This document shows, one piece after another, positions 1 through 64,000 of a stretch of 64,000 nt of DNA. Position 1 is the stretch's first letter. The number at the start of each line of letters is the position of its first letter. The stretch is taken from positions 2,046,001 through 2,110,000 of the forward strand of contig NZ_CP113097.1 of assembly GCF_026625125.1 (NCBI RefSeq), in the 5' to 3' direction. The position numbers and the translations under genes are program-made. The notes beneath the pieces are model-generated. The model saw only the letters and a list, made by a program, of their open reading frames with translations, searched no databases and had not been told where the DNA came from. This stretch comes from Pseudomonas putida (GTDB taxonomy: Bacteria; Pseudomonadota; Gammaproteobacteria; Pseudomonadales; Pseudomonadaceae).

Positions 1-102
1 GCAGGGTTTTTCCCTGGTGCAATAAGCTTGTACTGCTATTTAGGTGCGCAAAACACCTCAATCGGTGTAGAAAAGCACACCGACATTGATCAGGAGATCA
101 GC

Positions 103-1050
103 ATGGACCCTCGCAAACCACGCATCGGCATTATTGGCAGTGGTGCCATCGGCGGCTTTTATGGCCTGATGCTGGCGCGGGCCGGGTTCGACGTGCATTT
201 TCTGCTGCGCAGCGAATTTGCGGAGGTTCGGGCGCATGGCCTGAGGCTGGAAAGCGCTGTGCACGGCGACTGGCGGATGCCGGTTCAGGCGTATTCCAAC
301 GTTGCCGACATGCCGCCGTGCGACTGGTTGCTGGTAGGCACAAAGGCCACCAGCAATGGCGAATTGGCGCCACTGATTGCGCAGGCTTCGGCACCCGATG
401 CCAAGGTGGTGCTGCTGCAGAACGGTTTGGGTGTCGAGGAACAGCTGCGGTCAGCGTTGCCCGGCAATCTGCACTTGCTCGGTGGCTTATGCTTCATCTG
501 TGTCAACCGTGTGAGCCCTGGTGTGATACGCCATCAGGCACTGGGTGCAGTCAACCTGGGTTATCACAGCGGCCCCGCCAGCGATGGGGGGGTAAGCATC
601 GTAGAGGAGGGCGCCAGGCTGTTCCGCGCTGCGGGTGTCGACTCCCAGGCCATGGACGACCTCGGCCAGGCGCGCTGGCAGAAGCTGGTGTGGAACGTCC
701 CCTACAACGGCCTTTCGGTGTTGCTCGGTGCCAGTACTTCGCCGCTGATGGCCGATGCTGACAGCCGTGAGCTTGTTCGGGCGCTGATGGCCGAGGTGGT
801 TCAGGGCGCTGCTGCCTGCGGTCATGAGCTGCCAGCCGGTTATGCCGAGCACTTGTTCCGGATCACCGAGCAGATGCCCGACTACTGGCCGAGCATGTAC
901 CACGATCACGTCCAGCAGCGGCCGCTGGAACTCCAGGCTATCTATGCCGAGCCTCTGGCCCGGGCACAAGCGGCAGGCTGCAGCCTGCCGCGCATGCAGA
1001 TGCTCTACCAGGCACTGGCTTTCGTCGACCGCGCCAATCGTGCTGGCTGA
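103..1050 (+). CDS. 2-dehydropantoate 2-reductase-like protein (ketopantoate reductase family)
   Basis: Predicted 315-residue NADPH-dependent oxidoreductase of the ApbA/PanE family, which reduces 2-dehydropantoate to pantoate in coenzyme A synthesis. The Rossmann motif IGIIGSGAIGGFYG lies at the N-terminus, and a C-terminal helical domain contains the family segment WQKLVWNVPYNGLSVLLG, including the conserved Lys. The frame is open upstream to 28, but the ATG at 103 has AGGAG about 8 nt upstream, and starting there places the Rossmann motif where the family has it. The gene stands alone, about 100 nt before the next gene. Pseudomonads usually carry several PanE paralogues, so this copy may act on a related 2-keto acid; the family is secure, the substrate is not. 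Confidence 0.85.
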   Translation: MDPRKPRIGIIGSGAIGGFYGLMLARAGFDVHFLLRSEFAEVRAHGLRLESAVHGDWRMPVQAYSNVADMPPCDWLLVGTKATSNGELAPLIAQASAPDAKVVLLQNGLGVEEQLRSALPGNLHLLGGLCFICVNRVSPGVIRHQALGAVNLGYHSGPASDGGVSIVEEGARLFRAAGVDSQAMDDLGQARWQKLVWNVPYNGLSVLLGASTSPLMADADSRELVRALMAEVVQGAAACGHELPAGYAEHLFRITEQMPDYWPSMYHDHVQQRPLELQAIYAEPLARAQAAGCSLPRMQMLYQALAFVDRANRAG

Positions 1051-1153
1051 ACCTCTACAGCCCGCATTGGCAGTGCGCCGGGCGGCCGAGCGAGCGCCCG
1101 GCGCGCTGCTAAGCTGAAGCTTGCTCTGCCGCCACGGCAGTCGAGGAGGTCGA

Positions 1154-1651
1154 ATGATCCGCTCCATGCTGTACGCCACCGACCTCGGTGTCTACGCCCC
1201 TTTTGTCATGCAGCACGCATTGGCCCTGGCCCGCACGTTCGGCGCGGAACTGTATGTGATTCATGCCGTAGAGCCCATGGGCCAGTTCGCCGAATCCCTT
1301 TTGCAAAGCTACCTCGATGAGCAGACGCTCGACGCGTTGCACAGTGAGGGCGTCAATACGGTGATGGCTAACATCGAGCAGCGTGTGCTGGAGAACTTCC
1401 GTGAGGAATTAGGCGAGGACGCGGACCTGGCGGTGATCAAGGCGGTTCGGGTGCGCCAGGGTGATCCGGCTCAGGTCATCCTGGAGCAGGCGCAGCGTTT
1501 GAGTGTCGACCTGCTGATTTTTGGCAGCCACAGCGCCGGGGCCGGGGTGGATGTGCCGATTGGTCGAACCGCTGTGCGCTTGCTGCAGTTAGCCACGGTG
1601 CCGGTGTACATGGTGCCACTTTCGCAGCATCTCGGCCGTAGGAAAACGTGA
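1154..1651 (+). CDS. Universal stress protein (UspA family)
   Basis: 165-residue single-domain Usp protein. It opens with MIRSMLYATDLG, the first beta strand and Asp of the fold, and has DLLIFGSHSAGAG followed by the VPIGRTAVRLL segment near the C-terminus. This resembles the G-2x-G-9x-G-S/T nucleotide-binding signature of ATP-binding Usp proteins. GAGGAGGT lies 5-12 nt before the chosen ATG, so the longer frame from 1121 is unlikely. Usp proteins are cytoplasmic and are usually induced by starvation or oxygen limitation; nothing in the neighbourhood identifies a partner. The gene is followed by the AT-rich cysB promoter region. Confidence 0.88.
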   Translation: MIRSMLYATDLGVYAPFVMQHALALARTFGAELYVIHAVEPMGQFAESLLQSYLDEQTLDALHSEGVNTVMANIEQRVLENFREELGEDADLAVIKAVRVRQGDPAQVILEQAQRLSVDLLIFGSHSAGAGVDVPIGRTAVRLLQLATVPVYMVPLSQHLGRRKT

Positions 1652-1680
1652 AGCTGGTGGTGGGCAATTTCGGAGCGGCA

Positions 1681-2755
<1,075 letters not shown>

Positions 2756-2756
2756 C

Positions 2757-2876
2757 AGCAGCTTCAAGCTTCAAGCTGCAAGCTTCAAGAAAGAGCAGTC
2801 CGCGTGGGCTGCTCTTTCTTCGTGAGGCTGGAGAGTTGCAGCTTGAGGCTTGCAGCTTGCAGCTTGCAGCTGCTTC
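2757..2876. repeat. Large imperfect inverted repeat of CAAGCTT/GCAAGCT motifs between cysB and cysH
   Basis: The left arm (about 2757-2789) is built of AGCTTCAAGCTTCAAGCTGCAAG units. The right arm (about 2840-2876) is built of GCTTGCAGCTTGCAGCTTGCAGCT units, which are complementary to it. The arms enclose the perfect terminator hairpin at 2789-2818. The right arm reaches into the last codons of cysH. Short heptad-like repeats of this kind occur between convergent Pseudomonas genes; their role is not established. Confidence 0.75.
2789..2818. terminator. Bidirectional intrinsic terminator between cysB and cysH
   Basis: A perfect 10-bp stem GAAAGAGCAG / CTGCTCTTTC, extended by TCC/GGG pairs (one T-G wobble) to a GCGT tetraloop. 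An A-rich flank on one side and a T-rich flank on the other allow termination in both directions, as expected between convergent genes. Confidence 0.85.
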
Positions 2877-3609
2877 AGGCCTTGCTGATGAGGTTGCCGG
2901 CGTGCAGGCCGCATTCCTTTTGGGTCGACTCTTCCCACCACCAGCGGCCTTCACGCTCGTGCTGGTTCGGCAGCACCGGGCGGGTGCATGGCTCGCAACC
3001 AATGCTGATGAAGCCGCGTTCGTGCAAGCTGTTGTACGGCAGCTCGAGCATCCGGATGTAGCCCCAGACTTCCGCGCTGGTCATCTGTGCCAGCGGGTTG
3101 AATTTGTACAAGGGGCGTTCTGGTGTGGAGAAGGCACTGTCGAGTTCCAGTGCTGCCACCTGGCTGCGGGTGCCCGGGCTCTGGTCACGGCGCTGGCCGG
3201 TGGCCCAGGCGCTCACAGTGGCTAGCTTGCGCCGCAGCGGCTCGATCTTGCGGATGCCGCAGCACTCGCCATGGCCATCCTTATAGAAACTGAACAGGCC
3301 CTTTTCCTGGACGAACGGGTCGAGTTTGGCGCGGTCCGGGCTGAGGATCTCGATCGGCAGGTTGTACTGCTCGCGCACCTGGTCGATGAACCGGTAAGTC
3401 TCAGGGTGCAGGCGGCCTGTGTCGAGGCTGAACACCTTGACCTGCTTGTTCAGTTTCCAGGCCATGTCGACCAGCACCACGTCCTCGGCGCCGCTGAAAG
3501 AGATCCAGAGATCGTCGCCGAAGTGCTCGAAGGCGAGCTTGAGGATGTCCTGCGGGGATTTGCTGGCGTAGGTCGCGGCCAGGGCGGCGACGTCGAAGGG
3601 TTGGCTCAT
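2875..3609 (-). CDS. cysH: Phosphoadenylyl-/adenylyl-sulfate reductase
   Basis: 244-residue thioredoxin-dependent reductase that converts activated sulfate (APS or PAPS) to sulfite in the cytoplasm. The PP-loop-like segment [17 protein letters not shown] lies near residue 35-50. The catalytic C-terminal motif KECGLHAG is present at the end. Two cysteine pairs, GECCGIRK near the middle and GCEPCTRP later, match the 4Fe-4S ligands of the APS-type reductases found in Pseudomonas. APS is therefore the likely substrate rather than PAPS. The start codon ATG at 3609 is followed directly by [15 protein letters not shown]. The gene lies convergent to cysB, which probably activates it. Confidence 0.93.
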
Positions 3610-3727
3610 CAGGCGGTTTCCATCTTGGCTGTGGCGCTGTGCGCTCGTAATGAAGTGATGGTAACAAAAAATGGCAGGCTAGACGCTGTGCCTGTGCCGG
3701 CCCTCGGCTGGGGCAGCCAGCGCTGGG

Positions 3728-5071
3728 CTACAGACTCTGCAAGGTTTCCATCAATACCCGCACCTTGGCGATCGACTCTTCGTATTCCGATTGCCAGTCG
3801 GAGTCCGCCACCACCGCGCCACCGCCCCAGCAGCTGACCTGGCCGTCCTTGATCAGTAGGCTGCGAATGGCGATGGAGCTGTCCATCTCGCCGCGCACAT
3901 CCACGTACAGCAAGGACCCGCAATACAGCGCGCGACGGCTGGGCTCCAGCTCGTCGATGATCTGCATGGCGCGGATCTTGGGGGCGCCGGTGATCGAGCC
4001 GCCAGGGAAGCTGTCGCCGATCAGGTCCAGTGCGTCCTTGTCGCTGGCCAGTTGCCCAGTGATGCTGCTGACCAGATGGTGCACGTTGGGGTAGCTTTCC
4101 AGGCTGAACAGCTCCGGCACCCTCACCGAACCGATCTGGCAAGTGCGGCCCAGGTCGTTACGCAGCAGGTCGACGATCATCAGGTTTTCCGAGCGGTCCT
4201 TGGGGCTGTGGCGCAGCGCCTCGGCATTGCGGGCGTCTTCAGCCGGGTCGGCCGAGCGCGGGCGGGTGCCCTTGATCGGCCGGGTCTCCACCTGCCCCTG
4301 GCTGACGCGGATGAAGCGTTCCGGAGAAAAACTCAACAGGGCGCTGCCGTCGGCCAGTTGCTGGTAAGCAGAGAACGGCGTCGGGCAGGCCTTGCGCACT
4401 GCCTGGTAGGCGCCCCAGGGGTCGCCCTGGCACGGTGCACGGAAGCGTTGGGTCAGGTTGATCTGGTAGCAATCACCGGCCTGTATGTAGCGCTGAACCT
4501 GGTCGAATGCTGCCTTGTATTGCCCAGGCTGCAAGTCGCCTGTCATGGCGGCGAGCAGGTGGAAATCGCCGCTGGCAGTGTCATCGGGTTGTTCAAACAA
4601 GGCGATCAGCCGCTCACGCTCGTCATCAGCCAGCTGGGGGTGGAACATCAGTTGGCTGGTGCCATGCTGGTGATCGGTCACCAGCGCCCAGCCATACAAC
4701 CCAAGCTGGGCGTCGGGCAGGCCAAGATCATCCTTGGCCAGGCACGGCAGGTGCTCCAGGCGTCGGCCGAAGTCGTAGCTGAGGTAGCCGATCAGGCCGC
4801 CGGCAAATGGCAGCTCGACCCCCTCGGGCAAATGGGCACGGCCAAGTTGTTTCAGGCTGGCGCGCAGCCGTTGCAGGAAGGCGCGGCCATCTTCATCGGG
4901 CAGTACCTGCAAGTGTTGCAGCGGCCAGGCGCTGAGCAGGTCGAAGCGGCCGCGCTCGGCGCCTGGCCGGGCGCTGTCGAGCAGGATCGCTCCGGGCGCC
5001 TGGCGCAGGCGGGCGAAGTACACGGCGGGGTCGGGCTGGTAGGGCAGGGGGTAGAGCGTACAGGTCGGCAT
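3728..5071 (-). CDS. pabB: Aminodeoxychorismate synthase component I
   Basis: 447-residue chorismate-binding enzyme. PabB with glutamine-derived ammonia from PabA turns chorismate into 4-amino-4-deoxychorismate for folate synthesis. Conserved segments are RPIKGTRPR (the Lys acts at chorismate C2 in the PabB/TrpE family), SENLMIVDLLRNDLGR and SFPGGSITGAPKIRAMQII. The PIKGTRPR form and the length of about 450 residues favour PabB over TrpE, which is longer and carries a feedback-inhibition LLES-type motif. It is monocistronic: cysH starts 118 nt downstream and an inverted REP pair lies upstream. Confidence 0.92.
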   Translation of the reverse strand: MPTCTLYPLPYQPDPAVYFARLRQAPGAILLDSARPGAERGRFDLLSAWPLQHLQVLPDEDGRAFLQRLRASLKQLGRAHLPEGVELPFAGGLIGYLSYDFGRRLEHLPCLAKDDLGLPDAQLGLYGWALVTDHQHGTSQLMFHPQLADDERERLIALFEQPDDTASGDFHLLAAMTGDLQPGQYKAAFDQVQRYIQAGDCYQINLTQRFRAPCQGDPWGAYQAVRKACPTPFSAYQQLADGSALLSFSPERFIRVSQGQVETRPIKGTRPRSADPAEDARNAEALRHSPKDRSENLMIVDLLRNDLGRTCQIGSVRVPELFSLESYPNVHHLVSSITGQLASDKDALDLIGDSFPGGSITGAPKIRAMQIIDELEPSRRALYCGSLLYVDVRGEMDSSIAIRSLLIKDGQVSCWGGGAVVADSDWQSEYEESIAKVRVLMETLQSL

Positions 5072-5170
5072 CAGAGTGGACGGCGATGTAAAAGCGAGGA
5101 GGGCGATTGTAGACCTGTGCTGGAAATGCGCCTAGCGCCAGTGTGATTTTCCAGCAGAGTATTGCAGCCG

Positions 5171-5233
5171 TCGCCGGCAAACCGGCCCCCGGGGGCTACG
5201 TAGCCCATGCTGCGGGGGCCGGCTTGCCGGCGA
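5171..5233. repeat. Inverted pair of REP elements with a central 14-bp palindrome
   Basis: Two REP copies (TCGCCGGCAAACCGGCCCCC at 5171 and its complement ending at 5233) form 21-bp arms with one mismatch. Between them is the perfect palindrome GGGCTACGTAGCCC (5193-5206). It lies between the divergent ends of the ATP-grasp gene (3' end) and pabB (5' end). Such REP pairs are characteristic of P. putida intergenic DNA. Confidence 0.85.
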
Positions 5234-5243
5234 TGGGGCAAGG

Positions 5244-6227
5244 CTATCCGTGCGGATGCACGTGCCCGAACAGGCTCTGCGCCACCCGCACACGCTGTTC
5301 GGCATCCTCGGTCACACCGTCCTTGGCCAGCGCCTCGATGTGCGCCTCGATGGCATGGGTACGCTGGGTCAGCCCGGTGTCGTTGGCGATCTGGATGTTC
5401 AGCCCTGGGCGAGCATTGAGTTCGAGAATCAATGGCCCCTTGTCCTGGTCCAGCACCATGTCCACACCGATGTAGCCCAGGCCGCACAGCTCATAACAGC
5501 CGGCGGCCAGCTTCATGAAGCCGTCCCAGTTCGGCAGCTGTACGCCATCCACCGCATTTGTGGTGTCCGGGTGCTTGCTGATGATGTTGTTCAGCCAGGT
5601 GCCGCGCAGGGTCACTCCGGTAGCCAGGTCCACGCCTACACCGATCGCGCCCTGGTGCAGGTTGGCCTTGCCGCCGGACTGGCGGGTTGGCAGTCGCAGC
5701 ATGGCCATCACCGGGTAGCCCATCAGCACGATGATGCGGATGTCTGGCACGCCTTCGTAGCTGATGCTCTTGAAGATCTGGTCGGGGGTTACCCGGTACT
5801 CGATCAGCGCGCGGTCGCGGTGCCCGCCGAGCGAGTACAGGCCGGTAAGGATGCTGGAGACCTGATGCTCGATCTCTTCATGGCTGATGATCTTGCCGGA
5901 AACGGTGCGGTAGCGGTCCTCGAAGCGGTCGGCAATCACCAGGATGCCGTCACCGCCGGCGCCCTGGGCCGGCTTGATGACGAAATCGTTGCGCCCGCCG
6001 ATGATCTCGTGAAGCTTGTCGATCTGCTTCTCGGTCTCGATGATGCCGTACATTTCAGGCACGTGAATGCCTGCTGCCAGCGCACGCTCCTTGGTGATGA
6101 TCTTGTCGTCGACGATCGGGTACAGGTTGCGCTTGTTGTACTTGAGCACATAGTCCGCATTGCGGCGGTTGATACCCATGATGCCCCGGGCCTCCAGGGC
6201 TTTCCACGTCTTGATCAGGCCAAACAT
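5244..6227 (-). CDS. RimK-related ATP-grasp ligase (alpha-L-glutamate ligase-like protein)
   Basis: 327-residue ATP-grasp protein of the alpha-L-glutamate ligase-related family (TIGR02291-like). ATP-grasp marks seen are the phosphate-binding loop FVIKPAQGAGGDGILVI and the Mg-binding LILELNARPGLNIQIAN near the C-terminus. Enzymes of this fold join a carboxylate to an amine through an acylphosphate; RimK adds glutamates to ribosomal protein S6. The true acceptor here is unknown. Its ATG shares one base with the TGA of the upstream 7TM gene (TGATG), so the two are translationally coupled. It is the last gene of a three-gene operon with a 7TM protein and a periplasmic protease-like protein, which suggests action on a peptide handled at the membrane. 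Confidence 0.85.
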   Translation of the reverse strand: MFGLIKTWKALEARGIMGINRRNADYVLKYNKRNLYPIVDDKIITKERALAAGIHVPEMYGIIETEKQIDKLHEIIGGRNDFVIKPAQGAGGDGILVIADRFEDRYRTVSGKIISHEEIEHQVSSILTGLYSLGGHRDRALIEYRVTPDQIFKSISYEGVPDIRIIVLMGYPVMAMLRLPTRQSGGKANLHQGAIGVGVDLATGVTLRGTWLNNIISKHPDTTNAVDGVQLPNWDGFMKLAAGCYELCGLGYIGVDMVLDQDKGPLILELNARPGLNIQIANDTGLTQRTHAIEAHIEALAKDGVTEDAEQRVRVAQSLFGHVHPHG

Positions 6228-7762
6228 CAGGCGTCAGCCTTCTTCAGGAATGCCTTGAAGCGCACCAGCTCGGTCAGGCGGTAGCCGCGGTAGCGACCCA
6301 TCGCCAGCATGAAGCCCACCAGGATCAGCAGTACCGCCGGGAAGGTGAAGACGAAGTACACCAGCTCCGGCACCATCATCAGCAGGTGGGCAAGCGACGC
6401 TGCGAACAGGGTGCCGATCGCCACTTTCATGGCATGGCCGCCGCCACGTTCTTCCCAGGTGATCGACAGGCGTTCGATGGTCATGGTCAGGATCACCATC
6501 GGGAACAGCGCCACCGACAGGCCGCGCTCCAGCCCCAGCTTGTGGCTGAACAGGCTGATGGCGGCAATCAATACCACGACGAAGGTCAGTACCACCGAGA
6601 GGCGCGGCAGCATCTGCAGCTTGAGGTGCTCCAGGTAGGAGCGCAGCGACAAGCCCAATGCCGTGATGACGGTGAACAGCACGATGCCGAAGCCCAGTTG
6701 GGTCTCGCGGAACGCCAGGGCGATCAGGACCGGTGTGAACGTGCCCAGGGTCTGAATGCCGATCAGGTTGCGCAGCACCAGGATCACCAGCACGCCGATC
6801 GGGATCATCACCATGATCATGAAGGTCTGCTGGGTCTGCAGCGGCAGGCCGTACAGCGAGTATTCGAGGAAGTCGGCGTCGGTGTTCTCGTCGGTCAGCT
6901 TGGCCAGGCGGATGGCGTTCATCTCGCTGTTGTTCATGCTGAACGTGACGTTGGCTTTCTTGCCGCCATCGACGGTGACCAGGTTGTCATCACCGGTCCA
7001 CCACAACAGGCGGTCGCTGGGCAGGCCCTGCTCACCGGTGTCCGGATTGAAGTACAGCCAGTCGTTGCCGTTGAAGCTGCGCAGCCAGAGTTCGGGGGAC
7101 TGCGGCGTATCGGCCACCAGGCGGATGGTATGGACCTTCTCCATCGGCACATGCGCGATCGACAGCAGCAGGTCGATGACCTGGGCCTTCTTCATGGGCG
7201 AGGTATCGCCGGCCAGCAGCAGCTTGACGTTGTCGTCGTTGAGGTTGTTGACCCGCTTGATGGTTTCGCTGACGAAGGTCTCGACGTCGGCGGAATGCTG
7301 GCGGATCGGCGCCATCAGCGCTTCAGCGGCGATCTTCTCAGGGCCTTCTACCGCCAGGCTGTCGCGGAAGGTCGGGCCTTTGATGGCGGACTTTTCGCTG
7401 CTGTAGCGCTTGGTCAGCACCAGGCGGTAGTAGAGGGTCTGGTTGCCGCTGGCGCGGCGGGCCGACCAGGTTACCTTGCGGTTGCCATCGGCGCGGTTGA
7501 CGCTGACCCCGTAGTTGTTGGAGATGAAGCTCTCGTTGAGGCTGACGTAGTCGCGGTTCAGCGGCGGTACGAACATTTGTACCTTGACCGGGTCCTTGCT
7601 GTTGGCGACGAACTCGACCTTGGCGTCGATGTTCCAGAGGTCGTCGGTTTCGTCTTCGGTCACCGGGATGCCGAGGAAGAAGATCTGATAAGCCGTGACC
7701 GCCACGCCCAGCAGCACCAGTACGGTGATCAGGACTTTCAGATGGAGGGTAAGAGAGCGCAT
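6227..7762 (-). CDS. Inactive transglutaminase domain fused to a 7TM membrane domain
   Basis: 511-residue membrane protein. An N-terminal signal-anchor helix (residues about 8-30) is followed by an extracytoplasmic transglutaminase-like domain of roughly 300 residues, then about seven hydrophobic helices (from FMIMVMIPIGVLVILVL to FVFTFPAVLLILVGFML) and a basic C-terminal tail. I see no cysteine anywhere in the protein, so the transglutaminase domain lacks its nucleophile, as in the known inactive transglutaminase/7TM family. It may bind rather than cleave or cross-link a peptide. The gene starts 5 nt after the upstream protease gene stops and overlaps the downstream ligase gene by one base. 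Function is unproven. Confidence 0.85.
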   Translation of the reverse strand: MRSLTLHLKVLITVLVLLGVAVTAYQIFFLGIPVTEDETDDLWNIDAKVEFVANSKDPVKVQMFVPPLNRDYVSLNESFISNNYGVSVNRADGNRKVTWSARRASGNQTLYYRLVLTKRYSSEKSAIKGPTFRDSLAVEGPEKIAAEALMAPIRQHSADVETFVSETIKRVNNLNDDNVKLLLAGDTSPMKKAQVIDLLLSIAHVPMEKVHTIRLVADTPQSPELWLRSFNGNDWLYFNPDTGEQGLPSDRLLWWTGDDNLVTVDGGKKANVTFSMNNSEMNAIRLAKLTDENTDADFLEYSLYGLPLQTQQTFMIMVMIPIGVLVILVLRNLIGIQTLGTFTPVLIALAFRETQLGFGIVLFTVITALGLSLRSYLEHLKLQMLPRLSVVLTFVVVLIAAISLFSHKLGLERGLSVALFPMVILTMTIERLSITWEERGGGHAMKVAIGTLFAASLAHLLMMVPELVYFVFTFPAVLLILVGFMLAMGRYRGYRLTELVRFKAFLKKADA

Positions 7763-7767
7763 CGGGA

Positions 7768-8304
7768 TTACTCTGCTTTGGGAGCGTCGGTGGCACAGGC
7801 AGGTTTGCCGGCCGCGTATTTAAGGCTTGGGTCGACCAGCGCGTCGAAGTGCTTGAGCGCCTCGGAACCGATCAGCAGCGGGAACTGGAACGCGCTACGG
7901 TCGGTGAGGTTGACTTCGATGGTGCGAAGGGCCTGGCCCATGCAGATTTCGAGTTCGATGACCGGGCGGGCGGTATAGGCCTTGCCCGATTCGGCATCAT
8001 AGTCACCTGCGCGGCGCTTGATCTTGCTGACGCGCGCCAATGGGCGTTCGATGGGGTGCGAATGGGCGGCGTCAATGGCCAGGTAGAAACGCACCCAGCT
8101 TTCGCCGTTGCGCTTGAAACGCTTGATGTCGCGGGCACTCAGGGACGCGGTCTTGGCGCCGGTGTCGAGTTTGGCGGCCACTTCCAGGTCGAGTTCGCCA
8201 AGGCGGGCGTATTCATTAAGACCGTACACGGTCTTGCCCGCCGCCTGGCCAAGGGCCGGCAGCAGGGTGAGGCATAACAGCAATAAAACGGGTGTAAGTC
8301 TCAT
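7768..8304 (-). CDS. Retropepsin-like ("ATP-dependent zinc protease", PF05618-type) exported protein
   Basis: 178-residue protein with a clear signal peptide (MRLTPVLLLLCLTLLPALGQAAG), so the mature form is periplasmic. The mature part contains KLDTGAKTASLSA; the Asp-Thr-Gly-Ala motif at residues 47-50 is that of retropepsin-type aspartic proteases, although the family is commonly named as a zinc protease. The later segment FPLLIGSEALKHF matches the second conserved family block. The ATG at 8304 was chosen because it begins the signal peptide; the open frame extends to 8445 without support. It is the first gene of the protease-7TM-ligase operon and is divergent from the gntR-prp operon. Confidence 0.85.
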   Translation of the reverse strand: MRLTPVLLLLCLTLLPALGQAAGKTVYGLNEYARLGELDLEVAAKLDTGAKTASLSARDIKRFKRNGESWVRFYLAIDAAHSHPIERPLARVSKIKRRAGDYDAESGKAYTARPVIELEICMGQALRTIEVNLTDRSAFQFPLLIGSEALKHFDALVDPSLKYAAGKPACATDAPKAE

Positions 8305-8513
8305 AGTCCTGGCGCGGTGCTGTGCTGGGTTCGGGGCAAGGCGACTGGCAGGTACTGCACAAGCTTCCTCGGTTGATCTGTCAACAACATGAATGGATGA
8401 CAGAAACGCTATCCATACTCCGTTGGAGGCGCGGCATTCTATCACGCCGAGGCCTTGGCGCCAGCGCGTCGCGATCTGACAACGCCATCACTCACTAAGT
8501 TCGCGCCTGAAAG

Positions 8514-8525
8514 ATTGTCGACAAT
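8514..8525. promoter_or_regulatory. Probable GntR/FCD operator for the prp operon
   Basis: A perfect 12-bp palindrome ATTGTCGACAAT lies 73 nt before the gntR start, in the divergent promoter region. FCD-type GntR regulators bind short palindromes of the form TTGTnnACAA. A near copy, TGTCAACAAT, sits at 8588-8597 just before the start codon, and TGTCAACAAC at 8379-8388. The autoregulatory role is inferred from position. Confidence 0.6.
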
Positions 8526-8598
8526 GTTCAATTTTGCTTTGACTGCTTGAGCTTGTTTCGTTAGTTTCTGTTCAGGAGCTTACCAAGGTGTCAACAAT

Positions 8599-9303
8599 AT
8601 GCTGGACCTCATGACCCCCAGCCCCTCGATGTCGGATGAAACGGAAACCTTGTCCGAGAATGTTTTCCGGCGCATCCAGGCTGCGATCGTCAGCGGGGAA
8701 ATTGCCCCAGGCAGCAAGATCTCCGAGCCGGAGCTCGCGCGAACCTATGGCATCAGCCGGGGCCCGCTGCGTGAGGCCATCCATCGCCTGGAGGGCCAGC
8801 GCCTGTTGGTGCGGGTGCCGCATGTGGGCGCGCGCGTGGTGTCGCTCAGCCATGCCGAACTGATCGAGTTGTACGAAATCCGTGAGTCGCTCGAGGGCAT
8901 GGCATGCCGCCTGGCCGCCGAGCGCATGAGCCAGGGCGAAATCGATGAGCTGCGCCGGGTGCTGGACACCCACGAGCGCGACGCAGCGTTCCAGGCGGGG
9001 CTGGGCTACTACCAGCAGGAAGGCGATTACGACTTCCATTACCGGATCATCCAGGGCAGTGGCAACCAGACCCTGGTCAAGATGCTCTGCGGCGAGCTGT
9101 ACCAGCTGGTGCGCATGTACCGCATCCAGTTTTCCGCCACACCCAACCGACCACGCCAGGCTTTTGCCGAACACCACCGCATTCTCGATGCCATCGCCGA
9201 CCGTGACGGCGAGCTTGCCGAACTCCTGATGCGCCGCCACATCGGCGCGTCCAAACGCAACATCGAGCGTCACTACCTGGACGCCAACAACAACAGCCTT
9301 TGA
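8599..9303 (+). CDS. GntR family regulator (FCD subfamily) of the propionate operon
   Basis: 234-residue regulator. The winged helix-turn-helix spans about residues 17-80 (FRRIQAAIVSGEIAPGSKISEPELARTYGISRGPLREAIHRLEG). The C-terminal all-helical FCD domain carries metal and ligand histidines (YDFHYRII, FAEHHRILDAI, MRRHI). It lies 8 nt upstream of prpB in the same direction, so it is probably the first gene of the prp operon and represses it until 2-methylcitrate or a related ligand appears. This place is taken by PrpR-type GntR proteins in pseudomonads, unlike the sigma-54 activator PrpR of enterics. The start at 8599 has AAGGTG 8 nt upstream; the internal ATGs at 8611 and 8629 are alternatives. 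Confidence 0.88.
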   Translation: MLDLMTPSPSMSDETETLSENVFRRIQAAIVSGEIAPGSKISEPELARTYGISRGPLREAIHRLEGQRLLVRVPHVGARVVSLSHAELIELYEIRESLEGMACRLAAERMSQGEIDELRRVLDTHERDAAFQAGLGYYQQEGDYDFHYRIIQGSGNQTLVKMLCGELYQLVRMYRIQFSATPNRPRQAFAEHHRILDAIADRDGELAELLMRRHIGASKRNIERHYLDANNNSL

Positions 9304-9311
9304 GGTGAGAA

Positions 9312-10202
9312 ATGACTGTGAAGAGCACCCCTGGTCAGCGTTTTCGCGATGCCGTTGCCGCCGAACATCCTCTGCAGGTGGTCGGTGCCATCAACGCCAA
9401 CCATGCGCTGCTGGCCAAGCGCGCCGGCTTCAAGGCCATCTACCTGTCCGGTGGGGGTGTCGCCGCGGGTTCGCTGGGCTTGCCGGACCTGGGCATTACC
9501 GGTCTGGATGACGTGCTGACCGATGTGCGGCGCATCACCGACGTGTGCGACCTGCCATTGCTGGTAGATGTCGACACCGGCTTCGGCGCCTCGGCCTTCA
9601 ACGTTGCGCGCACCGTGCGTTCGATGAGCAAGTTCGGTGCTGCCGCCATTCATATCGAAGATCAGGTGGGCGCCAAGCGCTGCGGCCACCGGCCGAACAA
9701 AGAGATCGTCTCCCAGCAGGAGATGGTTGACCGCATCAAGGCTGCGGTCGATGCCCGTACCGATGACAGCTTCGTGATCATGGCCCGTACCGATGCCCTG
9801 GCCGTGGAAGGCCTGAACGCAGCGCTGGACCGTGCTGCCGCCTGCATCGAGGCCGGAGCCGACATGATTTTCCCTGAGGCCATTACCGAACTGCAGATGT
9901 ACAAGACCTTTGCCGACCGGGTGAAGGCGCCGATCCTGGCCAATATCACCGAGTTCGGTGCCACGCCATTGTTCACCACCGAGGAGCTGGCAGGGGTGGA
10001 CGTGTCGTTGGTGCTGTACCCGTTGTCGGCGTTCCGCGCCATGAACAAGGCCGCCGAGAATGTCTACACCGCACTGCGTCGCGACGGCACGCAGAAGAAT
10101 GTGATCGACACCATGCAGACCCGCATGGAGCTCTACGATGCCATTGGCTACCACGCGTTCGAGCAAAGCCTCGATGCGCTGTTTGCCCAGAAGAAAGGCT
10201 GA
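9312..10202 (+). CDS. prpB: 2-methylisocitrate lyase
   Basis: 296-residue enzyme of the ICL/PEP mutase family that cleaves 2-methylisocitrate to pyruvate and succinate, the last step of the 2-methylcitrate cycle. The family signature [13 protein letters not shown] contains the catalytic Cys, and the phosphate/Mg site DVDTGFG precedes it. Length fits PrpB (about 295) and not isocitrate lyase (over 430). It follows gntR by 8 nt and is separated from prpC by a 228-nt repeat-rich spacer. Confidence 0.96.
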
Positions 10203-10211
10203 GCCCATGCT

Positions 10212-10368
10212 GGCCTCATCGCCGGCAAGCCGGCTCCCACAGGTACAGCGCCTGCCAGGAGCTTGCACACAGATACAGCACCAAGATAGAGGCTTGCACA
10301 CAGGTACAGCACCAATACAGAGGCTTGCACAGTTGACTGTGGGAGCCGGCTTGCCGGCGATGAGGCCG
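10212..10368. repeat. REP pair enclosing three tandem 30-31-bp repeats, between prpB and prpC
   Basis: A REP copy (10212-10243, ending GCCGGCTCCCACAGG) and an inverted copy (10337-10368) make complementary arms of about 31 bp. Between them are three direct repeats of 30-31 bp (10241-10270, 10271-10301, 10302-10331), each of the form AGGTACAGCACC...AGGCTTGCACAC. The first unit is the most diverged. No coding potential or promoter is evident. In RNA the arms could close a stem over the repeats inside the prp transcript. Confidence 0.85.
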
Positions 10369-10430
10369 GTACAGGCAGCCTGAATCAGCCAGAACGATAT
10401 CCATAACAAGTTCAAGAAAGGAGAAACACC

Positions 10431-11558
10431 ATGGCCGAAGCAAAAGTACTCAGCGGCGCAGGCCTGCGTGGCCAGGTGGCCGGTCAGACCGCACTGTCGA
10501 CCGTAGGCCAGGCCGGAGCCGGCCTGACTTACCGGGGCTATGATGTGCGCGACCTGGCAGCAGGCGCCGAATTCGAAGAAGTGGCGTACCTGCTGCTATA
10601 CGGCGAGTTGCCCAGCGAAGCAGAACTTGCCGATTACAAACACAAGCTCAAGGGCCTGCGCGACCTGCCGCAGGCACTCAAAGAAGTGCTCGAGCGCATC
10701 CCGCGCGACGCCCACCCGATGGACGTCATGCGCACCGGCTGTTCGGTGCTGGGTACGCTGGAACCAGAGTTGACCTTCGACGCCCAGCAGGACAAGACCG
10801 ATCGCCTGCTGGCACTGTTCCCGGCGGTGATGTGCTACTGGTACCGCTTCACCCACCATGGCGTACGTATCGATTGCACCAGCGATGAGGACACCCTTGG
10901 CGGCCATTTCCTGCACCTGTTGCACGGCAAGAAGCCGAGCGAGTTGCACGTCAAGGTAATGAACGTTTCGCTGATCCTGTATGCAGAGCACGAGTTCAAC
11001 GCATCGACCTTCACCGCCCGGGTCTGCGCCTCGACCCTGTCGGACCTGTACTCCTGCGTGACGGCAGCCATCGGCTCACTGCGCGGCCCACTGCACGGCG
11101 GCGCCAACGAGGCGGCGATGGAGCTGATCGAGCGCTTCCAGAATCCCCAGGAAGCTACCGCAGAGTTGCTGCGCATGCTCGAGCGCAAGGACAAGATCAT
11201 GGGCTTCGGCCATGCAATCTACAAAGAGTCCGACCCGCGCAACGAGGTGATCAAGGGGTGGTCGAAACAATTAGCCGATGCAGTCGGCGACAAGGTGCTG
11301 TTCCCGGTCTCCGAAGCCATCGACAAGACCATGTGGGAGCAGAAACGTCTGTTCCCCAACGCCGATTTCTACCATGCATCGGCGTACCACTTCATGGGCA
11401 TCCCGACCAAGCTGTTCACCCCGATCTTTGTCTGCTCGCGCCTGACCGGCTGGGCTGCGCATGTGTTCGAACAGCGCGCCAACAACCGCATCATCCGCCC
11501 GAGCGCCGAGTATGTCGGTGTCGAGCAGCGCCCGTTCGTGCCGATCGAGCAGCGCTGA
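10431..11558 (+). CDS. prpC: 2-methylcitrate synthase
   Basis: 375-residue citrate synthase-fold enzyme that condenses propionyl-CoA with oxaloacetate. Catalytic histidines lie in LHGGANEAAM and FGHAIYKESDPR, and the catalytic Asp lies in the NADFYHASAYHFMGIPTKLFTPIF region. The short form and prp context distinguish it from the longer housekeeping citrate synthase GltA. AAGGAG precedes the ATG by about 8 nt. It is flanked by REP-containing spacers on both sides. Confidence 0.96.
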   Translation: MAEAKVLSGAGLRGQVAGQTALSTVGQAGAGLTYRGYDVRDLAAGAEFEEVAYLLLYGELPSEAELADYKHKLKGLRDLPQALKEVLERIPRDAHPMDVMRTGCSVLGTLEPELTFDAQQDKTDRLLALFPAVMCYWYRFTHHGVRIDCTSDEDTLGGHFLHLLHGKKPSELHVKVMNVSLILYAEHEFNASTFTARVCASTLSDLYSCVTAAIGSLRGPLHGGANEAAMELIERFQNPQEATAELLRMLERKDKIMGFGHAIYKESDPRNEVIKGWSKQLADAVGDKVLFPVSEAIDKTMWEQKRLFPNADFYHASAYHFMGIPTKLFTPIFVCSRLTGWAAHVFEQRANNRIIRPSAEYVGVEQRPFVPIEQR

Positions 11559-11580
11559 AACAGCAGGCCCTGTAGCCAAC

Positions 11581-11653
11581 CTGTGGGAGCCGGCTTGCCG
11601 GCGATGAAGGCGCCGCCTGATCCGGCCCGATCGCCGGCAACCCTGCTCCCATG
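11581..11653. repeat. REP pair (one copy degenerate) between prpC and acnD
   Basis: A good REP copy (11581-11610, CTGTGGGAGCCGGCTTGCCGG) is followed by a degraded inverted copy (about 11625-11653, GATCGCCGGCAACCCTGCTCCCATG). It fills most of the spacer after prpC. Confidence 0.75.
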
Positions 11654-11712
11654 ATGACTGCAGCGCCTGTGCGTGTATCCACGACCGTAACGTGACCGAG
11701 CCTGATAATTCT

Positions 11713-14301
11713 ATGAACACCGCATACCGCAAAAACCTGCCAGGCACGGACCTGGACTATTTCGACGCCCGTGCCGCGGTCGAGGCCATCAAGCCGGGTG
11801 CCTACGACAACCTGCCTTACACCTCGCGGGTGCTCGCCGAAAACCTGGTGCGCCGCTGCGACCCTGCAAGCCTGAATGCCTCGCTCGGCCAGCTGATCGA
11901 ACGCAAGCGCGATCTCGACTTCCCGTGGTTCCCGGCCCGCGTGGTGTGCCACGACATCCTCGGCCAGACCGCGCTGGTCGACCTCGCCGGCCTGCGCGAC
12001 GCCATCGCCGAGAAGGGTGGCGACCCGGCGGCGGTCAACCCGGTCGTGCCGGTGCAACTGATCGTCGACCACTCGCTGGCCGTCGAGTGCGGTGGCTTCG
12101 ACCCGCAGGCCTTTGACAAGAACCGCGCCATCGAAGACCGTCGCAACGAAGACCGCTTCCACTTCATCAACTGGACCAAGAAGGCGTTCAAGAACGTCGA
12201 TGTGATCCAGCCCGGTAACGGCATCATGCACCAGATCAACCTGGAGAAAATGTCGCCGGTTGTCCACAGCGATGGCGGTGTGGCCTACCCGGACACTTGC
12301 GTGGGCACCGACAGCCATACCCCGCATGTCGACGCCCTGGGCGTGATCGCCATCGGCGTTGGCGGCCTTGAAGCTGAAAACGTCATGCTGGGCCGCGCCT
12401 CGTGGATGCGCCTGCCGGAAATCGTCGGCGTGGAGCTCAGCGGCACGCTGGCAGCCACTATCACCGCTACCGACCTGGTGCTGGCCTTGACCGAGTTCCT
12501 GCGCAAGCAGAAGGTGGTTGGCGCCTACCTCGAGTTCTACGGCGAAGGTGCACGCGCCCTGACGCTCGGCGACCGTGCGACCATCTCCAACATGGCGCCG
12601 GAATACGGTGCAACCGCTGCAATGTTCGCCATCGACCAGCAGACCATCGACTACCTGAAACTGACCGGCCGTGAAGATCAGCAGGTCAAGTTGGTGGAGA
12701 CCTACGCCAAAGCCACGGGCTTGTGGGCTGACGCCCTAGCCAACGCCGAATACGAACGCGTGCTGAGCTTCGACCTGTCGAGCGTGGTGCGCAACATGGC
12801 CGGGCCGTCCAACCCGCATGCCCGGGTTGCCACCAGCGACCTGGCGGCCAAGGGAATCGCCGGTGCCTGGGACGAGGTGCCGGGGCAGATGCCTGACGGC
12901 GCAGTGATCATCGCTGCGATCACCAGCTGCACCAATACCAGCAACCCGCGCAACGTGATCGCCGCCGGCCTGCTGGCGCGCAATGCCAACAAGCTCGGCC
13001 TGACGCGCAAGCCGTGGGTCAAGTCGTCGCTCGCCCCAGGCTCCAAGGCCGTGCAGCTGTACCTGGAAGAAGCGGGGCTGGAGAAGGAGCTGGAGCAACT
13101 GGGCTTCGGTATCGTCGCCTTCGCCTGTACCACCTGCAACGGCATGTCCGGGGCGTTGGACCCGGTGATCCAGCAGGAAATCATCGACCGTGACCTCTAT
13201 GCGACGGCGGTGCTCTCGGGCAACCGCAACTTCGATGGACGCATCCACCCGTACGCCAAGCAGGCATTTCTGGCCTCGCCGCCGCTGGTGGTGGCCTATG
13301 CCATTGCCGGCACCATTCGCTTCGACATCGAGAAAGATGTGCTGGGCGTGGTCGATGGTCAGGAAATCCGCCTCAAGGACATCTGGCCGAGCGACGAAGA
13401 GATCGACGCGGTGGTGCGCGCTGCGGTCAAGCCGGAGCAGTTCCGCAAGGTGTACATCCCGATGTTCGCTATCGAGCAAGACCGAGGGCCGAAAGTGGCG
13501 CCGCTTTACCAGTGGCGTCCGACGAGCACCTATATCCGCCGCCCGCCCTACTGGGAAGGCGCCTTGGCCGGTGGGCGCACGTTGCGCGGCATGCGTGCGT
13601 TGGCGGTGCTGCCGGACAACATCACCACCGATCACCTGTCACCTTCCAATGCCATCCTGCTCGACAGCGCGGCGGGTGAATACCTGGCCAAAATGGGCCT
13701 GCCGGAGGAGGACTTCAACTCCTACGCCACCCACCGCGGCGACCACCTGACGGCGCAGCGTGCCACCTTCGCCAACCCCAAGCTGTTCAACGAGATGGTG
13801 CGCAAGGCCGATGGCAGCGTGCAGCAGGGTTCGCTGGCGCGCCTGGAGCCGGAGGGCAAGGTGATTCGCATGTGGGAAGCCATCGAAACCTACATGCAGC
13901 GCAAGCAGCCGCTGATCATCGTCGCCGGTGCCGACTACGGCCAAGGCTCGTCCCGCGACTGGGCGGCCAAGGGTGTGCGGCTTGCCGGAGTCGAGGCGAT
14001 CGTTGCCGAGGGCTTCGAGCGCATCCACCGCACCAACCTGGTGGGCATGGGCGTGTTGCCGCTCGAGTTCCTGCCGGGCACCGACCGCAAGACCCTGGGC
14101 CTGGATGGCAGCGAGATGTATGACGTGGCAGGTGAGCGCAAGCCGCGTGCAGCCTTGACGCTGGTGATAACGCGCAGCAATGGCGAACGGTTCGAGGTGC
14201 CGGTGACCTGCCGGCTCGATACCGCCGAAGAGGTGTCGATCTACGAGGCGGGCGGGGTGCTGCAGCGCTTCGCCCAGGACTTCCTCGAGGCGTCGGCCTG
14301 A
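11713..14301 (+). CDS. acnD: Fe/S-dependent 2-methylisocitrate dehydratase AcnD
   Basis: 862-residue aconitase-superfamily enzyme. It dehydrates 2-methylcitrate in the PrpD-independent route, giving a trans-type 2-methylaconitate that PrpF isomerises. Cluster-binding cysteines are visible in ITSCTNTSNPRNV and FACTTCNGMSG. The swivel domain has ADYGQGSSRDWAAKGVRLAGV. The order acnD-prpF directly after prpC identifies it as AcnD rather than AcnA. I prefer the ATG at 11713 (MNTAYRKNLPGTDLDYFD), which matches the family N-terminus; an in-frame GTG at 11692 is possible and neither start has a strong ribosome site. Confidence 0.94.
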   Translation: MNTAYRKNLPGTDLDYFDARAAVEAIKPGAYDNLPYTSRVLAENLVRRCDPASLNASLGQLIERKRDLDFPWFPARVVCHDILGQTALVDLAGLRDAIAEKGGDPAAVNPVVPVQLIVDHSLAVECGGFDPQAFDKNRAIEDRRNEDRFHFINWTKKAFKNVDVIQPGNGIMHQINLEKMSPVVHSDGGVAYPDTCVGTDSHTPHVDALGVIAIGVGGLEAENVMLGRASWMRLPEIVGVELSGTLAATITATDLVLALTEFLRKQKVVGAYLEFYGEGARALTLGDRATISNMAPEYGATAAMFAIDQQTIDYLKLTGREDQQVKLVETYAKATGLWADALANAEYERVLSFDLSSVVRNMAGPSNPHARVATSDLAAKGIAGAWDEVPGQMPDGAVIIAAITSCTNTSNPRNVIAAGLLARNANKLGLTRKPWVKSSLAPGSKAVQLYLEEAGLEKELEQLGFGIVAFACTTCNGMSGALDPVIQQEIIDRDLYATAVLSGNRNFDGRIHPYAKQAFLASPPLVVAYAIAGTIRFDIEKDVLGVVDGQEIRLKDIWPSDEEIDAVVRAAVKPEQFRKVYIPMFAIEQDRGPKVAPLYQWRPTSTYIRRPPYWEGALAGGRTLRGMRALAVLPDNITTDHLSPSNAILLDSAAGEYLAKMGLPEEDFNSYATHRGDHLTAQRATFANPKLFNEMVRKADGSVQQGSLARLEPEGKVIRMWEAIETYMQRKQPLIIVAGADYGQGSSRDWAAKGVRLAGVEAIVAEGFERIHRTNLVGMGVLPLEFLPGTDRKTLGLDGSEMYDVAGERKPRAALTLVITRSNGERFEVPVTCRLDTAEEVSIYEAGGVLQRFAQDFLEASA

Positions 14302-14307
14302 GTAGTC

Positions 14308-14365
14308 GGCGCCTGTTCTGCAGCCCGTCGCCGGCAAGCCGGTGATGGGCTGCAGAACAGGCGCC
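14308..14365. repeat. 58-nt long hairpin with a REP-like core before prpF
   Basis: A perfect 19-bp inverted repeat (GGCGCCTGTTCTGCAGCCC at 14308-14326 and its complement at 14347-14365) encloses GTCGCCGGCAAGCCGGTGAT. That core can itself pair, using a G-T wobble, so that nearly the whole element forms one stem. It lies between the acnD stop and the prpF start. It could act as an mRNA stabilising or attenuating hairpin; no T-tract follows, so it is not a typical terminator. Confidence 0.85.
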
Positions 14366-14401
14366 AAGGGTTATTGCATATTCAGACAGGACAGCACAGC
14401 C

Positions 14402-15592
14402 ATGGCACACGCACCGCAAATCAAGATCCCCGCCACCTACATCCGCGGCGGCACCAGCAAAGGCGTGTTCTTCCGCCTGCAGGACCTCCCTGAGCGAGCG
14501 CAAGCTCCAGGGCCGGCCCGTGACGCACTGCTGCTGCGGGTCATCGGCAGCCCTGACCCTTACGCCAAGCAGATCGATGGCATGGGCGGCGCTACCTCAA
14601 GCACCAGCAAAACCGTGATCCTGTCGCAAAGCACCCAGCCCGACCATGACGTCGACTACCTGTTCGGCCAGGTCGCCATCGACAAGGCCTTCGTCGACTG
14701 GAGCGGCAACTGCGGCAACCTGTCTGCTGCTGTCGGATCGTTCGCAATCAGCAGCGGCTTGGTCGAGCCGTCGCGCATCCCGCGCAATGGCGTGGCCACC
14801 GTGCGTATCTGGCAGGCCAATATCGGCAAGACCATCATCGCTCATGTACCGATCACCGAAGGCGAGGTGCAGGAAACGGGCGACTTCGAACTCGACGGCG
14901 TGACGTTCCCGGCCGCCGAGGTGCAACTGGAATTCCTTGATCCGGCGGCCGATGAGGGCGAGGGCGGCGGTGCGATGTTCCCTACCGGCAACTTGGTGGA
15001 TGAACTGGAGGTGCCCGGTATCGGTACCTTCAAAGCCACCTTGATCAACGCCGGTATCCCGACCATTTTCCTCAATGCCGCCGACATCGGTTATGCCGGC
15101 ACCGAACTGCAGGATGCGATCAACGGTGATGCGCAGGCGTTGGCGCGTTTCGAGGCGATCCGTGCCCATGGCGCCGTGCGCATGGGGCTGATCGAGCATG
15201 CCGATCAGGCGGCCGGGCGTCAGCACACGCCGAAGGTGGCTTTCGTTGCACCGCCAAGCACCTACACTGCCTCCAGTGGCAAGGCTGTCGAGGCGGCTGA
15301 CATTGACCTGCTGGTGCGTGCACTTTCCATGGGCAAGTTGCACCACGCGATGATGGGTACTGCTGCGGTGGCCATCGGTACCGCTGCTGCCATTCCAGGT
15401 ACGCTGGTCAACCTCGCTGCTGGCGGGGGCGAGCGCAGTGCCGTGCGCTTCGGCCATCCCTCCGGCACCTTGCGGGTCGGGGCTCAGGCCAGCCAGGTGG
15501 AGGGCGAGTGGGCGGTGACCAAGGCAATCATGAGTCGTAGTGCCCGTGTATTGATGGAAGGCTGGGTGAGGGTACCTGGCGACAGCTTCTGA
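14402..15592 (+). CDS. prpF: 2-methylaconitate cis-trans isomerase
   Basis: 396-residue PrpF-family protein with the diaminopimelate-epimerase-like fold. It isomerises the AcnD product to cis-2-methylaconitate so that an aconitase can hydrate it. Family markers are IPATYIRGGTSKGVFF at the N-terminus, GGATSSTSKTVI, and SGNCGNLSAAVGSFAI with the substrate-binding Asn/Cys cluster. The ATG at 14402 begins MAHAPQIKIPATY; an open frame upstream runs back over the hairpin and was not used. Confidence 0.95.
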   Translation: MAHAPQIKIPATYIRGGTSKGVFFRLQDLPERAQAPGPARDALLLRVIGSPDPYAKQIDGMGGATSSTSKTVILSQSTQPDHDVDYLFGQVAIDKAFVDWSGNCGNLSAAVGSFAISSGLVEPSRIPRNGVATVRIWQANIGKTIIAHVPITEGEVQETGDFELDGVTFPAAEVQLEFLDPAADEGEGGGAMFPTGNLVDELEVPGIGTFKATLINAGIPTIFLNAADIGYAGTELQDAINGDAQALARFEAIRAHGAVRMGLIEHADQAAGRQHTPKVAFVAPPSTYTASSGKAVEAADIDLLVRALSMGKLHHAMMGTAAVAIGTAAAIPGTLVNLAAGGGERSAVRFGHPSGTLRVGAQASQVEGEWAVTKAIMSRSARVLMEGWVRVPGDSF

Positions 15593-15637
15593 CGCACTTG
15601 GCGCTTGGCTTTGAATCAGCAAGGCCGCTACGCGGTC

Positions 15638-15695
15638 CAGCGCCGGCAAGCCGGTTCCTGCATCGACCTTGTGGGAGCCGCATTGCCGGCGCCGG
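15638..15695. repeat. Inverted REP pair between prpF and prpD
   Basis: Copies CAGCGCCGGCAAGCCGGTTCC (15638 onward) and GTGGGAGCCGCATTGCCGGCG (15668-15695) face each other, the second slightly degraded. They fill the 136-nt spacer before prpD. Confidence 0.78.
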
Positions 15696-15728
15696 GTGGC
15701 GTAGCAGCCCCAATCAAAGGAGCTGCAA

Positions 15729-17213
15729 ATGAGCGCCAACGTAGACCTGAACGAGCGCCCTGACTATGACGGGGTGCTGCAAACCCTTGCCGATTACGTT
15801 CTTAGCTACCGCGTCGAGTCCTCCGAAGCGCTGGACACCGCACGCAACTGCCTGATGGACACCCTGGGCTGTGGCCTGTTGGCCCTGCGCTTTCCAGAGT
15901 GCACCAAGCACCTCGGCCCGCTGGTGGAGGGTACGGTGGTACCTAATGGCGCCCGGGTGCCGGGCACCAGTTACCGGCTCGACCCGGTCAAGGCCGCCTG
16001 GGATATCGGCTGCACCGTGCGCTGGCTGGATTACAACGATACCTGGCTTGCCGCCGAGTGGGCCCACCCTTCCGATAACCTCGGGGGGATCCTTGCGGTA
16101 GCTGATCACTTGTCGCAAAAACAGGTGGCCAGGGGTGAAAGCCCGCTGTTGATGCGCGAAGTGCTTGAGGCCATGGTCATGGCCCATGAGATTCAGGGTG
16201 TGCTGGCCCTGGAGAACGCCTTCAATCGCGTCGGGCTGGACCACGTGCTGCTGGTCAAGGTGGCGTCCACGGCCGTGTGCGCCAAGCTGATGGGTGCCAA
16301 CCGTGAACAACTGCTCTCGGCCCTGTCTCATGCCTTCGTCGATGGGCAGGCGCTGCGCACCTACCGCCATGCACCCAATGCCGGCTCGCGCAAGTCGTGG
16401 GCTGCCGGCGATGCGTCCAGCCGGGGCGTGCGCCTGGCCGATATCGCGCTGCGTGGCGAGATGGGTGTGCCTGGTGTGCTGACTGCGCCGCAGTGGGGTT
16501 TTTACGACGTGTCGTTCAGCCACACCAACAAGGACCTGGCGCTCAAGCCTTCTGCCCAGCAGGCGCTCCGCGTACCGCAAGCGTTGGCCAGTTACGTAAT
16601 GGAAAACGTGTTGTTCAAGGTCAGCTTCCCGGCCGAGTTCCACGCCCAGACCGCCTGTGAAGCGGCAGTCAGCCTGCATCCGCAAGTGCGTAACCGCCTG
16701 CACGAAGTCGACCGTATCGTCATCACCACCCAGGAATCGGCCATTCGCATCATCACCAAGGTCGGCCCGCTGGCCAATGCTGCCGATCGCGACCACTGCC
16801 TGCAGTACATGGTGGCGGTGCCGCTCATCTTCGGTCATCTGGTGGCCGAGCATTACGAGGATGCTTTCCACGCTGCGCATCCGAGCATCGATCGTCTACG
16901 GGAAAAGATGGAAGTGGTCGAGGACCCTCGTTTCAGCCGCGAATACCTGGAGCCGGACAAGCGCTCGATCGCCAATGGCTTGCAGGTGTTCTTCAAGGAT
17001 GGCAGCAGTACCGAACAGGTAGTGGTGGAGTACCCGGTCGGGCACCGGCGCCGACGCGGGGAGGGCATCCCCTTGCTTGAGGCCAAGTTCAGGGACAACT
17101 TGGCGACGCGGTTTTCGCGTCAGCGTTGCCTGGAGATTTTCGCGCTGTGTGGCGATCAACAACGGCTGGAGGGCACGGCGGTCCACCGCTTTGTGGATTT
17201 GTTCGTGATCTGA
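15729..17213 (+). CDS. prpD: 2-methylcitrate dehydratase
   Basis: 494-residue MmgE/PrpD family enzyme, the cofactor-independent dehydratase that makes cis-2-methylaconitate. Conserved segments include [40 protein letters not shown] with acidic and His residues of the active site, and [25 protein letters not shown]. Length fits PrpD (about 483-495). It is the last gene of the prp operon and is closed by a strong terminator. The genome thus has both PrpD and AcnD/PrpF for the same conversion, as in several pseudomonads. Confidence 0.95.
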
Positions 17214-17229
17214 GGCGAGCACGGGCAAT

Positions 17230-17259
17230 AAAAAACCCGGCATGAATGCCGGGTTTTTT
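17230..17259. terminator. Bidirectional terminator between prpD and acnB
   Basis: AAAAAACCCGGCAT at 17230 and ATGCCGGGTTTTTT ending at 17259 form a perfect GC-rich hairpin with A- and T-tracts on the two sides, ideal for the convergent prpD and acnB transcripts. Confidence 0.93.
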
Positions 17260-17274
17260 GTGGCTTACAGCTGA

Positions 17275-19884
17275 TTAGGCTTGAACAACCGGGATCTTGG
17301 CGTTGGCCGCAGCTTCGCGGAACTCTGCGATCTGGTCGAAGCTCAGGTAGCGGTAAACGTCGGCAGCCATGCTGTCGATGTCTTTCGCGTACTGCATGTA
17401 CTCCTCGACGGTCGGCAGTTTGCCGATGATCGATGCGACAGCAGCCAGCTCGGCCGATGCCAGGTAGACGTTGGTGGCGTCGCCCAGGCGGTTCGGGAAG
17501 TTACGGGTCGAAGTGGAGACCACGGTCGAACCGGTCTGCACACGTGCCTGGTTGCCCATGCACAGCGAGCAGCCTGGCATTTCCATGCGCGCACCGGCCT
17601 TGCCGTAGATGCCGTAGTAGCCTTCTTCGGTCAGCTGGTGAGCGTCCATCTTGGTCGGCGGAGCCAGCCACAGACGGGTCGGAATACCGCCCTTGACCTT
17701 CTCCAGCAGCTTACCGGCAGCGCGGAAGTGGCCAATGTTGGTCATGCACGAACCGATGAACACTTCGTCGATCTTCTCGCCCTGTACCGACGACAGCAGG
17801 CGGGCGTCGTCCGGGTCGTTCGGCGCGCAGAGCACAGGCTCCTTGACGTCGGCCAGGTCGATTTCGATGATTTCGGCGTATTCGGCATCGGCGTCAGCCG
17901 ACAGCAGCTCAGGCTTGGCCAGCCAGGCTTCCATCGCCTGGGCGCGACGCTCCAGGGTGCGGGCATCGCCGTAGCCTTCGCCGATCATCCAGCGCAGCAG
18001 GGTGATGTTCGACTGCAGGTACTCGGCGATGGCCTTCTCTGGCAGCTTGATGGTGCAGCCGGCAGCGGAACGCTCGGCCGAGGCGTCGGACAGCTCGAAC
18101 GCTTGCTCGACGGTCAGTTCGTCCAGGCCTTCGATTTCCAGGATGCGGCCGGAGAAGGCATTTTTCTTGCCTTTCTTCTCGACGGTCAGCAGGCCCTGCT
18201 GGATGGCGTAGTAAGGGATGGCGTGTACCAGGTCACGCAGGGTGATGCCTGGTTGCAGTTTGCCCTTGAAGCGCACCAGGATCGACTCTGGCATGTCCAG
18301 CGGCATGACGCCGGTGGCGGCGGCGAAAGCCACCAGGCCGGAACCGGCCGGGAACGAAATGCCGATCGGGAAGCGGGTGTGCGAGTCGCCACCGGTACCG
18401 ACGGTGTCAGGCATCAGCATGCGGTTCAGCCAGCTATGGATGATGCCGTCGCCTGGGCGCAGCGACACGCCGCCACGGGTGCGGATGAAGTCTGGCAGGG
18501 TGTGGTGGGTGGTGACGTCGATCGGCTTCGGATAGGCCGCGGTGTGGCAGAACGACTGCATCACCAGGTCAGCGGAGAAGCCCAGGCACGCCAGGTCTTT
18601 CAGCTCGTCGCGGGTCATCGGGCCAGTGGTGTCCTGGGAGCCGACGGTGGTCATCTTCGGCTCGCAGTAAGCACCTGGGCGCACGCCCTGGCCTTCCGGC
18701 AGGCCGCACGCACGGCCGACCATTTTCTGGGCCAGGGTGAAGCCCTTGCCGGAATCGGCAGGCTGCTCTGGCTTCTTGAACAGGTCGGATGCACCCAGGC
18801 CCAACTCGGCACGGGCTTTTTCGGTCAGGCCACGGCCGACGATCAGCGGGATGCGGCCGCCAGCGCGGACTTCATCCAGCAGTACTTCGGTTTTCAGCTC
18901 GAAGCTGGTGACCAGCTCGTCGCTGTCGTGACGGCGTACTTCACCTTTGTAGGGGTAAACGTCGATGACGTCGCCCATGGCCAGGTTGGTGCAGTCGAAT
19001 TCGATCGGCAGGGCGCCGGCGTCTTCCATGGTGTTGTAGAAGATCGGGGCGATCTTGGTGCCGAAGCAGAAGCCACCGGCGCGCTTGTTCGGTACGTACG
19101 GGATGTCGTCGCCGAAGAACCACAGCACCGAGTTGGTGGCGGATTTACGCGAAGAGCCGGTACCGACCACGTCACCGACGTAGGCGACCGGGAAACCCTT
19201 GGCCTTGACGGCTTCGATCTGCGCCAGCGGGCCGACCGAGCCAGGCTGCTGCGGCTCGATGCCGTCGCGGGCCATTTTCAGCATGGCCAGGGCGTGCAGC
19301 GGGATGTCAGGGCGCGACCAGGCGTCCGGGGCAGGGGACAGGTCGTCGGTGTTGGTTTCGCCGGGCACCTTGAACACGGTCAGGGTGTACTTGTCGGCGA
19401 TGGCCGGACGCGAGGTGAACCACTCGCCGGCAGCCCAGGATTCCAGCACGGCCTTGGCGTGCGCATTGCCCGCCTTGGCTTTTTCGGCCACGTCGTGGAA
19501 GGCATCGAACATCAGCAGGGTGTGCTTGAGCTTTTCGGCCGCGACGGCGCCCAGTTCGGCGTCATCCAGCAGCGCGACCAGCGTTTCGATGTTGTAGCCA
19601 CCTTGCATGGTGCCCAGCAGCTCGGTGGCGTGCTTGCGGTCGATCAGTGGCGAGGTGGCTTCACCCTTGGCCACGGCAGACAGGAAGGCAGCCTTGACGT
19701 AGGCAGCCTCGTCGACTCCTGGTGGAACGCGGTGGGTGATCAGGTCTACGAGGAAGGCTTCTTCGCCGGCCGGCGGGTTTTTCAGCAGCTCGACCAGGCC
19801 TGCAGTTTGTTCGGCGTTCAGCGGCTGGGGCACGATACCCAGGGCGGCACGCTCTTCGATGTGTTTGCGGTAGGCTTCAAGCAC
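17275..19884 (-). CDS. acnB: Aconitate hydratase B (2-methylisocitrate dehydratase activity)
   Basis: 869-residue AcnB. It has the AcnB arrangement: N-terminal HEAT-like domain ([26 protein letters not shown]), then the swivel domain ([24 protein letters not shown]), then the catalytic domains with cluster cysteines in [18 protein letters not shown] and [14 protein letters not shown]. AcnB serves the TCA cycle and hydrates cis-2-methylaconitate, so it completes the adjacent prp pathway. I chose the GTG at 19884 because the family begins M/V-LEAYRKH and AGGGT lies 8 nt before it; the ATG at 19899 (874 residues) is a real alternative with its own AGGGA. It is monocistronic with a long upstream region. 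Confidence 0.95.
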
Positions 19885-19899
19885 AGTTATTACCCTCAT

Positions 19900-20289
19900 C
19901 AGTGGTCCCTAAAGGGAGTCCGGGACGCTCATCCAGCATTCTCTGCACCCATGCGCCATCACGGCTTCTTGGGCCGCATAGCCAGGGTCGCAGAGAATCC
20001 TTACAGAAGCTGCTTTCAAAGTTTTACGCCTGCAGAACGGGGGCTGATGAGGGCTGGCACGGGCATGCGGGGGGTGCATGGCCCGGGCCAACGCCGTTCT
20101 ACCGGATCAACTGTGCTCGTGACGCTTTGAAAACAGCTTCCAACGGACATTGTTGCCTTGAAAAGGCGGGATGATTCTACGGCAAATTGTCGCAGAAGGT
20201 AAGGCGGCGAACGTGACTTTAACGAGTGACCCTGGTTAGACAAAGGGCTAACATGGGCCTGTGTTCCACCGCCAAGCCGTTGTTTTTCC
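19900..20289. other. 390-nt region upstream of acnB with nested inverted repeats
   Basis: There is no gene in this divergent region between acnB and the DUF1289 gene. It contains an outer inverted repeat of 16 bp with one mismatch (GAAGCTGCTTTCAAAG at 20007-20022 against 20125-20140), an inner pair AGAACGG (20035-20041) / CCGTTCT (20094-20100), and a central GGGCATGC / GCATGGCCC pair. The whole could fold into a stem of about 134 nt. It may be a structured acnB leader or an unrecognised RNA. Confidence 0.5.
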
Positions 20290-20757
20290 ATGCCCAACCA
20301 GTCCATCAAGACCCCTTGCGTCGGCCTTTGCTCCACGGTGTATGGAGACACGGTGTGCCGTGGCTGCAAGCGTTTCCATCACGAAGTCATCCACTGGAAC
20401 GCGTACGACGACGACCAGAAGCGTGCCGTTTTGCTGCGCCTGGAGCAGTTGCTGGTACAGGTGATGATGGCCAAGCTGGAGGTGTTCGATGCCAACCTGC
20501 TGCGCCAGCAGCTGCAGCAGCGCGCCATACGCTTCGTCGAGCAGCAGTCCGAGTACTGCTGGGCGTATCAGCTGATTGCCCGCGGTGCCCGCCTGATTCG
20601 CGACCTGGAAGCGTACGGGATGGCGTTGCTGCCCGAGTTTCGTGACTGGGAGCTGCCGCAGTTGCGCGATGCCATCGATCGGGAATTCTTTTTGCTGTCC
20701 GAGGCGCATTACCAGCGCTACATCGCGCCTGGGTTCCTGCGTGCCGAACTGAGGTAA
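20290..20757 (+). CDS. DUF1289 domain protein
   Basis: 155-residue protein. The N-terminal 55 residues match DUF1289 (PF06945): KTPCVGLCSTVYGDTVCRGCKRFHHEVIHWN, with four cysteines in CxxxC...CxxC spacing that could hold a metal. The C-terminal 100 residues are helical with Gln-rich stretches (LRQQLQQRAIRFVEQQ). No function is known for the family. It stands alone between acnB (divergent) and an orphan gene. Confidence 0.8.
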   Translation: MPNQSIKTPCVGLCSTVYGDTVCRGCKRFHHEVIHWNAYDDDQKRAVLLRLEQLLVQVMMAKLEVFDANLLRQQLQQRAIRFVEQQSEYCWAYQLIARGARLIRDLEAYGMALLPEFRDWELPQLRDAIDREFFLLSEAHYQRYIAPGFLRAELR

Positions 20758-20824
20758 GCCTTCTACCTGCCCCATGCCTTGAAAGGGCGCCATTGTGCGT
20801 TTTTGACGAGCGTACGGAGTAGGG

Positions 20825-21586
20825 ATGATGGCTGAGCTGTATTTTGAACCGCTGCTGTGTTTTACCGCGGCATGCCGCTGGCAATTGCTGGATGAACCGT
20901 TGCGGGCCGCCCAGTTTGACGATGATGGCATCACCCGGCCGTTCTGGACCGAATTCGATGACTGGAACGGTGACGATGGCTGGCTGATCACCAGCCTGGA
21001 CTATGGCGAAGAAATCCTGCAATCGTTCCTGATTGACTCGTTATGGGGGCCCGAGGCTCGTCCGCGCGTGTTTTGTGACAGGTTCTGGTTCGGTGTCTAC
21101 CGGCTTGCAACAGGCTTCGTCTATGAGATCCGCCTGGCGTATGAGGGCAGAAACGCCGACCTCTGGCCGTCACTGGACTGCTGGCTCGACGTCAGTCGCA
21201 ACGGTTATCTTGGCTTTTACCCGGCCCGCTCGGCTGCCGGGGTGAGCACGGACGAGCCAGCCAACCTGGCGTTGCGAGACCCCTTCGGGACCTCCGTGGT
21301 GCTTCCCGTCGACCCGCCTGTAGACCTGGATACGGCACTGTACAAGTTGACCGCCGGGCGGCGAACGCCTCTATGGCACATCCCTGGCCTGGACCCGCAG
21401 CGGTTGCAGGAAGGGCAGTTGTTCTTGAACCTGAAGCTTTACAGCGCGGACGGTCGGCAAGTGAGGCGGCGGGTCGAGCGGGTTGCATACCTTAACAACC
21501 GTCAAGGCGAGCGTGGCCGGTTCAGCTTGCAGGTGTCGAACCCTTGCGTGCCGCCCCACCCCCGCCCGCTGGGTGCCAAGGATTGA
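20825..21586 (+). CDS. Hypothetical protein, 253 residues, family not recognised
   Basis: I do not recognise this protein. It is soluble by appearance, rich in Trp and acidic residues in its first half (FWTEFDDWNGDDGWLITSLDYGEEILQSFL), with a lone Cys-containing start LLCFTAACRWQLLD. There is no signal peptide or membrane helix. Codon use resembles its neighbours. Two ATGs (20825 and 20828) are adjacent; GGAGT at 20816-20820 is better spaced for 20828. It lies 67 nt after the DUF1289 gene and converges on queD. Confidence 0.65.
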   Translation: MMAELYFEPLLCFTAACRWQLLDEPLRAAQFDDDGITRPFWTEFDDWNGDDGWLITSLDYGEEILQSFLIDSLWGPEARPRVFCDRFWFGVYRLATGFVYEIRLAYEGRNADLWPSLDCWLDVSRNGYLGFYPARSAAGVSTDEPANLALRDPFGTSVVLPVDPPVDLDTALYKLTAGRRTPLWHIPGLDPQRLQEGQLFLNLKLYSADGRQVRRRVERVAYLNNRQGERGRFSLQVSNPCVPPHPRPLGAKD

Positions 21587-21613
21587 CCCCGTGCCGCTGT
21601 AGCGCGGCGCCAA

Positions 21614-21970
21614 TCAATCGCCGCTGTATTCGCAGCCGCTGGTGCAGGTTTCATGAATACGCACCTTGGACAGCTCCGGCAGCAGCGGCTTGACCTGCTC
21701 CCAGATCCACTTGGCGATGACTTCGCTGGTGGGGTTTTCCAGGCCAGGAATGTCGTTGAGGTAGTTGTGGTCCAGCTGCTCGTAGATCGGCTTGAAGATC
21801 GCCTTGATCTCGGAAAAGTCGCGGATCCAGCCGGTGTGCGGGTCCAGCGGGCCGGTCAGGTGCAGGCCGACCTTGAACGAGTGGCCATGCAGGCGGCCGC
21901 ATTTGTGCCCGGCAGGGACGTTGGGCAGGCGGTGGGCCGATTCGAAAGTAAATTCCTTGAAGATTTCCAC
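21614..21970 (-). CDS. queD: 6-carboxy-5,6,7,8-tetrahydropterin synthase
   Basis: 118-residue QueD, second step of queuosine and preQ1 synthesis (7,8-dihydroneopterin triphosphate to 6-carboxytetrahydropterin). Zinc ligands are the His of FESAHRLP and the two His of RLHGHSF; the catalytic Cys is in [10 protein letters not shown]. The segments [22 protein letters not shown] and [11 protein letters not shown] match the E. coli protein closely from memory, as does the C-terminal ETCTSGCEY. It is a single gene; the patatin-like gene downstream of its start is separated by 51 nt. Confidence 0.95.
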
Positions 21971-22021
21971 GGTCAGAACTCTGTGTGTATCGAAGATGCG
22001 CGCAGTCTACCAGCATGGTCG

Positions 22022-23101
22022 CTACAAGGCTTGCAGGCGTTCGTGCAGGCGCCCGGTGGCAATCAGTTCCAGCAGTTCGTCTCCCAGCCGTTGGCTTTCT
22101 GCAATGGCCTGGTACCAGTAGCGTTTGCGGCTGGGGGCATCGCCCATGAAGCGCTTGAAGTCGTTGCGGTCGGGCAACTTGCCGAAGGGCAGTGCGGCCA
22201 GATACTGCGGTGACGGCGTCACCAACAGCACATTGCGCAGGCGTGTGGCATCGCCCTTGCGCCATGGCAGGGCTTTGTCGAACCAGCCCGGCACGACCTT
22301 GTCGGTGAAATGCGGGTAAAGCACCAGGTCGTCGCCGCGGTAAGGCAGGTCGAGGTGATAGTCGAGCAAGCCGCCGTCGCGATAGGTGCCCGCACCGGCG
22401 CCGGGGATGTCGCGCACACCTTCCATGACCATGGGAATCGAGCCGGACGCGAGCAGGGCATGGCGCAGGTTGCCCAGGCCCAGCGGCAGGTAGCGTGAGG
22501 GAAAGTCTGTGAGCGGATCCAGCGGCGGGGTGGTGCGCTCATCGTGCAGGATGACCCGTTCGAAATGCCGCGCCAGGCGGGAGCGCCCCAGCAGGTTGCT
22601 GGCGACCACCGAGCCCAGCCCCATCCCCAACCGGCCGCGATGGTCATGGGCAAGATGGCCGTGGCTCTTCACCACCAGGATGTTCAGGCGGTAGTGCGGT
22701 GATGCCAGGATCTGCCCATCACGCCCTTGCAGCAGGTCGTCGAGCATCTGCTGGCAGCTGCGGCTGATCTGGGCTGCGGTCACACCTTTGGCAAAGTCCT
22801 GCTCGGTATACAGCTCGCCGAGGCGGCGGATGCCTGCGACCGGGTCGTCAAGGCAGGCGCTGGCGAAACGCCAGGAGCCGATCGATGCGCCAATCAAGGC
22901 GCGCTGGCGAGGGGCCGATGGCAGCCACTCGCCGAACAGCGCCAGGTCCAAGCCTTGAATCCCCAGTGGCTTGGGCCCGCCAGCGGCGCCCGGCACCACG
23001 CCGACATCCGCTGCCTGCAGCCCGCGCTCGCGGATGCGCTGCAGGGCACGTTTGCCGGCCTTGAAGGTCAGAGCCGGGTACTTGATATGGATGGCGCTCA
23101 T
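22022..23101 (-). CDS. Patatin-like phospholipase family protein
   Basis: 359-residue protein. The nucleophile elbow GASIGSWRFAS (GxSxG) is preceded by a glycine-rich GAAGGPKPLGIQG segment, the oxyanion hole of patatins. A catalytic-Asp candidate is in the GTYRDGGLLDYHLD segment (Asp-Gly-Gly), the typical second half of the Ser-Asp dyad. No signal peptide is evident, so it is probably cytoplasmic or peripheral. The lipid substrate is unknown. It is divergent from the PepSY gene pair. Confidence 0.8.
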   Translation of the reverse strand: MSAIHIKYPALTFKAGKRALQRIRERGLQAADVGVVPGAAGGPKPLGIQGLDLALFGEWLPSAPRQRALIGASIGSWRFASACLDDPVAGIRRLGELYTEQDFAKGVTAAQISRSCQQMLDDLLQGRDGQILASPHYRLNILVVKSHGHLAHDHRGRLGMGLGSVVASNLLGRSRLARHFERVILHDERTTPPLDPLTDFPSRYLPLGLGNLRHALLASGSIPMVMEGVRDIPGAGAGTYRDGGLLDYHLDLPYRGDDLVLYPHFTDKVVPGWFDKALPWRKGDATRLRNVLLVTPSPQYLAALPFGKLPDRNDFKRFMGDAPSRKRYWYQAIAESQRLGDELLELIATGRLHERLQAL

Positions 23102-23253
23102 AGACTGCCTCGCAATTCACGGGCGGGCATTATAGGAAACGCATGGTCGATGCGCTGCGCTATCATGACGCCAGCTTTTTTCAGGTTGAGTTAAGGACCG
23201 GTGGATAATCTTAACCCCGTAGACAAATTGCACACCCTGATGGAGAGAATCTG

Positions 23254-23562
23254 ATGAAAACTCTGACTGCCTTGTTCACTGTCGCTGCGCTTGCTTTCGG
23301 TGCCAACGTCGCCCTGGCCAAGGACGTCCAACCTGACGAAGTGGTCAAGCTGGTGAATGCCAAGACCATCAAATCGCTGGATGAGCTCAAGGCCGCTGCG
23401 GTTGCCAAGCACCCCGGCGCCACCGTCACCGATTCGGAGCTGGAAAACGAATACGGTCGCTACATCTACAAGGTCGAAATGCGTGACACCCAGAACGTCG
23501 AATGGGACGTCGACCTGGACGCCAAGACCGGTGAAGTGCTGAAGGACGAACAGGACCGCTGA
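23254..23562 (+). CDS. PepSY domain periplasmic protein (first of a tandem pair)
   Basis: 102-residue exported protein with signal peptide MKTLTALFTVAALAFGANVALA. The rest is one PepSY domain (GATVTDSELENEYGRYIYKVEM... VDLDAKTGEVLKDE). PepSY domains are small extracytoplasmic modules thought to inhibit proteases or sense envelope state. Its TGA overlaps the ATG of the second PepSY gene by one base (TGATG), so translation is coupled. AGAGAAT lies just before the ATG. It heads a four-gene operon with a two-component system. Confidence 0.88.
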   Translation: MKTLTALFTVAALAFGANVALAKDVQPDEVVKLVNAKTIKSLDELKAAAVAKHPGATVTDSELENEYGRYIYKVEMRDTQNVEWDVDLDAKTGEVLKDEQDR

Positions 23563-23876
23563 TGACCCACGTGACCCGCTCGGCGCGCTACCTGGCTCTC
23601 TCGCTGCTGGCGGTCTGTTCCTTGGCCGTTGCGCGCGACCTGGACCAGGATGAGGCCCTGCAGCTGCGTCGCAACGGCGTGATCCTTCCGCTCGAGCAAC
23701 TGCTCGAGACCGCCCTGGGGCGTCACCCCGGGGCGCGGTTGCTGGAGGCGGAGCTGGAGGAAGACGATGATCGCTACGAATATGAAGTCGAGCTGCTGAC
23801 CACCGAGGGTGTGGTGCGTGAGATCAAGCTCGATGCCAGCACCGGTGCCCTGCTCAAAGACGAGGAAGATGACTGA
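23562..23876 (+). CDS. PepSY domain periplasmic protein (second of a tandem pair)
   Basis: 104-residue exported protein: signal peptide MTHVTRSARYLALSLLAVCSLAVA followed by a single PepSY domain (GARLLEAELEEDDDRYEYEVELL...IKLDASTGALLKDEEDD) with a strongly acidic C-terminus. It is similar in layout to the preceding gene but clearly diverged, suggesting an old duplication. Its stop abuts the ATG of the response regulator gene, so it belongs to the same operon and may be an input component for the sensor kinase. Confidence 0.87.
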   Translation: MTHVTRSARYLALSLLAVCSLAVARDLDQDEALQLRRNGVILPLEQLLETALGRHPGARLLEAELEEDDDRYEYEVELLTTEGVVREIKLDASTGALLKDEEDD

Positions 23877-24545
23877 ATGCGCCTGTTGCTTGTCGAGGAC
23901 AATGTCCCCCTGGCGGATGAGCTGACCGCTGGCCTGCAGCGCCAAGGCTATGCCGTGGACTGGCTGGCCGACGGCCGCGACGCCGTGTACCAAGGCCAGA
24001 GCGAGCCTTACGACCTGATCATTCTGGACCTTGGCCTGCCGGGGTTGCCGGGCCTGGACGTGCTTTCGCAGTGGCGTGCCGCAGGTCTGGCCACGCCGGT
24101 GCTGATCCTGACCGCACGGGGCTCATGGGCCGAGCGCATCGAGGGCTTGAAGGCGGGGGCGGACGACTACCTGAGCAAGCCCTTCCACCCGGAGGAGCTG
24201 CAACTGCGCATTCAGGCGCTGGTGCGCCGGGCGCGGGGGCTTGCCAACCAGCCCCGGCTCGAAGCTGCCGGGCTGCACCTGGACGAAAGCCGCCAGTGCG
24301 TGAGCCGCGAAGGCGTTGATATCCAGCTCACCGCCGCTGAATTTCGCCTGTTGCGTTACTTCATGCTGCACCCGCAGCAGATCCTCTCCAAAAGCCATCT
24401 GGCCGAGCACCTGTACGACGGCGAGACCGAGCGTGACTCCAACGTGCTCGAAGTGCACGTCAATCATCTGCGCCGCAAGCTGGGCCGCAGCGTCATCGAA
24501 ACCCGCCGCGGGCAAGGCTACATCTATGCCGGGAGCGCCGGGTGA
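23877..24545 (+). CDS. OmpR-family response regulator
   Basis: 222-residue regulator. The receiver domain (residues about 1-115) has [16 protein letters not shown], phosphoacceptor Asp in [13 protein letters not shown], conserved Thr in [12 protein letters not shown] and Lys in [13 protein letters not shown]. The C-terminal winged-helix DNA-binding domain (about 125-220) ends [19 protein letters not shown], typical of the QseB/PmrA/TctD-like branch. It begins immediately after the second PepSY gene and overlaps the kinase gene by four bases. The regulated genes are unknown and probably include this operon. Confidence 0.92.
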
Positions 24546-25861
24546 AATCGATCCAGGCACGCTTGAGCCTGGGCCTGGTGGCCGTATTGGTAGTGGTCGG
24601 GGTGGTGCTTGCGCAGCTTACCTTGTGGCTGTTCGAGGCCGGTTTGCAGCGCTACCTGGAAAACGGCCTGCGCAAGGAAAGCGAGAACCTGCTGGTGGCG
24701 CTGGTGCGTGGGCCTTCGGGGTTGCAGCTGGATGAGCGGCGCATTTCCGCCGCCTATCAACGGCCGTTTTCCGGTTACTACTTTCGCATCGATTTCGACA
24801 AGGGCACCTGGCGCTCGCGCTCGCTGTGGGACCTGGACATGCCCAAACCAGCCGCGCCCGGGCTCTCCGACAGCCACGAACTGGGCCCGGAAGGCCAGCA
24901 GTTGCTTGCACTGCGTGCCGACTACCGGCGGCTAGGCCAGGACATCTCGATCAGCGTCGCTCAGGATTATTCGCCTGTGCGCGAAGGGTTCCGGCGCCTG
25001 CAGCAGATTGGCCTGGGCATGGGCCTGGTGGCGCTGATCCTGGTGCTGGTGCTGCAGCGCATCACTGTCACCCGCTCGTTGCGCCCGCTGGAGCGCGCGC
25101 GTCAGCAGATTGCCCAATTGCAGCAAGGCCAGCGCTCGCAACTCGACGCCCAGGTACCCAGCGAACTGGCCCCGCTGGTGGGCCAGATCAACCATTTGCT
25201 CAGCCATACCGAAGACAGCCTGCGCCGTTCGCGCAACGCCTTGGGTAACCTGGGCCATGCCTTGAAGACGCCATTGGCGGTGCTGCTGAGCCTGGCGTCC
25301 AGCGAGCGCCTGAATGACTTGCCCGAGGTGCGTGCGCAACTGCGCGAACAGCTAGAGCAGATTCAGCAGCGCCTGGCACGCGAGCTGAACCGGGCGCGCC
25401 TGGCTGGGGATGCGCTGCCTGGCGCCCAATTCGACTGCGATACCGAGCTTCCGGGGTTGCTCGCCACGCTGGGCATGATCCATGGCGAAGGCTTGCTGCT
25501 CGAACGCGATGTACCACCCGGGTTGCTGCTGCCTTGGGATCGGGAGGACTTCCTTGAACTGCTGGGCAACCTCTTGGATAACGCCTGCAAATGGGCAGAC
25601 AGCGAAGTGCGCCTGGGCATTGCCCCGACGGGCGAAGGCTACCGGGTGTGGGTCGACGACGACGGCCCGGGCATACCTGAAAGCCAGCGCCTGCAGGTGC
25701 TGGAGCGCGGTTCGCGGCTGGATGAGCAAGTGGATGGCCATGGCCTTGGGCTGGGGATCGTGCGGGATATCGTCGATGCCTGGGGTGGGTCTTTGGCCTT
25801 GCAGCAGAGCCCTTTGGGCGGTCTGCGTGTGAGTATCGATCTGCCGCGCAAGGTCCGCTGA
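24542..25861 (+). CDS. Sensor histidine kinase, partner of the adjacent response regulator
   Basis: 439-residue membrane kinase. Two helices (residues about 8-30 and 158-178) bracket a periplasmic sensor region of about 125 residues. Then come a HAMP-like linker, the dimerisation domain with phospho-His in [18 protein letters not shown], and the ATPase domain with [10 protein letters not shown] (N box), DDDGPGIP (G1) and GHGLGLGIV (G2). It starts with GTG inside the end of the regulator gene (4-base overlap). The signal is unknown; the two upstream PepSY proteins share the periplasm with its sensor loop. Confidence 0.92.
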
Positions 25862-25887
25862 AACGCTTTGGCCCTGTCGCGGCAGCG

Positions 25888-25924
25888 GCACTGCAAAAAA
25901 ACTGCAGTGCAGGCGCATTTTTTT
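25888..25924 (+). terminator. Probable terminator after the PepSY/two-component operon
   Basis: Perfect 8-bp stem GCACTGCA / TGCAGTGC with an AAAAAAC loop, followed eight bases later by a run of seven T. It lies 27 nt after the kinase stop. Confidence 0.65.
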
Positions 25925-26010
25925 GAATTGGCCCAAGCCCGGAGCTGCGCGGCACAATCGCCTGAAGAAACCCTGCGGTTTCCATCTCTCCACGGACGGA
26001 GCCCCCTAGG

Positions 26011-26040
26011 GCCCAGGCCAGTTCGGCTGGGCTTTCTTTT
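26011..26040 (+). terminator. Second hairpin with T-tract, just before the HPP gene
   Basis: GCCCAG at 26011 pairs with CTGGGC ending at 26032 and is followed by TTTCTTTT. It lies only 29-57 nt before the next start codon, so it is either a second terminator of the upstream operon or a leader hairpin of the HPP gene. Confidence 0.5.
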
Positions 26041-26068
26041 GATCAGCACCACGAACACGATTACTTGA

Positions 26069-27226
26069 ATGACTGCCTTGCGTTCCGAAAGTCGTCTGCA
26101 GCGGTTGTTGCCGCCGCCCCTGAATATCCCTCCAAAACAATGGCTGCGTGCCGGCATCGGCGCGCTGCTCGGTTTGTTCCTCGCCGGCTGGTTGACCGGT
26201 ATGGCCTATGGGCCCGGCATCGCCTTGCACCTACTGGGGCCACTGGCGGCCTCGGCCGTGCTGGTGTTCGCCGTGCATTCCGGGCCCTTGGCACAGCCTT
26301 GGCCGGTGCTGGGCAGCTACGCGCTGGCCGGCGCAGTGGGCCTTTTCATGCGCGAGGCGTTCGGCCCCCACCTGTGGGTCGCGGCGACGGCCTTGGGCCT
26401 CTCGCTTGTGCTGATGTGCCTGTTGCGCTGCCTGCACCCGCCGGGGGGCGGTGTTGCGGTGAGCGCAGTGCTGGCCGATTCAGGGCTGACGGCGCTGGGC
26501 GACCACCTGCTGGAGCCCGTGCTGCTCAACGCGCTGATTCTGGTGCTGGTGGCCGTGGTGTACAACCGTCTGACCGGGGTGCATTACCCCAAGGGCGCTG
26601 CGCCACGCAAGGACCAGCACCACACCCACGACCCGTTGCCCAGCGAGCGGGTCGGGGTCACGGGTGCGGACCTGGATCAGGCATTGGACGAGTTGGGGGC
26701 GTTCGTCGACGTCACCCGCGATGAACTGGAACGCATCATCCTGGCCACCGAGCAGCATGCCCTGCAGCGCAGCCTGGGCGGGATCACTGCAGCGTCGGTG
26801 ATGTCCCGCGACGTGCAGTTCGCCGCACCCGATACCACCCTGGAGCAGGCCTGGAAGATGCTCGCCAGTCATCATCTGAAAACCCTGCCGGTGCTGCAGC
26901 AAGGCAAGCTGGTGGGTATCGTGAGCCTCAGCGATCTGCTCGGCCCAGCCATGCAACGTGGCCGGTTCAGCTGGCGGGGGCTTTTCGGGCGCAAGGCCGT
27001 GCGTATGGAGCAGGTGATGAGCCGGCAGGTCATCAGTGTCAGCAGCCAGGACCCCTTGGAACGTCTGTTACCCCTGCTGTGCGAACGAGGGCTGCACTGT
27101 CTGCCGGTGATCGATGGCGACCAGATGGTCGGTGTGATCACTCAGACCGACCTGATCGCGGGGCTCAAGCGCCAGTTGCTCAGCGCCGCTGGCAGCGTTT
27201 CAGATCAGCGGGTCCCAGCGTTGTGA
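26069..27226 (+). CDS. HPP family membrane protein with two CBS domains
   Basis: 385-residue protein. The N-terminal half is an HPP-family membrane domain with about four helices and the signature CLHPPGGGVAVSAVL. The C-terminal half has two CBS domains (VMSRDVQFAAPDTTLEQAWKML...LVGIVSLSDLL and VMSRQVISVSSQDPLERLL...MVGVITQTDLIAGL), which usually bind adenine nucleotides and gate the attached domain. HPP proteins have been linked to nitrite transport in some bacteria and plastids; the substrate here is not known. Its last 27 bases overlap the end of the convergent LysR gene. Confidence 0.88.
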   Translation: MTALRSESRLQRLLPPPLNIPPKQWLRAGIGALLGLFLAGWLTGMAYGPGIALHLLGPLAASAVLVFAVHSGPLAQPWPVLGSYALAGAVGLFMREAFGPHLWVAATALGLSLVLMCLLRCLHPPGGGVAVSAVLADSGLTALGDHLLEPVLLNALILVLVAVVYNRLTGVHYPKGAAPRKDQHHTHDPLPSERVGVTGADLDQALDELGAFVDVTRDELERIILATEQHALQRSLGGITAASVMSRDVQFAAPDTTLEQAWKMLASHHLKTLPVLQQGKLVGIVSLSDLLGPAMQRGRFSWRGLFGRKAVRMEQVMSRQVISVSSQDPLERLLPLLCERGLHCLPVIDGDQMVGVITQTDLIAGLKRQLLSAAGSVSDQRVPAL

Positions 27227-28066
27227 CCAATCGCTGGTGCCGGAGGCTACCAGCCGGCGCAGCAGCGCGAAGGCCTGTTGCAGTGCCTCGCTGTCGCACT
27301 TGCGTGGGTATACCAGGAAGGTTGGGTAGGTGAACTCCGGGGCTTGCGGCACCCGTTCGAATACCCCGCTGTCCAGATACGCCTGCACCACGCGGGTACG
27401 GAAATAGCCGCTGCCGCCTTTGTCGAGAATGAACTGCAGGGCCAGCGGCCCGAGGTTGAAGCTCAGCGCCGGTCGCGCGCAGTCGGGCAGGGCGGCGTCG
27501 TGCTGGCGGCGGAATGCCTCGCCCCAGTCGATGTAGATATACGGGTCGGGTTGCGCGACACGGCGTATGCGGATCAGCTTTTCTTCCATCAACTGTTCCA
27601 CCTGCAGGCCCGGACCGTAGGTGGGCTGATAGACCAGCGCGGCGTCCAGCAGGCCCATCTCCACCTTGCGCAGCAAGGACTCACCGTCGCTGACCTCGCT
27701 GCGGATGGCGTGGCTGGGTAGCGCGCAGTGCAAGGCGCTGACCCAGTCGAGCAGCATCGGGTTGCCCAGGCTCACTTCTGCCCCTACGTGCAGCACTTGC
27801 TGGCAGCCTTCGGGCAGCGGCAGATCACGGCGCGCCGCTTCCCACGTCTGCACCAGCTGGTTGGCATAGCTGACGAAGGCTTCGCCATCACTGGTCAGGC
27901 TGGCGCCGTTGCGGCTGCGCACGAACAGCTGGCAGCCCAGTTGCTGCTCAAGGCGCTGCACCCGGGCGGTGATCGCGGTCTGTGACACGAACAGGCGCTC
28001 GGCGGCGGCGACGAGGCTGCCGCACCGTACGACTTCCAGAAAGGTTCGGGCCTGCTCGATATCCAT
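27200..28066 (-). CDS. LysR family regulator, divergent from the PrpE-like gene
   Basis: 288-residue LysR protein. The N-terminal helix-turn-helix is MDIEQARTFLEVVRCGSLVAAAERLFVSQTAITARVQRLEQQLG; the rest is a periplasmic-binding-protein-like effector domain. It is transcribed away from the acyl-CoA synthetase gene with 180 nt between the two starts, the usual arrangement for a LysR regulator and its target. A short palindrome GCATATGC (28148-28155) in that spacer is a candidate site but weak. The ligand is unknown. Confidence 0.85.
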   Translation of the reverse strand: MDIEQARTFLEVVRCGSLVAAAERLFVSQTAITARVQRLEQQLGCQLFVRSRNGASLTSDGEAFVSYANQLVQTWEAARRDLPLPEGCQQVLHVGAEVSLGNPMLLDWVSALHCALPSHAIRSEVSDGESLLRKVEMGLLDAALVYQPTYGPGLQVEQLMEEKLIRIRRVAQPDPYIYIDWGEAFRRQHDAALPDCARPALSFNLGPLALQFILDKGGSGYFRTRVVQAYLDSGVFERVPQAPEFTYPTFLVYPRKCDSEALQQAFALLRRLVASGTSDWSQRWDPLI

Positions 28067-28246
28067 GGGCTGCTCTGTGGCGGGGAGGGTGGCTTATTCT
28101 AGAGGCTTTGCACCGTTGTGGGGCGCTTTTGCCGGCGCTGCAAATCTGCATATGCGTTGTGACTTTAGTCCCATGGCAGCCGGGGCGTGGCGGTCCATAC
28201 TCAAGGCTCGCCCTTCAATAACAACAAGTACCGGGTTGCCATCGAC

Positions 28247-30136
28247 ATGACCTACCAGCACGACTACGCCCATTCCATTGCCGACCCTGCTGCCTTCTGG
28301 GCCGAACAGGCCAAACAGCTGGCCTGGTATCGCCAGCCCACCCTGACCCTGCAGGAAAACCCCGACGGCACCCATCGCTGGTTCGCCGACGGTCGCCTGA
28401 ACAGCTGCTACCTGGCCCTCGATCGGCAAATCGAGCTGGGCCGTGGCGAGCAGGCGGCGCTGATCTACGATTCCCCCGTGACCGGCGTGCAGCAGGTGTT
28501 CAGCTACAACCAGCTGCGTGACGAAGTAGCGCGCCTGGCCGGGTTGCTGCGCCAGTTAGGGGTTGGCAAAGGCGATGGGGTGATCATCTACATGCCGATG
28601 GTGCCGCAGGCGGCCATGGCCATGCTCGCCTGCGCGCGTATCGGTGCAGTGCACTCGGTGGTGTTCGGTGGCTTTGCAGCCAATGAGCTGGCCCTGCGTA
28701 TCGATGATGCGCGGCCAAGCGTGTTGCTGACGGCGTCCTGCGGGCTGGAGTTCGACCGGGTGATCGAGTACAAGCCGCTGGTCGACCGCGCGCTGCAACT
28801 GGCTCACCACCAGCCGCGCCAGGTGCTGGTGCTGCAGCGGCCCCAGGTTCGCGCCCAGTTGCAGCCAGGGCGCGACCTTGACTGGCAGCAAGCGCTGATG
28901 AATGCCGAGCCTGTGCCTGCAGTCGAGCTGGCCGCGGCAGACCCGCTGTACATCATCTACACCTCGGGTACCACGGGCAAACCCAAGGGCATCGTGCGTG
29001 AGAACGGTGGCAACGCGGTAGCCCTGTGTTATGCCATGCGCCATATCTACGGCATGCAGGCGGGCGATGTGTGGTGGGGCATTTCCGATGTGGGCTGGGT
29101 GGTCGGCCATTCGCTGATCGTCTATGGCCCTCTGATGAGCGGCTGCACCACGGTGTTCTATGAAGGCAAGCCGATCCGCACCCCGGATGCTTCGGCCTAT
29201 TGGCGTGTGGTCGAGCAGTATCGGGTCAATGCCCTGTTCTGTGCGCCCACCGCCATGCGGGCGATCCGCAAGGAGGACCCGGATGGCGAGTTGATCCGCC
29301 GACATGACCTGAGCTCGCTGCGCCAATTGTTCCTGGCCGGGGAAAAACTGGATTCAAGTACCCACCATTGGCTGGAGCGGGTGTCCGGCAAGCCGGTGCA
29401 CGACCATTGGTGGCAGACCGAGACGGGCTGGCCAGTCACCGCGCCGTGCGTGGGGCTTGAGGGCAGCGCGGCGCGGCCGGGTTCGAGCAACCGCGCAGTG
29501 CCGGGCTATCACGTTCGTGTGCTGGATGACGCTGGGCACCTGCTGGGCCCCAACCATCAGGGCGCCATCGTCATCGCGCTGCCGCTGCCACCCGGTTGCA
29601 GCCAGACCTTGTGGGGCGATCATGAGCGCTACCTGCAGGCTTATCTGCAGACCTACCCGGGTTACTACCACACCGGTGATGGTGGCTACCTGGATGACGA
29701 CGGGTTCGTCTACATCATGGGGCGAACCGATGATGTGATCAACGTCTCTGGCCATCGCCTCTCCACCGGCGAGATGGAGGACTTGGTGGCGTGCCACCCT
29801 GCGGTGGCCGAATGCGCGGTGATCGGTGTGCATGACCAGATCAAGGGCCAGGTGCCCTTGGCGCTGGTGGTGCTCAAGGACGGTGAGGGTATTGGCGAGG
29901 CGCAACTGTCGGTGGAGTTGGTGGGCAAGGTGCGTGAGCAGATCGGCGCGTTGGCGTGCTTCAATCAGGTGCGATTGGTGAAGCGGCTGCCCAAGACCCG
30001 CTCGGGCAAGATCCTGCGGGCGGTGTTGCGTAAGATTGCCGATGGCCAGGCGTATGTGCCGCCCTCGACACTGGATGATCCGGCGGTGCTCAGAGAGATC
30101 GAAGCGGTGCTGGCGGATCTGCCCAGGGCAGGCTGA
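28247..30136 (+). CDS. prpE: Propionyl-CoA/acetyl-CoA synthetase (PrpE-like)
   Basis: 629-residue AMP-forming acyl-CoA synthetase of the ACS family. Motifs: YTSGTTGKPKGIV (A3 P-loop), DVGWVVGHSLIVYGPL, HDHWWQTETGWP (A5), YHTGDGGYLDDDGFVYIMGRTDDVINVSGHRL (hinge Asp and A8), and PKTRSGKILR with the acetylation-regulated Lys. Length and the segment DARPSVLLTASCGLE agree with PrpE more than with AcsA. It could supply propionyl-CoA to the prp operon elsewhere in this window. I place the start at 28247 (MTYQHDYAHSIADPAAFWAEQ), which fits the family; upstream frame to 28187 has no ribosome site either. Exact acyl preference is inferred. Confidence 0.82.
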   Translation: MTYQHDYAHSIADPAAFWAEQAKQLAWYRQPTLTLQENPDGTHRWFADGRLNSCYLALDRQIELGRGEQAALIYDSPVTGVQQVFSYNQLRDEVARLAGLLRQLGVGKGDGVIIYMPMVPQAAMAMLACARIGAVHSVVFGGFAANELALRIDDARPSVLLTASCGLEFDRVIEYKPLVDRALQLAHHQPRQVLVLQRPQVRAQLQPGRDLDWQQALMNAEPVPAVELAAADPLYIIYTSGTTGKPKGIVRENGGNAVALCYAMRHIYGMQAGDVWWGISDVGWVVGHSLIVYGPLMSGCTTVFYEGKPIRTPDASAYWRVVEQYRVNALFCAPTAMRAIRKEDPDGELIRRHDLSSLRQLFLAGEKLDSSTHHWLERVSGKPVHDHWWQTETGWPVTAPCVGLEGSAARPGSSNRAVPGYHVRVLDDAGHLLGPNHQGAIVIALPLPPGCSQTLWGDHERYLQAYLQTYPGYYHTGDGGYLDDDGFVYIMGRTDDVINVSGHRLSTGEMEDLVACHPAVAECAVIGVHDQIKGQVPLALVVLKDGEGIGEAQLSVELVGKVREQIGALACFNQVRLVKRLPKTRSGKILRAVLRKIADGQAYVPPSTLDDPAVLREIEAVLADLPRAG

Positions 30137-30169
30137 CCGTTGGCCTGGCCAACGGGCGAATGCGCGTGT

Positions 30170-31255
30170 TCAGCCGGGGAACGTCTGCGGGCCGACCTGA
30201 TGCAACTGCCCCAGCCGGCTGCGGGTGCGCATCAGGTCGGCAACGTGGCCGCCCAGGCTCTCCTCCAGCGGCCGCTGCCCGATCACCGTCACCTGGCAGT
30301 CCTGATCGTACAGTACGTCCACCAGGTTGACGAAGCGCTGTTGCGCTGCCAATGAGCACTCCGAGAGGTCATCCAGCCCGTCGATGACCCAGGTATCGAA
30401 CTGCTGGGCAAGCTGCAGATAATCGATCACCGCCGTGGGCTGCTCGCACAGGTCGTCAAAGGCGAACATCACCGTCCTGCCGTCACTGACGAGTGCACGA
30501 AGGTTGCGTTTGTTCACCTCCAGCGTGAGCGGTTGCGCGGCCGGCACTTTCAGCGCCTGGCGCTGGGTCGCATCGCCAGGCCATACATAGTGGCCTTGGG
30601 TAAAACGCTGGTGTTCACGGTTGGCCGGCAGGCTGCGAAAGTCGGTGTCACCGCCGACTTCAAGTACCTCCATACGGCCATTGATCAGGCGGATCACCGG
30701 CAGGAATCGCTCGTGGTACAGCGGATTGGGCAGCAGCCCCTCGGGTGCGTAGTTCGAGGTCACCAGCAGGAAGATGCCACGTGCGAACAAGGCATTGAAC
30801 AGGCGGGTGAGCAGCATGGCATCACCGATGTCATGCACATGGAATTCGTCGAAACACAGTACCTGGCAGTCGCCCAGTAATTCGTCCAGCGTCGCGCCCA
30901 AGGCATCGTCGAGCAGCCTGTGACGGTGCATGCCCTGATGCAAGCGGGCAAAGAAATCATGAAAGTGCAGGCGTTTTTTTGCCTCGACCGGCACTGCCTG
31001 GAAGAAGCCGTCCAGCAGCCAGCTCTTGCCGCGGCCCACCGAGCCGTACAAGTACAGGCTGCGGGGTTCGCCCCCTGGCAAGCGGGCAAGCTGCGCGGCC
31101 ATGGCATGGATGACCCGGCGCTGACCGTCGCTGAGCTGATAGCCACGGCTACGCGCCTTGTCTTCGAACCATGCGAGCAGTTCGCTCTGGTTGGAGGTGG
31201 CGGTGCGCAGGCGTTGGCCCAGTTGGCGCAGGGGGGAGGGGATCCAGGCAGACAA
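30170..31255 (-). CDS. zapE: Cell division protein ZapE (AFG1-like ATPase)
   Basis: 361-residue AFG1/ZapE P-loop ATPase. Walker A is YLYGSVGRGKSWLLDGFF; Walker B is VLCFDEFHVHDIGDAMLL; RFVNLVDVLYDQDCQVTV contains the sensor/Arg-finger region. In E. coli ZapE associates with the divisome and modulates the FtsZ ring; mitochondrial AFG1 is a chaperone-like relative. It is a single gene, convergent with prpE across a 33-nt gap. The frame after the Arg-rich N-terminus (SPLRQLGQRLRTA) is typical. Confidence 0.88.
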   Translation of the reverse strand: MSAWIPSPLRQLGQRLRTATSNQSELLAWFEDKARSRGYQLSDGQRRVIHAMAAQLARLPGGEPRSLYLYGSVGRGKSWLLDGFFQAVPVEAKKRLHFHDFFARLHQGMHRHRLLDDALGATLDELLGDCQVLCFDEFHVHDIGDAMLLTRLFNALFARGIFLLVTSNYAPEGLLPNPLYHERFLPVIRLINGRMEVLEVGGDTDFRSLPANREHQRFTQGHYVWPGDATQRQALKVPAAQPLTLEVNKRNLRALVSDGRTVMFAFDDLCEQPTAVIDYLQLAQQFDTWVIDGLDDLSECSLAAQQRFVNLVDVLYDQDCQVTVIGQRPLEESLGGHVADLMRTRSRLGQLHQVGPQTFPG

Positions 31256-31360
31256 AAGCTAAGCTCCTTGGGCAAAGGAAGGTCAGCGCGCAGCTTGCCT
31301 GAGGTCAGCCTTTTAAACCAATAGAAAAAGTGCGGTGCTTTTATCAGTTGGCCGGATGAC

Positions 31361-31603
31361 TCAAACCTTGCGCTCCAACTGGCGCTCGATCATGTATTTG
31401 ATGGTCAGCCGGCGCTCCTTGAGCAGGCGCAGGTCGTCGTCCTGAAAGTTGCCGGCCGAGATCGCCTCAGCTGCAAGGACCTGATTGTCGATGTCGATGT
31501 ATTCGTCGAGCAGACGGTCGAGGGTCTTGTCTTGCTGACGGCGTTGCTGAACGATTTCGCGGGGGTAGTGCAGGTCTTGATACAGGTCGTGGGAAACAGG
31601 CAT
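31361..31603 (-). CDS. YdcH-like small protein (DUF465 family)
   Basis: 80-residue protein, MPVSHDLYQDLHYPREIVQQRRQQDKT... ending ERRLTIKYMIERQLERKV. It is charged and helical, and fits the DUF465/YdcH family of small coiled-coil proteins of unknown role. The ATG at 31603 has AAGGAGGA 6 nt upstream, a strong ribosome site, so the longer frame to 31729 is rejected. A 269-nt spacer separates it from the divergent tRNA gene; I see only AT-rich promoter-like DNA there. Confidence 0.82.
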   Translation of the reverse strand: MPVSHDLYQDLHYPREIVQQRRQQDKTLDRLLDEYIDIDNQVLAAEAISAGNFQDDDLRLLKERRLTIKYMIERQLERKV

Positions 31604-31872
31604 GGCATCCTCCTTGGTCAATGCAAATTGCTTATCTGATTGGAAGGGCGGAATGCGATTGTGTTGAAGCGAGGCGGTATAAATGCGACGGATGGTCACT
31701 TTGGTACGTGTGAAAGGCCTGCAAAACACTAACCTGCTGTTTTAAAGCATTTTTTTTGCGAAAGGGGCTTCCCACGTCCAGAGAATGTTGTTAAAGTGCC
31801 GCGCATTCCAAGACAACAACCCAGTTGTCACTCAGTTGGAAAAGTCAGAGCAGCTAACGCTGCATCCGATAC

Positions 31873-31947
31873 AGGGGCGTCGCCAAGCGGTAAGGCAGCA
31901 GGTTTTGATCCTGCCATGCGTTGGTTCGAATCCAGCCGCCCCTGCCA
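31873..31947 (+). tRNA. tRNA-Gln (anticodon TTG)
   Basis: 75 nt including an encoded CCA. The acceptor stem AGGGGCG pairs with CGCCCCT. The D-arm is GCCAAGCGGTAAGGC. The anticodon arm is GCAGG-TTTTGAT-CCTGC with TTG in the anticodon position, which reads CAA/CAG. The T-arm is TTGG-TTCGAAT-CCAG. It closely resembles bacterial tRNA-Gln. No integrase or attachment-site duplication is seen next to it. Confidence 0.96.
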
Positions 31948-32070
31948 TTTTCTCTTTGCAATACACCTTCTTGATTCAGTGCAGATGACCATCAGCGCTG
32001 GGTTTCGTCGTGTCTGGCGTGCGTAGAAGCCGGTCGCCAGGGTACTGGCGATGGCCTCTGCGCTTAAGCC

Positions 32071-34461
32071 CTACTGCCTGTTCACCCGCAGCAGTTCATC
32101 CAGCACGCGGGCCAGCTCCTCAGCCTGCACCGGCTTCTGCATCACCAGGCTGTCCGGCAACTCCAGGCCCTCCAGCTCGGCATACCCGGTCAGGAACACC
32201 ACCGGCAAGCGCGGATGCCGTTCCCGTGCGGCCAACGCCAACTGGGCACCGTTGAATTCGGGCATGGCAAAGTCGGTCAGCAACAGGTCGATCTCGTCGT
32301 CCAGCTGGGCCAATGCCTGTTCGCCGCTGTGTGCCTGGCGTACCTGATAGCCGTATTGGCGCAACACATCGCCGAGCATGTCGCGCACCAGGTGGTCGTC
32401 ATCCACCAGCAGCACCGTGCGGTCGCGGCCCGTGTCACTGACCGACTGCGATGCAGCCGGGACCACCGGGTCCACCGCCCGTTCATGCTTCACTGCAGGC
32501 AGGTAGACGGCAACCTGAGTGCCATGCCCTGGCGCGGTGTCGATGCGCACACCGCCACCCGACTGCTTGGCAAAGCCGAACACCTGTGCAAGCCCCAGGC
32601 CCGAGCCCTTGCCGATGTCCTTGGTGGTGAAGAACGGTTCGAACACCTTGGCCACCACCTCTTCGCTCATGCCGCAGCCGGTGTCGCGAATGCTCAGCAT
32701 CACGTACTCACCCGGTTCCGGGTCTTCCGGCCGCTGCGGGCGGGCCTTGATCCGCGTATTACGGGTGGACAGCGTCAGTTGGCCGCCGTCGGGCATGGCG
32801 TCGCGAGCGTTGATCGCCAGGTTGAGGATGATCATTTCGGTCTGGGTCGGGTCGGTCAGCGCTTGCCACAGGCTGTGGTCCAGGTCCAGGCGCACAGAAA
32901 TGCTCCCGCCCAAGGTGCGGCGCAGTAATTCCTCCAGGCCGCTCAACGTGCGGTTGAGGTTCAGAGGCACCGGTTCCAGACGCTGGCGACGGGAGAAGGC
33001 GAGCAACTGTGAGGTCAGCTTGGCGCCGCGTTCACCGGCCTCGCGGATATGGGTCAGGCGCTTGCGGGCTTTTTCCAGGTCACCTTTGTCCAGGTCACGC
33101 TCGAGGAAGCTCGAGCCGGTAAGGATGACGGTCAGCAGATTATTGAAGTCGTGGGCAACACCGGCAGTGAGCTGGCCAACCGCCTCCAGCCGTTGCATCT
33201 GCTGCAGCGCCGCTTCGATGCGCTCGCGCTCGGCGATCTGTTCGCGCAGGCGCTCGTTGGCGTCCGCCAGGCCTACGGCCGCTTCGCGCTCGCTGGTGAT
33301 GTCGCGGGCCACCACATAGAGCAGGGTGTCCTCCGGCACCACCACCCATGACAGCCAGCGCAACTGACCGCCCGCATGCTGGATGCGGCCGACGAAGCGG
33401 GCGCTGGTGCGGCCATGGGAGAGGGCGGCCAGTTCGGTCAGCAGCGCTTCCTGGTCCGGTTCAGGCAGCAGATGCAATAACGAGGTCTGGCTCAGGCGCT
33501 CGCGGGAGAAGCCCAGGCTGGCCTCCCAGGCAGGGTTCAGGGCGACCGGCGTGAGGTCTTTGTTGAGCACTGCGAGCAGGTCCTGGGACAGTTCCCAGGC
33601 CCGGTCGCGCTCGCGGGTGCGCCGCTCCACACGTTCGCCGAGCATTTCGTTGAGTTGCTTGAGCGCCTGGGTGGCCAGGCGCTGTGCGTGGATGTCCTGC
33701 AGCACGCCCGAAAAGCGCGTGCAGCGGCCATCGACGAACTGGCTCTGGCCACTGCTGAGCAGCCAGCGCGGTTCCAGGCCGTTGGGTTGGGCAATGCGGA
33801 ATTCAGCCCGGTAAAGCCCGTCGCTGTCCGGGCGCATGGCGTATTCCACCGCTTCACGTACGCGGGGCACGTCTTCGGGGTAGATGCCTGCATAGAAAAC
33901 ATCGAGGTTCATCTCGGTGTCCACCGGCAGACCGAACAGCGTCTTGCAGCGGGCATCCCACACCAAAAGCCCTTCCTGCGGACGGAAATCCCAGGTGCCC
34001 ATGCCGGCGGCATCGATGGCGATCCGTGCACGTGCCTCCACATCCGCCAAGGCTTCCTCGGCACGGCGCCGCCGTTGGCGCTCCTGCACTTCGGTAAGCG
34101 CCCTGCGCACTGCCTTGGGCAGCATCGGCAGGTTCTTTTTCAGGACATAATCGGTGGCACCCAGGCGGATCATCTCCACCGCGTGCTCTTCACCGTAAAT
34201 GCCCGAAAGGAAGATGAACGGTGTGTCCGGCGCCAGTCGCTGAGCGATGGCCAGGACGTCGGTGCCGGACGAGCCCGGCAGCACGCAGTCACACAGGATC
34301 AGGTCATAGCTGGCTTCGCCCAGGGCGTGCTCGGCGGCGACATGGTCGAACACCAGCTGCGATTGCAGCTGCAAGCCGCTGCGCTCGAGGCTCAGCAGGG
34401 TAAGCTCGGCATCCAGCGAGCTGTCTTCAACCATCAGTAATTTGAGCGGCGTTGGCAGCAT
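32071..34461 (-). CDS. Hybrid sensor histidine kinase (REC-PAS-PAS-HisKA-HATPase-REC)
   Basis: 796-residue soluble kinase with no membrane helix. Domains in order: receiver (about 5-125, Asp58 in LILCDCVLPG), PAS (about 150-262), PAS (about 295-382), coiled coil, HisKA with His427 in TAGVAHDFNNLLTVI, HATPase (NLAINARDAMPDG, DTGCGMS, GSGLGLAQVFGF) and a C-terminal receiver (VLLVDDDHLVRDML...DLLLTDFAMPEFNG). A receiver at both ends suggests that it is the target of phosphotransfer from the phytochrome system and passes the signal on. It starts 14 nt after the response regulator gene and is the third gene of the photoreceptor operon. Confidence 0.9.
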   Translation of the reverse strand: MLPTPLKLLMVEDSSLDAELTLLSLERSGLQLQSQLVFDHVAAEHALGEASYDLILCDCVLPGSSGTDVLAIAQRLAPDTPFIFLSGIYGEEHAVEMIRLGATDYVLKKNLPMLPKAVRRALTEVQERQRRRRAEEALADVEARARIAIDAAGMGTWDFRPQEGLLVWDARCKTLFGLPVDTEMNLDVFYAGIYPEDVPRVREAVEYAMRPDSDGLYRAEFRIAQPNGLEPRWLLSSGQSQFVDGRCTRFSGVLQDIHAQRLATQALKQLNEMLGERVERRTRERDRAWELSQDLLAVLNKDLTPVALNPAWEASLGFSRERLSQTSLLHLLPEPDQEALLTELAALSHGRTSARFVGRIQHAGGQLRWLSWVVVPEDTLLYVVARDITSEREAAVGLADANERLREQIAERERIEAALQQMQRLEAVGQLTAGVAHDFNNLLTVILTGSSFLERDLDKGDLEKARKRLTHIREAGERGAKLTSQLLAFSRRQRLEPVPLNLNRTLSGLEELLRRTLGGSISVRLDLDHSLWQALTDPTQTEMIILNLAINARDAMPDGGQLTLSTRNTRIKARPQRPEDPEPGEYVMLSIRDTGCGMSEEVVAKVFEPFFTTKDIGKGSGLGLAQVFGFAKQSGGGVRIDTAPGHGTQVAVYLPAVKHERAVDPVVPAASQSVSDTGRDRTVLLVDDDHLVRDMLGDVLRQYGYQVRQAHSGEQALAQLDDEIDLLLTDFAMPEFNGAQLALAARERHPRLPVVFLTGYAELEGLELPDSLVMQKPVQAEELARVLDELLRVNRQ

Positions 34462-34475
34462 CTTTGCGGTTGGCC

Positions 34476-34937
34476 TCAGTTGCTGCCACGCCGGTTAAGG
34501 CGCAGTGAGCCGGGTGGTGGTTCATTGAGTACGGCCCAGAACACCCCAAGGTCGGAAATCGCCGCAACGAACTCCTTGAACTCCACAGGTTTGACCACGT
34601 AGGCGTTCACCCCCAGCTCATAGGCACGCAGCAGGTCCGGCTCCTCCCGCGAGGACGTCAGCATCACCGTCGGGATGCTGCGCAGTTCGGGGGTGGCGCG
34701 TACTTCCCTGAGCACTTCCAGGCCATCGACCTTGGGCAGTTTCAGGTCCAGCAGCAACACCGCAGGGTTGCCGTCGGCGCGCTCGGCATAGGTGTTGCGG
34801 CGCAGCAGGTAGTCAAGGGCATCTGCGCCGTCGCGCAGCACGATGACCTCGTTGGCCAACTGGCTACGCTCCAGGGCCAGGAGCGTGAGTTCCAGGTCCC
34901 TGGGGTTGTCTTCTACCAGCAGGATAGGCTTGAGCAT
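34476..34937 (-). CDS. Single-domain response regulator (Rcp1-type)
   Basis: 153-residue receiver-only protein: PILLVEDNPRDLELTLLALE, phosphoacceptor Asp in AVLLLDLKLPKVDGLEVL, Thr/Ser in TVMLTSSREEPD and Lys in YVVKPVEFKEF. It has the extended loop LLRRNTYAERADGNP typical of phytochrome-partner regulators such as Rcp1. No output domain. It lies between the phytochrome gene (15 nt) and the hybrid kinase gene (14 nt), so it probably shuttles phosphate between them or acts by protein binding. Confidence 0.9.
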   Translation of the reverse strand: MLKPILLVEDNPRDLELTLLALERSQLANEVIVLRDGADALDYLLRRNTYAERADGNPAVLLLDLKLPKVDGLEVLREVRATPELRSIPTVMLTSSREEPDLLRAYELGVNAYVVKPVEFKEFVAAISDLGVFWAVLNEPPPGSLRLNRRGSN

Positions 34938-34952
34938 GATTGTACGGGTGCC

Positions 34953-37223
34953 TCAGTTTGTTTCTGGATGACGGGGAAGGGTGAAATGGAAGCTGGCGCC
35001 CTGGTCGACCTGACCTTGGGCCCAGACTCGGCCATCGTGACGCTCGATGATCCGGCGCACGCTGGCCAGGCCGATCCCGGTGCCCTCGAAGTCCTCCATG
35101 CGGTGTAGCCGCTGGAACACACCGAAGAGTTTGTTCGCATAGGCCATATCGAAGCCCACGCCATTATCGCGAATATAGACTTCGATTTCCTCTTCGTGCA
35201 GGTGGGCGCCGATGTCGATGCGTGCAGGCTCGCGGCCACGGGTGTATTTGATGGCGTTGGCGATCAGGTTGTGCAGCGCCAGGTTGATGAAGGCCGGGTC
35301 ACCGATCACCTTGGGCAGCGGCGCCACGTTCCAGATGATCTCACGCCCTTCGTAATCGGGCGCCAGTTCCTGGCGAATGGCTTCGACCAAGGCATTGAGG
35401 TCGACATCGGACAGGCGCAGCGCCGAGCGGCCCATCTGCGAGAAATTCAGCAGGTTGTCCACCAGGCTGCCGGCGAACTGCGCGGCCTCCTCGATGTGTT
35501 TGAGAAAGCGCCGGCCGCGCTCACTGAGGCCCTGGCCTTCGATTTCGCCGAGCAGTTCGGTGTAGCCGGCGATATGGCGCAACGGTGCGCGCAGGTCGTG
35601 GGACACGCTGTAGCTGAAGGCTTCGAGCTCTTTGTTCGAGCGGCGTAGTTCATTTGCCAGCTGCGCCAGTTCTTCTGCCTTGCGCAAGACGATGCCGAGC
35701 ACTGCAGTGCGCAGTTCGACCACGCCTTCGATCGTCAGCGGGTCCCACGGCTCGCAGTAGCCGCTTAACTGTTCCTGCCAGTGTTCGAAGCTGTGCCGCG
35801 GGTTCAGCGCCCCCTGCGGGCCAATCTGTTTATCGGGCCGCCCGGCCCAGTTGACCGTGCGTACCTGCTCGGGGCGGAACCACAGCAGGTAGTGCGAATG
35901 AATCTGGGAAATGGCCACCGCCAACACGCCACCGGCATGCTCGGCCAGCTCGGGCAGTTCGTCGATGTCGCGGCGCACGTTGTCACTCTGGAACACCGTC
36001 TCGTCATCGCGCTGGGCCAACCAGTGCACCAGCGCAGTGACCTGCGCCGCCGGTGGCGTCTGGCCAATTAGGTCGCAGCGCTCGGCGGAAATGACCGCCG
36101 CGCCGCTCGCCCCGGCGAACGCCAGCAGCACCTCGGGCAGCGCGCGCAGGCCCTCGCTGACGCTGTCATGGTCGGCCATCGAGGAGATCATCCGGACGAT
36201 GTGCTGGCGCAGGTCGAGCAGCTTTCGGGTATTGGCGTGGGACTCACGCGATTCGATCTGCAGCGACAGCACGCTGGCCAACAGCTCGCAGGCCGTGCGG
36301 GTGCGCAGATCGACCGGGCGAGGTTGCTGGTGATGGCACGACACCAGCCCCCACAGTTGCCCATCGACCACGATCGACAGTGACATCGACGCCAGGGTGC
36401 CCATGTTGCGCATGTATTGCAGGTGCACCGGCGATACGCTGCGCAACGCGGCAAAACTCATGTCCAGCGATTGGCCTGTGCGCGGGTTGGCCGCCGGTAC
36501 CAAAGGCACGGCCTGGTAATTGGCATCTTCGATCACGCGGATGCGGTTGACCCGATAAAGCTCCCGTGCCTGGCGGGGGATGTCCGAGGCCGGGAAGCAT
36601 AGGCCCAGGTAGCGGGGATAGCCGGCATCGGCCACTTCAGCCAGCACCTGGCCATTACCTTCCGAATCGAAGCTGTAGGCTTTGACTCGGCCAAAACCTG
36701 TGATCTGCTTTATTTGCAGCACGGTCTGCTGCAGCAACTCTTCCAGGCTGGCGGCGTTGTTCAGGCTGCTGACAAAACTACGTACCAGTGGGTAATAGTC
36801 GCCTTCAAGGGCCTGGCCCGCGGGCTGGCGAGCGGGTTCGAACTCGGCGATCAGCACCTGGTCATGGCGATGCGTGAGCAGGCGCAGGCGGTCGCTGAAG
36901 GGCGCGCCCTGGCGCAGGTACACATCGCCGATGTAGAACGGGAAAACGTCATCCCCGGGCAAGCGCTCAAGATGGGCGCGCAGGTCGAAACTGTCGCTGA
37001 CCACGTCGGCGAAGGTGCACCCCAGCAGTTCTTGGGCGGGCACGCCTAGCCAGCGGGCGACATTGTCGCTGGCCTGGAGGATACGCAGGTCCTGTTCGTC
37101 CAGCACCAGCAGAAAACCGTGGGGTTGGATGCTGCCGGGAACCTGAATGGGCTCCTGGGCACAGCGTTCCACGGCTTCGGCGAGTGCGATGTCTGTGGTC
37201 GTCAATGGATACGCTCCTGTCAT
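34953..37223 (-). CDS. bphP: Bacteriophytochrome histidine kinase
   Basis: 756-residue red/far-red light sensor kinase. The PAS domain begins VERCAQEPIQVPGSIQPHGFLL, with Cys21 at the biliverdin-attachment position of bacteriophytochromes. The GAF domain has the signature PASDIPRQAREL (Asp about 214) and SPVHLQYMRNMG. The PHY domain has the tongue motif PRHSF (NPRHSFEHW) and WFRPEQVRTVNW. HisKA has SYSVSHDLRAPLRHIAGY and the ATPase DNGVGF and GTGIGLASV. I use the ATG at 37223 (MTGAYPL...), placing Cys at the normal distance; the open frame upstream to 37385 lacks family similarity. No heme oxygenase gene for biliverdin is present in the window. Confidence 0.94.
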   Translation of the reverse strand: MTGAYPLTTTDIALAEAVERCAQEPIQVPGSIQPHGFLLVLDEQDLRILQASDNVARWLGVPAQELLGCTFADVVSDSFDLRAHLERLPGDDVFPFYIGDVYLRQGAPFSDRLRLLTHRHDQVLIAEFEPARQPAGQALEGDYYPLVRSFVSSLNNAASLEELLQQTVLQIKQITGFGRVKAYSFDSEGNGQVLAEVADAGYPRYLGLCFPASDIPRQARELYRVNRIRVIEDANYQAVPLVPAANPRTGQSLDMSFAALRSVSPVHLQYMRNMGTLASMSLSIVVDGQLWGLVSCHHQQPRPVDLRTRTACELLASVLSLQIESRESHANTRKLLDLRQHIVRMISSMADHDSVSEGLRALPEVLLAFAGASGAAVISAERCDLIGQTPPAAQVTALVHWLAQRDDETVFQSDNVRRDIDELPELAEHAGGVLAVAISQIHSHYLLWFRPEQVRTVNWAGRPDKQIGPQGALNPRHSFEHWQEQLSGYCEPWDPLTIEGVVELRTAVLGIVLRKAEELAQLANELRRSNKELEAFSYSVSHDLRAPLRHIAGYTELLGEIEGQGLSERGRRFLKHIEEAAQFAGSLVDNLLNFSQMGRSALRLSDVDLNALVEAIRQELAPDYEGREIIWNVAPLPKVIGDPAFINLALHNLIANAIKYTRGREPARIDIGAHLHEEEIEVYIRDNGVGFDMAYANKLFGVFQRLHRMEDFEGTGIGLASVRRIIERHDGRVWAQGQVDQGASFHFTLPRHPETN

Positions 37224-37487
37224 GTTCGTCCATGCATGGCGCGCATGCGTCTGATGCGGGCTCGGTGGCTGCTGCGCACCGTAACAGAATGCGCAAAGGT
37301 TTGCCGGCCTATGGCCATTGGAGGCGCTGGACGGGCATGGGTTCGATGCCGCTCGGAAATTTCTTGGCCGTGACAGGGCAGCCATCTAACCCTTTGTTGT
37401 TACTACCAAAGAATGGCGGGCAGCGGCCACGGGCCAGCCACCGGCTGCTACGCTCAGACTCAGGACCTTGAAACAAGGGGCGTGTCA

Positions 37488-38015
37488 GTGACGGGACGCT
37501 GTGTGGTGACGCTGTGGGGCCTGCTGTTGGCTGGCAGTGCCGTAGCAGCGGACTTCCTCGTGGAGGTGCGCGTGCAGGTGCAGCGAGGCTGCATGCTGGT
37601 CAACCAGCAGCGCGAGGCGGGGGCGCAGGACCTCGGTCGGCTCGACCTGGGCACTGCCGCACGCCTGGATGGGCCGGGTACGCCCTTGAGCGCAGAGCTG
37701 CTCAACCAGCGGCCACCGCGCCTGGAATGCAATCCCGATACGCCCTACCAGGTGCGTGTCGACGGTGGCCAGCACGGTGGTGCCGGTGAACTGCGCTTCT
37801 TGGCCAGCAGCGACGCCAGGGCGCGGCCGATCCCCTACCGCCTGTACCGCGACGCGGCCTGGCGCGAGCCTGTGATCGTGGGCCAGCCCCACGCCGCGCG
37901 CGTGCCGGACAGCGGGACGGTCGAACTGCCGCTGTACGCACGTATCGACAAGCTGGCCTGGGTGCCGCACGCCGGTGTGTATGCCGACCTGCTCAAAGTC
38001 ACGGTCACCTGGTAG
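37488..38015 (+). CDS. Csu-type pilus subunit, spore coat U domain (subunit 1)
   Basis: 175-residue exported protein with signal peptide ending at SAVAA, then a single SCPU domain: an early Cys (VQRGCMLVNQQ), a second Cys in RLECNPDTPYQVRVDGGQ, and the C-terminal strand GVYADLLKVTVTW. The start is one of two in-frame GTGs (37482 or 37488); AAGGGG at 37475-37480 fits 37488. It is the first gene of a seven-gene chaperone-usher operon. It is the most diverged of the four small subunits. Confidence 0.82.
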   Translation: MTGRCVVTLWGLLLAGSAVAADFLVEVRVQVQRGCMLVNQQREAGAQDLGRLDLGTAARLDGPGTPLSAELLNQRPPRLECNPDTPYQVRVDGGQHGGAGELRFLASSDARARPIPYRLYRDAAWREPVIVGQPHAARVPDSGTVELPLYARIDKLAWVPHAGVYADLLKVTVTW

Positions 38016-38044
38016 CGAGCCAACATGCACAAGGACGTCATGCC

Positions 38045-38581
38045 ATGAACCGTACATCCATCCTGCTGCTCAGCCTGGGCCCGCTGCTATTGCCCAGCGG
38101 CGCAGCACATGGCACGACCACCGGCTTCATCCAGGCCCGTCTGGTGATCAGCGCCGCGTGCCAGATCAGCAGTGGCGACCAGCCCCCGGCCACGCTCGGC
38201 AACCCTGGGCTGATGGACTTCGGCGAGCGTGGCCCGAACTGGGACCAGCCGCTGCGCAGCCGGGTCGACGAAGCGAACGGCGAGGGCAGCCTGCAAATCA
38301 GCTGCACGCCCCAGGTCAGGGCCTTCAACGTGCGCATCAACGGCGGCCTCAACGGTAGCGATGGCGTCCGGCGCCTCAGCAATGGCCGTGAAATGATCCC
38401 CTATCAACTGGCGCTCGACCCGGGCGGTAATAGCCGTTATGGCATCGGCCAGGCGCGTGCCTTCACCATCAGCAGCACCGAACAGATTCCCATCCCCATC
38501 TTCGGCGTAGTGGTGGCGCAACCGCGTGCGCTGCCGGCCGGGTTGTACCGCGACACGCTCAGAGTGACTTTGGACTGGTAA
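38045..38581 (+). CDS. Csu-type pilus subunit, spore coat U domain (subunit 2)
   Basis: 178-residue exported protein. Signal peptide MNRTSILLLSLGPLLLPSGAAHG; SCPU domain with paired cysteines (SAACQISSGDQ and LQISCTPQVRAFNVRINGGLNG) and the terminal donor-like strand LPAGLYRDTLRVTLDW. The gene follows subunit 1 by 29 nt. The rank within the fibre cannot be told from sequence alone. Confidence 0.86.
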   Translation: MNRTSILLLSLGPLLLPSGAAHGTTTGFIQARLVISAACQISSGDQPPATLGNPGLMDFGERGPNWDQPLRSRVDEANGEGSLQISCTPQVRAFNVRINGGLNGSDGVRRLSNGREMIPYQLALDPGGNSRYGIGQARAFTISSTEQIPIPIFGVVVAQPRALPAGLYRDTLRVTLDW

Positions 38582-38600
38582 TTCCCGCAAGGAGACCCCG

Positions 38601-39134
38601 ATGCGAACGAACCTCACCCACTGCATGCTCGCCGGCCTTGGCCTGGCGATGGCATGCCACGCCCAGGCCGCCACGGTGACCGGGACCATCAACTCCACCC
38701 TGACCTTGACTTCGGCGTGCCAGGTCAATGGCACCACAGGCACCTCGGGGTTGAATTTCGGTACCCTCAGCTTCGGCACTCAGGAGGCGTTGTTCACCAC
38801 CGCCAACGGCGAGGTGCTCGGTGGCGGCGGCGGTGCGATGAGCATCCTCTGCTCCGCAGGTACGGTGCCAGCCATCCGCGTGCGTGCGGGGGCCAACGAC
38901 GGTGCCTCGACTGGCGGTACCCGGGCGCTGGCAGACGGCAACGGCAACTTCGTGCCCTACGACTTCTATACCGACACTGGGCGTACCCAACTGCTGGCCA
39001 TCGACGGCACCATCACGCTGCCGACCAGCACCGGGGTTGCTCAGACCGTCAACCTCTATGGTCAGGCGCGCGGCAAGGCCGGCCTGCCAGCGGGGGTATA
39101 CACCGATACGGTGGCAGTCGAGCTGTCGTTCTGA
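38601..39134 (+). CDS. Csu-type pilus subunit, spore coat U domain (subunit 3, likely major pilin)
   Basis: 177-residue exported protein: signal peptide ending HAQAA, then VTGTINSTLTLTSACQVNGTTG with a Gly/Thr-rich composition and a Gly-rich loop (GEVLGGGGGAMSILC). This simple, small-residue-rich sequence is most like CsuA/B, the major rod subunit of Acinetobacter Csu pili, from recall. The final strand is LPAGVYTDTVAVELSF. GGAGA precedes its ATG. Confidence 0.85.
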   Translation: MRTNLTHCMLAGLGLAMACHAQAATVTGTINSTLTLTSACQVNGTTGTSGLNFGTLSFGTQEALFTTANGEVLGGGGGAMSILCSAGTVPAIRVRAGANDGASTGGTRALADGNGNFVPYDFYTDTGRTQLLAIDGTITLPTSTGVAQTVNLYGQARGKAGLPAGVYTDTVAVELSF

Positions 39135-39143
39135 GCCGCAGCC

Positions 39144-39647
39144 ATGCGCTATTGGCTGGGTGGCTCCCTTGCAGGCCTGGGCATCCTGTTGGCGACGCCA
39201 CTGGATGCGGCGACCAGCAGCAGCTTCCAGGTCACCGCGACGATCACCGCGGGCTGCCTGGTGGTGGGCGGCGTCAGCCAGTATGGCGTGCTCGATTACG
39301 GCACCCAGTCGGCCTTGGCGACCGGGACCCTCAGCACGTCCCTGGGCGGGACCACGGTGACTTTCCAGTGCACGCCCGGCGTTAGCCTGAGCATGAGCCT
39401 GAACGGTGGGCAGAACGCGGTGAGCGGCACGCGCTACCTCAAGCGCGGCGGCGGCACGCAGCTACTGGCCTACCAACTGTACCAGGACGCGGCCTACAGC
39501 CAGAGCATCGCCGTGGGCCAGAGCGTGGCACTGAACAACAGCGACCCGACGGCGATCAAGCTGTCGGTGTATGGCCGCACGCAGCTCACCGGCCTTGTGC
39601 CGGCCGGCACTTACACCGACGTCGTGCAAGTGGCGGTGACCTGGTGA
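39144..39647 (+). CDS. Csu-type pilus subunit, spore coat U domain (subunit 4)
   Basis: 167-residue exported protein with signal peptide MRYWLGGSLAGLGILLATPLDAA and an SCPU domain (ATITAGCLVVGGVSQYG, VTFQCTPGVSLSMSLNGGQN, VPAGTYTDVVQVAVTW). It starts 9 nt after subunit 3 stops. It is the last of the four small subunits before the chaperone gene. Confidence 0.86.
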   Translation: MRYWLGGSLAGLGILLATPLDAATSSSFQVTATITAGCLVVGGVSQYGVLDYGTQSALATGTLSTSLGGTTVTFQCTPGVSLSMSLNGGQNAVSGTRYLKRGGGTQLLAYQLYQDAAYSQSIAVGQSVALNNSDPTAIKLSVYGRTQLTGLVPAGTYTDVVQVAVTW

Positions 39648-39685
39648 AACGACCGGGCCCCTGACAATCAATCAAGGAGAGCGGT

Positions 39686-40462
39686 ATGCAGGCAGGCGCG
39701 AAGTGGGCGCGGGTTTTGATCGGGGCATTGCTGCTGGCGAGCTTGCCGGCGGGGGCTGCCACCTCAGTGCTGATCTGGCCGATCGACCCGGTGCTGGAGG
39801 CTGACCAGAAGGCCGGTGCGCTGTGGCTGGAGAACCGCGGCAGCGCCCCGGCGAGCCTCCAGGTACGCGTATTTGCCTGGCGACAGGGCGATAACCAGGA
39901 GCAGTTCCAGGCCCAGCGGGAAATCATCGGCAGCCCGCCGGTAGCGACCATCGCCCCCGGCCAGAAACAACTGATCCGCCTCACCCGCACCGGCAGTTCA
40001 CCGGCCGGCCAGGAACAGGCCTACCGCATCATCATCGACGAAATTCCCTCGCCACTGCCCACGGACAACGCCAACCAGGGCGCCACTGCGGCCATCCGCC
40101 TGCAGATGCGCTATTCGGTGCCGTTGTTCGTCTATGGCGAAGGTTTGTGGGGCAAGCCGGATCCGCAAGGCAAGCGCAGCGCCAGCAGCGTGGGCAAGCC
40201 GCAACTGAGCTGGCGGCCGGTGACGGTGCAGGGCAAACCCTATGTGGAACTGCGCAACACCGGCCCGGTGCATGCCCGGCTGACCGATGTGGTGGTACAG
40301 CAGGGCGGCCAGGCAAGGCCACTGGCCGAGGGCCTGCTGGGGTATGTACTGCCCGGGGCCAGCATGCGCTGGCCGGCACCGGTTGCACCGAACGCCAGCG
40401 GCGTACTCAAGGGCAGGGTGAATGGCCAGGAGGTGGCCGAGGCGATCCGCCAAGGGCAATGA
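39686..40462 (+). CDS. csuC: Pilus assembly chaperone (CsuC-like)
   Basis: 258-residue periplasmic PapD-type chaperone with signal peptide ending LPAGA. N-terminal Ig domain: SVLIWPIDPVLEADQKAGALWLENRGSAPASLQVRVFAWRQGDN, then the segment PPVATIAPGQKQLIRLTRTG, where the pilus chaperones have a conserved Arg/Lys site. The second Ig domain follows RYSVPLFVYGEGLW. It receives SCPU subunits at the Sec exit and hands them to the usher. AGGAGA precedes the ATG. Confidence 0.9.
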   Translation: MQAGAKWARVLIGALLLASLPAGAATSVLIWPIDPVLEADQKAGALWLENRGSAPASLQVRVFAWRQGDNQEQFQAQREIIGSPPVATIAPGQKQLIRLTRTGSSPAGQEQAYRIIIDEIPSPLPTDNANQGATAAIRLQMRYSVPLFVYGEGLWGKPDPQGKRSASSVGKPQLSWRPVTVQGKPYVELRNTGPVHARLTDVVVQQGGQARPLAEGLLGYVLPGASMRWPAPVAPNASGVLKGRVNGQEVAEAIRQGQ

Positions 40463-40474
40463 AGCCACTATTGA

Positions 40475-42868
40475 ATGAATGTCAGGGGCCAGGGAGGACC
40501 CGGCAATGGTTGGAATGCGTGTGTGAAATGGCTGGCGCGGGCGACACGCCGCTGGTACCTGGGGCTGGCGCTCATCGGCCCCGGCCTGGCGGTGGCCGAC
40601 GAGCTGCCGCCGCCGCCCACCGAGGCCGCCGCCATTGCCGACGCCACACTGTATCTGGACCTGCTGGTGAACCAGGTGCCCAGGGCTGAGCTGGTGCCGG
40701 TGCAGCAGCGCGCCGGAGGGCTGTTCCTCGACAGCCAGGTGTTGCGCGCTGCCGGCATCGCCCTGCCGGGCAACCCGCAAGGCGAGGTGGCCCTGGATGC
40801 CATCGCGGGCCTGCACAGCGACTACGACAGCCAGAACCAGCGCCTGCTGCTGCAAGTGCCACCGGCCTGGCTCCCGGACCAGCAGGTCGGCGACCGTAAC
40901 CTGTATCCGGCCAGCGATGCACGCAGCAGTTTCGGCGCGCTGTTCAACTATGACCTGTACCTGAACGACACCGACGAGGGGGGTACTTACCTGGCAGCCT
41001 GGAATGAGCTGCGCCTGTTCGACAGTTGGGGCACATTTGCCACCACCGGCCAGTGGCGGCAGTCGTTCAACGGTGCTGCGGCCGACGACAGCCGTCAGGG
41101 CTTTTTGCGCTACGACACCACCTGGCGCTTCACCGACGAGCAGCGCCTGCTGACTTACGAAGCGGGCGACTTCGTCACCGGTGCGTTGCCCTGGACCAGT
41201 TCGGTGCGGGTGGGCGGCCTGCAACTGTCGCGTGACTTTGCCGCCCGCCCGGACCTGGTCACGTATCCGTTGCCTGCCTTCGCGGGGGAGGCGGCAGTGC
41301 CAACCTCGCTGGACTTGTTCATCAACGGCTACAAGTCCAGCACCACGGAGTTGCAGCCTGGCCCTTACACCCTGACCAACGTGCCGTTCATCAACGGTGC
41401 CGGCGAGGCGGTGGTGGTCACCACCGATGCCCTGGGGCGCCAGGTGTCCACCACGTTGCCGTTCTACGTCACCAGCAGCCTGCTGCAAAAAGGCCTGTCG
41501 GATTTCTCCATGGCCGCCGGCAGCCTGCGCCGTGACTATGCCGTGCGCGACTTCAGCTACGGGCCTGGCGTCGCCTCGGCCAGCCTGCGCCATGGCGTCA
41601 GCGATGCCTTCACCCTCGAAAGCCATGTCGAAACCGCAGAATCGTTGCTGCTTGGCGGTTTGGGCGCGAATGTGCGACTGGGCACTTTCGGCGTACTGAA
41701 CGCTGCCGTAGCCCAGAGCCAGTACGACGGTGAAAAGGGCCACCAGGTCGCCCTCGGCTATCAGTACAACAGCCAGCCCTTCGGTTTCAGCTATCAGCGT
41801 TTGCAGCGCCATGATGCGTACGCCGACCTGAGCCGGGTCGACAGCCCGGACCTGCAATTGAGCCAGCGCAGCGAACAGGTCACCCTCAGCCTCAACCTGG
41901 AACGCTTCGGCAGCCTTGGCGCGGGCTACTTCGATGTGCGCGCCGGTGACGGCTCACGCACCCGCCTGATCAACCTCAGTTGGAGCAAGCCGCTGTGGGG
42001 CAACAGCAGTGTCTACCTGTCGGCCAACCGCGAGGTCGGCGACAGCCAGTGGGCGGTGCAGGCGCAATGGGTGATCCCGATCGACTTCAGCGGCACCCTG
42101 GCGGTGAGCATGGAGCGCAGCAAGGAAGGCGAGGACCTGCAGCGGGTCAACTTCAGCCGCGCGGTGCCGGTGGGCGGCGGTGTCGGCTACAACCTTGGCT
42201 ACGCCACCGGAGGTGATCGTGATGCCTACCGCCAGGCGGACGCCACCTGGCGCCTGCAGTCGGTGCAATTGCAGGCCGGCGCGTATGGCAGCAGCGGTGA
42301 GATGACCCGCTGGGCCGACGCCAGCGGCTCGCTGGTGTGGATGGACGCCGGGGTGTTTGCCGCCAATCGTATCGACGATGCCTTTGTGGTGGTCAGCACC
42401 GGCGGCTATGCCGATGTGCCCGTGCGTTACGAAAATCAGGAGATCGGCCGCACCGACCGCAACGGCCACCTGCTGGTGCCGTACAGCAGCGGCTACTACC
42501 GCGGCAAGTACGAGATCGATCCCATGGATCTGCCGCCCGATGTGCTCGCGTCACAGGTGGAGCAGCGGGTCGCGGTGCGCCGTGGCAGCGGCTACTTGCT
42601 GGAATTCCCGCTCAAGCGCGTGCTGGCGGCGAGCATCGAGCTGGTCGATGGCAACCAGCAGCCGCTCAAGCTGGGCAGTACGGTCAGCCACCGTGAAAGT
42701 GGCAGCCAGGCGGTGGTGGGTTGGGACGGGCTGGTCTATCTGGAAAACCTCTCGGCGCATAACCAGCTGCAGGTCAGGTTGGAGGGAGGAGGGCAGTGTC
42801 AGGTCGAATTCGACTTGCCGCAGGCAGAAGGCTCGATCCCGTTGATCGGCCCTCTGGTGTGCCGATGA
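40475..42868 (+). CDS. csuD: Outer membrane usher (CsuD-like)
   Basis: 797-residue fimbrial usher. Domains: N-terminal periplasmic domain after the signal region (LYLDLLVNQVPRAELVPVQQRAG), 24-strand beta-barrel with plug (SLDLFINGYKSSTTELQPGPYTLTNVPFINGAGEAVVVTTDALGRQ), and C-terminal domains ending VEFDLPQAEGSIPLIGPLVCR, with the Cys pair of the last domain. The start at 40475 (ATG) lacks a good ribosome site; a GTG at 40523 preceding KWLARATRRWYLGLAL would give a normal signal peptide. Its stop overlaps the ATG of the tip gene. Confidence 0.9.
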   Translation: MNVRGQGGPGNGWNACVKWLARATRRWYLGLALIGPGLAVADELPPPPTEAAAIADATLYLDLLVNQVPRAELVPVQQRAGGLFLDSQVLRAAGIALPGNPQGEVALDAIAGLHSDYDSQNQRLLLQVPPAWLPDQQVGDRNLYPASDARSSFGALFNYDLYLNDTDEGGTYLAAWNELRLFDSWGTFATTGQWRQSFNGAAADDSRQGFLRYDTTWRFTDEQRLLTYEAGDFVTGALPWTSSVRVGGLQLSRDFAARPDLVTYPLPAFAGEAAVPTSLDLFINGYKSSTTELQPGPYTLTNVPFINGAGEAVVVTTDALGRQVSTTLPFYVTSSLLQKGLSDFSMAAGSLRRDYAVRDFSYGPGVASASLRHGVSDAFTLESHVETAESLLLGGLGANVRLGTFGVLNAAVAQSQYDGEKGHQVALGYQYNSQPFGFSYQRLQRHDAYADLSRVDSPDLQLSQRSEQVTLSLNLERFGSLGAGYFDVRAGDGSRTRLINLSWSKPLWGNSSVYLSANREVGDSQWAVQAQWVIPIDFSGTLAVSMERSKEGEDLQRVNFSRAVPVGGGVGYNLGYATGGDRDAYRQADATWRLQSVQLQAGAYGSSGEMTRWADASGSLVWMDAGVFAANRIDDAFVVVSTGGYADVPVRYENQEIGRTDRNGHLLVPYSSGYYRGKYEIDPMDLPPDVLASQVEQRVAVRRGSGYLLEFPLKRVLAASIELVDGNQQPLKLGSTVSHRESGSQAVVGWDGLVYLENLSAHNQLQVRLEGGGQCQVEFDLPQAEGSIPLIGPLVCR

Positions 42869-43836
42869 GCAAGGGGTTGCGCGGCCTGCTGATCGGCATG
42901 CTGGCGCTGCCGGCGGGGTCGGCCTGGGCGTTATGTTCGTCCGTGGCCACTGCACCAGCGGCGTTCGGCACCGTCAACTCGACCCTGGTGCGCACCGCCA
43001 TCCAGAGTGCCTCCACCACCAATGCGGGTTTGCAGTGCACCGGGTCGTTGTTGTCCCTGCTAGTGAGCAGTGACCACTTCTACCTCACCATCACCTCCGC
43101 TACCAGCGGGCTGGTGGGGCCGACCGGGGATGTCATCCCCTATACGATCTATGCCAATAATACGACCAGCTACCCCATCACTCGCGGCGCCCAGTTCGAT
43201 TTCGCGCGCAACGGCCTGATCGACGCCCTGGGCCTGCTCAATGGCAACTCCCCGAAGTCTGTGCCGGTGTACCTGAAGACTTCGGTTGGCGCCAACGTGG
43301 CGGCTGGCGTCTATACCGAGACGCTGAACCTTGCCTGGGTCTGGAACTACTGCTCAGGCATTGGCCTGGGCAATCTGTGCCTGGGGCGCGACACGGGTTC
43401 GGGTAACCAGACCCTCACGGTGAGCCTGACGGTGAGTAATGACTGCCAGATATCGACGCCCACCATCAGCTTTGGCAGTGCGCCGGTAGTGGCGGGGTTC
43501 GGCACGGTGAACCAGAGCGTGAACCTGTCCTGTACCAAGGGCAGCAGCTACACGGTCGGGCTGGATGACGGACAGAATGCAGCAGGCGGGCGTCGGAGGA
43601 TGAAGTCTGCTGCCAACAACTACCTGGCCTACGACATCTTCAAAAGCGCGGGCGCCGTACGGTGGGGAGCCGTGGGCAGCGCGCGGCGCTCGAGCAGCGA
43701 TGCCAATGTCAACCCCGGGGCGGGGACTGGCACGGGTAGCCAGGTGTTCAACTACAACGCCAAGGTCTACACCGACCAGGCGACACCGCCGGCGGCGACC
43801 TATACCGACAATGTGATACTCGATGTGCAGTTTTGA
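42865..43836 (+). CDS. csuE: Csu-type pilus tip adhesin, two spore coat U domains (CsuE-like)
   Basis: 323-residue exported protein, signal peptide MSKGLRGLLIGMLALPAGSAWA. Two SCPU domains in tandem: the N-terminal adhesin-like domain (about 24-180) and the C-terminal pilin-like domain (from SNDCQISTPTISFGSAP to YTDNVILDVQF). This is the CsuE layout; in Acinetobacter the tip domain exposes hydrophobic loops that stick to plastics. The ATG overlaps the usher TGA (ATGA), so the two are coupled. It is the last gene of the pilus operon. Confidence 0.88.
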   Translation: MSKGLRGLLIGMLALPAGSAWALCSSVATAPAAFGTVNSTLVRTAIQSASTTNAGLQCTGSLLSLLVSSDHFYLTITSATSGLVGPTGDVIPYTIYANNTTSYPITRGAQFDFARNGLIDALGLLNGNSPKSVPVYLKTSVGANVAAGVYTETLNLAWVWNYCSGIGLGNLCLGRDTGSGNQTLTVSLTVSNDCQISTPTISFGSAPVVAGFGTVNQSVNLSCTKGSSYTVGLDDGQNAAGGRRRMKSAANNYLAYDIFKSAGAVRWGAVGSARRSSSDANVNPGAGTGTGSQVFNYNAKVYTDQATPPAATYTDNVILDVQF

Positions 43837-43838
43837 CT

Positions 43839-43881
43839 GTGCAGGCCTTTCCGCGGGCTTGCCCCGAGAAAAGGCCTGCAC
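43839..43881. terminator. Hairpin between convergent csuE and M14 peptidase genes
   Basis: Perfect 12-bp stem GTGCAGGCCTTT / AAAGGCCTGCAC with a 19-nt loop. It lies exactly between the two convergent stops, so a bidirectional terminator role is likely even though the T-tract is short. Confidence 0.6.
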
Positions 43882-43884
43882 TGA

Positions 43885-45033
43885 TCAGCGCAAGTCGTCA
43901 GCCATCTTCAGCAAGGTTTCCAGCACCGCCCCTGCCAATGCCTTGGACCGCGCTCCCGACCAGCCGGTCTTCGGGTTGGGGGCATCGTCATGGTCTTTGA
44001 ACGGCATCTCCAGGGTCAGCGACAGGCAGTCGTACGCCATGCCCACCGCATTGCACGCCAGTGTCGTATTGGCCTTCCCCGGCTCATCGCGGGTATAGCC
44101 ATGCACGGTCTGGAAGTCAGGCGTGATGCTGCACAAGGTGCTACGGAACTGCTCCTCCAGCCTGGCCAGGCGCGTCGTATAGCCGGGGTTGCCCTCGCAG
44201 GCTGCCGTGAACACATGCGGGATTTCTTCATCCCCATGCACATCGATGAACGCATCCACCCCGTACTGCTTCATCTGCGCCTGGGCAAAGAACACCTCCG
44301 GGCTCGCTTCGACGCTGGCGTCCTGCCAGGCCCGGTTGAGGTCCTGGCCCTTGAAGTTGGTGCGCAGGTGGCCGAGAAAGGCGCCATCGGGGTTCATGTT
44401 GGGAATCAGGTACAGGTCAGCCTTGGCCAGCAATTGCTGGACGATGGCGTCATTGCTTTGCAGCCGGTCGATCACCCCCTCCATGAACCACTCGGCCATG
44501 TGCTCGCCCGGGTGCTGCTGGGCGATCAGCCAGAGCTTGCGCTTGCCTGCGGCCCCGTCGCCTGCGCGCAACAGTGGTATGTCGCGGCCTTGCACGCTAC
44601 GGCCATGGGCCAGTAACTCGACACCGGGAATCTGCTGGGCACGTTCGATCAACTGGTTGTGGCGGGCACGCGGGTAGGGCTCGAAGTAGGCGAACCAGAT
44701 CTGCTCTTGCGCGGCTTCCACTTCAAAGGCCAGCGCCTTGCCATCGAACTGGCTGGGCACACGGAACCAGGTTTGCTGGTCGTAGGAAGCCACGGCGTTG
44801 TAGCCGTCCCAGGCGTTCTTGTAGGAAGACTCGCTGGCGTTGTCCAAGCTGAAGCGATGAACCTGGCCGGGCGTGAGGCCGCTGACCTTAAAGTGGAACC
44901 ACTGGAAGTGGCCGCTGTGGGTGTCCGGGCGAATGGCCAGGTGGACCCGGGCAGGGTTGCTGGCATCCAGTACCTGGATGTTGCCGGAATCGAAAGCGCA
45001 GTCGATTTGCAGAGGGGACAGCGTCACGGTCAT
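43885..45033 (-). CDS. M14 family zinc carboxypeptidase (cytosolic carboxypeptidase-like)
   Basis: 382-residue peptidase. An N-terminal beta-sandwich domain (IDCAFDSGNIQVLDASNPARVHLAIRPDTHSGHFQWFHFKVSG) typical of the CCP/Nna1 branch precedes the catalytic domain. Zinc ligands are in QQHPGEHMAEW (His and Glu) and DVHGDEEIPHVF (His); the catalytic Glu is in LTLEMPFKD. No signal peptide, so cytoplasmic. Eukaryotic relatives trim polyglutamate side chains; the bacterial substrate is unknown. The ATG at 45033 is chosen because it begins MTVTLSPLQIDCAF; AGGAG lies 9 nt upstream. Confidence 0.88.
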   Translation of the reverse strand: MTVTLSPLQIDCAFDSGNIQVLDASNPARVHLAIRPDTHSGHFQWFHFKVSGLTPGQVHRFSLDNASESSYKNAWDGYNAVASYDQQTWFRVPSQFDGKALAFEVEAAQEQIWFAYFEPYPRARHNQLIERAQQIPGVELLAHGRSVQGRDIPLLRAGDGAAGKRKLWLIAQQHPGEHMAEWFMEGVIDRLQSNDAIVQQLLAKADLYLIPNMNPDGAFLGHLRTNFKGQDLNRAWQDASVEASPEVFFAQAQMKQYGVDAFIDVHGDEEIPHVFTAACEGNPGYTTRLARLEEQFRSTLCSITPDFQTVHGYTRDEPGKANTTLACNAVGMAYDCLSLTLEMPFKDHDDAPNPKTGWSGARSKALAGAVLETLLKMADDLR

Positions 45034-45360
45034 TGGCGTGGCTCCTTGGGCTTTGTTGTGGGGGTACTGTACACCCCTCGTGAGGGAGGCTGTGTACAAA
45101 AACAGCACCCACGATGATTTCCTGTTGTTGAAAAGTTAATGGCTGGCTTGAGTACGCAAGTACTTGAACGCGGTCTGACGGGGGCTAATGGCGTAACGGC
45201 ACGATGTCGGGCTCAAAAGTCCTACACGTTTTTGGGATATTTCATTGAGCAACTCCGCTTGTGTATCTTGCCGGTGTGGTTTCGTATATGGCCTGAAAAA
45301 GTGATGCAACGCTTCGGCGTACTGCTCAGCGCCCTGTGGTCAGAAACCGGAGTTTGTGGC
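45034..45360. other. Spacer of about 330 nt between the M14 peptidase and MFS genes
   Basis: This divergent region is lower in GC than its surroundings. A frame open with the MFS gene runs through it but has no similarity to transporter N-termini, so I read it as promoter and leader DNA. GGAG at 45350 serves the GTG at 45361. I see no clear palindrome or Fur box. Confidence 0.5.
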
Positions 45361-46536
45361 GTGCCTGCTAAAACTACTGCCCTATCGATTTTGCTGGTTC
45401 TTATTAGTCTGCTGGGTGTATTCCCGCTCGATGTGATTTTGCCTTCTGTTGCGCACATGGCTGAGTATTTTGCAGTCGATACAAAACGCATTGCCTATTC
45501 GGTGAGTTTATTTGCACTGGGTGTGGCGTTATCCCAAGCGGTGATCGGCCCGCTTTCCGATTGCGTGGGAAGAAAGCGCTTGCTGATCGCGGGGCTCCTG
45601 CTGGGCATCGGGGGGGCAATCGGGTGCCTGCGCGCCGTACACTATGAGACCTTCATGGTGTTCCGCCTGTTGCAGGCCATGGGCTGTGGCTGTTTCGTAC
45701 TAAGCCAAGCGCTGGTGCAGGACAGTTACAGTGGCCAACAGCGCGATGCGATGCGAATCCTTCTGACCAGTGCAAGCGGTGTCTTTATTGCGTTGTCGCC
45801 GTTGGCAGGCAGTGTGCTTCAGCACTATGGCGGGTGGAAGGCAAGTTTTCAGGTGTTTGTCATGCTGGCAACAGGGGTGCTGTTACTTTGTTTTATCTTG
45901 TTGGAGGACACTGGAGCCTCTCGTTATCGAGGCGGTTTATTGCAGGGCTATTGCCAGGTGCTGAAAGACAGAACGTTCCTTGTGTATTCGCTGTTTTCCT
46001 GTTTGGCATTTGCCTGTCATTTTTCATTTGTCGTCGTATCTCCCTTGTTATTGATGGGGCGGCTAGGGTTGACGGAGTTCGCCTTCTCCGTGGTGTTTCT
46101 GCTCTATGGGTTGGCCTACATGGTCGGCGGTGTCATTGCCAATAAGCTGAATCGAAGGCTGAGTACACAGGCGCAGATTGGTTGTGGGTTTGCCCTGATA
46201 GGCGCTGCGGGCGTTGCTCTGCACTTTGCTTTGTCAGGCGATGAACGGGTGCTGATCAAACTAGTGTTGCCCTTAACGATCTGCACCATCGGCACGACCA
46301 TCGTTCGCCCGGCTGCAACCACCTATGCGCTCAGTCGGCACCCCGATCGCGCAGGGACTGCTGCCTCGGTCAGCAACACATTGCTTTTTGCGTGTGGCGG
46401 GGGCGTGAGCCTGCTGGTGGCGTCCTCAGGCGAGGTGAGTTTGGCAACGAATCTGGCGGCGAGCTTTATAGCCTCTTGCCTGTCAGGCTGGCTGCTTCTC
46501 GCTTACGTGGCCGGGCGATTCAGGCACGAGCCTTGA
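45361..46536 (+). CDS. MFS transporter, Bcr/CflA-like drug/metabolite exporter
   Basis: 391-residue membrane protein with about 12 hydrophobic helices. The first loop has the MFS motif GPLSDCVGRKRLLIAG (G-x-L-x-D-x-x-GRK-x). FPLDVILPSVAHMAEYF in helix 1 and the QAMGCGCFVLSQALVQDSY segment suggest the Bcr/CflA subfamily. The GTG at 45361 is preceded by GGAG at 7 nt and gives a normal MFS length. Codon use is visibly less GC-rich than in neighbouring genes (many TTG, TTT, GTA), hinting at transfer. It converges on the iron-regulated sigma4/FecR-like gene, so siderophore or iron-linked export is possible but unproven. Confidence 0.82.
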   Translation: MPAKTTALSILLVLISLLGVFPLDVILPSVAHMAEYFAVDTKRIAYSVSLFALGVALSQAVIGPLSDCVGRKRLLIAGLLLGIGGAIGCLRAVHYETFMVFRLLQAMGCGCFVLSQALVQDSYSGQQRDAMRILLTSASGVFIALSPLAGSVLQHYGGWKASFQVFVMLATGVLLLCFILLEDTGASRYRGGLLQGYCQVLKDRTFLVYSLFSCLAFACHFSFVVVSPLLLMGRLGLTEFAFSVVFLLYGLAYMVGGVIANKLNRRLSTQAQIGCGFALIGAAGVALHFALSGDERVLIKLVLPLTICTIGTTIVRPAATTYALSRHPDRAGTAASVSNTLLFACGGGVSLLVASSGEVSLATNLAASFIASCLSGWLLLAYVAGRFRHEP

Positions 46537-46577
46537 TCTGCAGGTGGGCTGGCTTTGCCTCTGCCGTCCCTGACGGC

Positions 46578-47093
46578 TTATGCCCAGTAACCAAACAGCA
46601 CCAGCGCCGCCACGCTCAGCCCTACTGCAATCGAGCAGCCACCCAACGAAATCGCCGCTCGGCCTTGCCGATACCAGCCATCGTGGCCCAGCTCCCGTGC
46701 TGGGGCGAGCAGGCTGCGCCAGCGCAGTTCGGTGTCGTGGAAGGCTTGCAGGTGCGTTGGATCGGCGTCCAGCCAGCGTCGAAAATCAATGCGCTCGCAG
46801 GTAGTGACCTCGGGGCTCTGCAGCCGCACGTACCATTGGCCGGCAACGCTCGCCACGGCATCACCGTGGGGCCGTGCCGTTTGCAGGGCCTGGTTCATGT
46901 GCCGTTCGATGCTCAGCAAGGGCAAATCGAGGCGCGTGGCGATGCTGGCGTAGTCCAGATGGTCCAGGCGGTTGAGCAGGAACACTTGCTGAACCCGGCG
47001 TGGCAAGCGCTTGAGCCCATGCAGCAGGGCAGCTTCGGCGTCGTGGCCAGCGGTGGGTGTTGGATGCTCAACAGGCAGCAGCAGGCGGCTCAT
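46578..47093 (-). CDS. Sigma-70 region 4 / FecR-like DUF4880 / single-TM fusion protein, Fur-controlled
   Basis: 171-residue protein of unusual build. Residues about 22-72 (LHGLKRLPRRVQQVFLLNRL...SIERHMNQAL) match sigma-70 region 4 of FecI-type ECF sigma factors. Residues about 79-128 (GQWYVRLQSPEVTTCERIDFRRWLDADPTHLQAF) match the cytoplasmic DUF4880 domain of FecR anti-sigma factors. Residues about 147-170 form one hydrophobic helix. Sigma region 2 and the periplasmic FecR domain are both absent. The ATG at 47093 has AAGGAG 7 nt upstream, and a Fur box lies 68 nt upstream. It could be a membrane-tethered regulator or a remnant of a fecI-fecR pair that fused; the frame is intact. Confidence 0.8.
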   Translation of the reverse strand: MSRLLLPVEHPTPTAGHDAEAALLHGLKRLPRRVQQVFLLNRLDHLDYASIATRLDLPLLSIERHMNQALQTARPHGDAVASVAGQWYVRLQSPEVTTCERIDFRRWLDADPTHLQAFHDTELRWRSLLAPARELGHDGWYRQGRAAISLGGCSIAVGLSVAALVLFGYWA

Positions 47094-47160
47094 GGTCAGC
47101 TCCTTGCTCAAGAGGGCAGGGGTGGGGGCATCTTCCGTGATGCGGAAACAGAGTAGGCGA

Positions 47161-47179
47161 AACGAGATTGATTCTCAAG
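47161..47179 (-). promoter_or_regulatory. Fur box upstream of the sigma4/FecR-like gene
   Basis: Read on the minus strand the site is CTTGAGAATCAATCTCGTT, 15 of 19 matches to the usual Pseudomonas Fur consensus AATGAGAATCATTCTCATT. It lies 68 nt before the start codon, where Fur would block the promoter under iron-replete conditions. Confidence 0.75.
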
Positions 47180-47274
47180 TGCTGATTCCGCAAAGTTTTG
47201 TAATGAGCTTTCACGCCCTGAAACATTTTTGCTATCATCGCCGCCATCAACGATCTTCATTAGCCTGAAGAGCC

Positions 47275-47385
47275 AAAAAAAAGACCCGGCAAAAAGCCGG
47301 GTCAAAAACCGTGATTAGCCTGATGAGGAGATAATCTGAGAGCGACCTAAGCTCCAGGTTATCCAGCAGATCTCGCGATCAGCTG
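47275..47385 (-). ncRNA. prrF: PrrF small RNA (iron-sparing, Fur-regulated)
   Basis: About 111 nt on the minus strand. Recalled PrrF core features are present: CAGATTATCTCCTCATCAGG followed by GCTAATCACGG, a T5, then the terminator stem GACCCGGC-TTTTT-GCCGGGTC with eight T. The start is set from a promoter TTGACT (47414-47419) and TATTAT (47392-47397), 16 bp apart, which overlaps a Fur box. PrrF RNAs base-pair with mRNAs of iron-using enzymes such as SodB, aconitases and succinate dehydrogenase when iron is low, with Hfq. In P. aeruginosa two copies are in tandem; only one is seen here. The 5' third (GATCGCGAGATC) also resembles PrrF1. Confidence 0.92.
47283..47303 (-). terminator. Intrinsic terminator of PrrF
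   Basis: Perfect 8-bp stem GACCCGGC / GCCGGGTC with a five-base loop, followed on the minus strand by a T8 tract (47275-47282). Confidence 0.92.
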
Positions 47386-47390
47386 AGTGC

Positions 47391-47409
47391 AATAATAATC
47401 GTTATCATT
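47391..47409 (-). promoter_or_regulatory. Fur box overlapping the PrrF promoter
   Basis: On the minus strand AATGATAACGATTATTATT, 17 of 19 matches to AATGATAATGATTATCATT. It overlaps the -10 element and the spacer of the PrrF promoter, the arrangement expected for Fur repression. Confidence 0.88.
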
Positions 47410-47530
47410 TGCCAGTCAAATGTTTTTTCGCCTATCCGGTGAAAAAAACGGCTGAAGCACTTCCCTGTCCCGGCAATCGGGGCCTTTGCCGTTACCTGGC
47501 CATCACGTCTCTCCCTATTCCAGTTCCAGC

Positions 47531-47842
47531 CTATCGACCGCTCTGTACGGCTCGCTTGTGCTCCAACAGTGCCCTGGCCATGTCCATCATATGCATCAGT
47601 GCGAAGGTCAATTCGCGGTGGCTGCCTTCCTGATGGGTGGCGGTTTCGTGGGCGGTGGCGGCAGCGCAGCGCAGCAGGGCGATGGCGTGCTCCTGGGCCT
47701 GGTCTGCGGTGACGCCTTCGTGGAGTGTCCAGATCTTGTTGTCGATGCTGGGGCGCGGTGGGTTGGGGTTGAGGTAGTAGTCGAGGGCGCGGCGTGCGGC
47801 TTCGCTGTCGAGTTCTGTTTCGTCGTTTTTCGGTGGTTTCAT
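47531..47842 (-). CDS. DUF6124/DUF3077-like small Pseudomonas protein
   Basis: 103-residue soluble protein, MKPPKNDETELDSEAARRALDYYLNPNPPRP...VTADQAQEHAIALLRCAAATAHETATHQEGSHRELTFALMHMMDMARALLEHK. The layout (short acidic N-terminus, ARRALDYYLNP, then a helical domain with a start like "lhEGVtadqa") matches small Pseudomonas-restricted proteins annotated DUF6124, from recall. Role unknown. The start at 47842 is preferred over 47881 by family similarity, though the ribosome site is weak. It is transcribed toward PrrF. Confidence 0.72.
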   Translation of the reverse strand: MKPPKNDETELDSEAARRALDYYLNPNPPRPSIDNKIWTLHEGVTADQAQEHAIALLRCAAATAHETATHQEGSHRELTFALMHMMDMARALLEHKRAVQSGR

Positions 47843-47972
47843 CCTGATACCTGCATAAGCCAAGAGGGAAAAGGTCCGCACTGATCTTAATACCTAAAGT
47901 ATTTGTGTGCTTTATGAGAAATAATACTGAATGTTTATTGAGCGCTAGAAGGCAGTCCGTATCGTGCCAGCG

Positions 47973-48638
47973 ATGAATATGGATAAATGGATTGCCCTCG
48001 TCCGTGACCGGATGGAGGAGCTCGATATCTCCCAAGAGCAGCTCGCCGAACGCGTTGGGGTTTCCCAGGGCAGCGTGGGGCATTGGGTGAACAAGCGGCG
48101 CCAGCCCAAGGTCGAGTCGATGAACCGCGTCTTCGTCGAGCTGGGCATGCCCCACTACCACGTGAGCATGCAGCTGCGGGTACTGGGCCAGGTGGGTGAG
48201 GACGCTGGCCGCTATGTGCTGGATGAAGAGGATGACGATGTAGACCTGATGCACTACATCGTGTGTTTTCGTTACCCGGTGCGAGGCTGGGATGCGTTGG
48301 GTGAATCAGCGCCCGAGCAGGCCATGGTGTACGAGCAGACCGAGTATATGGCGCAAGGCAAAGCGTTCTGGCTGACGGTGGAGAACGATGCCATGAGTAC
48401 GGCCAGCGGCCGTAGCGTGCCGCAAGGCATGCGCATTCTGGTGGACCCGGGGCTGGAGGCTGAGCCTGGGCGGTTGGTGATTGCGCGCCAACCTGGCAAA
48501 TCGGCGATTCTCCGCGAACTGGCCGAAGAGGGCGGGCAGCGGTATCTGCGGGCGCTGAACAGCAGCTACCCGGCGTTGGTGTGTGAGGACGGATGTGAGT
48601 TTCTTGGGGTAGTCGTGCGGGCGCACGGTACCTACTAG
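47973..48638 (+). CDS. LexA/CI-like repressor with HTH and degenerate S24 domain
   Basis: 221-residue regulator. The N-terminal XRE-type helix-turn-helix is WIALVRDRMEELDISQEQLAERVGVSQGSVGHWVNKRRQPKVE. The C-terminal domain has the S24 (LexA) fold outline: FWLTVENDAMSTASGRSVPQGMRILVDP. The nucleophile position of the family motif D-S-M is Ala (D-A-M, residue 130), and the general-base Lys position appears to be Arg (AILREL, residue 171). It therefore probably cannot self-cleave and would act as a ligand- or oligomer-controlled repressor. The start could also be the GTG at 47964. Not linked to any prophage gene here. Confidence 0.8.
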   Translation: MNMDKWIALVRDRMEELDISQEQLAERVGVSQGSVGHWVNKRRQPKVESMNRVFVELGMPHYHVSMQLRVLGQVGEDAGRYVLDEEDDDVDLMHYIVCFRYPVRGWDALGESAPEQAMVYEQTEYMAQGKAFWLTVENDAMSTASGRSVPQGMRILVDPGLEAEPGRLVIARQPGKSAILRELAEEGGQRYLRALNSSYPALVCEDGCEFLGVVVRAHGTY

Positions 48639-48660
48639 ATTGTCGGGGCTGCTGTGCAGC

Positions 48661-48795
48661 CCAATCGCCGGCAAGCCGGCTCCCACATGGATCGCGCCAG
48701 CTTTTAGAAGTTGGGCAGGACGGTGGCTTCCACGGGTAAAGCGCAGGCCTGAAGCACTGCGCGGTCGCGGTGGGAGCCGGCTTGCCGGCGATTGG
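48661..48795. repeat. Inverted REP pair with perfect 25-bp arms
   Basis: CCAATCGCCGGCAAGCCGGC... at 48661-48685 is matched exactly by its complement at 48771-48795, 85 nt apart. It lies between the ends of the convergent repressor and liuD genes. The intervening DNA shows no gene. Confidence 0.88.
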
Positions 48796-48819
48796 GCCGC
48801 GAAGCGGCCCTTGCTTGCA

Positions 48820-50772
48820 TCACTCCACCAGTTCGACCAGCACCGTCCCTTCGCTGACCATATCCCCTTCCTGGCAGAACAACGCCTTCACCGTCCCGCC
48901 GTGCGGAGCGCGAATGCTGTGCTCCATTTTCATCGCCTCCAGCACCACCAGCGCAGTCCCTGCTTCCACCGCCTGGCCAGGCTCCACCAGCACCCGCACG
49001 ATGCTGCCATTCATGGGCGCACCCAGGCCGCCCTGATGGCTGTGGCTGGCTTCGGCCTCGGCGATCGGGTCGAAGGCCTCGATGGCATGCATTTCACCCT
49101 CCCAGCGCAGGTACAGCGTGCCACCTCGGCGCACCGCCAGATATCGCCGGCGCACGCCGCCTTCATCATGCCCGAGCTGTTCGTCGTCCAGCCGCCAGGC
49201 CGAGACGGCACCGTGCTCGAACGCAATCGCCTGGCGCTCACCGCCACTGCGCAGGTGCAAGCTGCTATGCGCCGGCAGGCCAAGGCGCAACCCTGAGCGC
49301 TCAGCCCACGGCGAGCCGCTGTCGTCGTCACGCTCACGGGGCGCCTGGCCCCGTAGCCAGGCTTCACCTGCGGCTTGCCAGAAGCCTGCGGGCAAAGGCT
49401 GCGGCGCCGGCAGCAGTACGTCCTGATGGCGTGGAATGAAGCCTGTATCCAGCTCGGCCGCCGCGAATGCGGGGTGGGCGAGGATGCGGCGCAGGAAGGC
49501 GATGTTGGTCTTCAACCCACCGATGGCGAACTCGTCCAGCATCGCCAGCAAGCGCAGGCGGGCCTGTTCGCGGTTTTCGCCCCAGGCGATCAGCTTGCCC
49601 AGCATAGGGTCATAGAAAGATGAGACCTCGTCCCCCTCGCTTACCCCGCTGTCCACCCGACGACCTTCGCCAGGTGCCGACTCGCGGTACAGCGTCAGGG
49701 TGCCGGTGGCCGGCAGGAAGTCGTTGGCCGGGTCTTCGGCGTAGAGGCGCACTTCGATGGCATGGCCGATCAGCGGCACCTGGGCCTGGGTAATCGGCAG
49801 TGGTTCGCCACAGGCGACGCGGATCTGCCAGGCCACCAGGTCCAGGCCGGTGATGGCTTCGGTCACCGGGTGCTCGACCTGCAGGCGGGTATTCATCTCC
49901 ATGAAGAAGAACTCGCCACGGGCATCGAGCAGAAACTCAACGGTGCCGGCACCGACATAACCGATGGCCTGGGCGGCGCGCACCGCCGCTTCGCCCATGG
50001 CTTGCCGCAACTGAGGGGAAAGCCCCGGCGCCGGCGCTTCCTCGACCACCTTCTGATGGCGGCGCTGGATCGAGCAGTCGCGCTCATTCAGGTACAGGCA
50101 GTTGCCGTGCTGATCGGCGAACACCTGGATCTCCACGTGGCGGGGCTTGAGCACGTACTTTTCCACCAGCATGCGCGCGTCGCCGAACGAAGACTGCGCT
50201 TCACGCTGGGCCGAGGCGAGGGCGTCGGCCAGCTGGCTTTCGTCCTCGACCACTTTCATGCCCTTGCCGCCCCCCCCGGCGCTGGCCTTGAGCAACACCG
50301 GGTAGCCGATGCGCTCGGCAGCGGCGCGGAAGGTTTCCAGGTCCTGGGCGTCGCCGTGATAACCCGGCACCAGCGGTACGCCGGCCGCTTCCATCAGTGC
50401 CTTGGCCGCTGATTTGCTGCCCATGGCATCGATGGCGCTGGCCGGCGGGCCAAGGAAGATCAGCCCGGCGTCCTCGATGGCACGAGCAAACCCTGCGTTT
50501 TCGGACAGAAAACCATACCCCGGGTGAATGGCCTGAGCGCCGCTGGCTTTGGCCGCAGCGAGCAGTTTGTCGATCACCAGGTAGCTGTCAGCGGCCTTGC
50601 TGCCCCCCAGCTCGACACGGATATCCGCTTCGCGGCTGTGGCGGGCGTCGCGGTCGGTTGCACTGTGCACGGCCACGGTGGTCAGGCCCATGGCCTTGGC
50701 GGTACGCATCACCCGGCAGGCGATTTCGCCACGGTTGGCGACCAGCAGGGTGGTCAATGGCGTGCGGCTCAT
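48820..50772 (-). CDS. liuD: Methylcrotonyl-CoA carboxylase, biotin-containing alpha subunit
   Basis: 650-residue biotin-dependent carboxylase subunit. The biotin carboxylase domain (about 1-450) has the ATP-grasp glycine loop KASAGGGGKGMKVV and EMNTRLQVEHPVTE. A BT-like middle region follows, then the biotin carrier domain with VVLEAMKMEHSIRAPHGG, where Lys is biotinylated. The Met-Lys-Met context and the liu neighbours make it MCC alpha, which carboxylates biotin for 3-methylcrotonyl-CoA in leucine breakdown. Its start overlaps the liuC stop by 4 nt; it is the last gene of the operon. Confidence 0.95.
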   Translation of the reverse strand: MSRTPLTTLLVANRGEIACRVMRTAKAMGLTTVAVHSATDRDARHSREADIRVELGGSKAADSYLVIDKLLAAAKASGAQAIHPGYGFLSENAGFARAIEDAGLIFLGPPASAIDAMGSKSAAKALMEAAGVPLVPGYHGDAQDLETFRAAAERIGYPVLLKASAGGGGKGMKVVEDESQLADALASAQREAQSSFGDARMLVEKYVLKPRHVEIQVFADQHGNCLYLNERDCSIQRRHQKVVEEAPAPGLSPQLRQAMGEAAVRAAQAIGYVGAGTVEFLLDARGEFFFMEMNTRLQVEHPVTEAITGLDLVAWQIRVACGEPLPITQAQVPLIGHAIEVRLYAEDPANDFLPATGTLTLYRESAPGEGRRVDSGVSEGDEVSSFYDPMLGKLIAWGENREQARLRLLAMLDEFAIGGLKTNIAFLRRILAHPAFAAAELDTGFIPRHQDVLLPAPQPLPAGFWQAAGEAWLRGQAPRERDDDSGSPWAERSGLRLGLPAHSSLHLRSGGERQAIAFEHGAVSAWRLDDEQLGHDEGGVRRRYLAVRRGGTLYLRWEGEMHAIEAFDPIAEAEASHSHQGGLGAPMNGSIVRVLVEPGQAVEAGTALVVLEAMKMEHSIRAPHGGTVKALFCQEGDMVSEGTVLVELVE

Positions 50773-51584
50773 GGGCGCAGCTCCTTGTTGGGCTCGGTTT
50801 GCCAGGCGGGGCGACGTTTTTCCAGGAAGGCGCGCAGGCCCTCCTGGCCTTCGGCGCTGACCCGGATCCGGGCAATGGCGTTTTCGCAGTAGCGGCGCAG
50901 GGCAGGGCTGAGCTCACCGTCGTCGACTTCGCGCAGCAGGTCCTTGGTGGCGCGCAGCGCTTGCGGGCTGTTTTGCAGGAGGTTGTCCACCCAGGCCTGG
51001 ACCTGCACTTCCAGCTCATCGGCCGGGTACACCTCTGCCAGCAGGCCCAACTCCCGGCCCCGTACGCCGCTGAATCGTTCGGCGGTCAAGGCATAACGGC
51101 GGGCGCTGCGCTCACCGATGGCCTTGACCACGAACGGGCTGATCACCGCCGGGGCCAGGCCGATACGCACTTCCGACAAGCACAGCTGGGCATCCTCGGC
51201 GCCGATGGCCATGTCGCAGCAACTGATCAACCCCAAGGCGCCGCCAAAGGCCGCGCCCTGCACCACGGCCAGGGTGGGAACCTTCAGGCGATGCAGGGCG
51301 TACATCAGTTCGCCCAGTTCACGGGCGTCATCCAGGTTGGTGTTGAAGTCCAGCTGTGCCGATTGCTGCATCCACGCCAGGTCTGCGCCGGCGCTGAAAT
51401 GCCGGCCACGGCCGCGCAGCAGCATGAAGCGCAGGCTGGCGTCGTCGGCCAGTTGGCCAAGGGCGACGATCAGTTCGCGAATCATCTGTGCATTGAATGC
51501 GTTGTTCTTGTCCGCCCGGTTTAGCCACAGGGTGGCGAAGCCGCGCGGGTCGCGGATCACTTCGAGGGTGTTGAAAGCGCTCAT
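50769..51584 (-). CDS. liuC: 3-methylglutaconyl-CoA hydratase
   Basis: 271-residue enoyl-CoA hydratase/isomerase family enzyme (crotonase fold). The oxyanion-hole segment is GRGRHFSAGADLAWMQ and the active-site region is VVQGAAFGGALGLISCCDMAIGAEDAQLCLSEVRIGLAPAVI. In the liu operon it hydrates 3-methylglutaconyl-CoA to HMG-CoA. It starts 3 nt after liuB ends and overlaps liuD, so the operon is tightly coupled. Confidence 0.93.
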   Translation of the reverse strand: MSAFNTLEVIRDPRGFATLWLNRADKNNAFNAQMIRELIVALGQLADDASLRFMLLRGRGRHFSAGADLAWMQQSAQLDFNTNLDDARELGELMYALHRLKVPTLAVVQGAAFGGALGLISCCDMAIGAEDAQLCLSEVRIGLAPAVISPFVVKAIGERSARRYALTAERFSGVRGRELGLLAEVYPADELEVQVQAWVDNLLQNSPQALRATKDLLREVDDGELSPALRRYCENAIARIRVSAEGQEGLRAFLEKRRPAWQTEPNKELRP

Positions 51585-51587
51585 GGG

Positions 51588-53195
51588 TCACATCCGGAAA
51601 ATGCCGAAGCGGCTCTGTTCGATCGGTGCGTTCAGCGCGGCGGACAACGCCAGGCCAAGCACGTCGCGGGTCTGCGCCGGGTCGATGACGCCGTCGTCCC
51701 AAAGCCGGGCGCTGGAGTAGTAGGGGTGACCCTGGTGTTCGTACTGGTCGAGAATCGGCTGCTTGAGCCTGGCCTCATCCTCGGCGCTGAAGGCCTGGCC
51801 GCTGCGTTCGCTTTGCTCGCGCTTGACCTGGGCCAGCACCCCGGCGGCTTGTTCGGCCCCCATCACGCCAATCCGCGCATTGGGCCACATCCACAAAAAG
51901 CGCGGATCGTAGGCGCGGCCACACATGCCGTAGTTGCCAGCGCCAAAGCTGCCACCGATGATCACCGTGAACTTCGGCACCTGGGCGCAGGCCACCGCAG
52001 TGACCAGCTTGGCGCCGTGCTTGGCGATGCCGCCTTCTTCGTACTTCTTGCCGACCATGAAGCCGGTGATGTTCTGCAAAAAGAGCAGTGGGATGCCGCG
52101 TTGGCAGGCCAGTTCGATGAAGTGCGCGCCCTTTTGCGCGGCTTCGGCGAACAGGATCCCGTTGTTGGCCAGGATCGCCACCGGGTAGCCGTGCAGGTGG
52201 GCGAAGCCGCACACCAGCGTGGTGCCGAACAGCGCTTTGAATTCATCGAAAACCGACCCGTCGACCAGGCGCGCGATCACCTCGCGCACATCGAACGGTT
52301 GCTTGGCGTCGGCCGGCACCACGCCGTACAGCTCCTGGGCGGCATACAGCGGCGCAGCCGGCGCCTGGCGTTGCAGCGTGCCGAGCTTGTGCCAGTTGAG
52401 GTTGGCCACGCTGCGCCGGGCCAACGCCAAGGCGTGTTCATCATTGTCGGCATAGTGGTCGGCCACGCCACTGGTGCGGCAGTGCACATCGGCACCGCCG
52501 AGGTCTTCGGCGCTGACCACCTCGCCCGTAGCGGCTTTCACCAGGGGCGGGCCTGCCAGGAAGATGGTCGCCTGCTGGCGGACCATGATCGCCTCGTCGG
52601 CCATGGCTGGCACATAGGCCCCACCTGCCGTGCACGACCCCATGACCACGGCGATCTGTGGGATGCCCTGGGCGCTCATGTTGGCCTGGTTGAAGAAGAT
52701 CCGCCCAAAATGTTCGCGGTCTGGGAACACCTCATCCTGCCGCGGCAGGTTGGCGCCGCCGGAATCCACCAGGTAGATGCAGGGCAGGCGGTTCTGCAAG
52801 GCAATGGTCTGCGCGCGCAGGTGTTTCTTCACCGTCAGCGGGTAATACGAGCCGCCTTTAACCGTGGCATCGTTGGCCACGATCATGCATTCCACGCCCT
52901 CGATGCGGCCGATGCCGGCGATGACGCCGGCTGCCGGCACATCTTCGCCGTACACCTCGTAGGCGGCCAACTGGCCGATTTCAAGGAAGGGCGAGCCGGG
53001 GTCCAGCAGGCGGTCGATGCGCTCGCGCGGCAGCAGTTTGCCACGGGAGGTGTGCCGCTCCTGGGCCTTGGGCCCGCCGCCTTGTGCAATGTGGGTGAGC
53101 AGGCCGCGCAGGGCCTGGACCTGTTCGAGCATGGCCGCGCTGTTGTCGGCGAATTGCGCCGAACGCGGGTTGATCTGGGTGTGCAAGGTAGCCAT
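51588..53195 (-). CDS. liuB: Methylcrotonyl-CoA carboxylase, beta (carboxyltransferase) subunit
   Basis: 535-residue carboxyltransferase of the AccD/PccB family. Features: acyl-CoA pocket glycines in [75 protein letters not shown], and [43 protein letters not shown]. The length and these motifs fit MCC beta (about 535). It pairs with LiuD to form the alpha/beta complex. It begins 19 nt after liuA. Confidence 0.95.
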
Positions 53196-53214
53196 GTGTG
53201 CCCGTCCCTTGTGC

Positions 53215-54378
53215 TCAGCGGGTTTCGTTGAACAGTTCGCGGCCGATCAGCATCCGGCGGATTTCACTGGTGCCGGCGCCGATCTCGTACAGCTTGGCAT
53301 CACGCAGCAAGCGGCCCGCCGGGAATTCATTGATGTAGCCATTGCCACCGAGAATCTGGATCGCTTCCAGGGCCATCTGCGTGGCGCGCTCTGCGGTGTA
53401 GAGGATGACCCCGGCGGCGTCCTTGCGGGTGGTCTCGCCACGGTCGCAGGCCTGGGCCACGGCGTACAGGTAGGCGCGGCTGGCGTTGAGCTGGGTGTAC
53501 ATGTCGGCGATCTTGCCCTGGATCAACTGGAACTCGCCGATGCTCTGGCCGAACTGCTTGCGGTCGTGAATGTAGGGCACCACCAGGTCCATGCAGCTTT
53601 GCATGATGCCGGTGGGGCCGCCGGAGAGCACCACGCGCTCGTAGTCCAGGCCGCTCATCAGCACGCGCACGCCGCCGTTGAGCTGGCCGAGGATGTTTTC
53701 TTCCGGTACCTCGACGTCATCGAAGAACAGCTCGCAGGTGTTGGAGCCACGCATGCCCAGCTTGTCGAACTTGTTGCTGCGACTGAAGCCTTGCCAGTCG
53801 CGCTCGACGATGAAAGCCGTGATGCCGTGCGCGCCCTTGTCCAGGTCGGTCTTGGCGTAGATCACATAGGTGTTGGCATCCGGGCCGTTGGTGATCCAGG
53901 TCTTGCTGCCATTGAGCACGTAGCGGTCGCCGCGCTTCTCGGCGCGCAGTTTCATCGACACCACGTCGGAACCGGCATTCGGCTCGCTCATGGCCAGCGC
54001 GCCGATGTGTTCACCGCTGATCAGTTTGGGCAGGTACTTCTGCTTCTGCGCGTGGCTGCCGTTGCGGTTGATCTGGTTGACACAGAGGTTGGAGTGGGCG
54101 CCGTAGGACAGCGCTACAGAAGCCGAGCCACGGCTGATTTCTTCCATCGACACCACATGGGCCAGGTAGCCCAGGCCGGCGCCGCCGTATTCTTCCGGCA
54201 CTGTGATGCCAAGCAGGCCCATGTCGCCAAACTTGCGCCACATGTCGGCGGGGAACAGGTTGTCTTGGTCGATCTGTGCGGCGCGTGGCGCCAGCTCGGC
54301 GGCAACGAAGGTACGCACCTGGTCACGGAGCATGTCGATGGTTTCGCCCAGGGCGAAGTTCAGGGAGGGGTAATGCAT
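53215..54378 (-). CDS. liuA: Isovaleryl-CoA dehydrogenase
   Basis: 387-residue FAD acyl-CoA dehydrogenase that makes 3-methylcrotonyl-CoA from isovaleryl-CoA. FAD-binding segment [18 protein letters not shown]; the catalytic Glu lies in [21 protein letters not shown], the helix position specific to isovaleryl-CoA dehydrogenases, and not at the C-terminal site used by medium-chain enzymes. The end has [33 protein letters not shown]. It is the first gene of the liuABCD operon and is divergent from the acyl-CoA synthetase gene, with LiuR-like sites between. Confidence 0.95.
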
Positions 54379-54464
54379 GGGCCACCTTCTTGTTCTTGAA
54401 ATTAGGAAACACCGTAGCTCACCAAGCGTCAGCCATTGGCAATCAGCGCTGTGTCGTTTTCACC

Positions 54465-54480
54465 TTTACGTTAACGTAAA
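54465..54480. promoter_or_regulatory. LiuR-type operator 1
   Basis: Perfect 16-bp palindrome TTTACGTTAACGTAAA in the divergent region between liuA and the acyl-CoA synthetase gene. It resembles the MerR-family LiuR site described for branched-chain catabolism, from recall. It is repeated 50 bp downstream. Confidence 0.8.
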
Positions 54481-54514
54481 CCTGCCCCTCGACACTGTCA
54501 ATCCGTTCGTCACC

Positions 54515-54530
54515 TTTACGTAAACGTAAA
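54515..54530. promoter_or_regulatory. LiuR-type operator 2
   Basis: TTTACGTAAACGTAAA, one central base away from a perfect palindrome and the same as operator 1 apart from that base. It is embedded in the same flank (CACC before, CTG after). The 50-bp centre-to-centre spacing places both on the same face of the helix. One site probably serves each divergent promoter. Confidence 0.8.
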
Positions 54531-54593
54531 TCTGCGCCACAGTAATTGTCGCTGCTTGAGCCGTGCCCAGAACAACCACAAGAAGGGACACCC

Positions 54594-56276
54594 ATGAGTC
54601 AAACCAGCTACACCCAAGGTCGTCAGAACCCAGCCTTGCTGACCCAGACCATTGGCCAGGCCTTCGATGCGACCGTGGCCCGTTACGCCGATGGCGAAGC
54701 CTTGGTGGTGCGCCACCAAGGCCTGCGTTTCACTTGGCAGCAGTTGGCCGAGCAGGTCGATGTCCATGCCCGGGCGTTGATGGCCCTGGGGCTGGACCGG
54801 GGCGACCGGATCGGCATCTGGTCTCCCAACTGCGCCCAGTGGTGCATCTTGCAACTGGCCAGCGCCAAGGTCGGCGCGATTCTGGTCAACATCAACCCGG
54901 CCTACCGGGTGGGCGAGCTGGAGTATGTGCTGCGTCAGTCTGGCTGCCGCTGGCTGGTGTGCGCCGACGCCTTCAAGACCTCTGACTATCACGCCATGGT
55001 TCGGCAGCTGCTGCCGGAACTGGCGCTGGTGGCGCCCGGTGACCTGGCCAGCGAGCGCCTGCCCGAGCTGCGCGGGGTGATAAGCCTGGCCGGCAACCCG
55101 CCACCATGTTTTCTGCCATGGCCTGCGCTGCCAGGGCGGGCAGCGCAGACGGCCCCTGAGGCTTATCAGGCGCGCCAGCGCGGGCTGCAGTTCGACCAGG
55201 CGGTGAACATCCAGTACACCTCCGGCACCACCGGCGCCCCCAAAGGGGCCACGCTCAGCCATTACAACATCCTGAACAACGGCTTCATGGTCGGGGAAAG
55301 CCTGGGCTTGACCCCTGCCGACCGTATGGTGATCCCGGTGCCGCTGTACCACTGCTTCGGCATGGTCATGGCCAACCTCGGTTGCATCACCCATGGCAGC
55401 GCGATGATCTACCCCAGCGACGCCTTCGATGCCGAGCTCACCTTGCGTGCGGTGGCCGAGGAGCACGCCAGCATCCTCTATGGCGTGCCGACCATGTTCA
55501 TCGCCATGCTCGACCACCCGTCGCGCCCGCAGCTGGACCTTTCGACCCTGCGCAGCGGCATCATGGCTGGGGCCACCTGCCCGATCGAGGTCATGCGCCG
55601 GGTCATCGAGCAGCTGCACATGGCCCAGGTGCAGATTGCCTATGGCATGACCGAAACCAGCCCGGTGTCTCTGCAGACCGGCCCCGACGATGATCTGGAA
55701 TTGCGCGTGACCACGGTTGGCCGCACCCAGCCTCACCTGGAAACCAAACTGGTGGATGCCGATGGCTGCACCGTGCCCAGGGGTGAAATCGGCGAATTGT
55801 GCACACGGGGTTACAGCGTGATGCTGGGTTACTGGGGCAACCCGCAGGCCACGGCAGATGCCATAGATCCCGAAGGGTGGATGCACTCGGGCGATCTGGC
55901 AGTCATGGACCAAGACGGCCATGTGCGCATCGTCGGGCGCAACAAGGACATGATCATTCGCGGTGGCGAAAATATTTATCCGCGCGAGCTTGAGGAGTTC
56001 CTCTATACCCATCCCGCAGTGGCAGACGCCCAGGTGATCGGCATCCCGTGCGATAGGTATGGCGAAGAAGTGGTGGCCTGGATCAAGTTGCATCCCGGCC
56101 ATAGCGCAACGGGTGAAGAACTGCACGGCTGGTGCAAGGCACGCATCGCCCATTACAAGGTGCCGCGGCACTTTTGCTTCGTCGACGAGTTTCCAATGAC
56201 GGTGACCGGCAAGGTGCAGAAGTTCAGGATGCGCGAAATCAGCGCAGCCACGCTTTCAGCCGAAAAGGCGCAGTGA
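54594..56276 (+). CDS. AMP-forming acyl-CoA synthetase (leucine/fatty acid catabolism)
   Basis: 560-residue AMP-binding enzyme. P-loop YTSGTTGAPKGATLS, GMTETSP (A5), MHSGDLAVMDQDGHVRIVGRNKDMIIRGGENIYPRELEEFL (hinge and A8), and TGKVQKFRMRE with the catalytic Lys. It is the acyl-CoA ligase type seen next to liu genes, which may activate isovalerate or medium-chain acids, but the substrate cannot be read from sequence. The ATG at 54594 (AGAAGGG 7 nt upstream) gives the family length; the longer frame from 54546 has no such site. It shares the LiuR-type operators with liuA. Confidence 0.88.
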   Translation: MSQTSYTQGRQNPALLTQTIGQAFDATVARYADGEALVVRHQGLRFTWQQLAEQVDVHARALMALGLDRGDRIGIWSPNCAQWCILQLASAKVGAILVNINPAYRVGELEYVLRQSGCRWLVCADAFKTSDYHAMVRQLLPELALVAPGDLASERLPELRGVISLAGNPPPCFLPWPALPGRAAQTAPEAYQARQRGLQFDQAVNIQYTSGTTGAPKGATLSHYNILNNGFMVGESLGLTPADRMVIPVPLYHCFGMVMANLGCITHGSAMIYPSDAFDAELTLRAVAEEHASILYGVPTMFIAMLDHPSRPQLDLSTLRSGIMAGATCPIEVMRRVIEQLHMAQVQIAYGMTETSPVSLQTGPDDDLELRVTTVGRTQPHLETKLVDADGCTVPRGEIGELCTRGYSVMLGYWGNPQATADAIDPEGWMHSGDLAVMDQDGHVRIVGRNKDMIIRGGENIYPRELEEFLYTHPAVADAQVIGIPCDRYGEEVVAWIKLHPGHSATGEELHGWCKARIAHYKVPRHFCFVDEFPMTVTGKVQKFRMREISAATLSAEKAQ

Positions 56277-56354
56277 TGGAGCATGGGTGCTGGCCGCGCC
56301 CGTGATAGGGCGAGCAGCACCCATGCACGTGCATCGCTTTCCCTCGTCTATCCT

Positions 56355-56516
56355 TTAAGCCTTCACCGGTGGCTCCTGGCTCGGCGGGTCGCCGACAGTC
56401 GGCGGTTCGGTCGGCTTGACCGGCGTCTCGTCCGGGGCCTCTTCCGGCACGGGCGGCGGCAGGCTCGGGTCGTCGATATTGGGGTCGGGTGTCTCTGGTG
56501 GAATGGGAATGTTCAT
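56355..56516 (-). CDS. Small proline-rich hypothetical protein (53 residues)
   Basis: 53-residue peptide, MNIPIPPETPDPNIDDPSLPPPVPEEAPDETPVKPTEPP...: about one third proline, many Glu/Asp/Thr, no hydrophobic core, probably disordered. GAGGT lies about 8 nt before the ATG, and a frame open to 56585 is unlikely. It is antisense to nothing and sits alone between the acyl-CoA synthetase and glgE. Similar short proline-rich proteins exist in pseudomonads (from recall); the function is unknown. Confidence 0.6.
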   Translation of the reverse strand: MNIPIPPETPDPNIDDPSLPPPVPEEAPDETPVKPTEPPTVGDPPSQEPPVKA

Positions 56517-56656
56517 GGCCTGACCTCGCAGGGTGAATGAGAGGGTGGTGCAGGCTTTGATGCGTGGCTGCGCCGTTTTGCTCAATTTTTTTGAACCCCC
56601 TGCGTGGACGATGGCTCTGAACCCTTACCGCCAATGCCAACAGGGAGCCAGGACCG

Positions 56657-58675
56657 ATGTCGCGCAACGAGCCCTTCGCAAGCGTACCGATGGCGAACGA
56701 TCACCCCGACCAGGCCATCAGCCTGTCCCAGGCGCTGCTGGCGCCGCGCATCGTGATCGAGGATACCCAGCCCGCACTCGACGGTGGCGCGTTTGCCACC
56801 AAGGCCATCAGCGGCCAGCCGGTTGCGGTCAGCAGCAAGGTGTACAGCGACGGCCACGATCGCCTGGCCGTGATGCTCAACTGGCGGCAGGCCAATAGTC
56901 GGCGATGGCACTGCGTGCCGATGCATTCGCCAGGCAACGACCTCTGGTTGGCCGAGTTCACACCCACCGACCTGGGCCCGCACCTTTTCAGCATCGAGGC
57001 CTGGATCGACCCGTTCGCCACCTATTGCCACGACCTTGAGAAGAAGTTCCACGCAGGCGTCGAGGTCAAGCTGGAGCTGGAGGAAGGTCGCTTGCTGCTT
57101 GGCAAAGGCGCAGAGCGCAGTGAGGGCGAGTTGCGTGAGCAGATCGAGGCGCTGCAGGCGCAACTGCCCACGCTGGCACAGGCCGACCAGGTGGCGCTGC
57201 TGCTGGGGGAGCAGGCGTCGCGCCTGATGAGCGAGGCCGAGCACCGCAGCTACCTCACCTGCAGCCGTGAGTTCCCGGTGGATGTCGACCGCCCGGCTGC
57301 GCAGTTCGCCAGCTGGTACGAGTTGTTCCCCCGCTCGATCACCGACAGCCCCGAGCGCCACGGCACCTTCAACGATGTGCACGCGCGTTTGCCGATGATT
57401 CGCGACATGGGCTTTGACGTGCTGTATTTCCCGCCCATCCATCCGATCGGCAAGCAGCACCGCAAGGGCCGCAATAACGCCTTGAAGGCTGAGCCCAACG
57501 ACCCGGGCAGCCCCTACGCCATCGGCAGCCCCGAAGGCGGGCACGATGCCATTCACCCGCAGCTGGGCACCCGAGAAGACTTCCGCCGCCTGGTGGCTGC
57601 CGCCGCCGAGCACGGGCTGGAGATCGCCCTGGACTTCGCCATCCAGTGCTCCCAGGACCACCCGTGGCTCAAGGAACATCCCGGCTGGTTCAGCTGGCGC
57701 CCCGACGGCACCATCCGGTATGCCGAGAACCCGCCGAAGAAGTACCAGGACATCGTCAACGTGGACTTCTACGCCGCTGACGCCGTGCCGTCGCTGTGGC
57801 TTGCCCTGCGTGATGTGGTGGTGGGCTGGGTGGAGGAGGGGGTGAGAACCTTCCGCGTCGACAACCCACACACCAAACCGCTGCCGTTCTGGCAATGGTT
57901 GATCGCCAATGTGCGCAGCCAGTATCCGGACGTGATCTTCCTCGCCGAGGCGTTCACCAAGCCTGCGATGATGGCGCGCCTGGGCAAGGTCGGTTACGCC
58001 CAGAGTTACACCTATTTCACCTGGCGCAACACCAAGCAGGAGCTGCGCGAGTATTTCGAGCAGCTCAATCAGCCGCCCTGGAGCCTGTGCTACCGGCCCA
58101 ACTTCTTCGTCAACACGCCGGACATCAACCCGTTCTTCCTGCACACCAGCGGGCGTGCCGGCTTTTTGATCCGCGCCGCCCTGGCGACCATGGGCTCGGG
58201 GCTGTGGGGCATGTACTCGGGCTTCGAGCTGTGCGAAGGCACCCCTCTGCCGGGCAAGGAAGAATACCTGGACTCGGAGAAGTACGAGATCCGCCCCCGC
58301 GACTTCACCCAGCCCGGCAACATCATTGCCGAAATTGCTCAACTCAATCGCATCCGCCGGCAGAACCGTGCCCTGCAGACGCACCTGGGGGTGGCGTTCT
58401 TCAACTGTTGGAACGACAACATCCTGTACTTCGCCAAGCGCACGCCGGAGCGCGACAACTACATCCTGATAGCGGTCAGCCTCGACCCGCACAACGCCCA
58501 GGAGGCCAGCTTCGAATTGCCGTTGTGGGAACTGGGGCTGGACGATGACGCTGACACCTTGGGCGAAGACCTGATGAACGGCCACCGCTGGACCTGGCAT
58601 GGCAAGACCCAATGGATGCGCATTGAGCCATGGCATCAGCCATTCGGTATCTGGCGCATCGAGAAGGCCCGCTAA
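56657..58675 (+). CDS. glgE: Maltosyltransferase GlgE (alpha-1,4-glucan:maltose-1-phosphate)
   Basis: 672-residue GH13_3 enzyme that extends alpha-1,4-glucan with maltose-1-phosphate. An N-terminal Ig-like domain precedes the catalytic barrel, with ASWYELFPRS, VLYFPPIHPIGKQHRKGRNN (the GlgE-specific loop), nucleophile Asp in RTFRVDNPHTKP, and acid Glu in VIFLAEAFTKPAMM. Length matches GlgE (about 660-700). It heads a glgE-treS-glgB operon. Start MSRNEPFASV at 56657; it is preceded by about 140 nt of non-coding DNA after the small proline-rich gene. Confidence 0.94.
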   Translation: MSRNEPFASVPMANDHPDQAISLSQALLAPRIVIEDTQPALDGGAFATKAISGQPVAVSSKVYSDGHDRLAVMLNWRQANSRRWHCVPMHSPGNDLWLAEFTPTDLGPHLFSIEAWIDPFATYCHDLEKKFHAGVEVKLELEEGRLLLGKGAERSEGELREQIEALQAQLPTLAQADQVALLLGEQASRLMSEAEHRSYLTCSREFPVDVDRPAAQFASWYELFPRSITDSPERHGTFNDVHARLPMIRDMGFDVLYFPPIHPIGKQHRKGRNNALKAEPNDPGSPYAIGSPEGGHDAIHPQLGTREDFRRLVAAAAEHGLEIALDFAIQCSQDHPWLKEHPGWFSWRPDGTIRYAENPPKKYQDIVNVDFYAADAVPSLWLALRDVVVGWVEEGVRTFRVDNPHTKPLPFWQWLIANVRSQYPDVIFLAEAFTKPAMMARLGKVGYAQSYTYFTWRNTKQELREYFEQLNQPPWSLCYRPNFFVNTPDINPFFLHTSGRAGFLIRAALATMGSGLWGMYSGFELCEGTPLPGKEEYLDSEKYEIRPRDFTQPGNIIAEIAQLNRIRRQNRALQTHLGVAFFNCWNDNILYFAKRTPERDNYILIAVSLDPHNAQEASFELPLWELGLDDDADTLGEDLMNGHRWTWHGKTQWMRIEPWHQPFGIWRIEKAR

Positions 58676-58718
58676 GCCGCTTGGGCGGCGCTGAACCTGC
58701 AATTGAAAGGAGTCGCAC

Positions 58719-61700
58719 ATGGCCAAGCGTTCCCGCCCGGCAGCCTTCCTCGACGACCCGTTGTGGTACAAGGACGCCGTGATCTACCAGTTGCATATCA
58801 AGTCGTTCTTCGATGCCAACAACGACGGCATCGGTGACTTCGCCGGCCTGATCAGCAAGCTCGATTACATCGCCGAACTGGGCGTCAATACGCTCTGGTT
58901 GTTGCCGTTCTACCCCTCGCCACGGCGCGACGACGGCTATGACATCGCTGAATACAAAGCCGTGCACCCCGACTACGGCAGCATGGCCGATGCCAGGCGG
59001 TTCATCGCCGAGGCGCACAAGCGCGGGCTACGGGTGATTACCGAGCTGGTCATCAATCACACCAGCGACCAGCACCCGTGGTTCCAGCGCGCACGCCATG
59101 CCAAGCGTGGCAGCAAGGCCCGCGACTTCTACGTGTGGTCGGACGACGACCAGAAATACGACGGTACGCGGATCATCTTCCTCGACACCGAGAAGTCCAA
59201 CTGGACGTGGGACCCTGTGGCCGGCCAGTACTTCTGGCACCGCTTCTACTCGCACCAGCCGGACCTGAATTTCGACAACCCGCAAGTGCTCAAGGCGGTG
59301 ATCGGGGTGATGCGCTTCTGGCTCGACCTGGGTGTCGACGGGCTGCGCCTGGACGCGATTCCCTACCTCATCGAGCGCGATGGCACCAACAACGAGAACC
59401 TGCCCGAGACCCACAAGGTGCTCAAGGCGATTCGTGCCGAAATCGATGCCAATTACCCCGACCGCATGCTGCTTGCCGAGGCCAACCAGTGGCCCGAGGA
59501 CACGCGCCCGTACTTTGGCGAAGGTGACGGCGACGAGTGCCACATGGCGTTTCACTTCCCACTGATGCCGCGCATGTACATGGCCCTGGCCATGGAAGAC
59601 CGCTTCCCAATCACCGACATCCTGCGCCAGACGCCAGAAATCCCGGCCAATTGCCAATGGGCGATCTTCCTGCGCAACCACGATGAGCTGACCCTGGAGA
59701 TGGTCACCGATCGTGAGCGCGACTACCTGTGGAACTACTACGCGCAAGACCGCCGCGCGCGCATCAACCTGGGTATCCGCCGTCGCCTGGCGCCGTTGCT
59801 GCAACGTGACCGGCGGCGCATCGAACTGCTTACCAGCCTGCTGCTGTCGATGCCCGGCACGCCGACCCTGTACTACGGCGACGAACTGGGCATGGGTGAC
59901 AACATCTACCTGGGCGACCGCGATGGTGTGCGTACCCCCATGCAGTGGTCGCCGGACCGTAATGGCGGTTTTTCCAAGGCCGACCCGCAGCGCCTGGTAC
60001 TGCCGCCGATCATGGACCCGCTGTACGGCTACCAGACGGTCAACGTCGAGGCACAGTCCCACGACCCGCATTCGCTGCTCAACTGGAACCGCCGCCTGCT
60101 GGCGGTGCGCAACCAGCAGAAAGCCTTCGGCCGCGGCACCTTGCGTACGCTCACCCCGAGCAACCGCCGCATTCTGGCGTACATCCGCGAGTACACCGAT
60201 GCCGAGGGCAACAGCGAAGTCATTCTGTGTGTTGCCAATGTGTCGCGTGCGGCCCAGGCCGCAGAACTTGAATTGTCCCAGTACGCCGACAAGGTGCCTG
60301 TAGAGATGCTCGGCGGCAGCGCCTTCCCGCCGATCGGCCAGCTGCCGTTCCTGCTGACGTTGCCACCTTATGCCTTCTACTGGTTCTTGCTGGCATCGCA
60401 CGACCGCATGCCCAGCTGGCATGTGCAAGCTACCGAGGGGTTGCCAGAATTGACTACGCTAGTGCTGCGCAAACGTATGGAAGAGCTGCTCGAAGCGCCT
60501 TCGAGCGACACATTGCAAGACGCGATCCTGCCGCAATACCTGCCCAAACGGCGTTGGTTTGCCGGCAAGGAAGGGCCTGTCGATCAGGTGCGCCTGTGTT
60601 ACGGCGTGCGTTTGGGCACCGCCACCACGCCGGTGCTGCTGAGCGAAATCGAAGTGTTGGGCGATGGCCAGCGTAACCGTTACCAGTTGCCGTTCGGGCT
60701 GCTGCCTGAAGACCAGATCAACAGCGCGTTGCCCCAGCAACTGGCGCTGTCGCGGGTACGCCGTGGCCGTCAGGTGGGCCTGATCACCGATGCCTTCGTG
60801 CTCGAGCCCTTCATCCGTGCGGTGCTGCGCGCCTGCCAGGACGGCCTGCGCCTGCCCTGTGGCAATGGCCAGGGCGAGTTGGGCTTCCACTGTACCGAAG
60901 CGTTGGCCGGCCTGGGCCTCGATGAAGACAGCGCGGTGCGCTACCTGAGCGCCGAGCAGTCCAACAGCTCTGTGGTGGTGGGCGACCGTGTGGTGCTCAA
61001 GCTGATCCGCCGGGTCAATCCGGGGGTTCACCCGGAGCTGGAAATGAGCGCTTACCTCACCGCCGCCGGGTTCACCAATATCTCGCCGCTGCTGGCCTGG
61101 GTCAGCCGCGTGGACGAGCGCCAGGCACCGCACCTGCTGATGATCGCCCAGGGTTACCTGAGCAACCAGGGCGACGCCTGGGCCTGGACCCAGAACACCC
61201 TGGAGCGGGCCATCCGCGACGAGATGGAACCGTCCAGTAAAGAGGGCGACGCGCATACCGACGCACTGGCCGAGCTCAACGGTTTTGCTGCCTTGCTTGG
61301 CCAGCGCCTGGGCGAGATGCACCTGCTGCTGGCCGCCCCGAGCGATGACCCCGCCTTCCGGCCGCGCAGCAGCGATGGCGAAGACAGCGAGCGCTGGGCC
61401 CAACAGATCAGCCGCGAGCTGTGCCATGCCCTGGACTTGCTGGCTCAGCACCGCGACAGCCTGGACGGCGATAGCCAGGCGTTGGTCGACGACCTGCAAC
61501 AGCGCCGTGAAGGCCTTGCCCAGCACATCGCTACCTTGGCAAGGCAGGCCGAAGGCGGCCTGCTGATGCGTGTTCACGGGGACCTGCACCTGGGCCAGGT
61601 ACTGGTGGTGCAAGGGGATGCCTACCTCATCGATTTCGAAGGTGAGCCGTCGCGCCCGTTGGACGAGCGCCGGGCCAAACACAGCCCTTACAAGGATGTC

Positions 61701-62036
61701 AGCGGCGTTTTGCGATCCTTCGACTATGCTGCTGCGATGATCCTGCGCAGCGCCTCGGCGGTAGACGTGTCCGAGGCAGCACGGCAGGCTCGTCAGCGGG
61801 TCGCCCGGCAGTACCTGCACCAGTCGCGCCACGCCTTCGTCGAAGCCTACGGCCTGGCCACCGCCGCCATGCCTCACGCCTGGCAGCACGCCGAGGGCGA
61901 GCGCGCCGCACTGGAACTGTTCTGCCTGGAAAAGGCCGCCTACGAGATTACTTATGAAGCCGAGAACCGGCCAAGTTGGCTGGCCGTGCCTTTGCATGGC
62001 TTGCATGGATTGATCAGTACCTGGGGAGAGTCATAG
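58719..62036 (+). CDS. treS: Trehalose synthase fused to maltokinase (TreS-Pep2)
   Basis: 1105-residue bifunctional protein. Residues about 1-550 are a GH13 trehalose synthase (interconverts trehalose and maltose): YQLHIKSFFDANNDGIGD, ELVINHTSDQHPWF, nucleophile Asp in VDGLRLDAIPYL, acid Glu in LLAEANQWPEDT, HDELTLEM. Residues about 590-1105 are maltokinase (maltose to maltose-1-phosphate with ATP): LPKRRWFAGK, RVHGDLHLGQVL and LIDFEGEPSRPLDERRAK as the kinase core. The fusion channels maltose-1-phosphate to GlgE. AAAGGAG precedes the start; the stop abuts the glgB ATG. Confidence 0.95.
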   Translation: MAKRSRPAAFLDDPLWYKDAVIYQLHIKSFFDANNDGIGDFAGLISKLDYIAELGVNTLWLLPFYPSPRRDDGYDIAEYKAVHPDYGSMADARRFIAEAHKRGLRVITELVINHTSDQHPWFQRARHAKRGSKARDFYVWSDDDQKYDGTRIIFLDTEKSNWTWDPVAGQYFWHRFYSHQPDLNFDNPQVLKAVIGVMRFWLDLGVDGLRLDAIPYLIERDGTNNENLPETHKVLKAIRAEIDANYPDRMLLAEANQWPEDTRPYFGEGDGDECHMAFHFPLMPRMYMALAMEDRFPITDILRQTPEIPANCQWAIFLRNHDELTLEMVTDRERDYLWNYYAQDRRARINLGIRRRLAPLLQRDRRRIELLTSLLLSMPGTPTLYYGDELGMGDNIYLGDRDGVRTPMQWSPDRNGGFSKADPQRLVLPPIMDPLYGYQTVNVEAQSHDPHSLLNWNRRLLAVRNQQKAFGRGTLRTLTPSNRRILAYIREYTDAEGNSEVILCVANVSRAAQAAELELSQYADKVPVEMLGGSAFPPIGQLPFLLTLPPYAFYWFLLASHDRMPSWHVQATEGLPELTTLVLRKRMEELLEAPSSDTLQDAILPQYLPKRRWFAGKEGPVDQVRLCYGVRLGTATTPVLLSEIEVLGDGQRNRYQLPFGLLPEDQINSALPQQLALSRVRRGRQVGLITDAFVLEPFIRAVLRACQDGLRLPCGNGQGELGFHCTEALAGLGLDEDSAVRYLSAEQSNSSVVVGDRVVLKLIRRVNPGVHPELEMSAYLTAAGFTNISPLLAWVSRVDERQAPHLLMIAQGYLSNQGDAWAWTQNTLERAIRDEMEPSSKEGDAHTDALAELNGFAALLGQRLGEMHLLLAAPSDDPAFRPRSSDGEDSERWAQQISRELCHALDLLAQHRDSLDGDSQALVDDLQQRREGLAQHIATLARQAEGGLLMRVHGDLHLGQVLVVQGDAYLIDFEGEPSRPLDERRAKHSPYKDVSGVLRSFDYAAAMILRSASAVDVSEAARQARQRVARQYLHQSRHAFVEAYGLATAAMPHAWQHAEGERAALELFCLEKAAYEITYEAENRPSWLAVPLHGLHGLISTWGES

Positions 62037-64000
62037 ATGAATGCAACCACGCGTGATAACGGTGGCCTTCGGCAGCGGGAGCTCGATGCCCTTGCCCGCG
62101 CCGAGCACGCCGATCCTTTTGCAGTACTTGGCCCCCATGGCGATGGCGCGGGCGGGCTGTGGGTCCGCGCCTATCTGCCAACTGCGCTGAGCGCCCGGGT
62201 GTTGAGCCGTGATGACGGGCGAGTGCTGGGCGAAATGCAGCAGGGCAGCCTGCCCGGGCTGTTCACCGCGCACCTGGATGATGCACAGCCCTACCTGCTG
62301 CAGATCGGCTGGGCCGGTGGCGAGCAGGTGACCGAAGACCCGTACAGCTTTGGCCCGCAGCTGGGAGACATGGACCTGCACCTGTTCGCCGAGGGCAACC
62401 ACCGCGACCTGTCGGGGCGCTTTGGCGCCCAGCCGACGCAGGTCGACGGCGTCGCTGGCGTGTGCTTTTCGGTCTGGGCGCCCAACGCCCGGCGCGTGTC
62501 GGTGGTGGGCGATTTCAACAATTGGGACGGCCGTCGCCACCCGATGCGCCTGCGGCACGGCGCCGGGGTGTGGGAGCTGTTCGTGCCGCGCCTGGGCGTC
62601 GGCGAAACCTACAAATTCGAGGTGCTGGGCAAGGAGGGCGTGCTGCCGCTGAAGGCCGACCCGCTTGCCCGCGCCACTGAGCTGCCGCCCAGCACTGCCT
62701 CGAAGGTGGCCGGCGAACTCAGCCATGACTGGCAAGACCACGAGTGGATGGAGCACCGCGCCCAGCGCCATGCCTACAGTGCCCCGCTGTCGATCTACGA
62801 ACTGCACCCAGGCTCCTGGCAGTGCGAGCTCGACGACCTGGGTGAGGTGTCGCGCTTCTACAATTGGCGCGAACTGGCCGAGCGCCTTGTGCCCTACGTG
62901 CAGAAGCTCAACTTCACCCACATCGAGCTGCTGCCCATCATGGAGCACCCGTTCGGTGGCTCCTGGGGCTACCAGCCCTTGTCGATGTTCGCACCGACTT
63001 CGCGCTACGGCACGCCAGAAGATTTTGCGGCATTCATCGACGCCTGCCACCAAGGTGGCATCGGTGTGATCCTCGACTGGGTGCCGGCGCATTTCCCCAC
63101 GGACGAGCATGGCCTGGCGCGCTTCGACGGCACGGCCCTTTACGAGTACGACAACCCTCTGGAGGGCTTCCACCAGGACTGGAACACCTTGATCTACAAC
63201 CTGGGCCGCAATGAAGTGCGCGGTTTCATGCTGGCTTCGGCACTGCACTGGCTCAAGCACTTCCACATCGATGGCCTGCGGGTCGATGCGGTAGCCTCGA
63301 TGCTGTACCGCGACTATTCGCGCAAGGCTGGCGAATGGGTGCCCAACCGCCATGGCGGGCGCGAGAACCTGGAGGCCATCGACTTCATCCGCCACCTCAA
63401 CGGTGTAGCCGCCCATGAGGCCCCGGGCGCGCTGATCATCGCCGAGGAGTCCACCGCCTGGCCGGGTGTCAGCCAGCCCACCCAGCAAGGTGGCCTGGGC
63501 TTCGCCTACAAGTGGAACATGGGCTGGATGCACGACACCCTGCACTACATCCAGAACGACCCGGTGCACCGCAGCTATCACCACAATGAGATGAGCTTCG
63601 GCCTGATCTACGCCTATTCCGAGCATTTCATCCTGCCGATCTCCCACGACGAAGTGGTGCACGGCAAGCATTCGCTGATCGACAAGATGCCCGGCGATCG
63701 TTGGCAGAAGTTCGCCAACCTGCGCGCCTACCTGGCCTTCATGTGGACTCACCCGGGCAAGAAGCTGTTGTTCATGGGCTGTGAGTTCGGCCAATGGCGC
63801 GAGTGGAACCATGACCACCAGTTGGACTGGTACCTGCTGCAGTACCCAGAGCACCAGGGCGTGCAACGCCTGGTGGGTGACCTGAACCGGCTGTACCGTG
63901 AACTGCCGGCATTGCACGAGCAGGATTGCCAGCCGCAGGGGTTCCAGTGGCTCATCGGTGATGACGCGCAAAATTGTGTGTATGCCTGGCTGCGCTGGAG
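62037..64000 (+). CDS. glgB: 1,4-alpha-glucan branching enzyme (partial, cut by window end)
   Basis: The first 654 codons of GlgB are present, with no stop before the window ends; a full protein is usually about 730-745 residues. N-terminal CBM48 domains ([27 protein letters not shown] and [24 protein letters not shown]) precede the GH13 barrel: [19 protein letters not shown], nucleophile Asp in [11 protein letters not shown], acid Glu in [13 protein letters not shown], and [19 protein letters not shown]. It adds alpha-1,6 branches to the GlgE product. Its ATG follows the treS TAG without a gap. Confidence 0.95.

Follow-up and report, generated by a model that had tools for sequence, protein, structure and literature searches.

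The closest known system to the protein described here is IutY of Pseudomonas putida (ECF243), in which one polypeptide joins FecI-type sigma and FecR-type membrane parts in an iron system (PMC5411451, PMC8999054). IutY has a region 2 and a periplasmic domain, and acts as a sigma factor once it has been cut (PMC9249621, PMC8999054). Next to it stand the FecI-FecR, FoxI-FoxR and PupI-PupR pairs. The N-terminus of FecR is reported to bind FecI region 4, and N-terminal FecR-type pieces to activate FecI, FoxI and FiuI but to inhibit FpvI and PvdS; FecR 1-59 activates FecI, and a 67-residue FpvR piece inactivates both FpvI and PvdS (PMC9249621).

Here we describe a gene in a 64,000-nucleotide stretch of a P. 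putida genome (the window), whose product appears to draw its region 4 and its cytoplasmic FecR domain from a pair of the FecI-FecR kind. Unlike such pairs, it is one protein, with no region 2, no signal-receiving domain and no receptor gene among the neighbours scanned. It differs from IutY in being without region 2 and periplasmic domain and in having a DUF4880. PhyR, unlike the fusion, carries a receiver domain and is a mimic of an entire sigma factor. What the two would share is a sigma-like piece used for protein contact and not for promoter reading (PMC8999054); the PhyR sigma-like Pfam model matched three of 28 family members (best 1.4e-4), all 28 of which match Sigma70_r4_2. Among the openly licensed papers listed by our searches, no title described a sigma4-DUF4880 fusion. 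By tests of its sequence features, the fusion is neither FecI nor FecR nor IutY, and is a new form of cell-surface-signalling regulator.

Domain make-up and origin of the fusion protein

The gene occupies positions 46578..47093 of the minus strand (ATG at 47091-47093) and encodes 171 aa in an intact frame, as a sequence-only reading had proposed. By hmmscan against Pfam, residues 22-71 (46881..47030, minus strand) match Sigma-70 region 4 (PF08281, Sigma70_r4_2; E 2.6e-9, 37 bits against a cut-off of 25.7) and residues 84-122 (46728..46844, minus strand) match DUF4880, the FecR-type cytoplasmic anti-sigma domain (PF16220; E 5.7e-13, 48.9 bits against a cut-off of 25). Residues 150-170 (46584..46646, minus strand) form a predicted C-terminal membrane helix by AlphaFold2 and hydropathy, almost without a periplasmic tail. 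These three parts had been recognised by eye in that reading and are now supported by Pfam and AlphaFold2. Its remark that sigma region 2 and the periplasmic FecR domain are missing was also borne out, as hmmscan gave no match to region 2 up to E 10 and none to PF04773 in the 171 residues. With the MFS gene 41 bp from the fusion stop codon and PrrF ending 181 bp ahead of the start codon, lost sigma2 or FecR parts could not be accommodated alongside. Both Sigma70_r4_2 and DUF4880 were found in 28 of 28 members of a family set (A4), and database names of relatives include DUF4880 domain-containing protein, Sigma-70 protein and RNA polymerase sigma factor. The hydropathy peak of the tail helix in the window protein was 2.16 (best 19-residue segment). 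Across 100 family rows, tail hydropathy exceeded 1.6 in 95, the best segment ending 0-6 residues from the C-terminus, and the 15 residues preceding the helix carried a net positive charge in 90, which predicts an N-in orientation. The product is predicted to lie in the inner membrane with its N-terminus inside.

The fusion was modelled with AlphaFold2 from an alignment of 78 sequences. The model contained a block of pLDDT 88-98 over residues 21-140, reached a pTM of 0.72 and placed the last helix at 150-170. A second-clade fusion 41% identical to the window protein (L030) gave a pTM of 0.76 with the same helix order, and in the two clades both domains were mostly at pLDDT 94-98. These pLDDT values, taken with the pTM of both models, suggest that region 4 and DUF4880 pack against one another. 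With Foldseek, the region 4 part recovered sigmaE region 4 (2h27; TM 0.75 by target, probability 1.00, E 0.18) and the anti-sigma part recovered the PupR cytoplasmic domain (5cam; TM 0.83 by target, probability 1.00, E 0.92); the fusion model gave no match at E <= 0.001, the domains being recovered and the whole chain not.

The fusion begins at FecI region 4 and ends just past the FecR membrane helix. A region 4 tree of 51 rows placed it beside a clade of complete Pseudomonas FecI proteins (local support 0.69), and an anti-sigma domain tree of 48 rows beside a clade of complete Pseudomonas FecR proteins (local support 0.91). After midpoint rooting, the fusion rows formed one clade in both trees (support 0.79 for region 4 and 0.59 for the anti-sigma domain). 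Several FecI and FecR rows of the parental clades list contigs of equal length (for example 61955, 454295 and 6826062 bases), as expected for neighbours. The pair in genome G013 consists of a 159-residue FecI and a 325-residue FecR beside a frame that by eye resembles a TonB receptor, and no PrrF was found near it in 17 kb. Full-length FecI-FecR pairs of parental type were also present at L210 and L031. Since the two halves fall with the same clade of full FecI-FecR pairs, sequence and trees support a chimera that arose by fusion or deletion from one such pair. Sigma region 2 and the periplasmic half of FecR would have dropped out of a single fecI-fecR pair, and the remainder would be FecI region 4 joined to the FecR cytoplasmic domain and membrane helix; the timing and the DNA event are what we infer.

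Distribution and genomic setting

A protein search returned 197 fusion relatives at E <= 0.001; among the 120 relatives listed, 118 held both Pfam domains and 114 were 168-174 residues long. In a scan of one genome per species, 153 places encoded relatives, and the best 80 were retained, a sample weighted to close relatives. Within these 80, the fusion frame was intact in every case (169-172 codons, ATG start) and the PrrF core lay 198-242 nt before the fusion start in 79, the exception (L156) being on a short contig. A match to M14 carboxypeptidase was found downstream on the same strand in 57 of the 80, in 51 of those at most 209 nt from the fusion stop. In the window, an MFS transporter gene (45139-46536) sits between the fusion and M14; an MFS match was present at 12 of the 80 named loci and at none of the ten loci L021-L030. 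The sequence-only reading had suggested looking for the architecture in other Pseudomonas beside TonB receptors: the architecture does occur in other Pseudomonas, and no TonB receptor was found among the eight neighbouring frames scanned in the window (42796-51584).

Matches at E <= 1e-20 were obtained in 82 of 298 Pseudomonas genomes. Those in G013, G075, G187 and G312 are parts of longer FecI/FecR-type frames, G013 and G312 having been read directly, and their removal leaves the fusion in 78 of the 298, a count taken from the match table with the loci opened for part of the 78. No fusion was seen in any of these four genomes in this survey, a small number. Among 20 more distant loci, 19 were fusions, with PrrF upstream in 18 of the 19. 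At L218 a fusion gene was found without PrrF in the 6.6 kb examined; either the gene moved or PrrF was lost.

In the window, the PrrF small RNA (47275..47419, minus strand; Rfam RF00444, 153.4 bits) lies upstream of the fusion on the same strand and has its own Fur box at 47393-47407. Both PrrF and M14 were present at all ten of the loci L021-L030. The complete order mccA, S24-type repressor, DUF6124 gene, prrF2, fusion gene and M14 was seen in L022-L026; four second-clade loci of this group have mccA and no S24 or DUF6124 match, and L021 showed only M14. A further 17 Pseudomonas genomes carry the mccA-prrF2 locus without the fusion gene. At 15 of these, M14 starts 193-309 nt past the PrrF core, and it was not found at the other two (L048 and L057). 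The sequence-only reading had held that complete separate fecI and fecR at this site in neighbouring strains would make the present copy a decayed remnant; no FecI-FecR pair was seen at the 17 loci. At four of them (L045, L047, L050 and L051), an ECF sigma frame lies 2-3 kb after the PrrF core, downstream of M14, and by eye is not FecI-like. Another 23 PrrF loci, in most cases the second copy in those same genomes, had no family member in the 8 kb covered at each.

We take PP_4070 of KT2440 to be the probable orthologue of the fusion gene, presuming that mccA is PP_4067, with which the gene order would fit. PP_4070 has been reported to fall together with exbB, exbD, tonB and a fecR gene (PMC7324555) and is in a list of CbrB-bound places (PMC6296734), and the main text of a paper on P. 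putida Rsm targets contains no match for PP_407, prrF or FecR (PMC7937890).

The conserved leader behind prrF2

A putative promoter, TTGAGA-17-TACTCT, precedes the gene (47150..47178, minus strand), and its pattern TTGAGA-17-TAnnCT recurs in 79 of 81 fusion leaders. It is overlapped by a Fur-like box (47163..47177) found with a 15-mer pattern, variants of which were seen by eye in the second clade. The box lies 69 nt before the ATG; the sequence-only reading placed it at 68 nt and proposed iron control. With up to two mismatches, TGAKAATNATTMTCA occurs at two places in the 64 kb, the fusion box and the PrrF box (47393-47407), where 0.08 was expected; none of 100 shuffled controls had two matches, the pattern having been fixed after the site was seen. 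This supports the proposed iron control; a plainer 19-mer Fur test does not, its count at the fusion being not above that of other stretches. In iron starvation, a Fur-repressed promoter just behind prrF2 probably drives the fusion.

Between promoter and start codon lies a hairpin, GCATC-ACGGAA-GATGC (47128..47143, minus strand), with the Rsm/CsrA-type motif CANGGANG in its loop; it is followed by the ribosome-binding site GCAAGGAG (47100..47107, minus strand), itself an ANGGA site that repeats the GGA core of the loop motif and present as GCAAGGA in 80 of 81 leaders. The CANGGANG motif was found in 80 of 81 leaders and the full five-pair stem in 77, compared with 2.9% and 0.9% of random 90-nt stretches of the same loci. 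The two N positions of the motif vary, and one stem pair covaries (G-C in 22, A-U in 18 and G-U in 13 of 55 rows, which were picked for having the motif). Of the 19 more distant loci, 11 have the motif by itself. In P. putida, CANGGANG has been described as the Rsm motif (PMC6849547). These conserved sites suggest Rsm control of the fusion mRNA in the clade of the window.

The same promoter is kept at 13 of the 17 prrF2 loci without the fusion (L042-L058), about 155-220 nt past the PrrF core and mostly upstream of M14; 12 of the 13 have the full CANGGANG hairpin by script, and L044 has a shifted form by eye. The survival of the leader there means either that the gene was lost and the leader remained, or that the leader has its own role, for example for M14. 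Another hairpin, CTTCAGGCTAATGAAG, lies between PrrF and the fusion (47255-47270 and 47230-47238) in 80 of 81 fusion leaders and at 15 of the 17 loci without the gene. On the plus strand it follows an extended -10-like TGCTATCAT and would expose ATTAGCCTGA, which is complementary to the PrrF stretch TCAGGCTAAT. An antisense or sponge RNA of PrrF2 from this region is possible; asPrrF RNAs are known in P. aeruginosa (PMC3902932).

Constraint on the two domains and candidate roles

For dN/dS, 580 pairs from 81 genes were compared, with 541 unsaturated pairs. The median was 0.190 for the whole gene, 0.047 for residues 27-46 of region 4, 0.110 for the anti-sigma domain, 0.194 for the tail helix, 0.311 for the recognition helix, 0.481 for the N-terminal 19 residues and 0.496 for the linker. 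Given these values, the protein is maintained, its parts unequally, and it looks like a genuine selected regulator of iron signalling and not a decayed remnant.

To compare region 4 column by column, 97 fusions were set against 103 full FecI (2 of 105 were dropped for gaps). Mean column entropy in helix 2 was 0.57 bits in the fusions and 0.74 in FecI; in the recognition turn-helix it was 1.83 against 0.63, in a FecI set whose uniformity is partly by choice, as it was gathered with the parental FecI as query, though identity reaches below 50%. The contrast between the two segments was matched by none of 20000 column permutations. FecI residues S58, S60, T61 and K64 (99-100%) are replaced mainly by P, L/A, S/T and R in the 78-sequence fusion set, T61 being retained in 29%, and R64 (93%), Q68 (91%) and P58 (82%) are conserved within that set. 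The tightest constraint falls on helix 2, where R32 and Q36 are invariant in the fusions and variable in FecI. The sequence-only view that the protein presents a -35-binding domain is not supported, the FecI-invariant recognition-helix residues being replaced or variable. For the anti-sigma domain, mean entropy was 1.06 bits in 100 fusion rows, 1.63 in all FecR rows (38 of 87 aligned well enough) and 0.57 in the few parental rows (18 of the 38). Of 32 columns invariant in parental FecR, 21 keep the same residue in at least 85% of fusions and 11 do not; the commonest residue has changed at parental-invariant columns 81, 93, 110, 121 and 136. Fusion W87 and W107 have the spacing of FecR W19 and W39, which are among the positions hit in induction-negative mutants (PMC9249621). 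With a -35-reading helix that has lost FecI conservation, a rigid helix 2 and a well-kept anti-sigma domain, the sigma piece is more likely to bind proteins than promoters. The drifting recognition-helix residues could instead mark a new DNA specificity.

Our preferred reading, which in our judgement falls slightly short of an even call, is a sigma4/anti-sigma module held at the membrane, induced by iron starvation and deaf to signals, which tunes FecI-type signalling in trans. Translation would be held by RsmA/E proteins at the conserved sites, and the protein would gather at the membrane in iron starvation. Without region 2 it should not act as a sigma factor alone, and without the periplasmic domain it cannot take a receptor signal. 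Having kept the sigma4/anti-sigma contact pair while its DNA-reading helix drifted, it may swap partners with FecI-type sigma factors or FecR-type proteins with no receptor input, and the outcome would be a signal-independent level of cell-surface signalling in starvation. If this partner exchange is right, the fusion would work like a sigma-factor mimic. Eight FecR-domain (PF04773) proteins elsewhere in its own genome are possible partners. Titrating or antagonising FecI/FecR-type partners, as already put forward from the sequence, is the best idea at present. We favour a brake; the sign is not fixed by present evidence, because the same kind of FecR fragment activates FecI yet inhibits FpvI. 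Against a module acting in trans, domains locked in cis may leave nothing for trans binding, and FecR-FecI binding is reported to be specific (PMC9249621). None of the own-genome proteins in the trees (nine sigma, six FecR) falls in the parental clade, and the 11 of 32 parental-invariant anti-sigma columns kept below 85% and the L218 locus without PrrF also count against it. A broader form of the idea seems doubtful to us: sigma-factor mimics with a tail anchor, present in roughly one in four of the Pseudomonas species sampled, would combine region 4 with its own anti-sigma domain, stand under Fur beside prrF2 and form a trans-acting hub that sets FecI-type response strength in iron starvation, as the protein counterpart of the adjoining small RNA.

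If region 4 had turned into a standard helix-turn-helix that reads a target site of its own, the fusion would be a membrane-anchored DNA-binding regulator, for which ToxR is the comparison. The predicted intact fold and the largely fixed helix consensus of the 78-sequence set (R64, Q68, P58) would suit it, but the turn and recognition helix are far more variable than in FecI in the wider set, and the recognition helix has a higher dN/dS (0.311) than any other structured part measured; we regard this reading as unlikely. In another reading, region 4 helices 1-2 would touch the beta flap and the membrane domain would occupy some of the polymerase or other sigma factors. This would account for the constraint on helix 2 and for R32 and Q36, yet there is no region 2 to hold the core and the retained anti-sigma domain would go unexplained, which makes such a polymerase modulator improbable.

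It is also improbable that the fusion imitates a cut FecR, RseP clipping it to free a soluble sigma4/anti-sigma piece by which FecI-type factors become active in the absence of siderophore: the tail helix does end 0-6 residues from the C-terminus, and short FecR and IutY derivatives are reported active without signal (PMC9249621), but cleavage is only postulated, and the activating domain may be hidden by region 4 of the same chain. Least credible is that the gene is what is left of a decaying fecI-fecR operon, or that it persists only through its position behind prrF2. The fusion is clearly derived from a fecI-fecR pair and the 17 prrF2 loci lack it, and against this stand the 80 of 80 intact frames, the low dN/dS and its presence in both of two diverged clades.

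Many FecI-FecR systems run at once in Pseudomonas, and in our assessment their balancing is poorly understood. A protein consisting of the contact pair only, conserved, probably iron-controlled and beside a central iron small RNA, would give a direct handle on their cross-talk, and the fusion would be a naturally occurring example of a sigma factor converted to protein binding.
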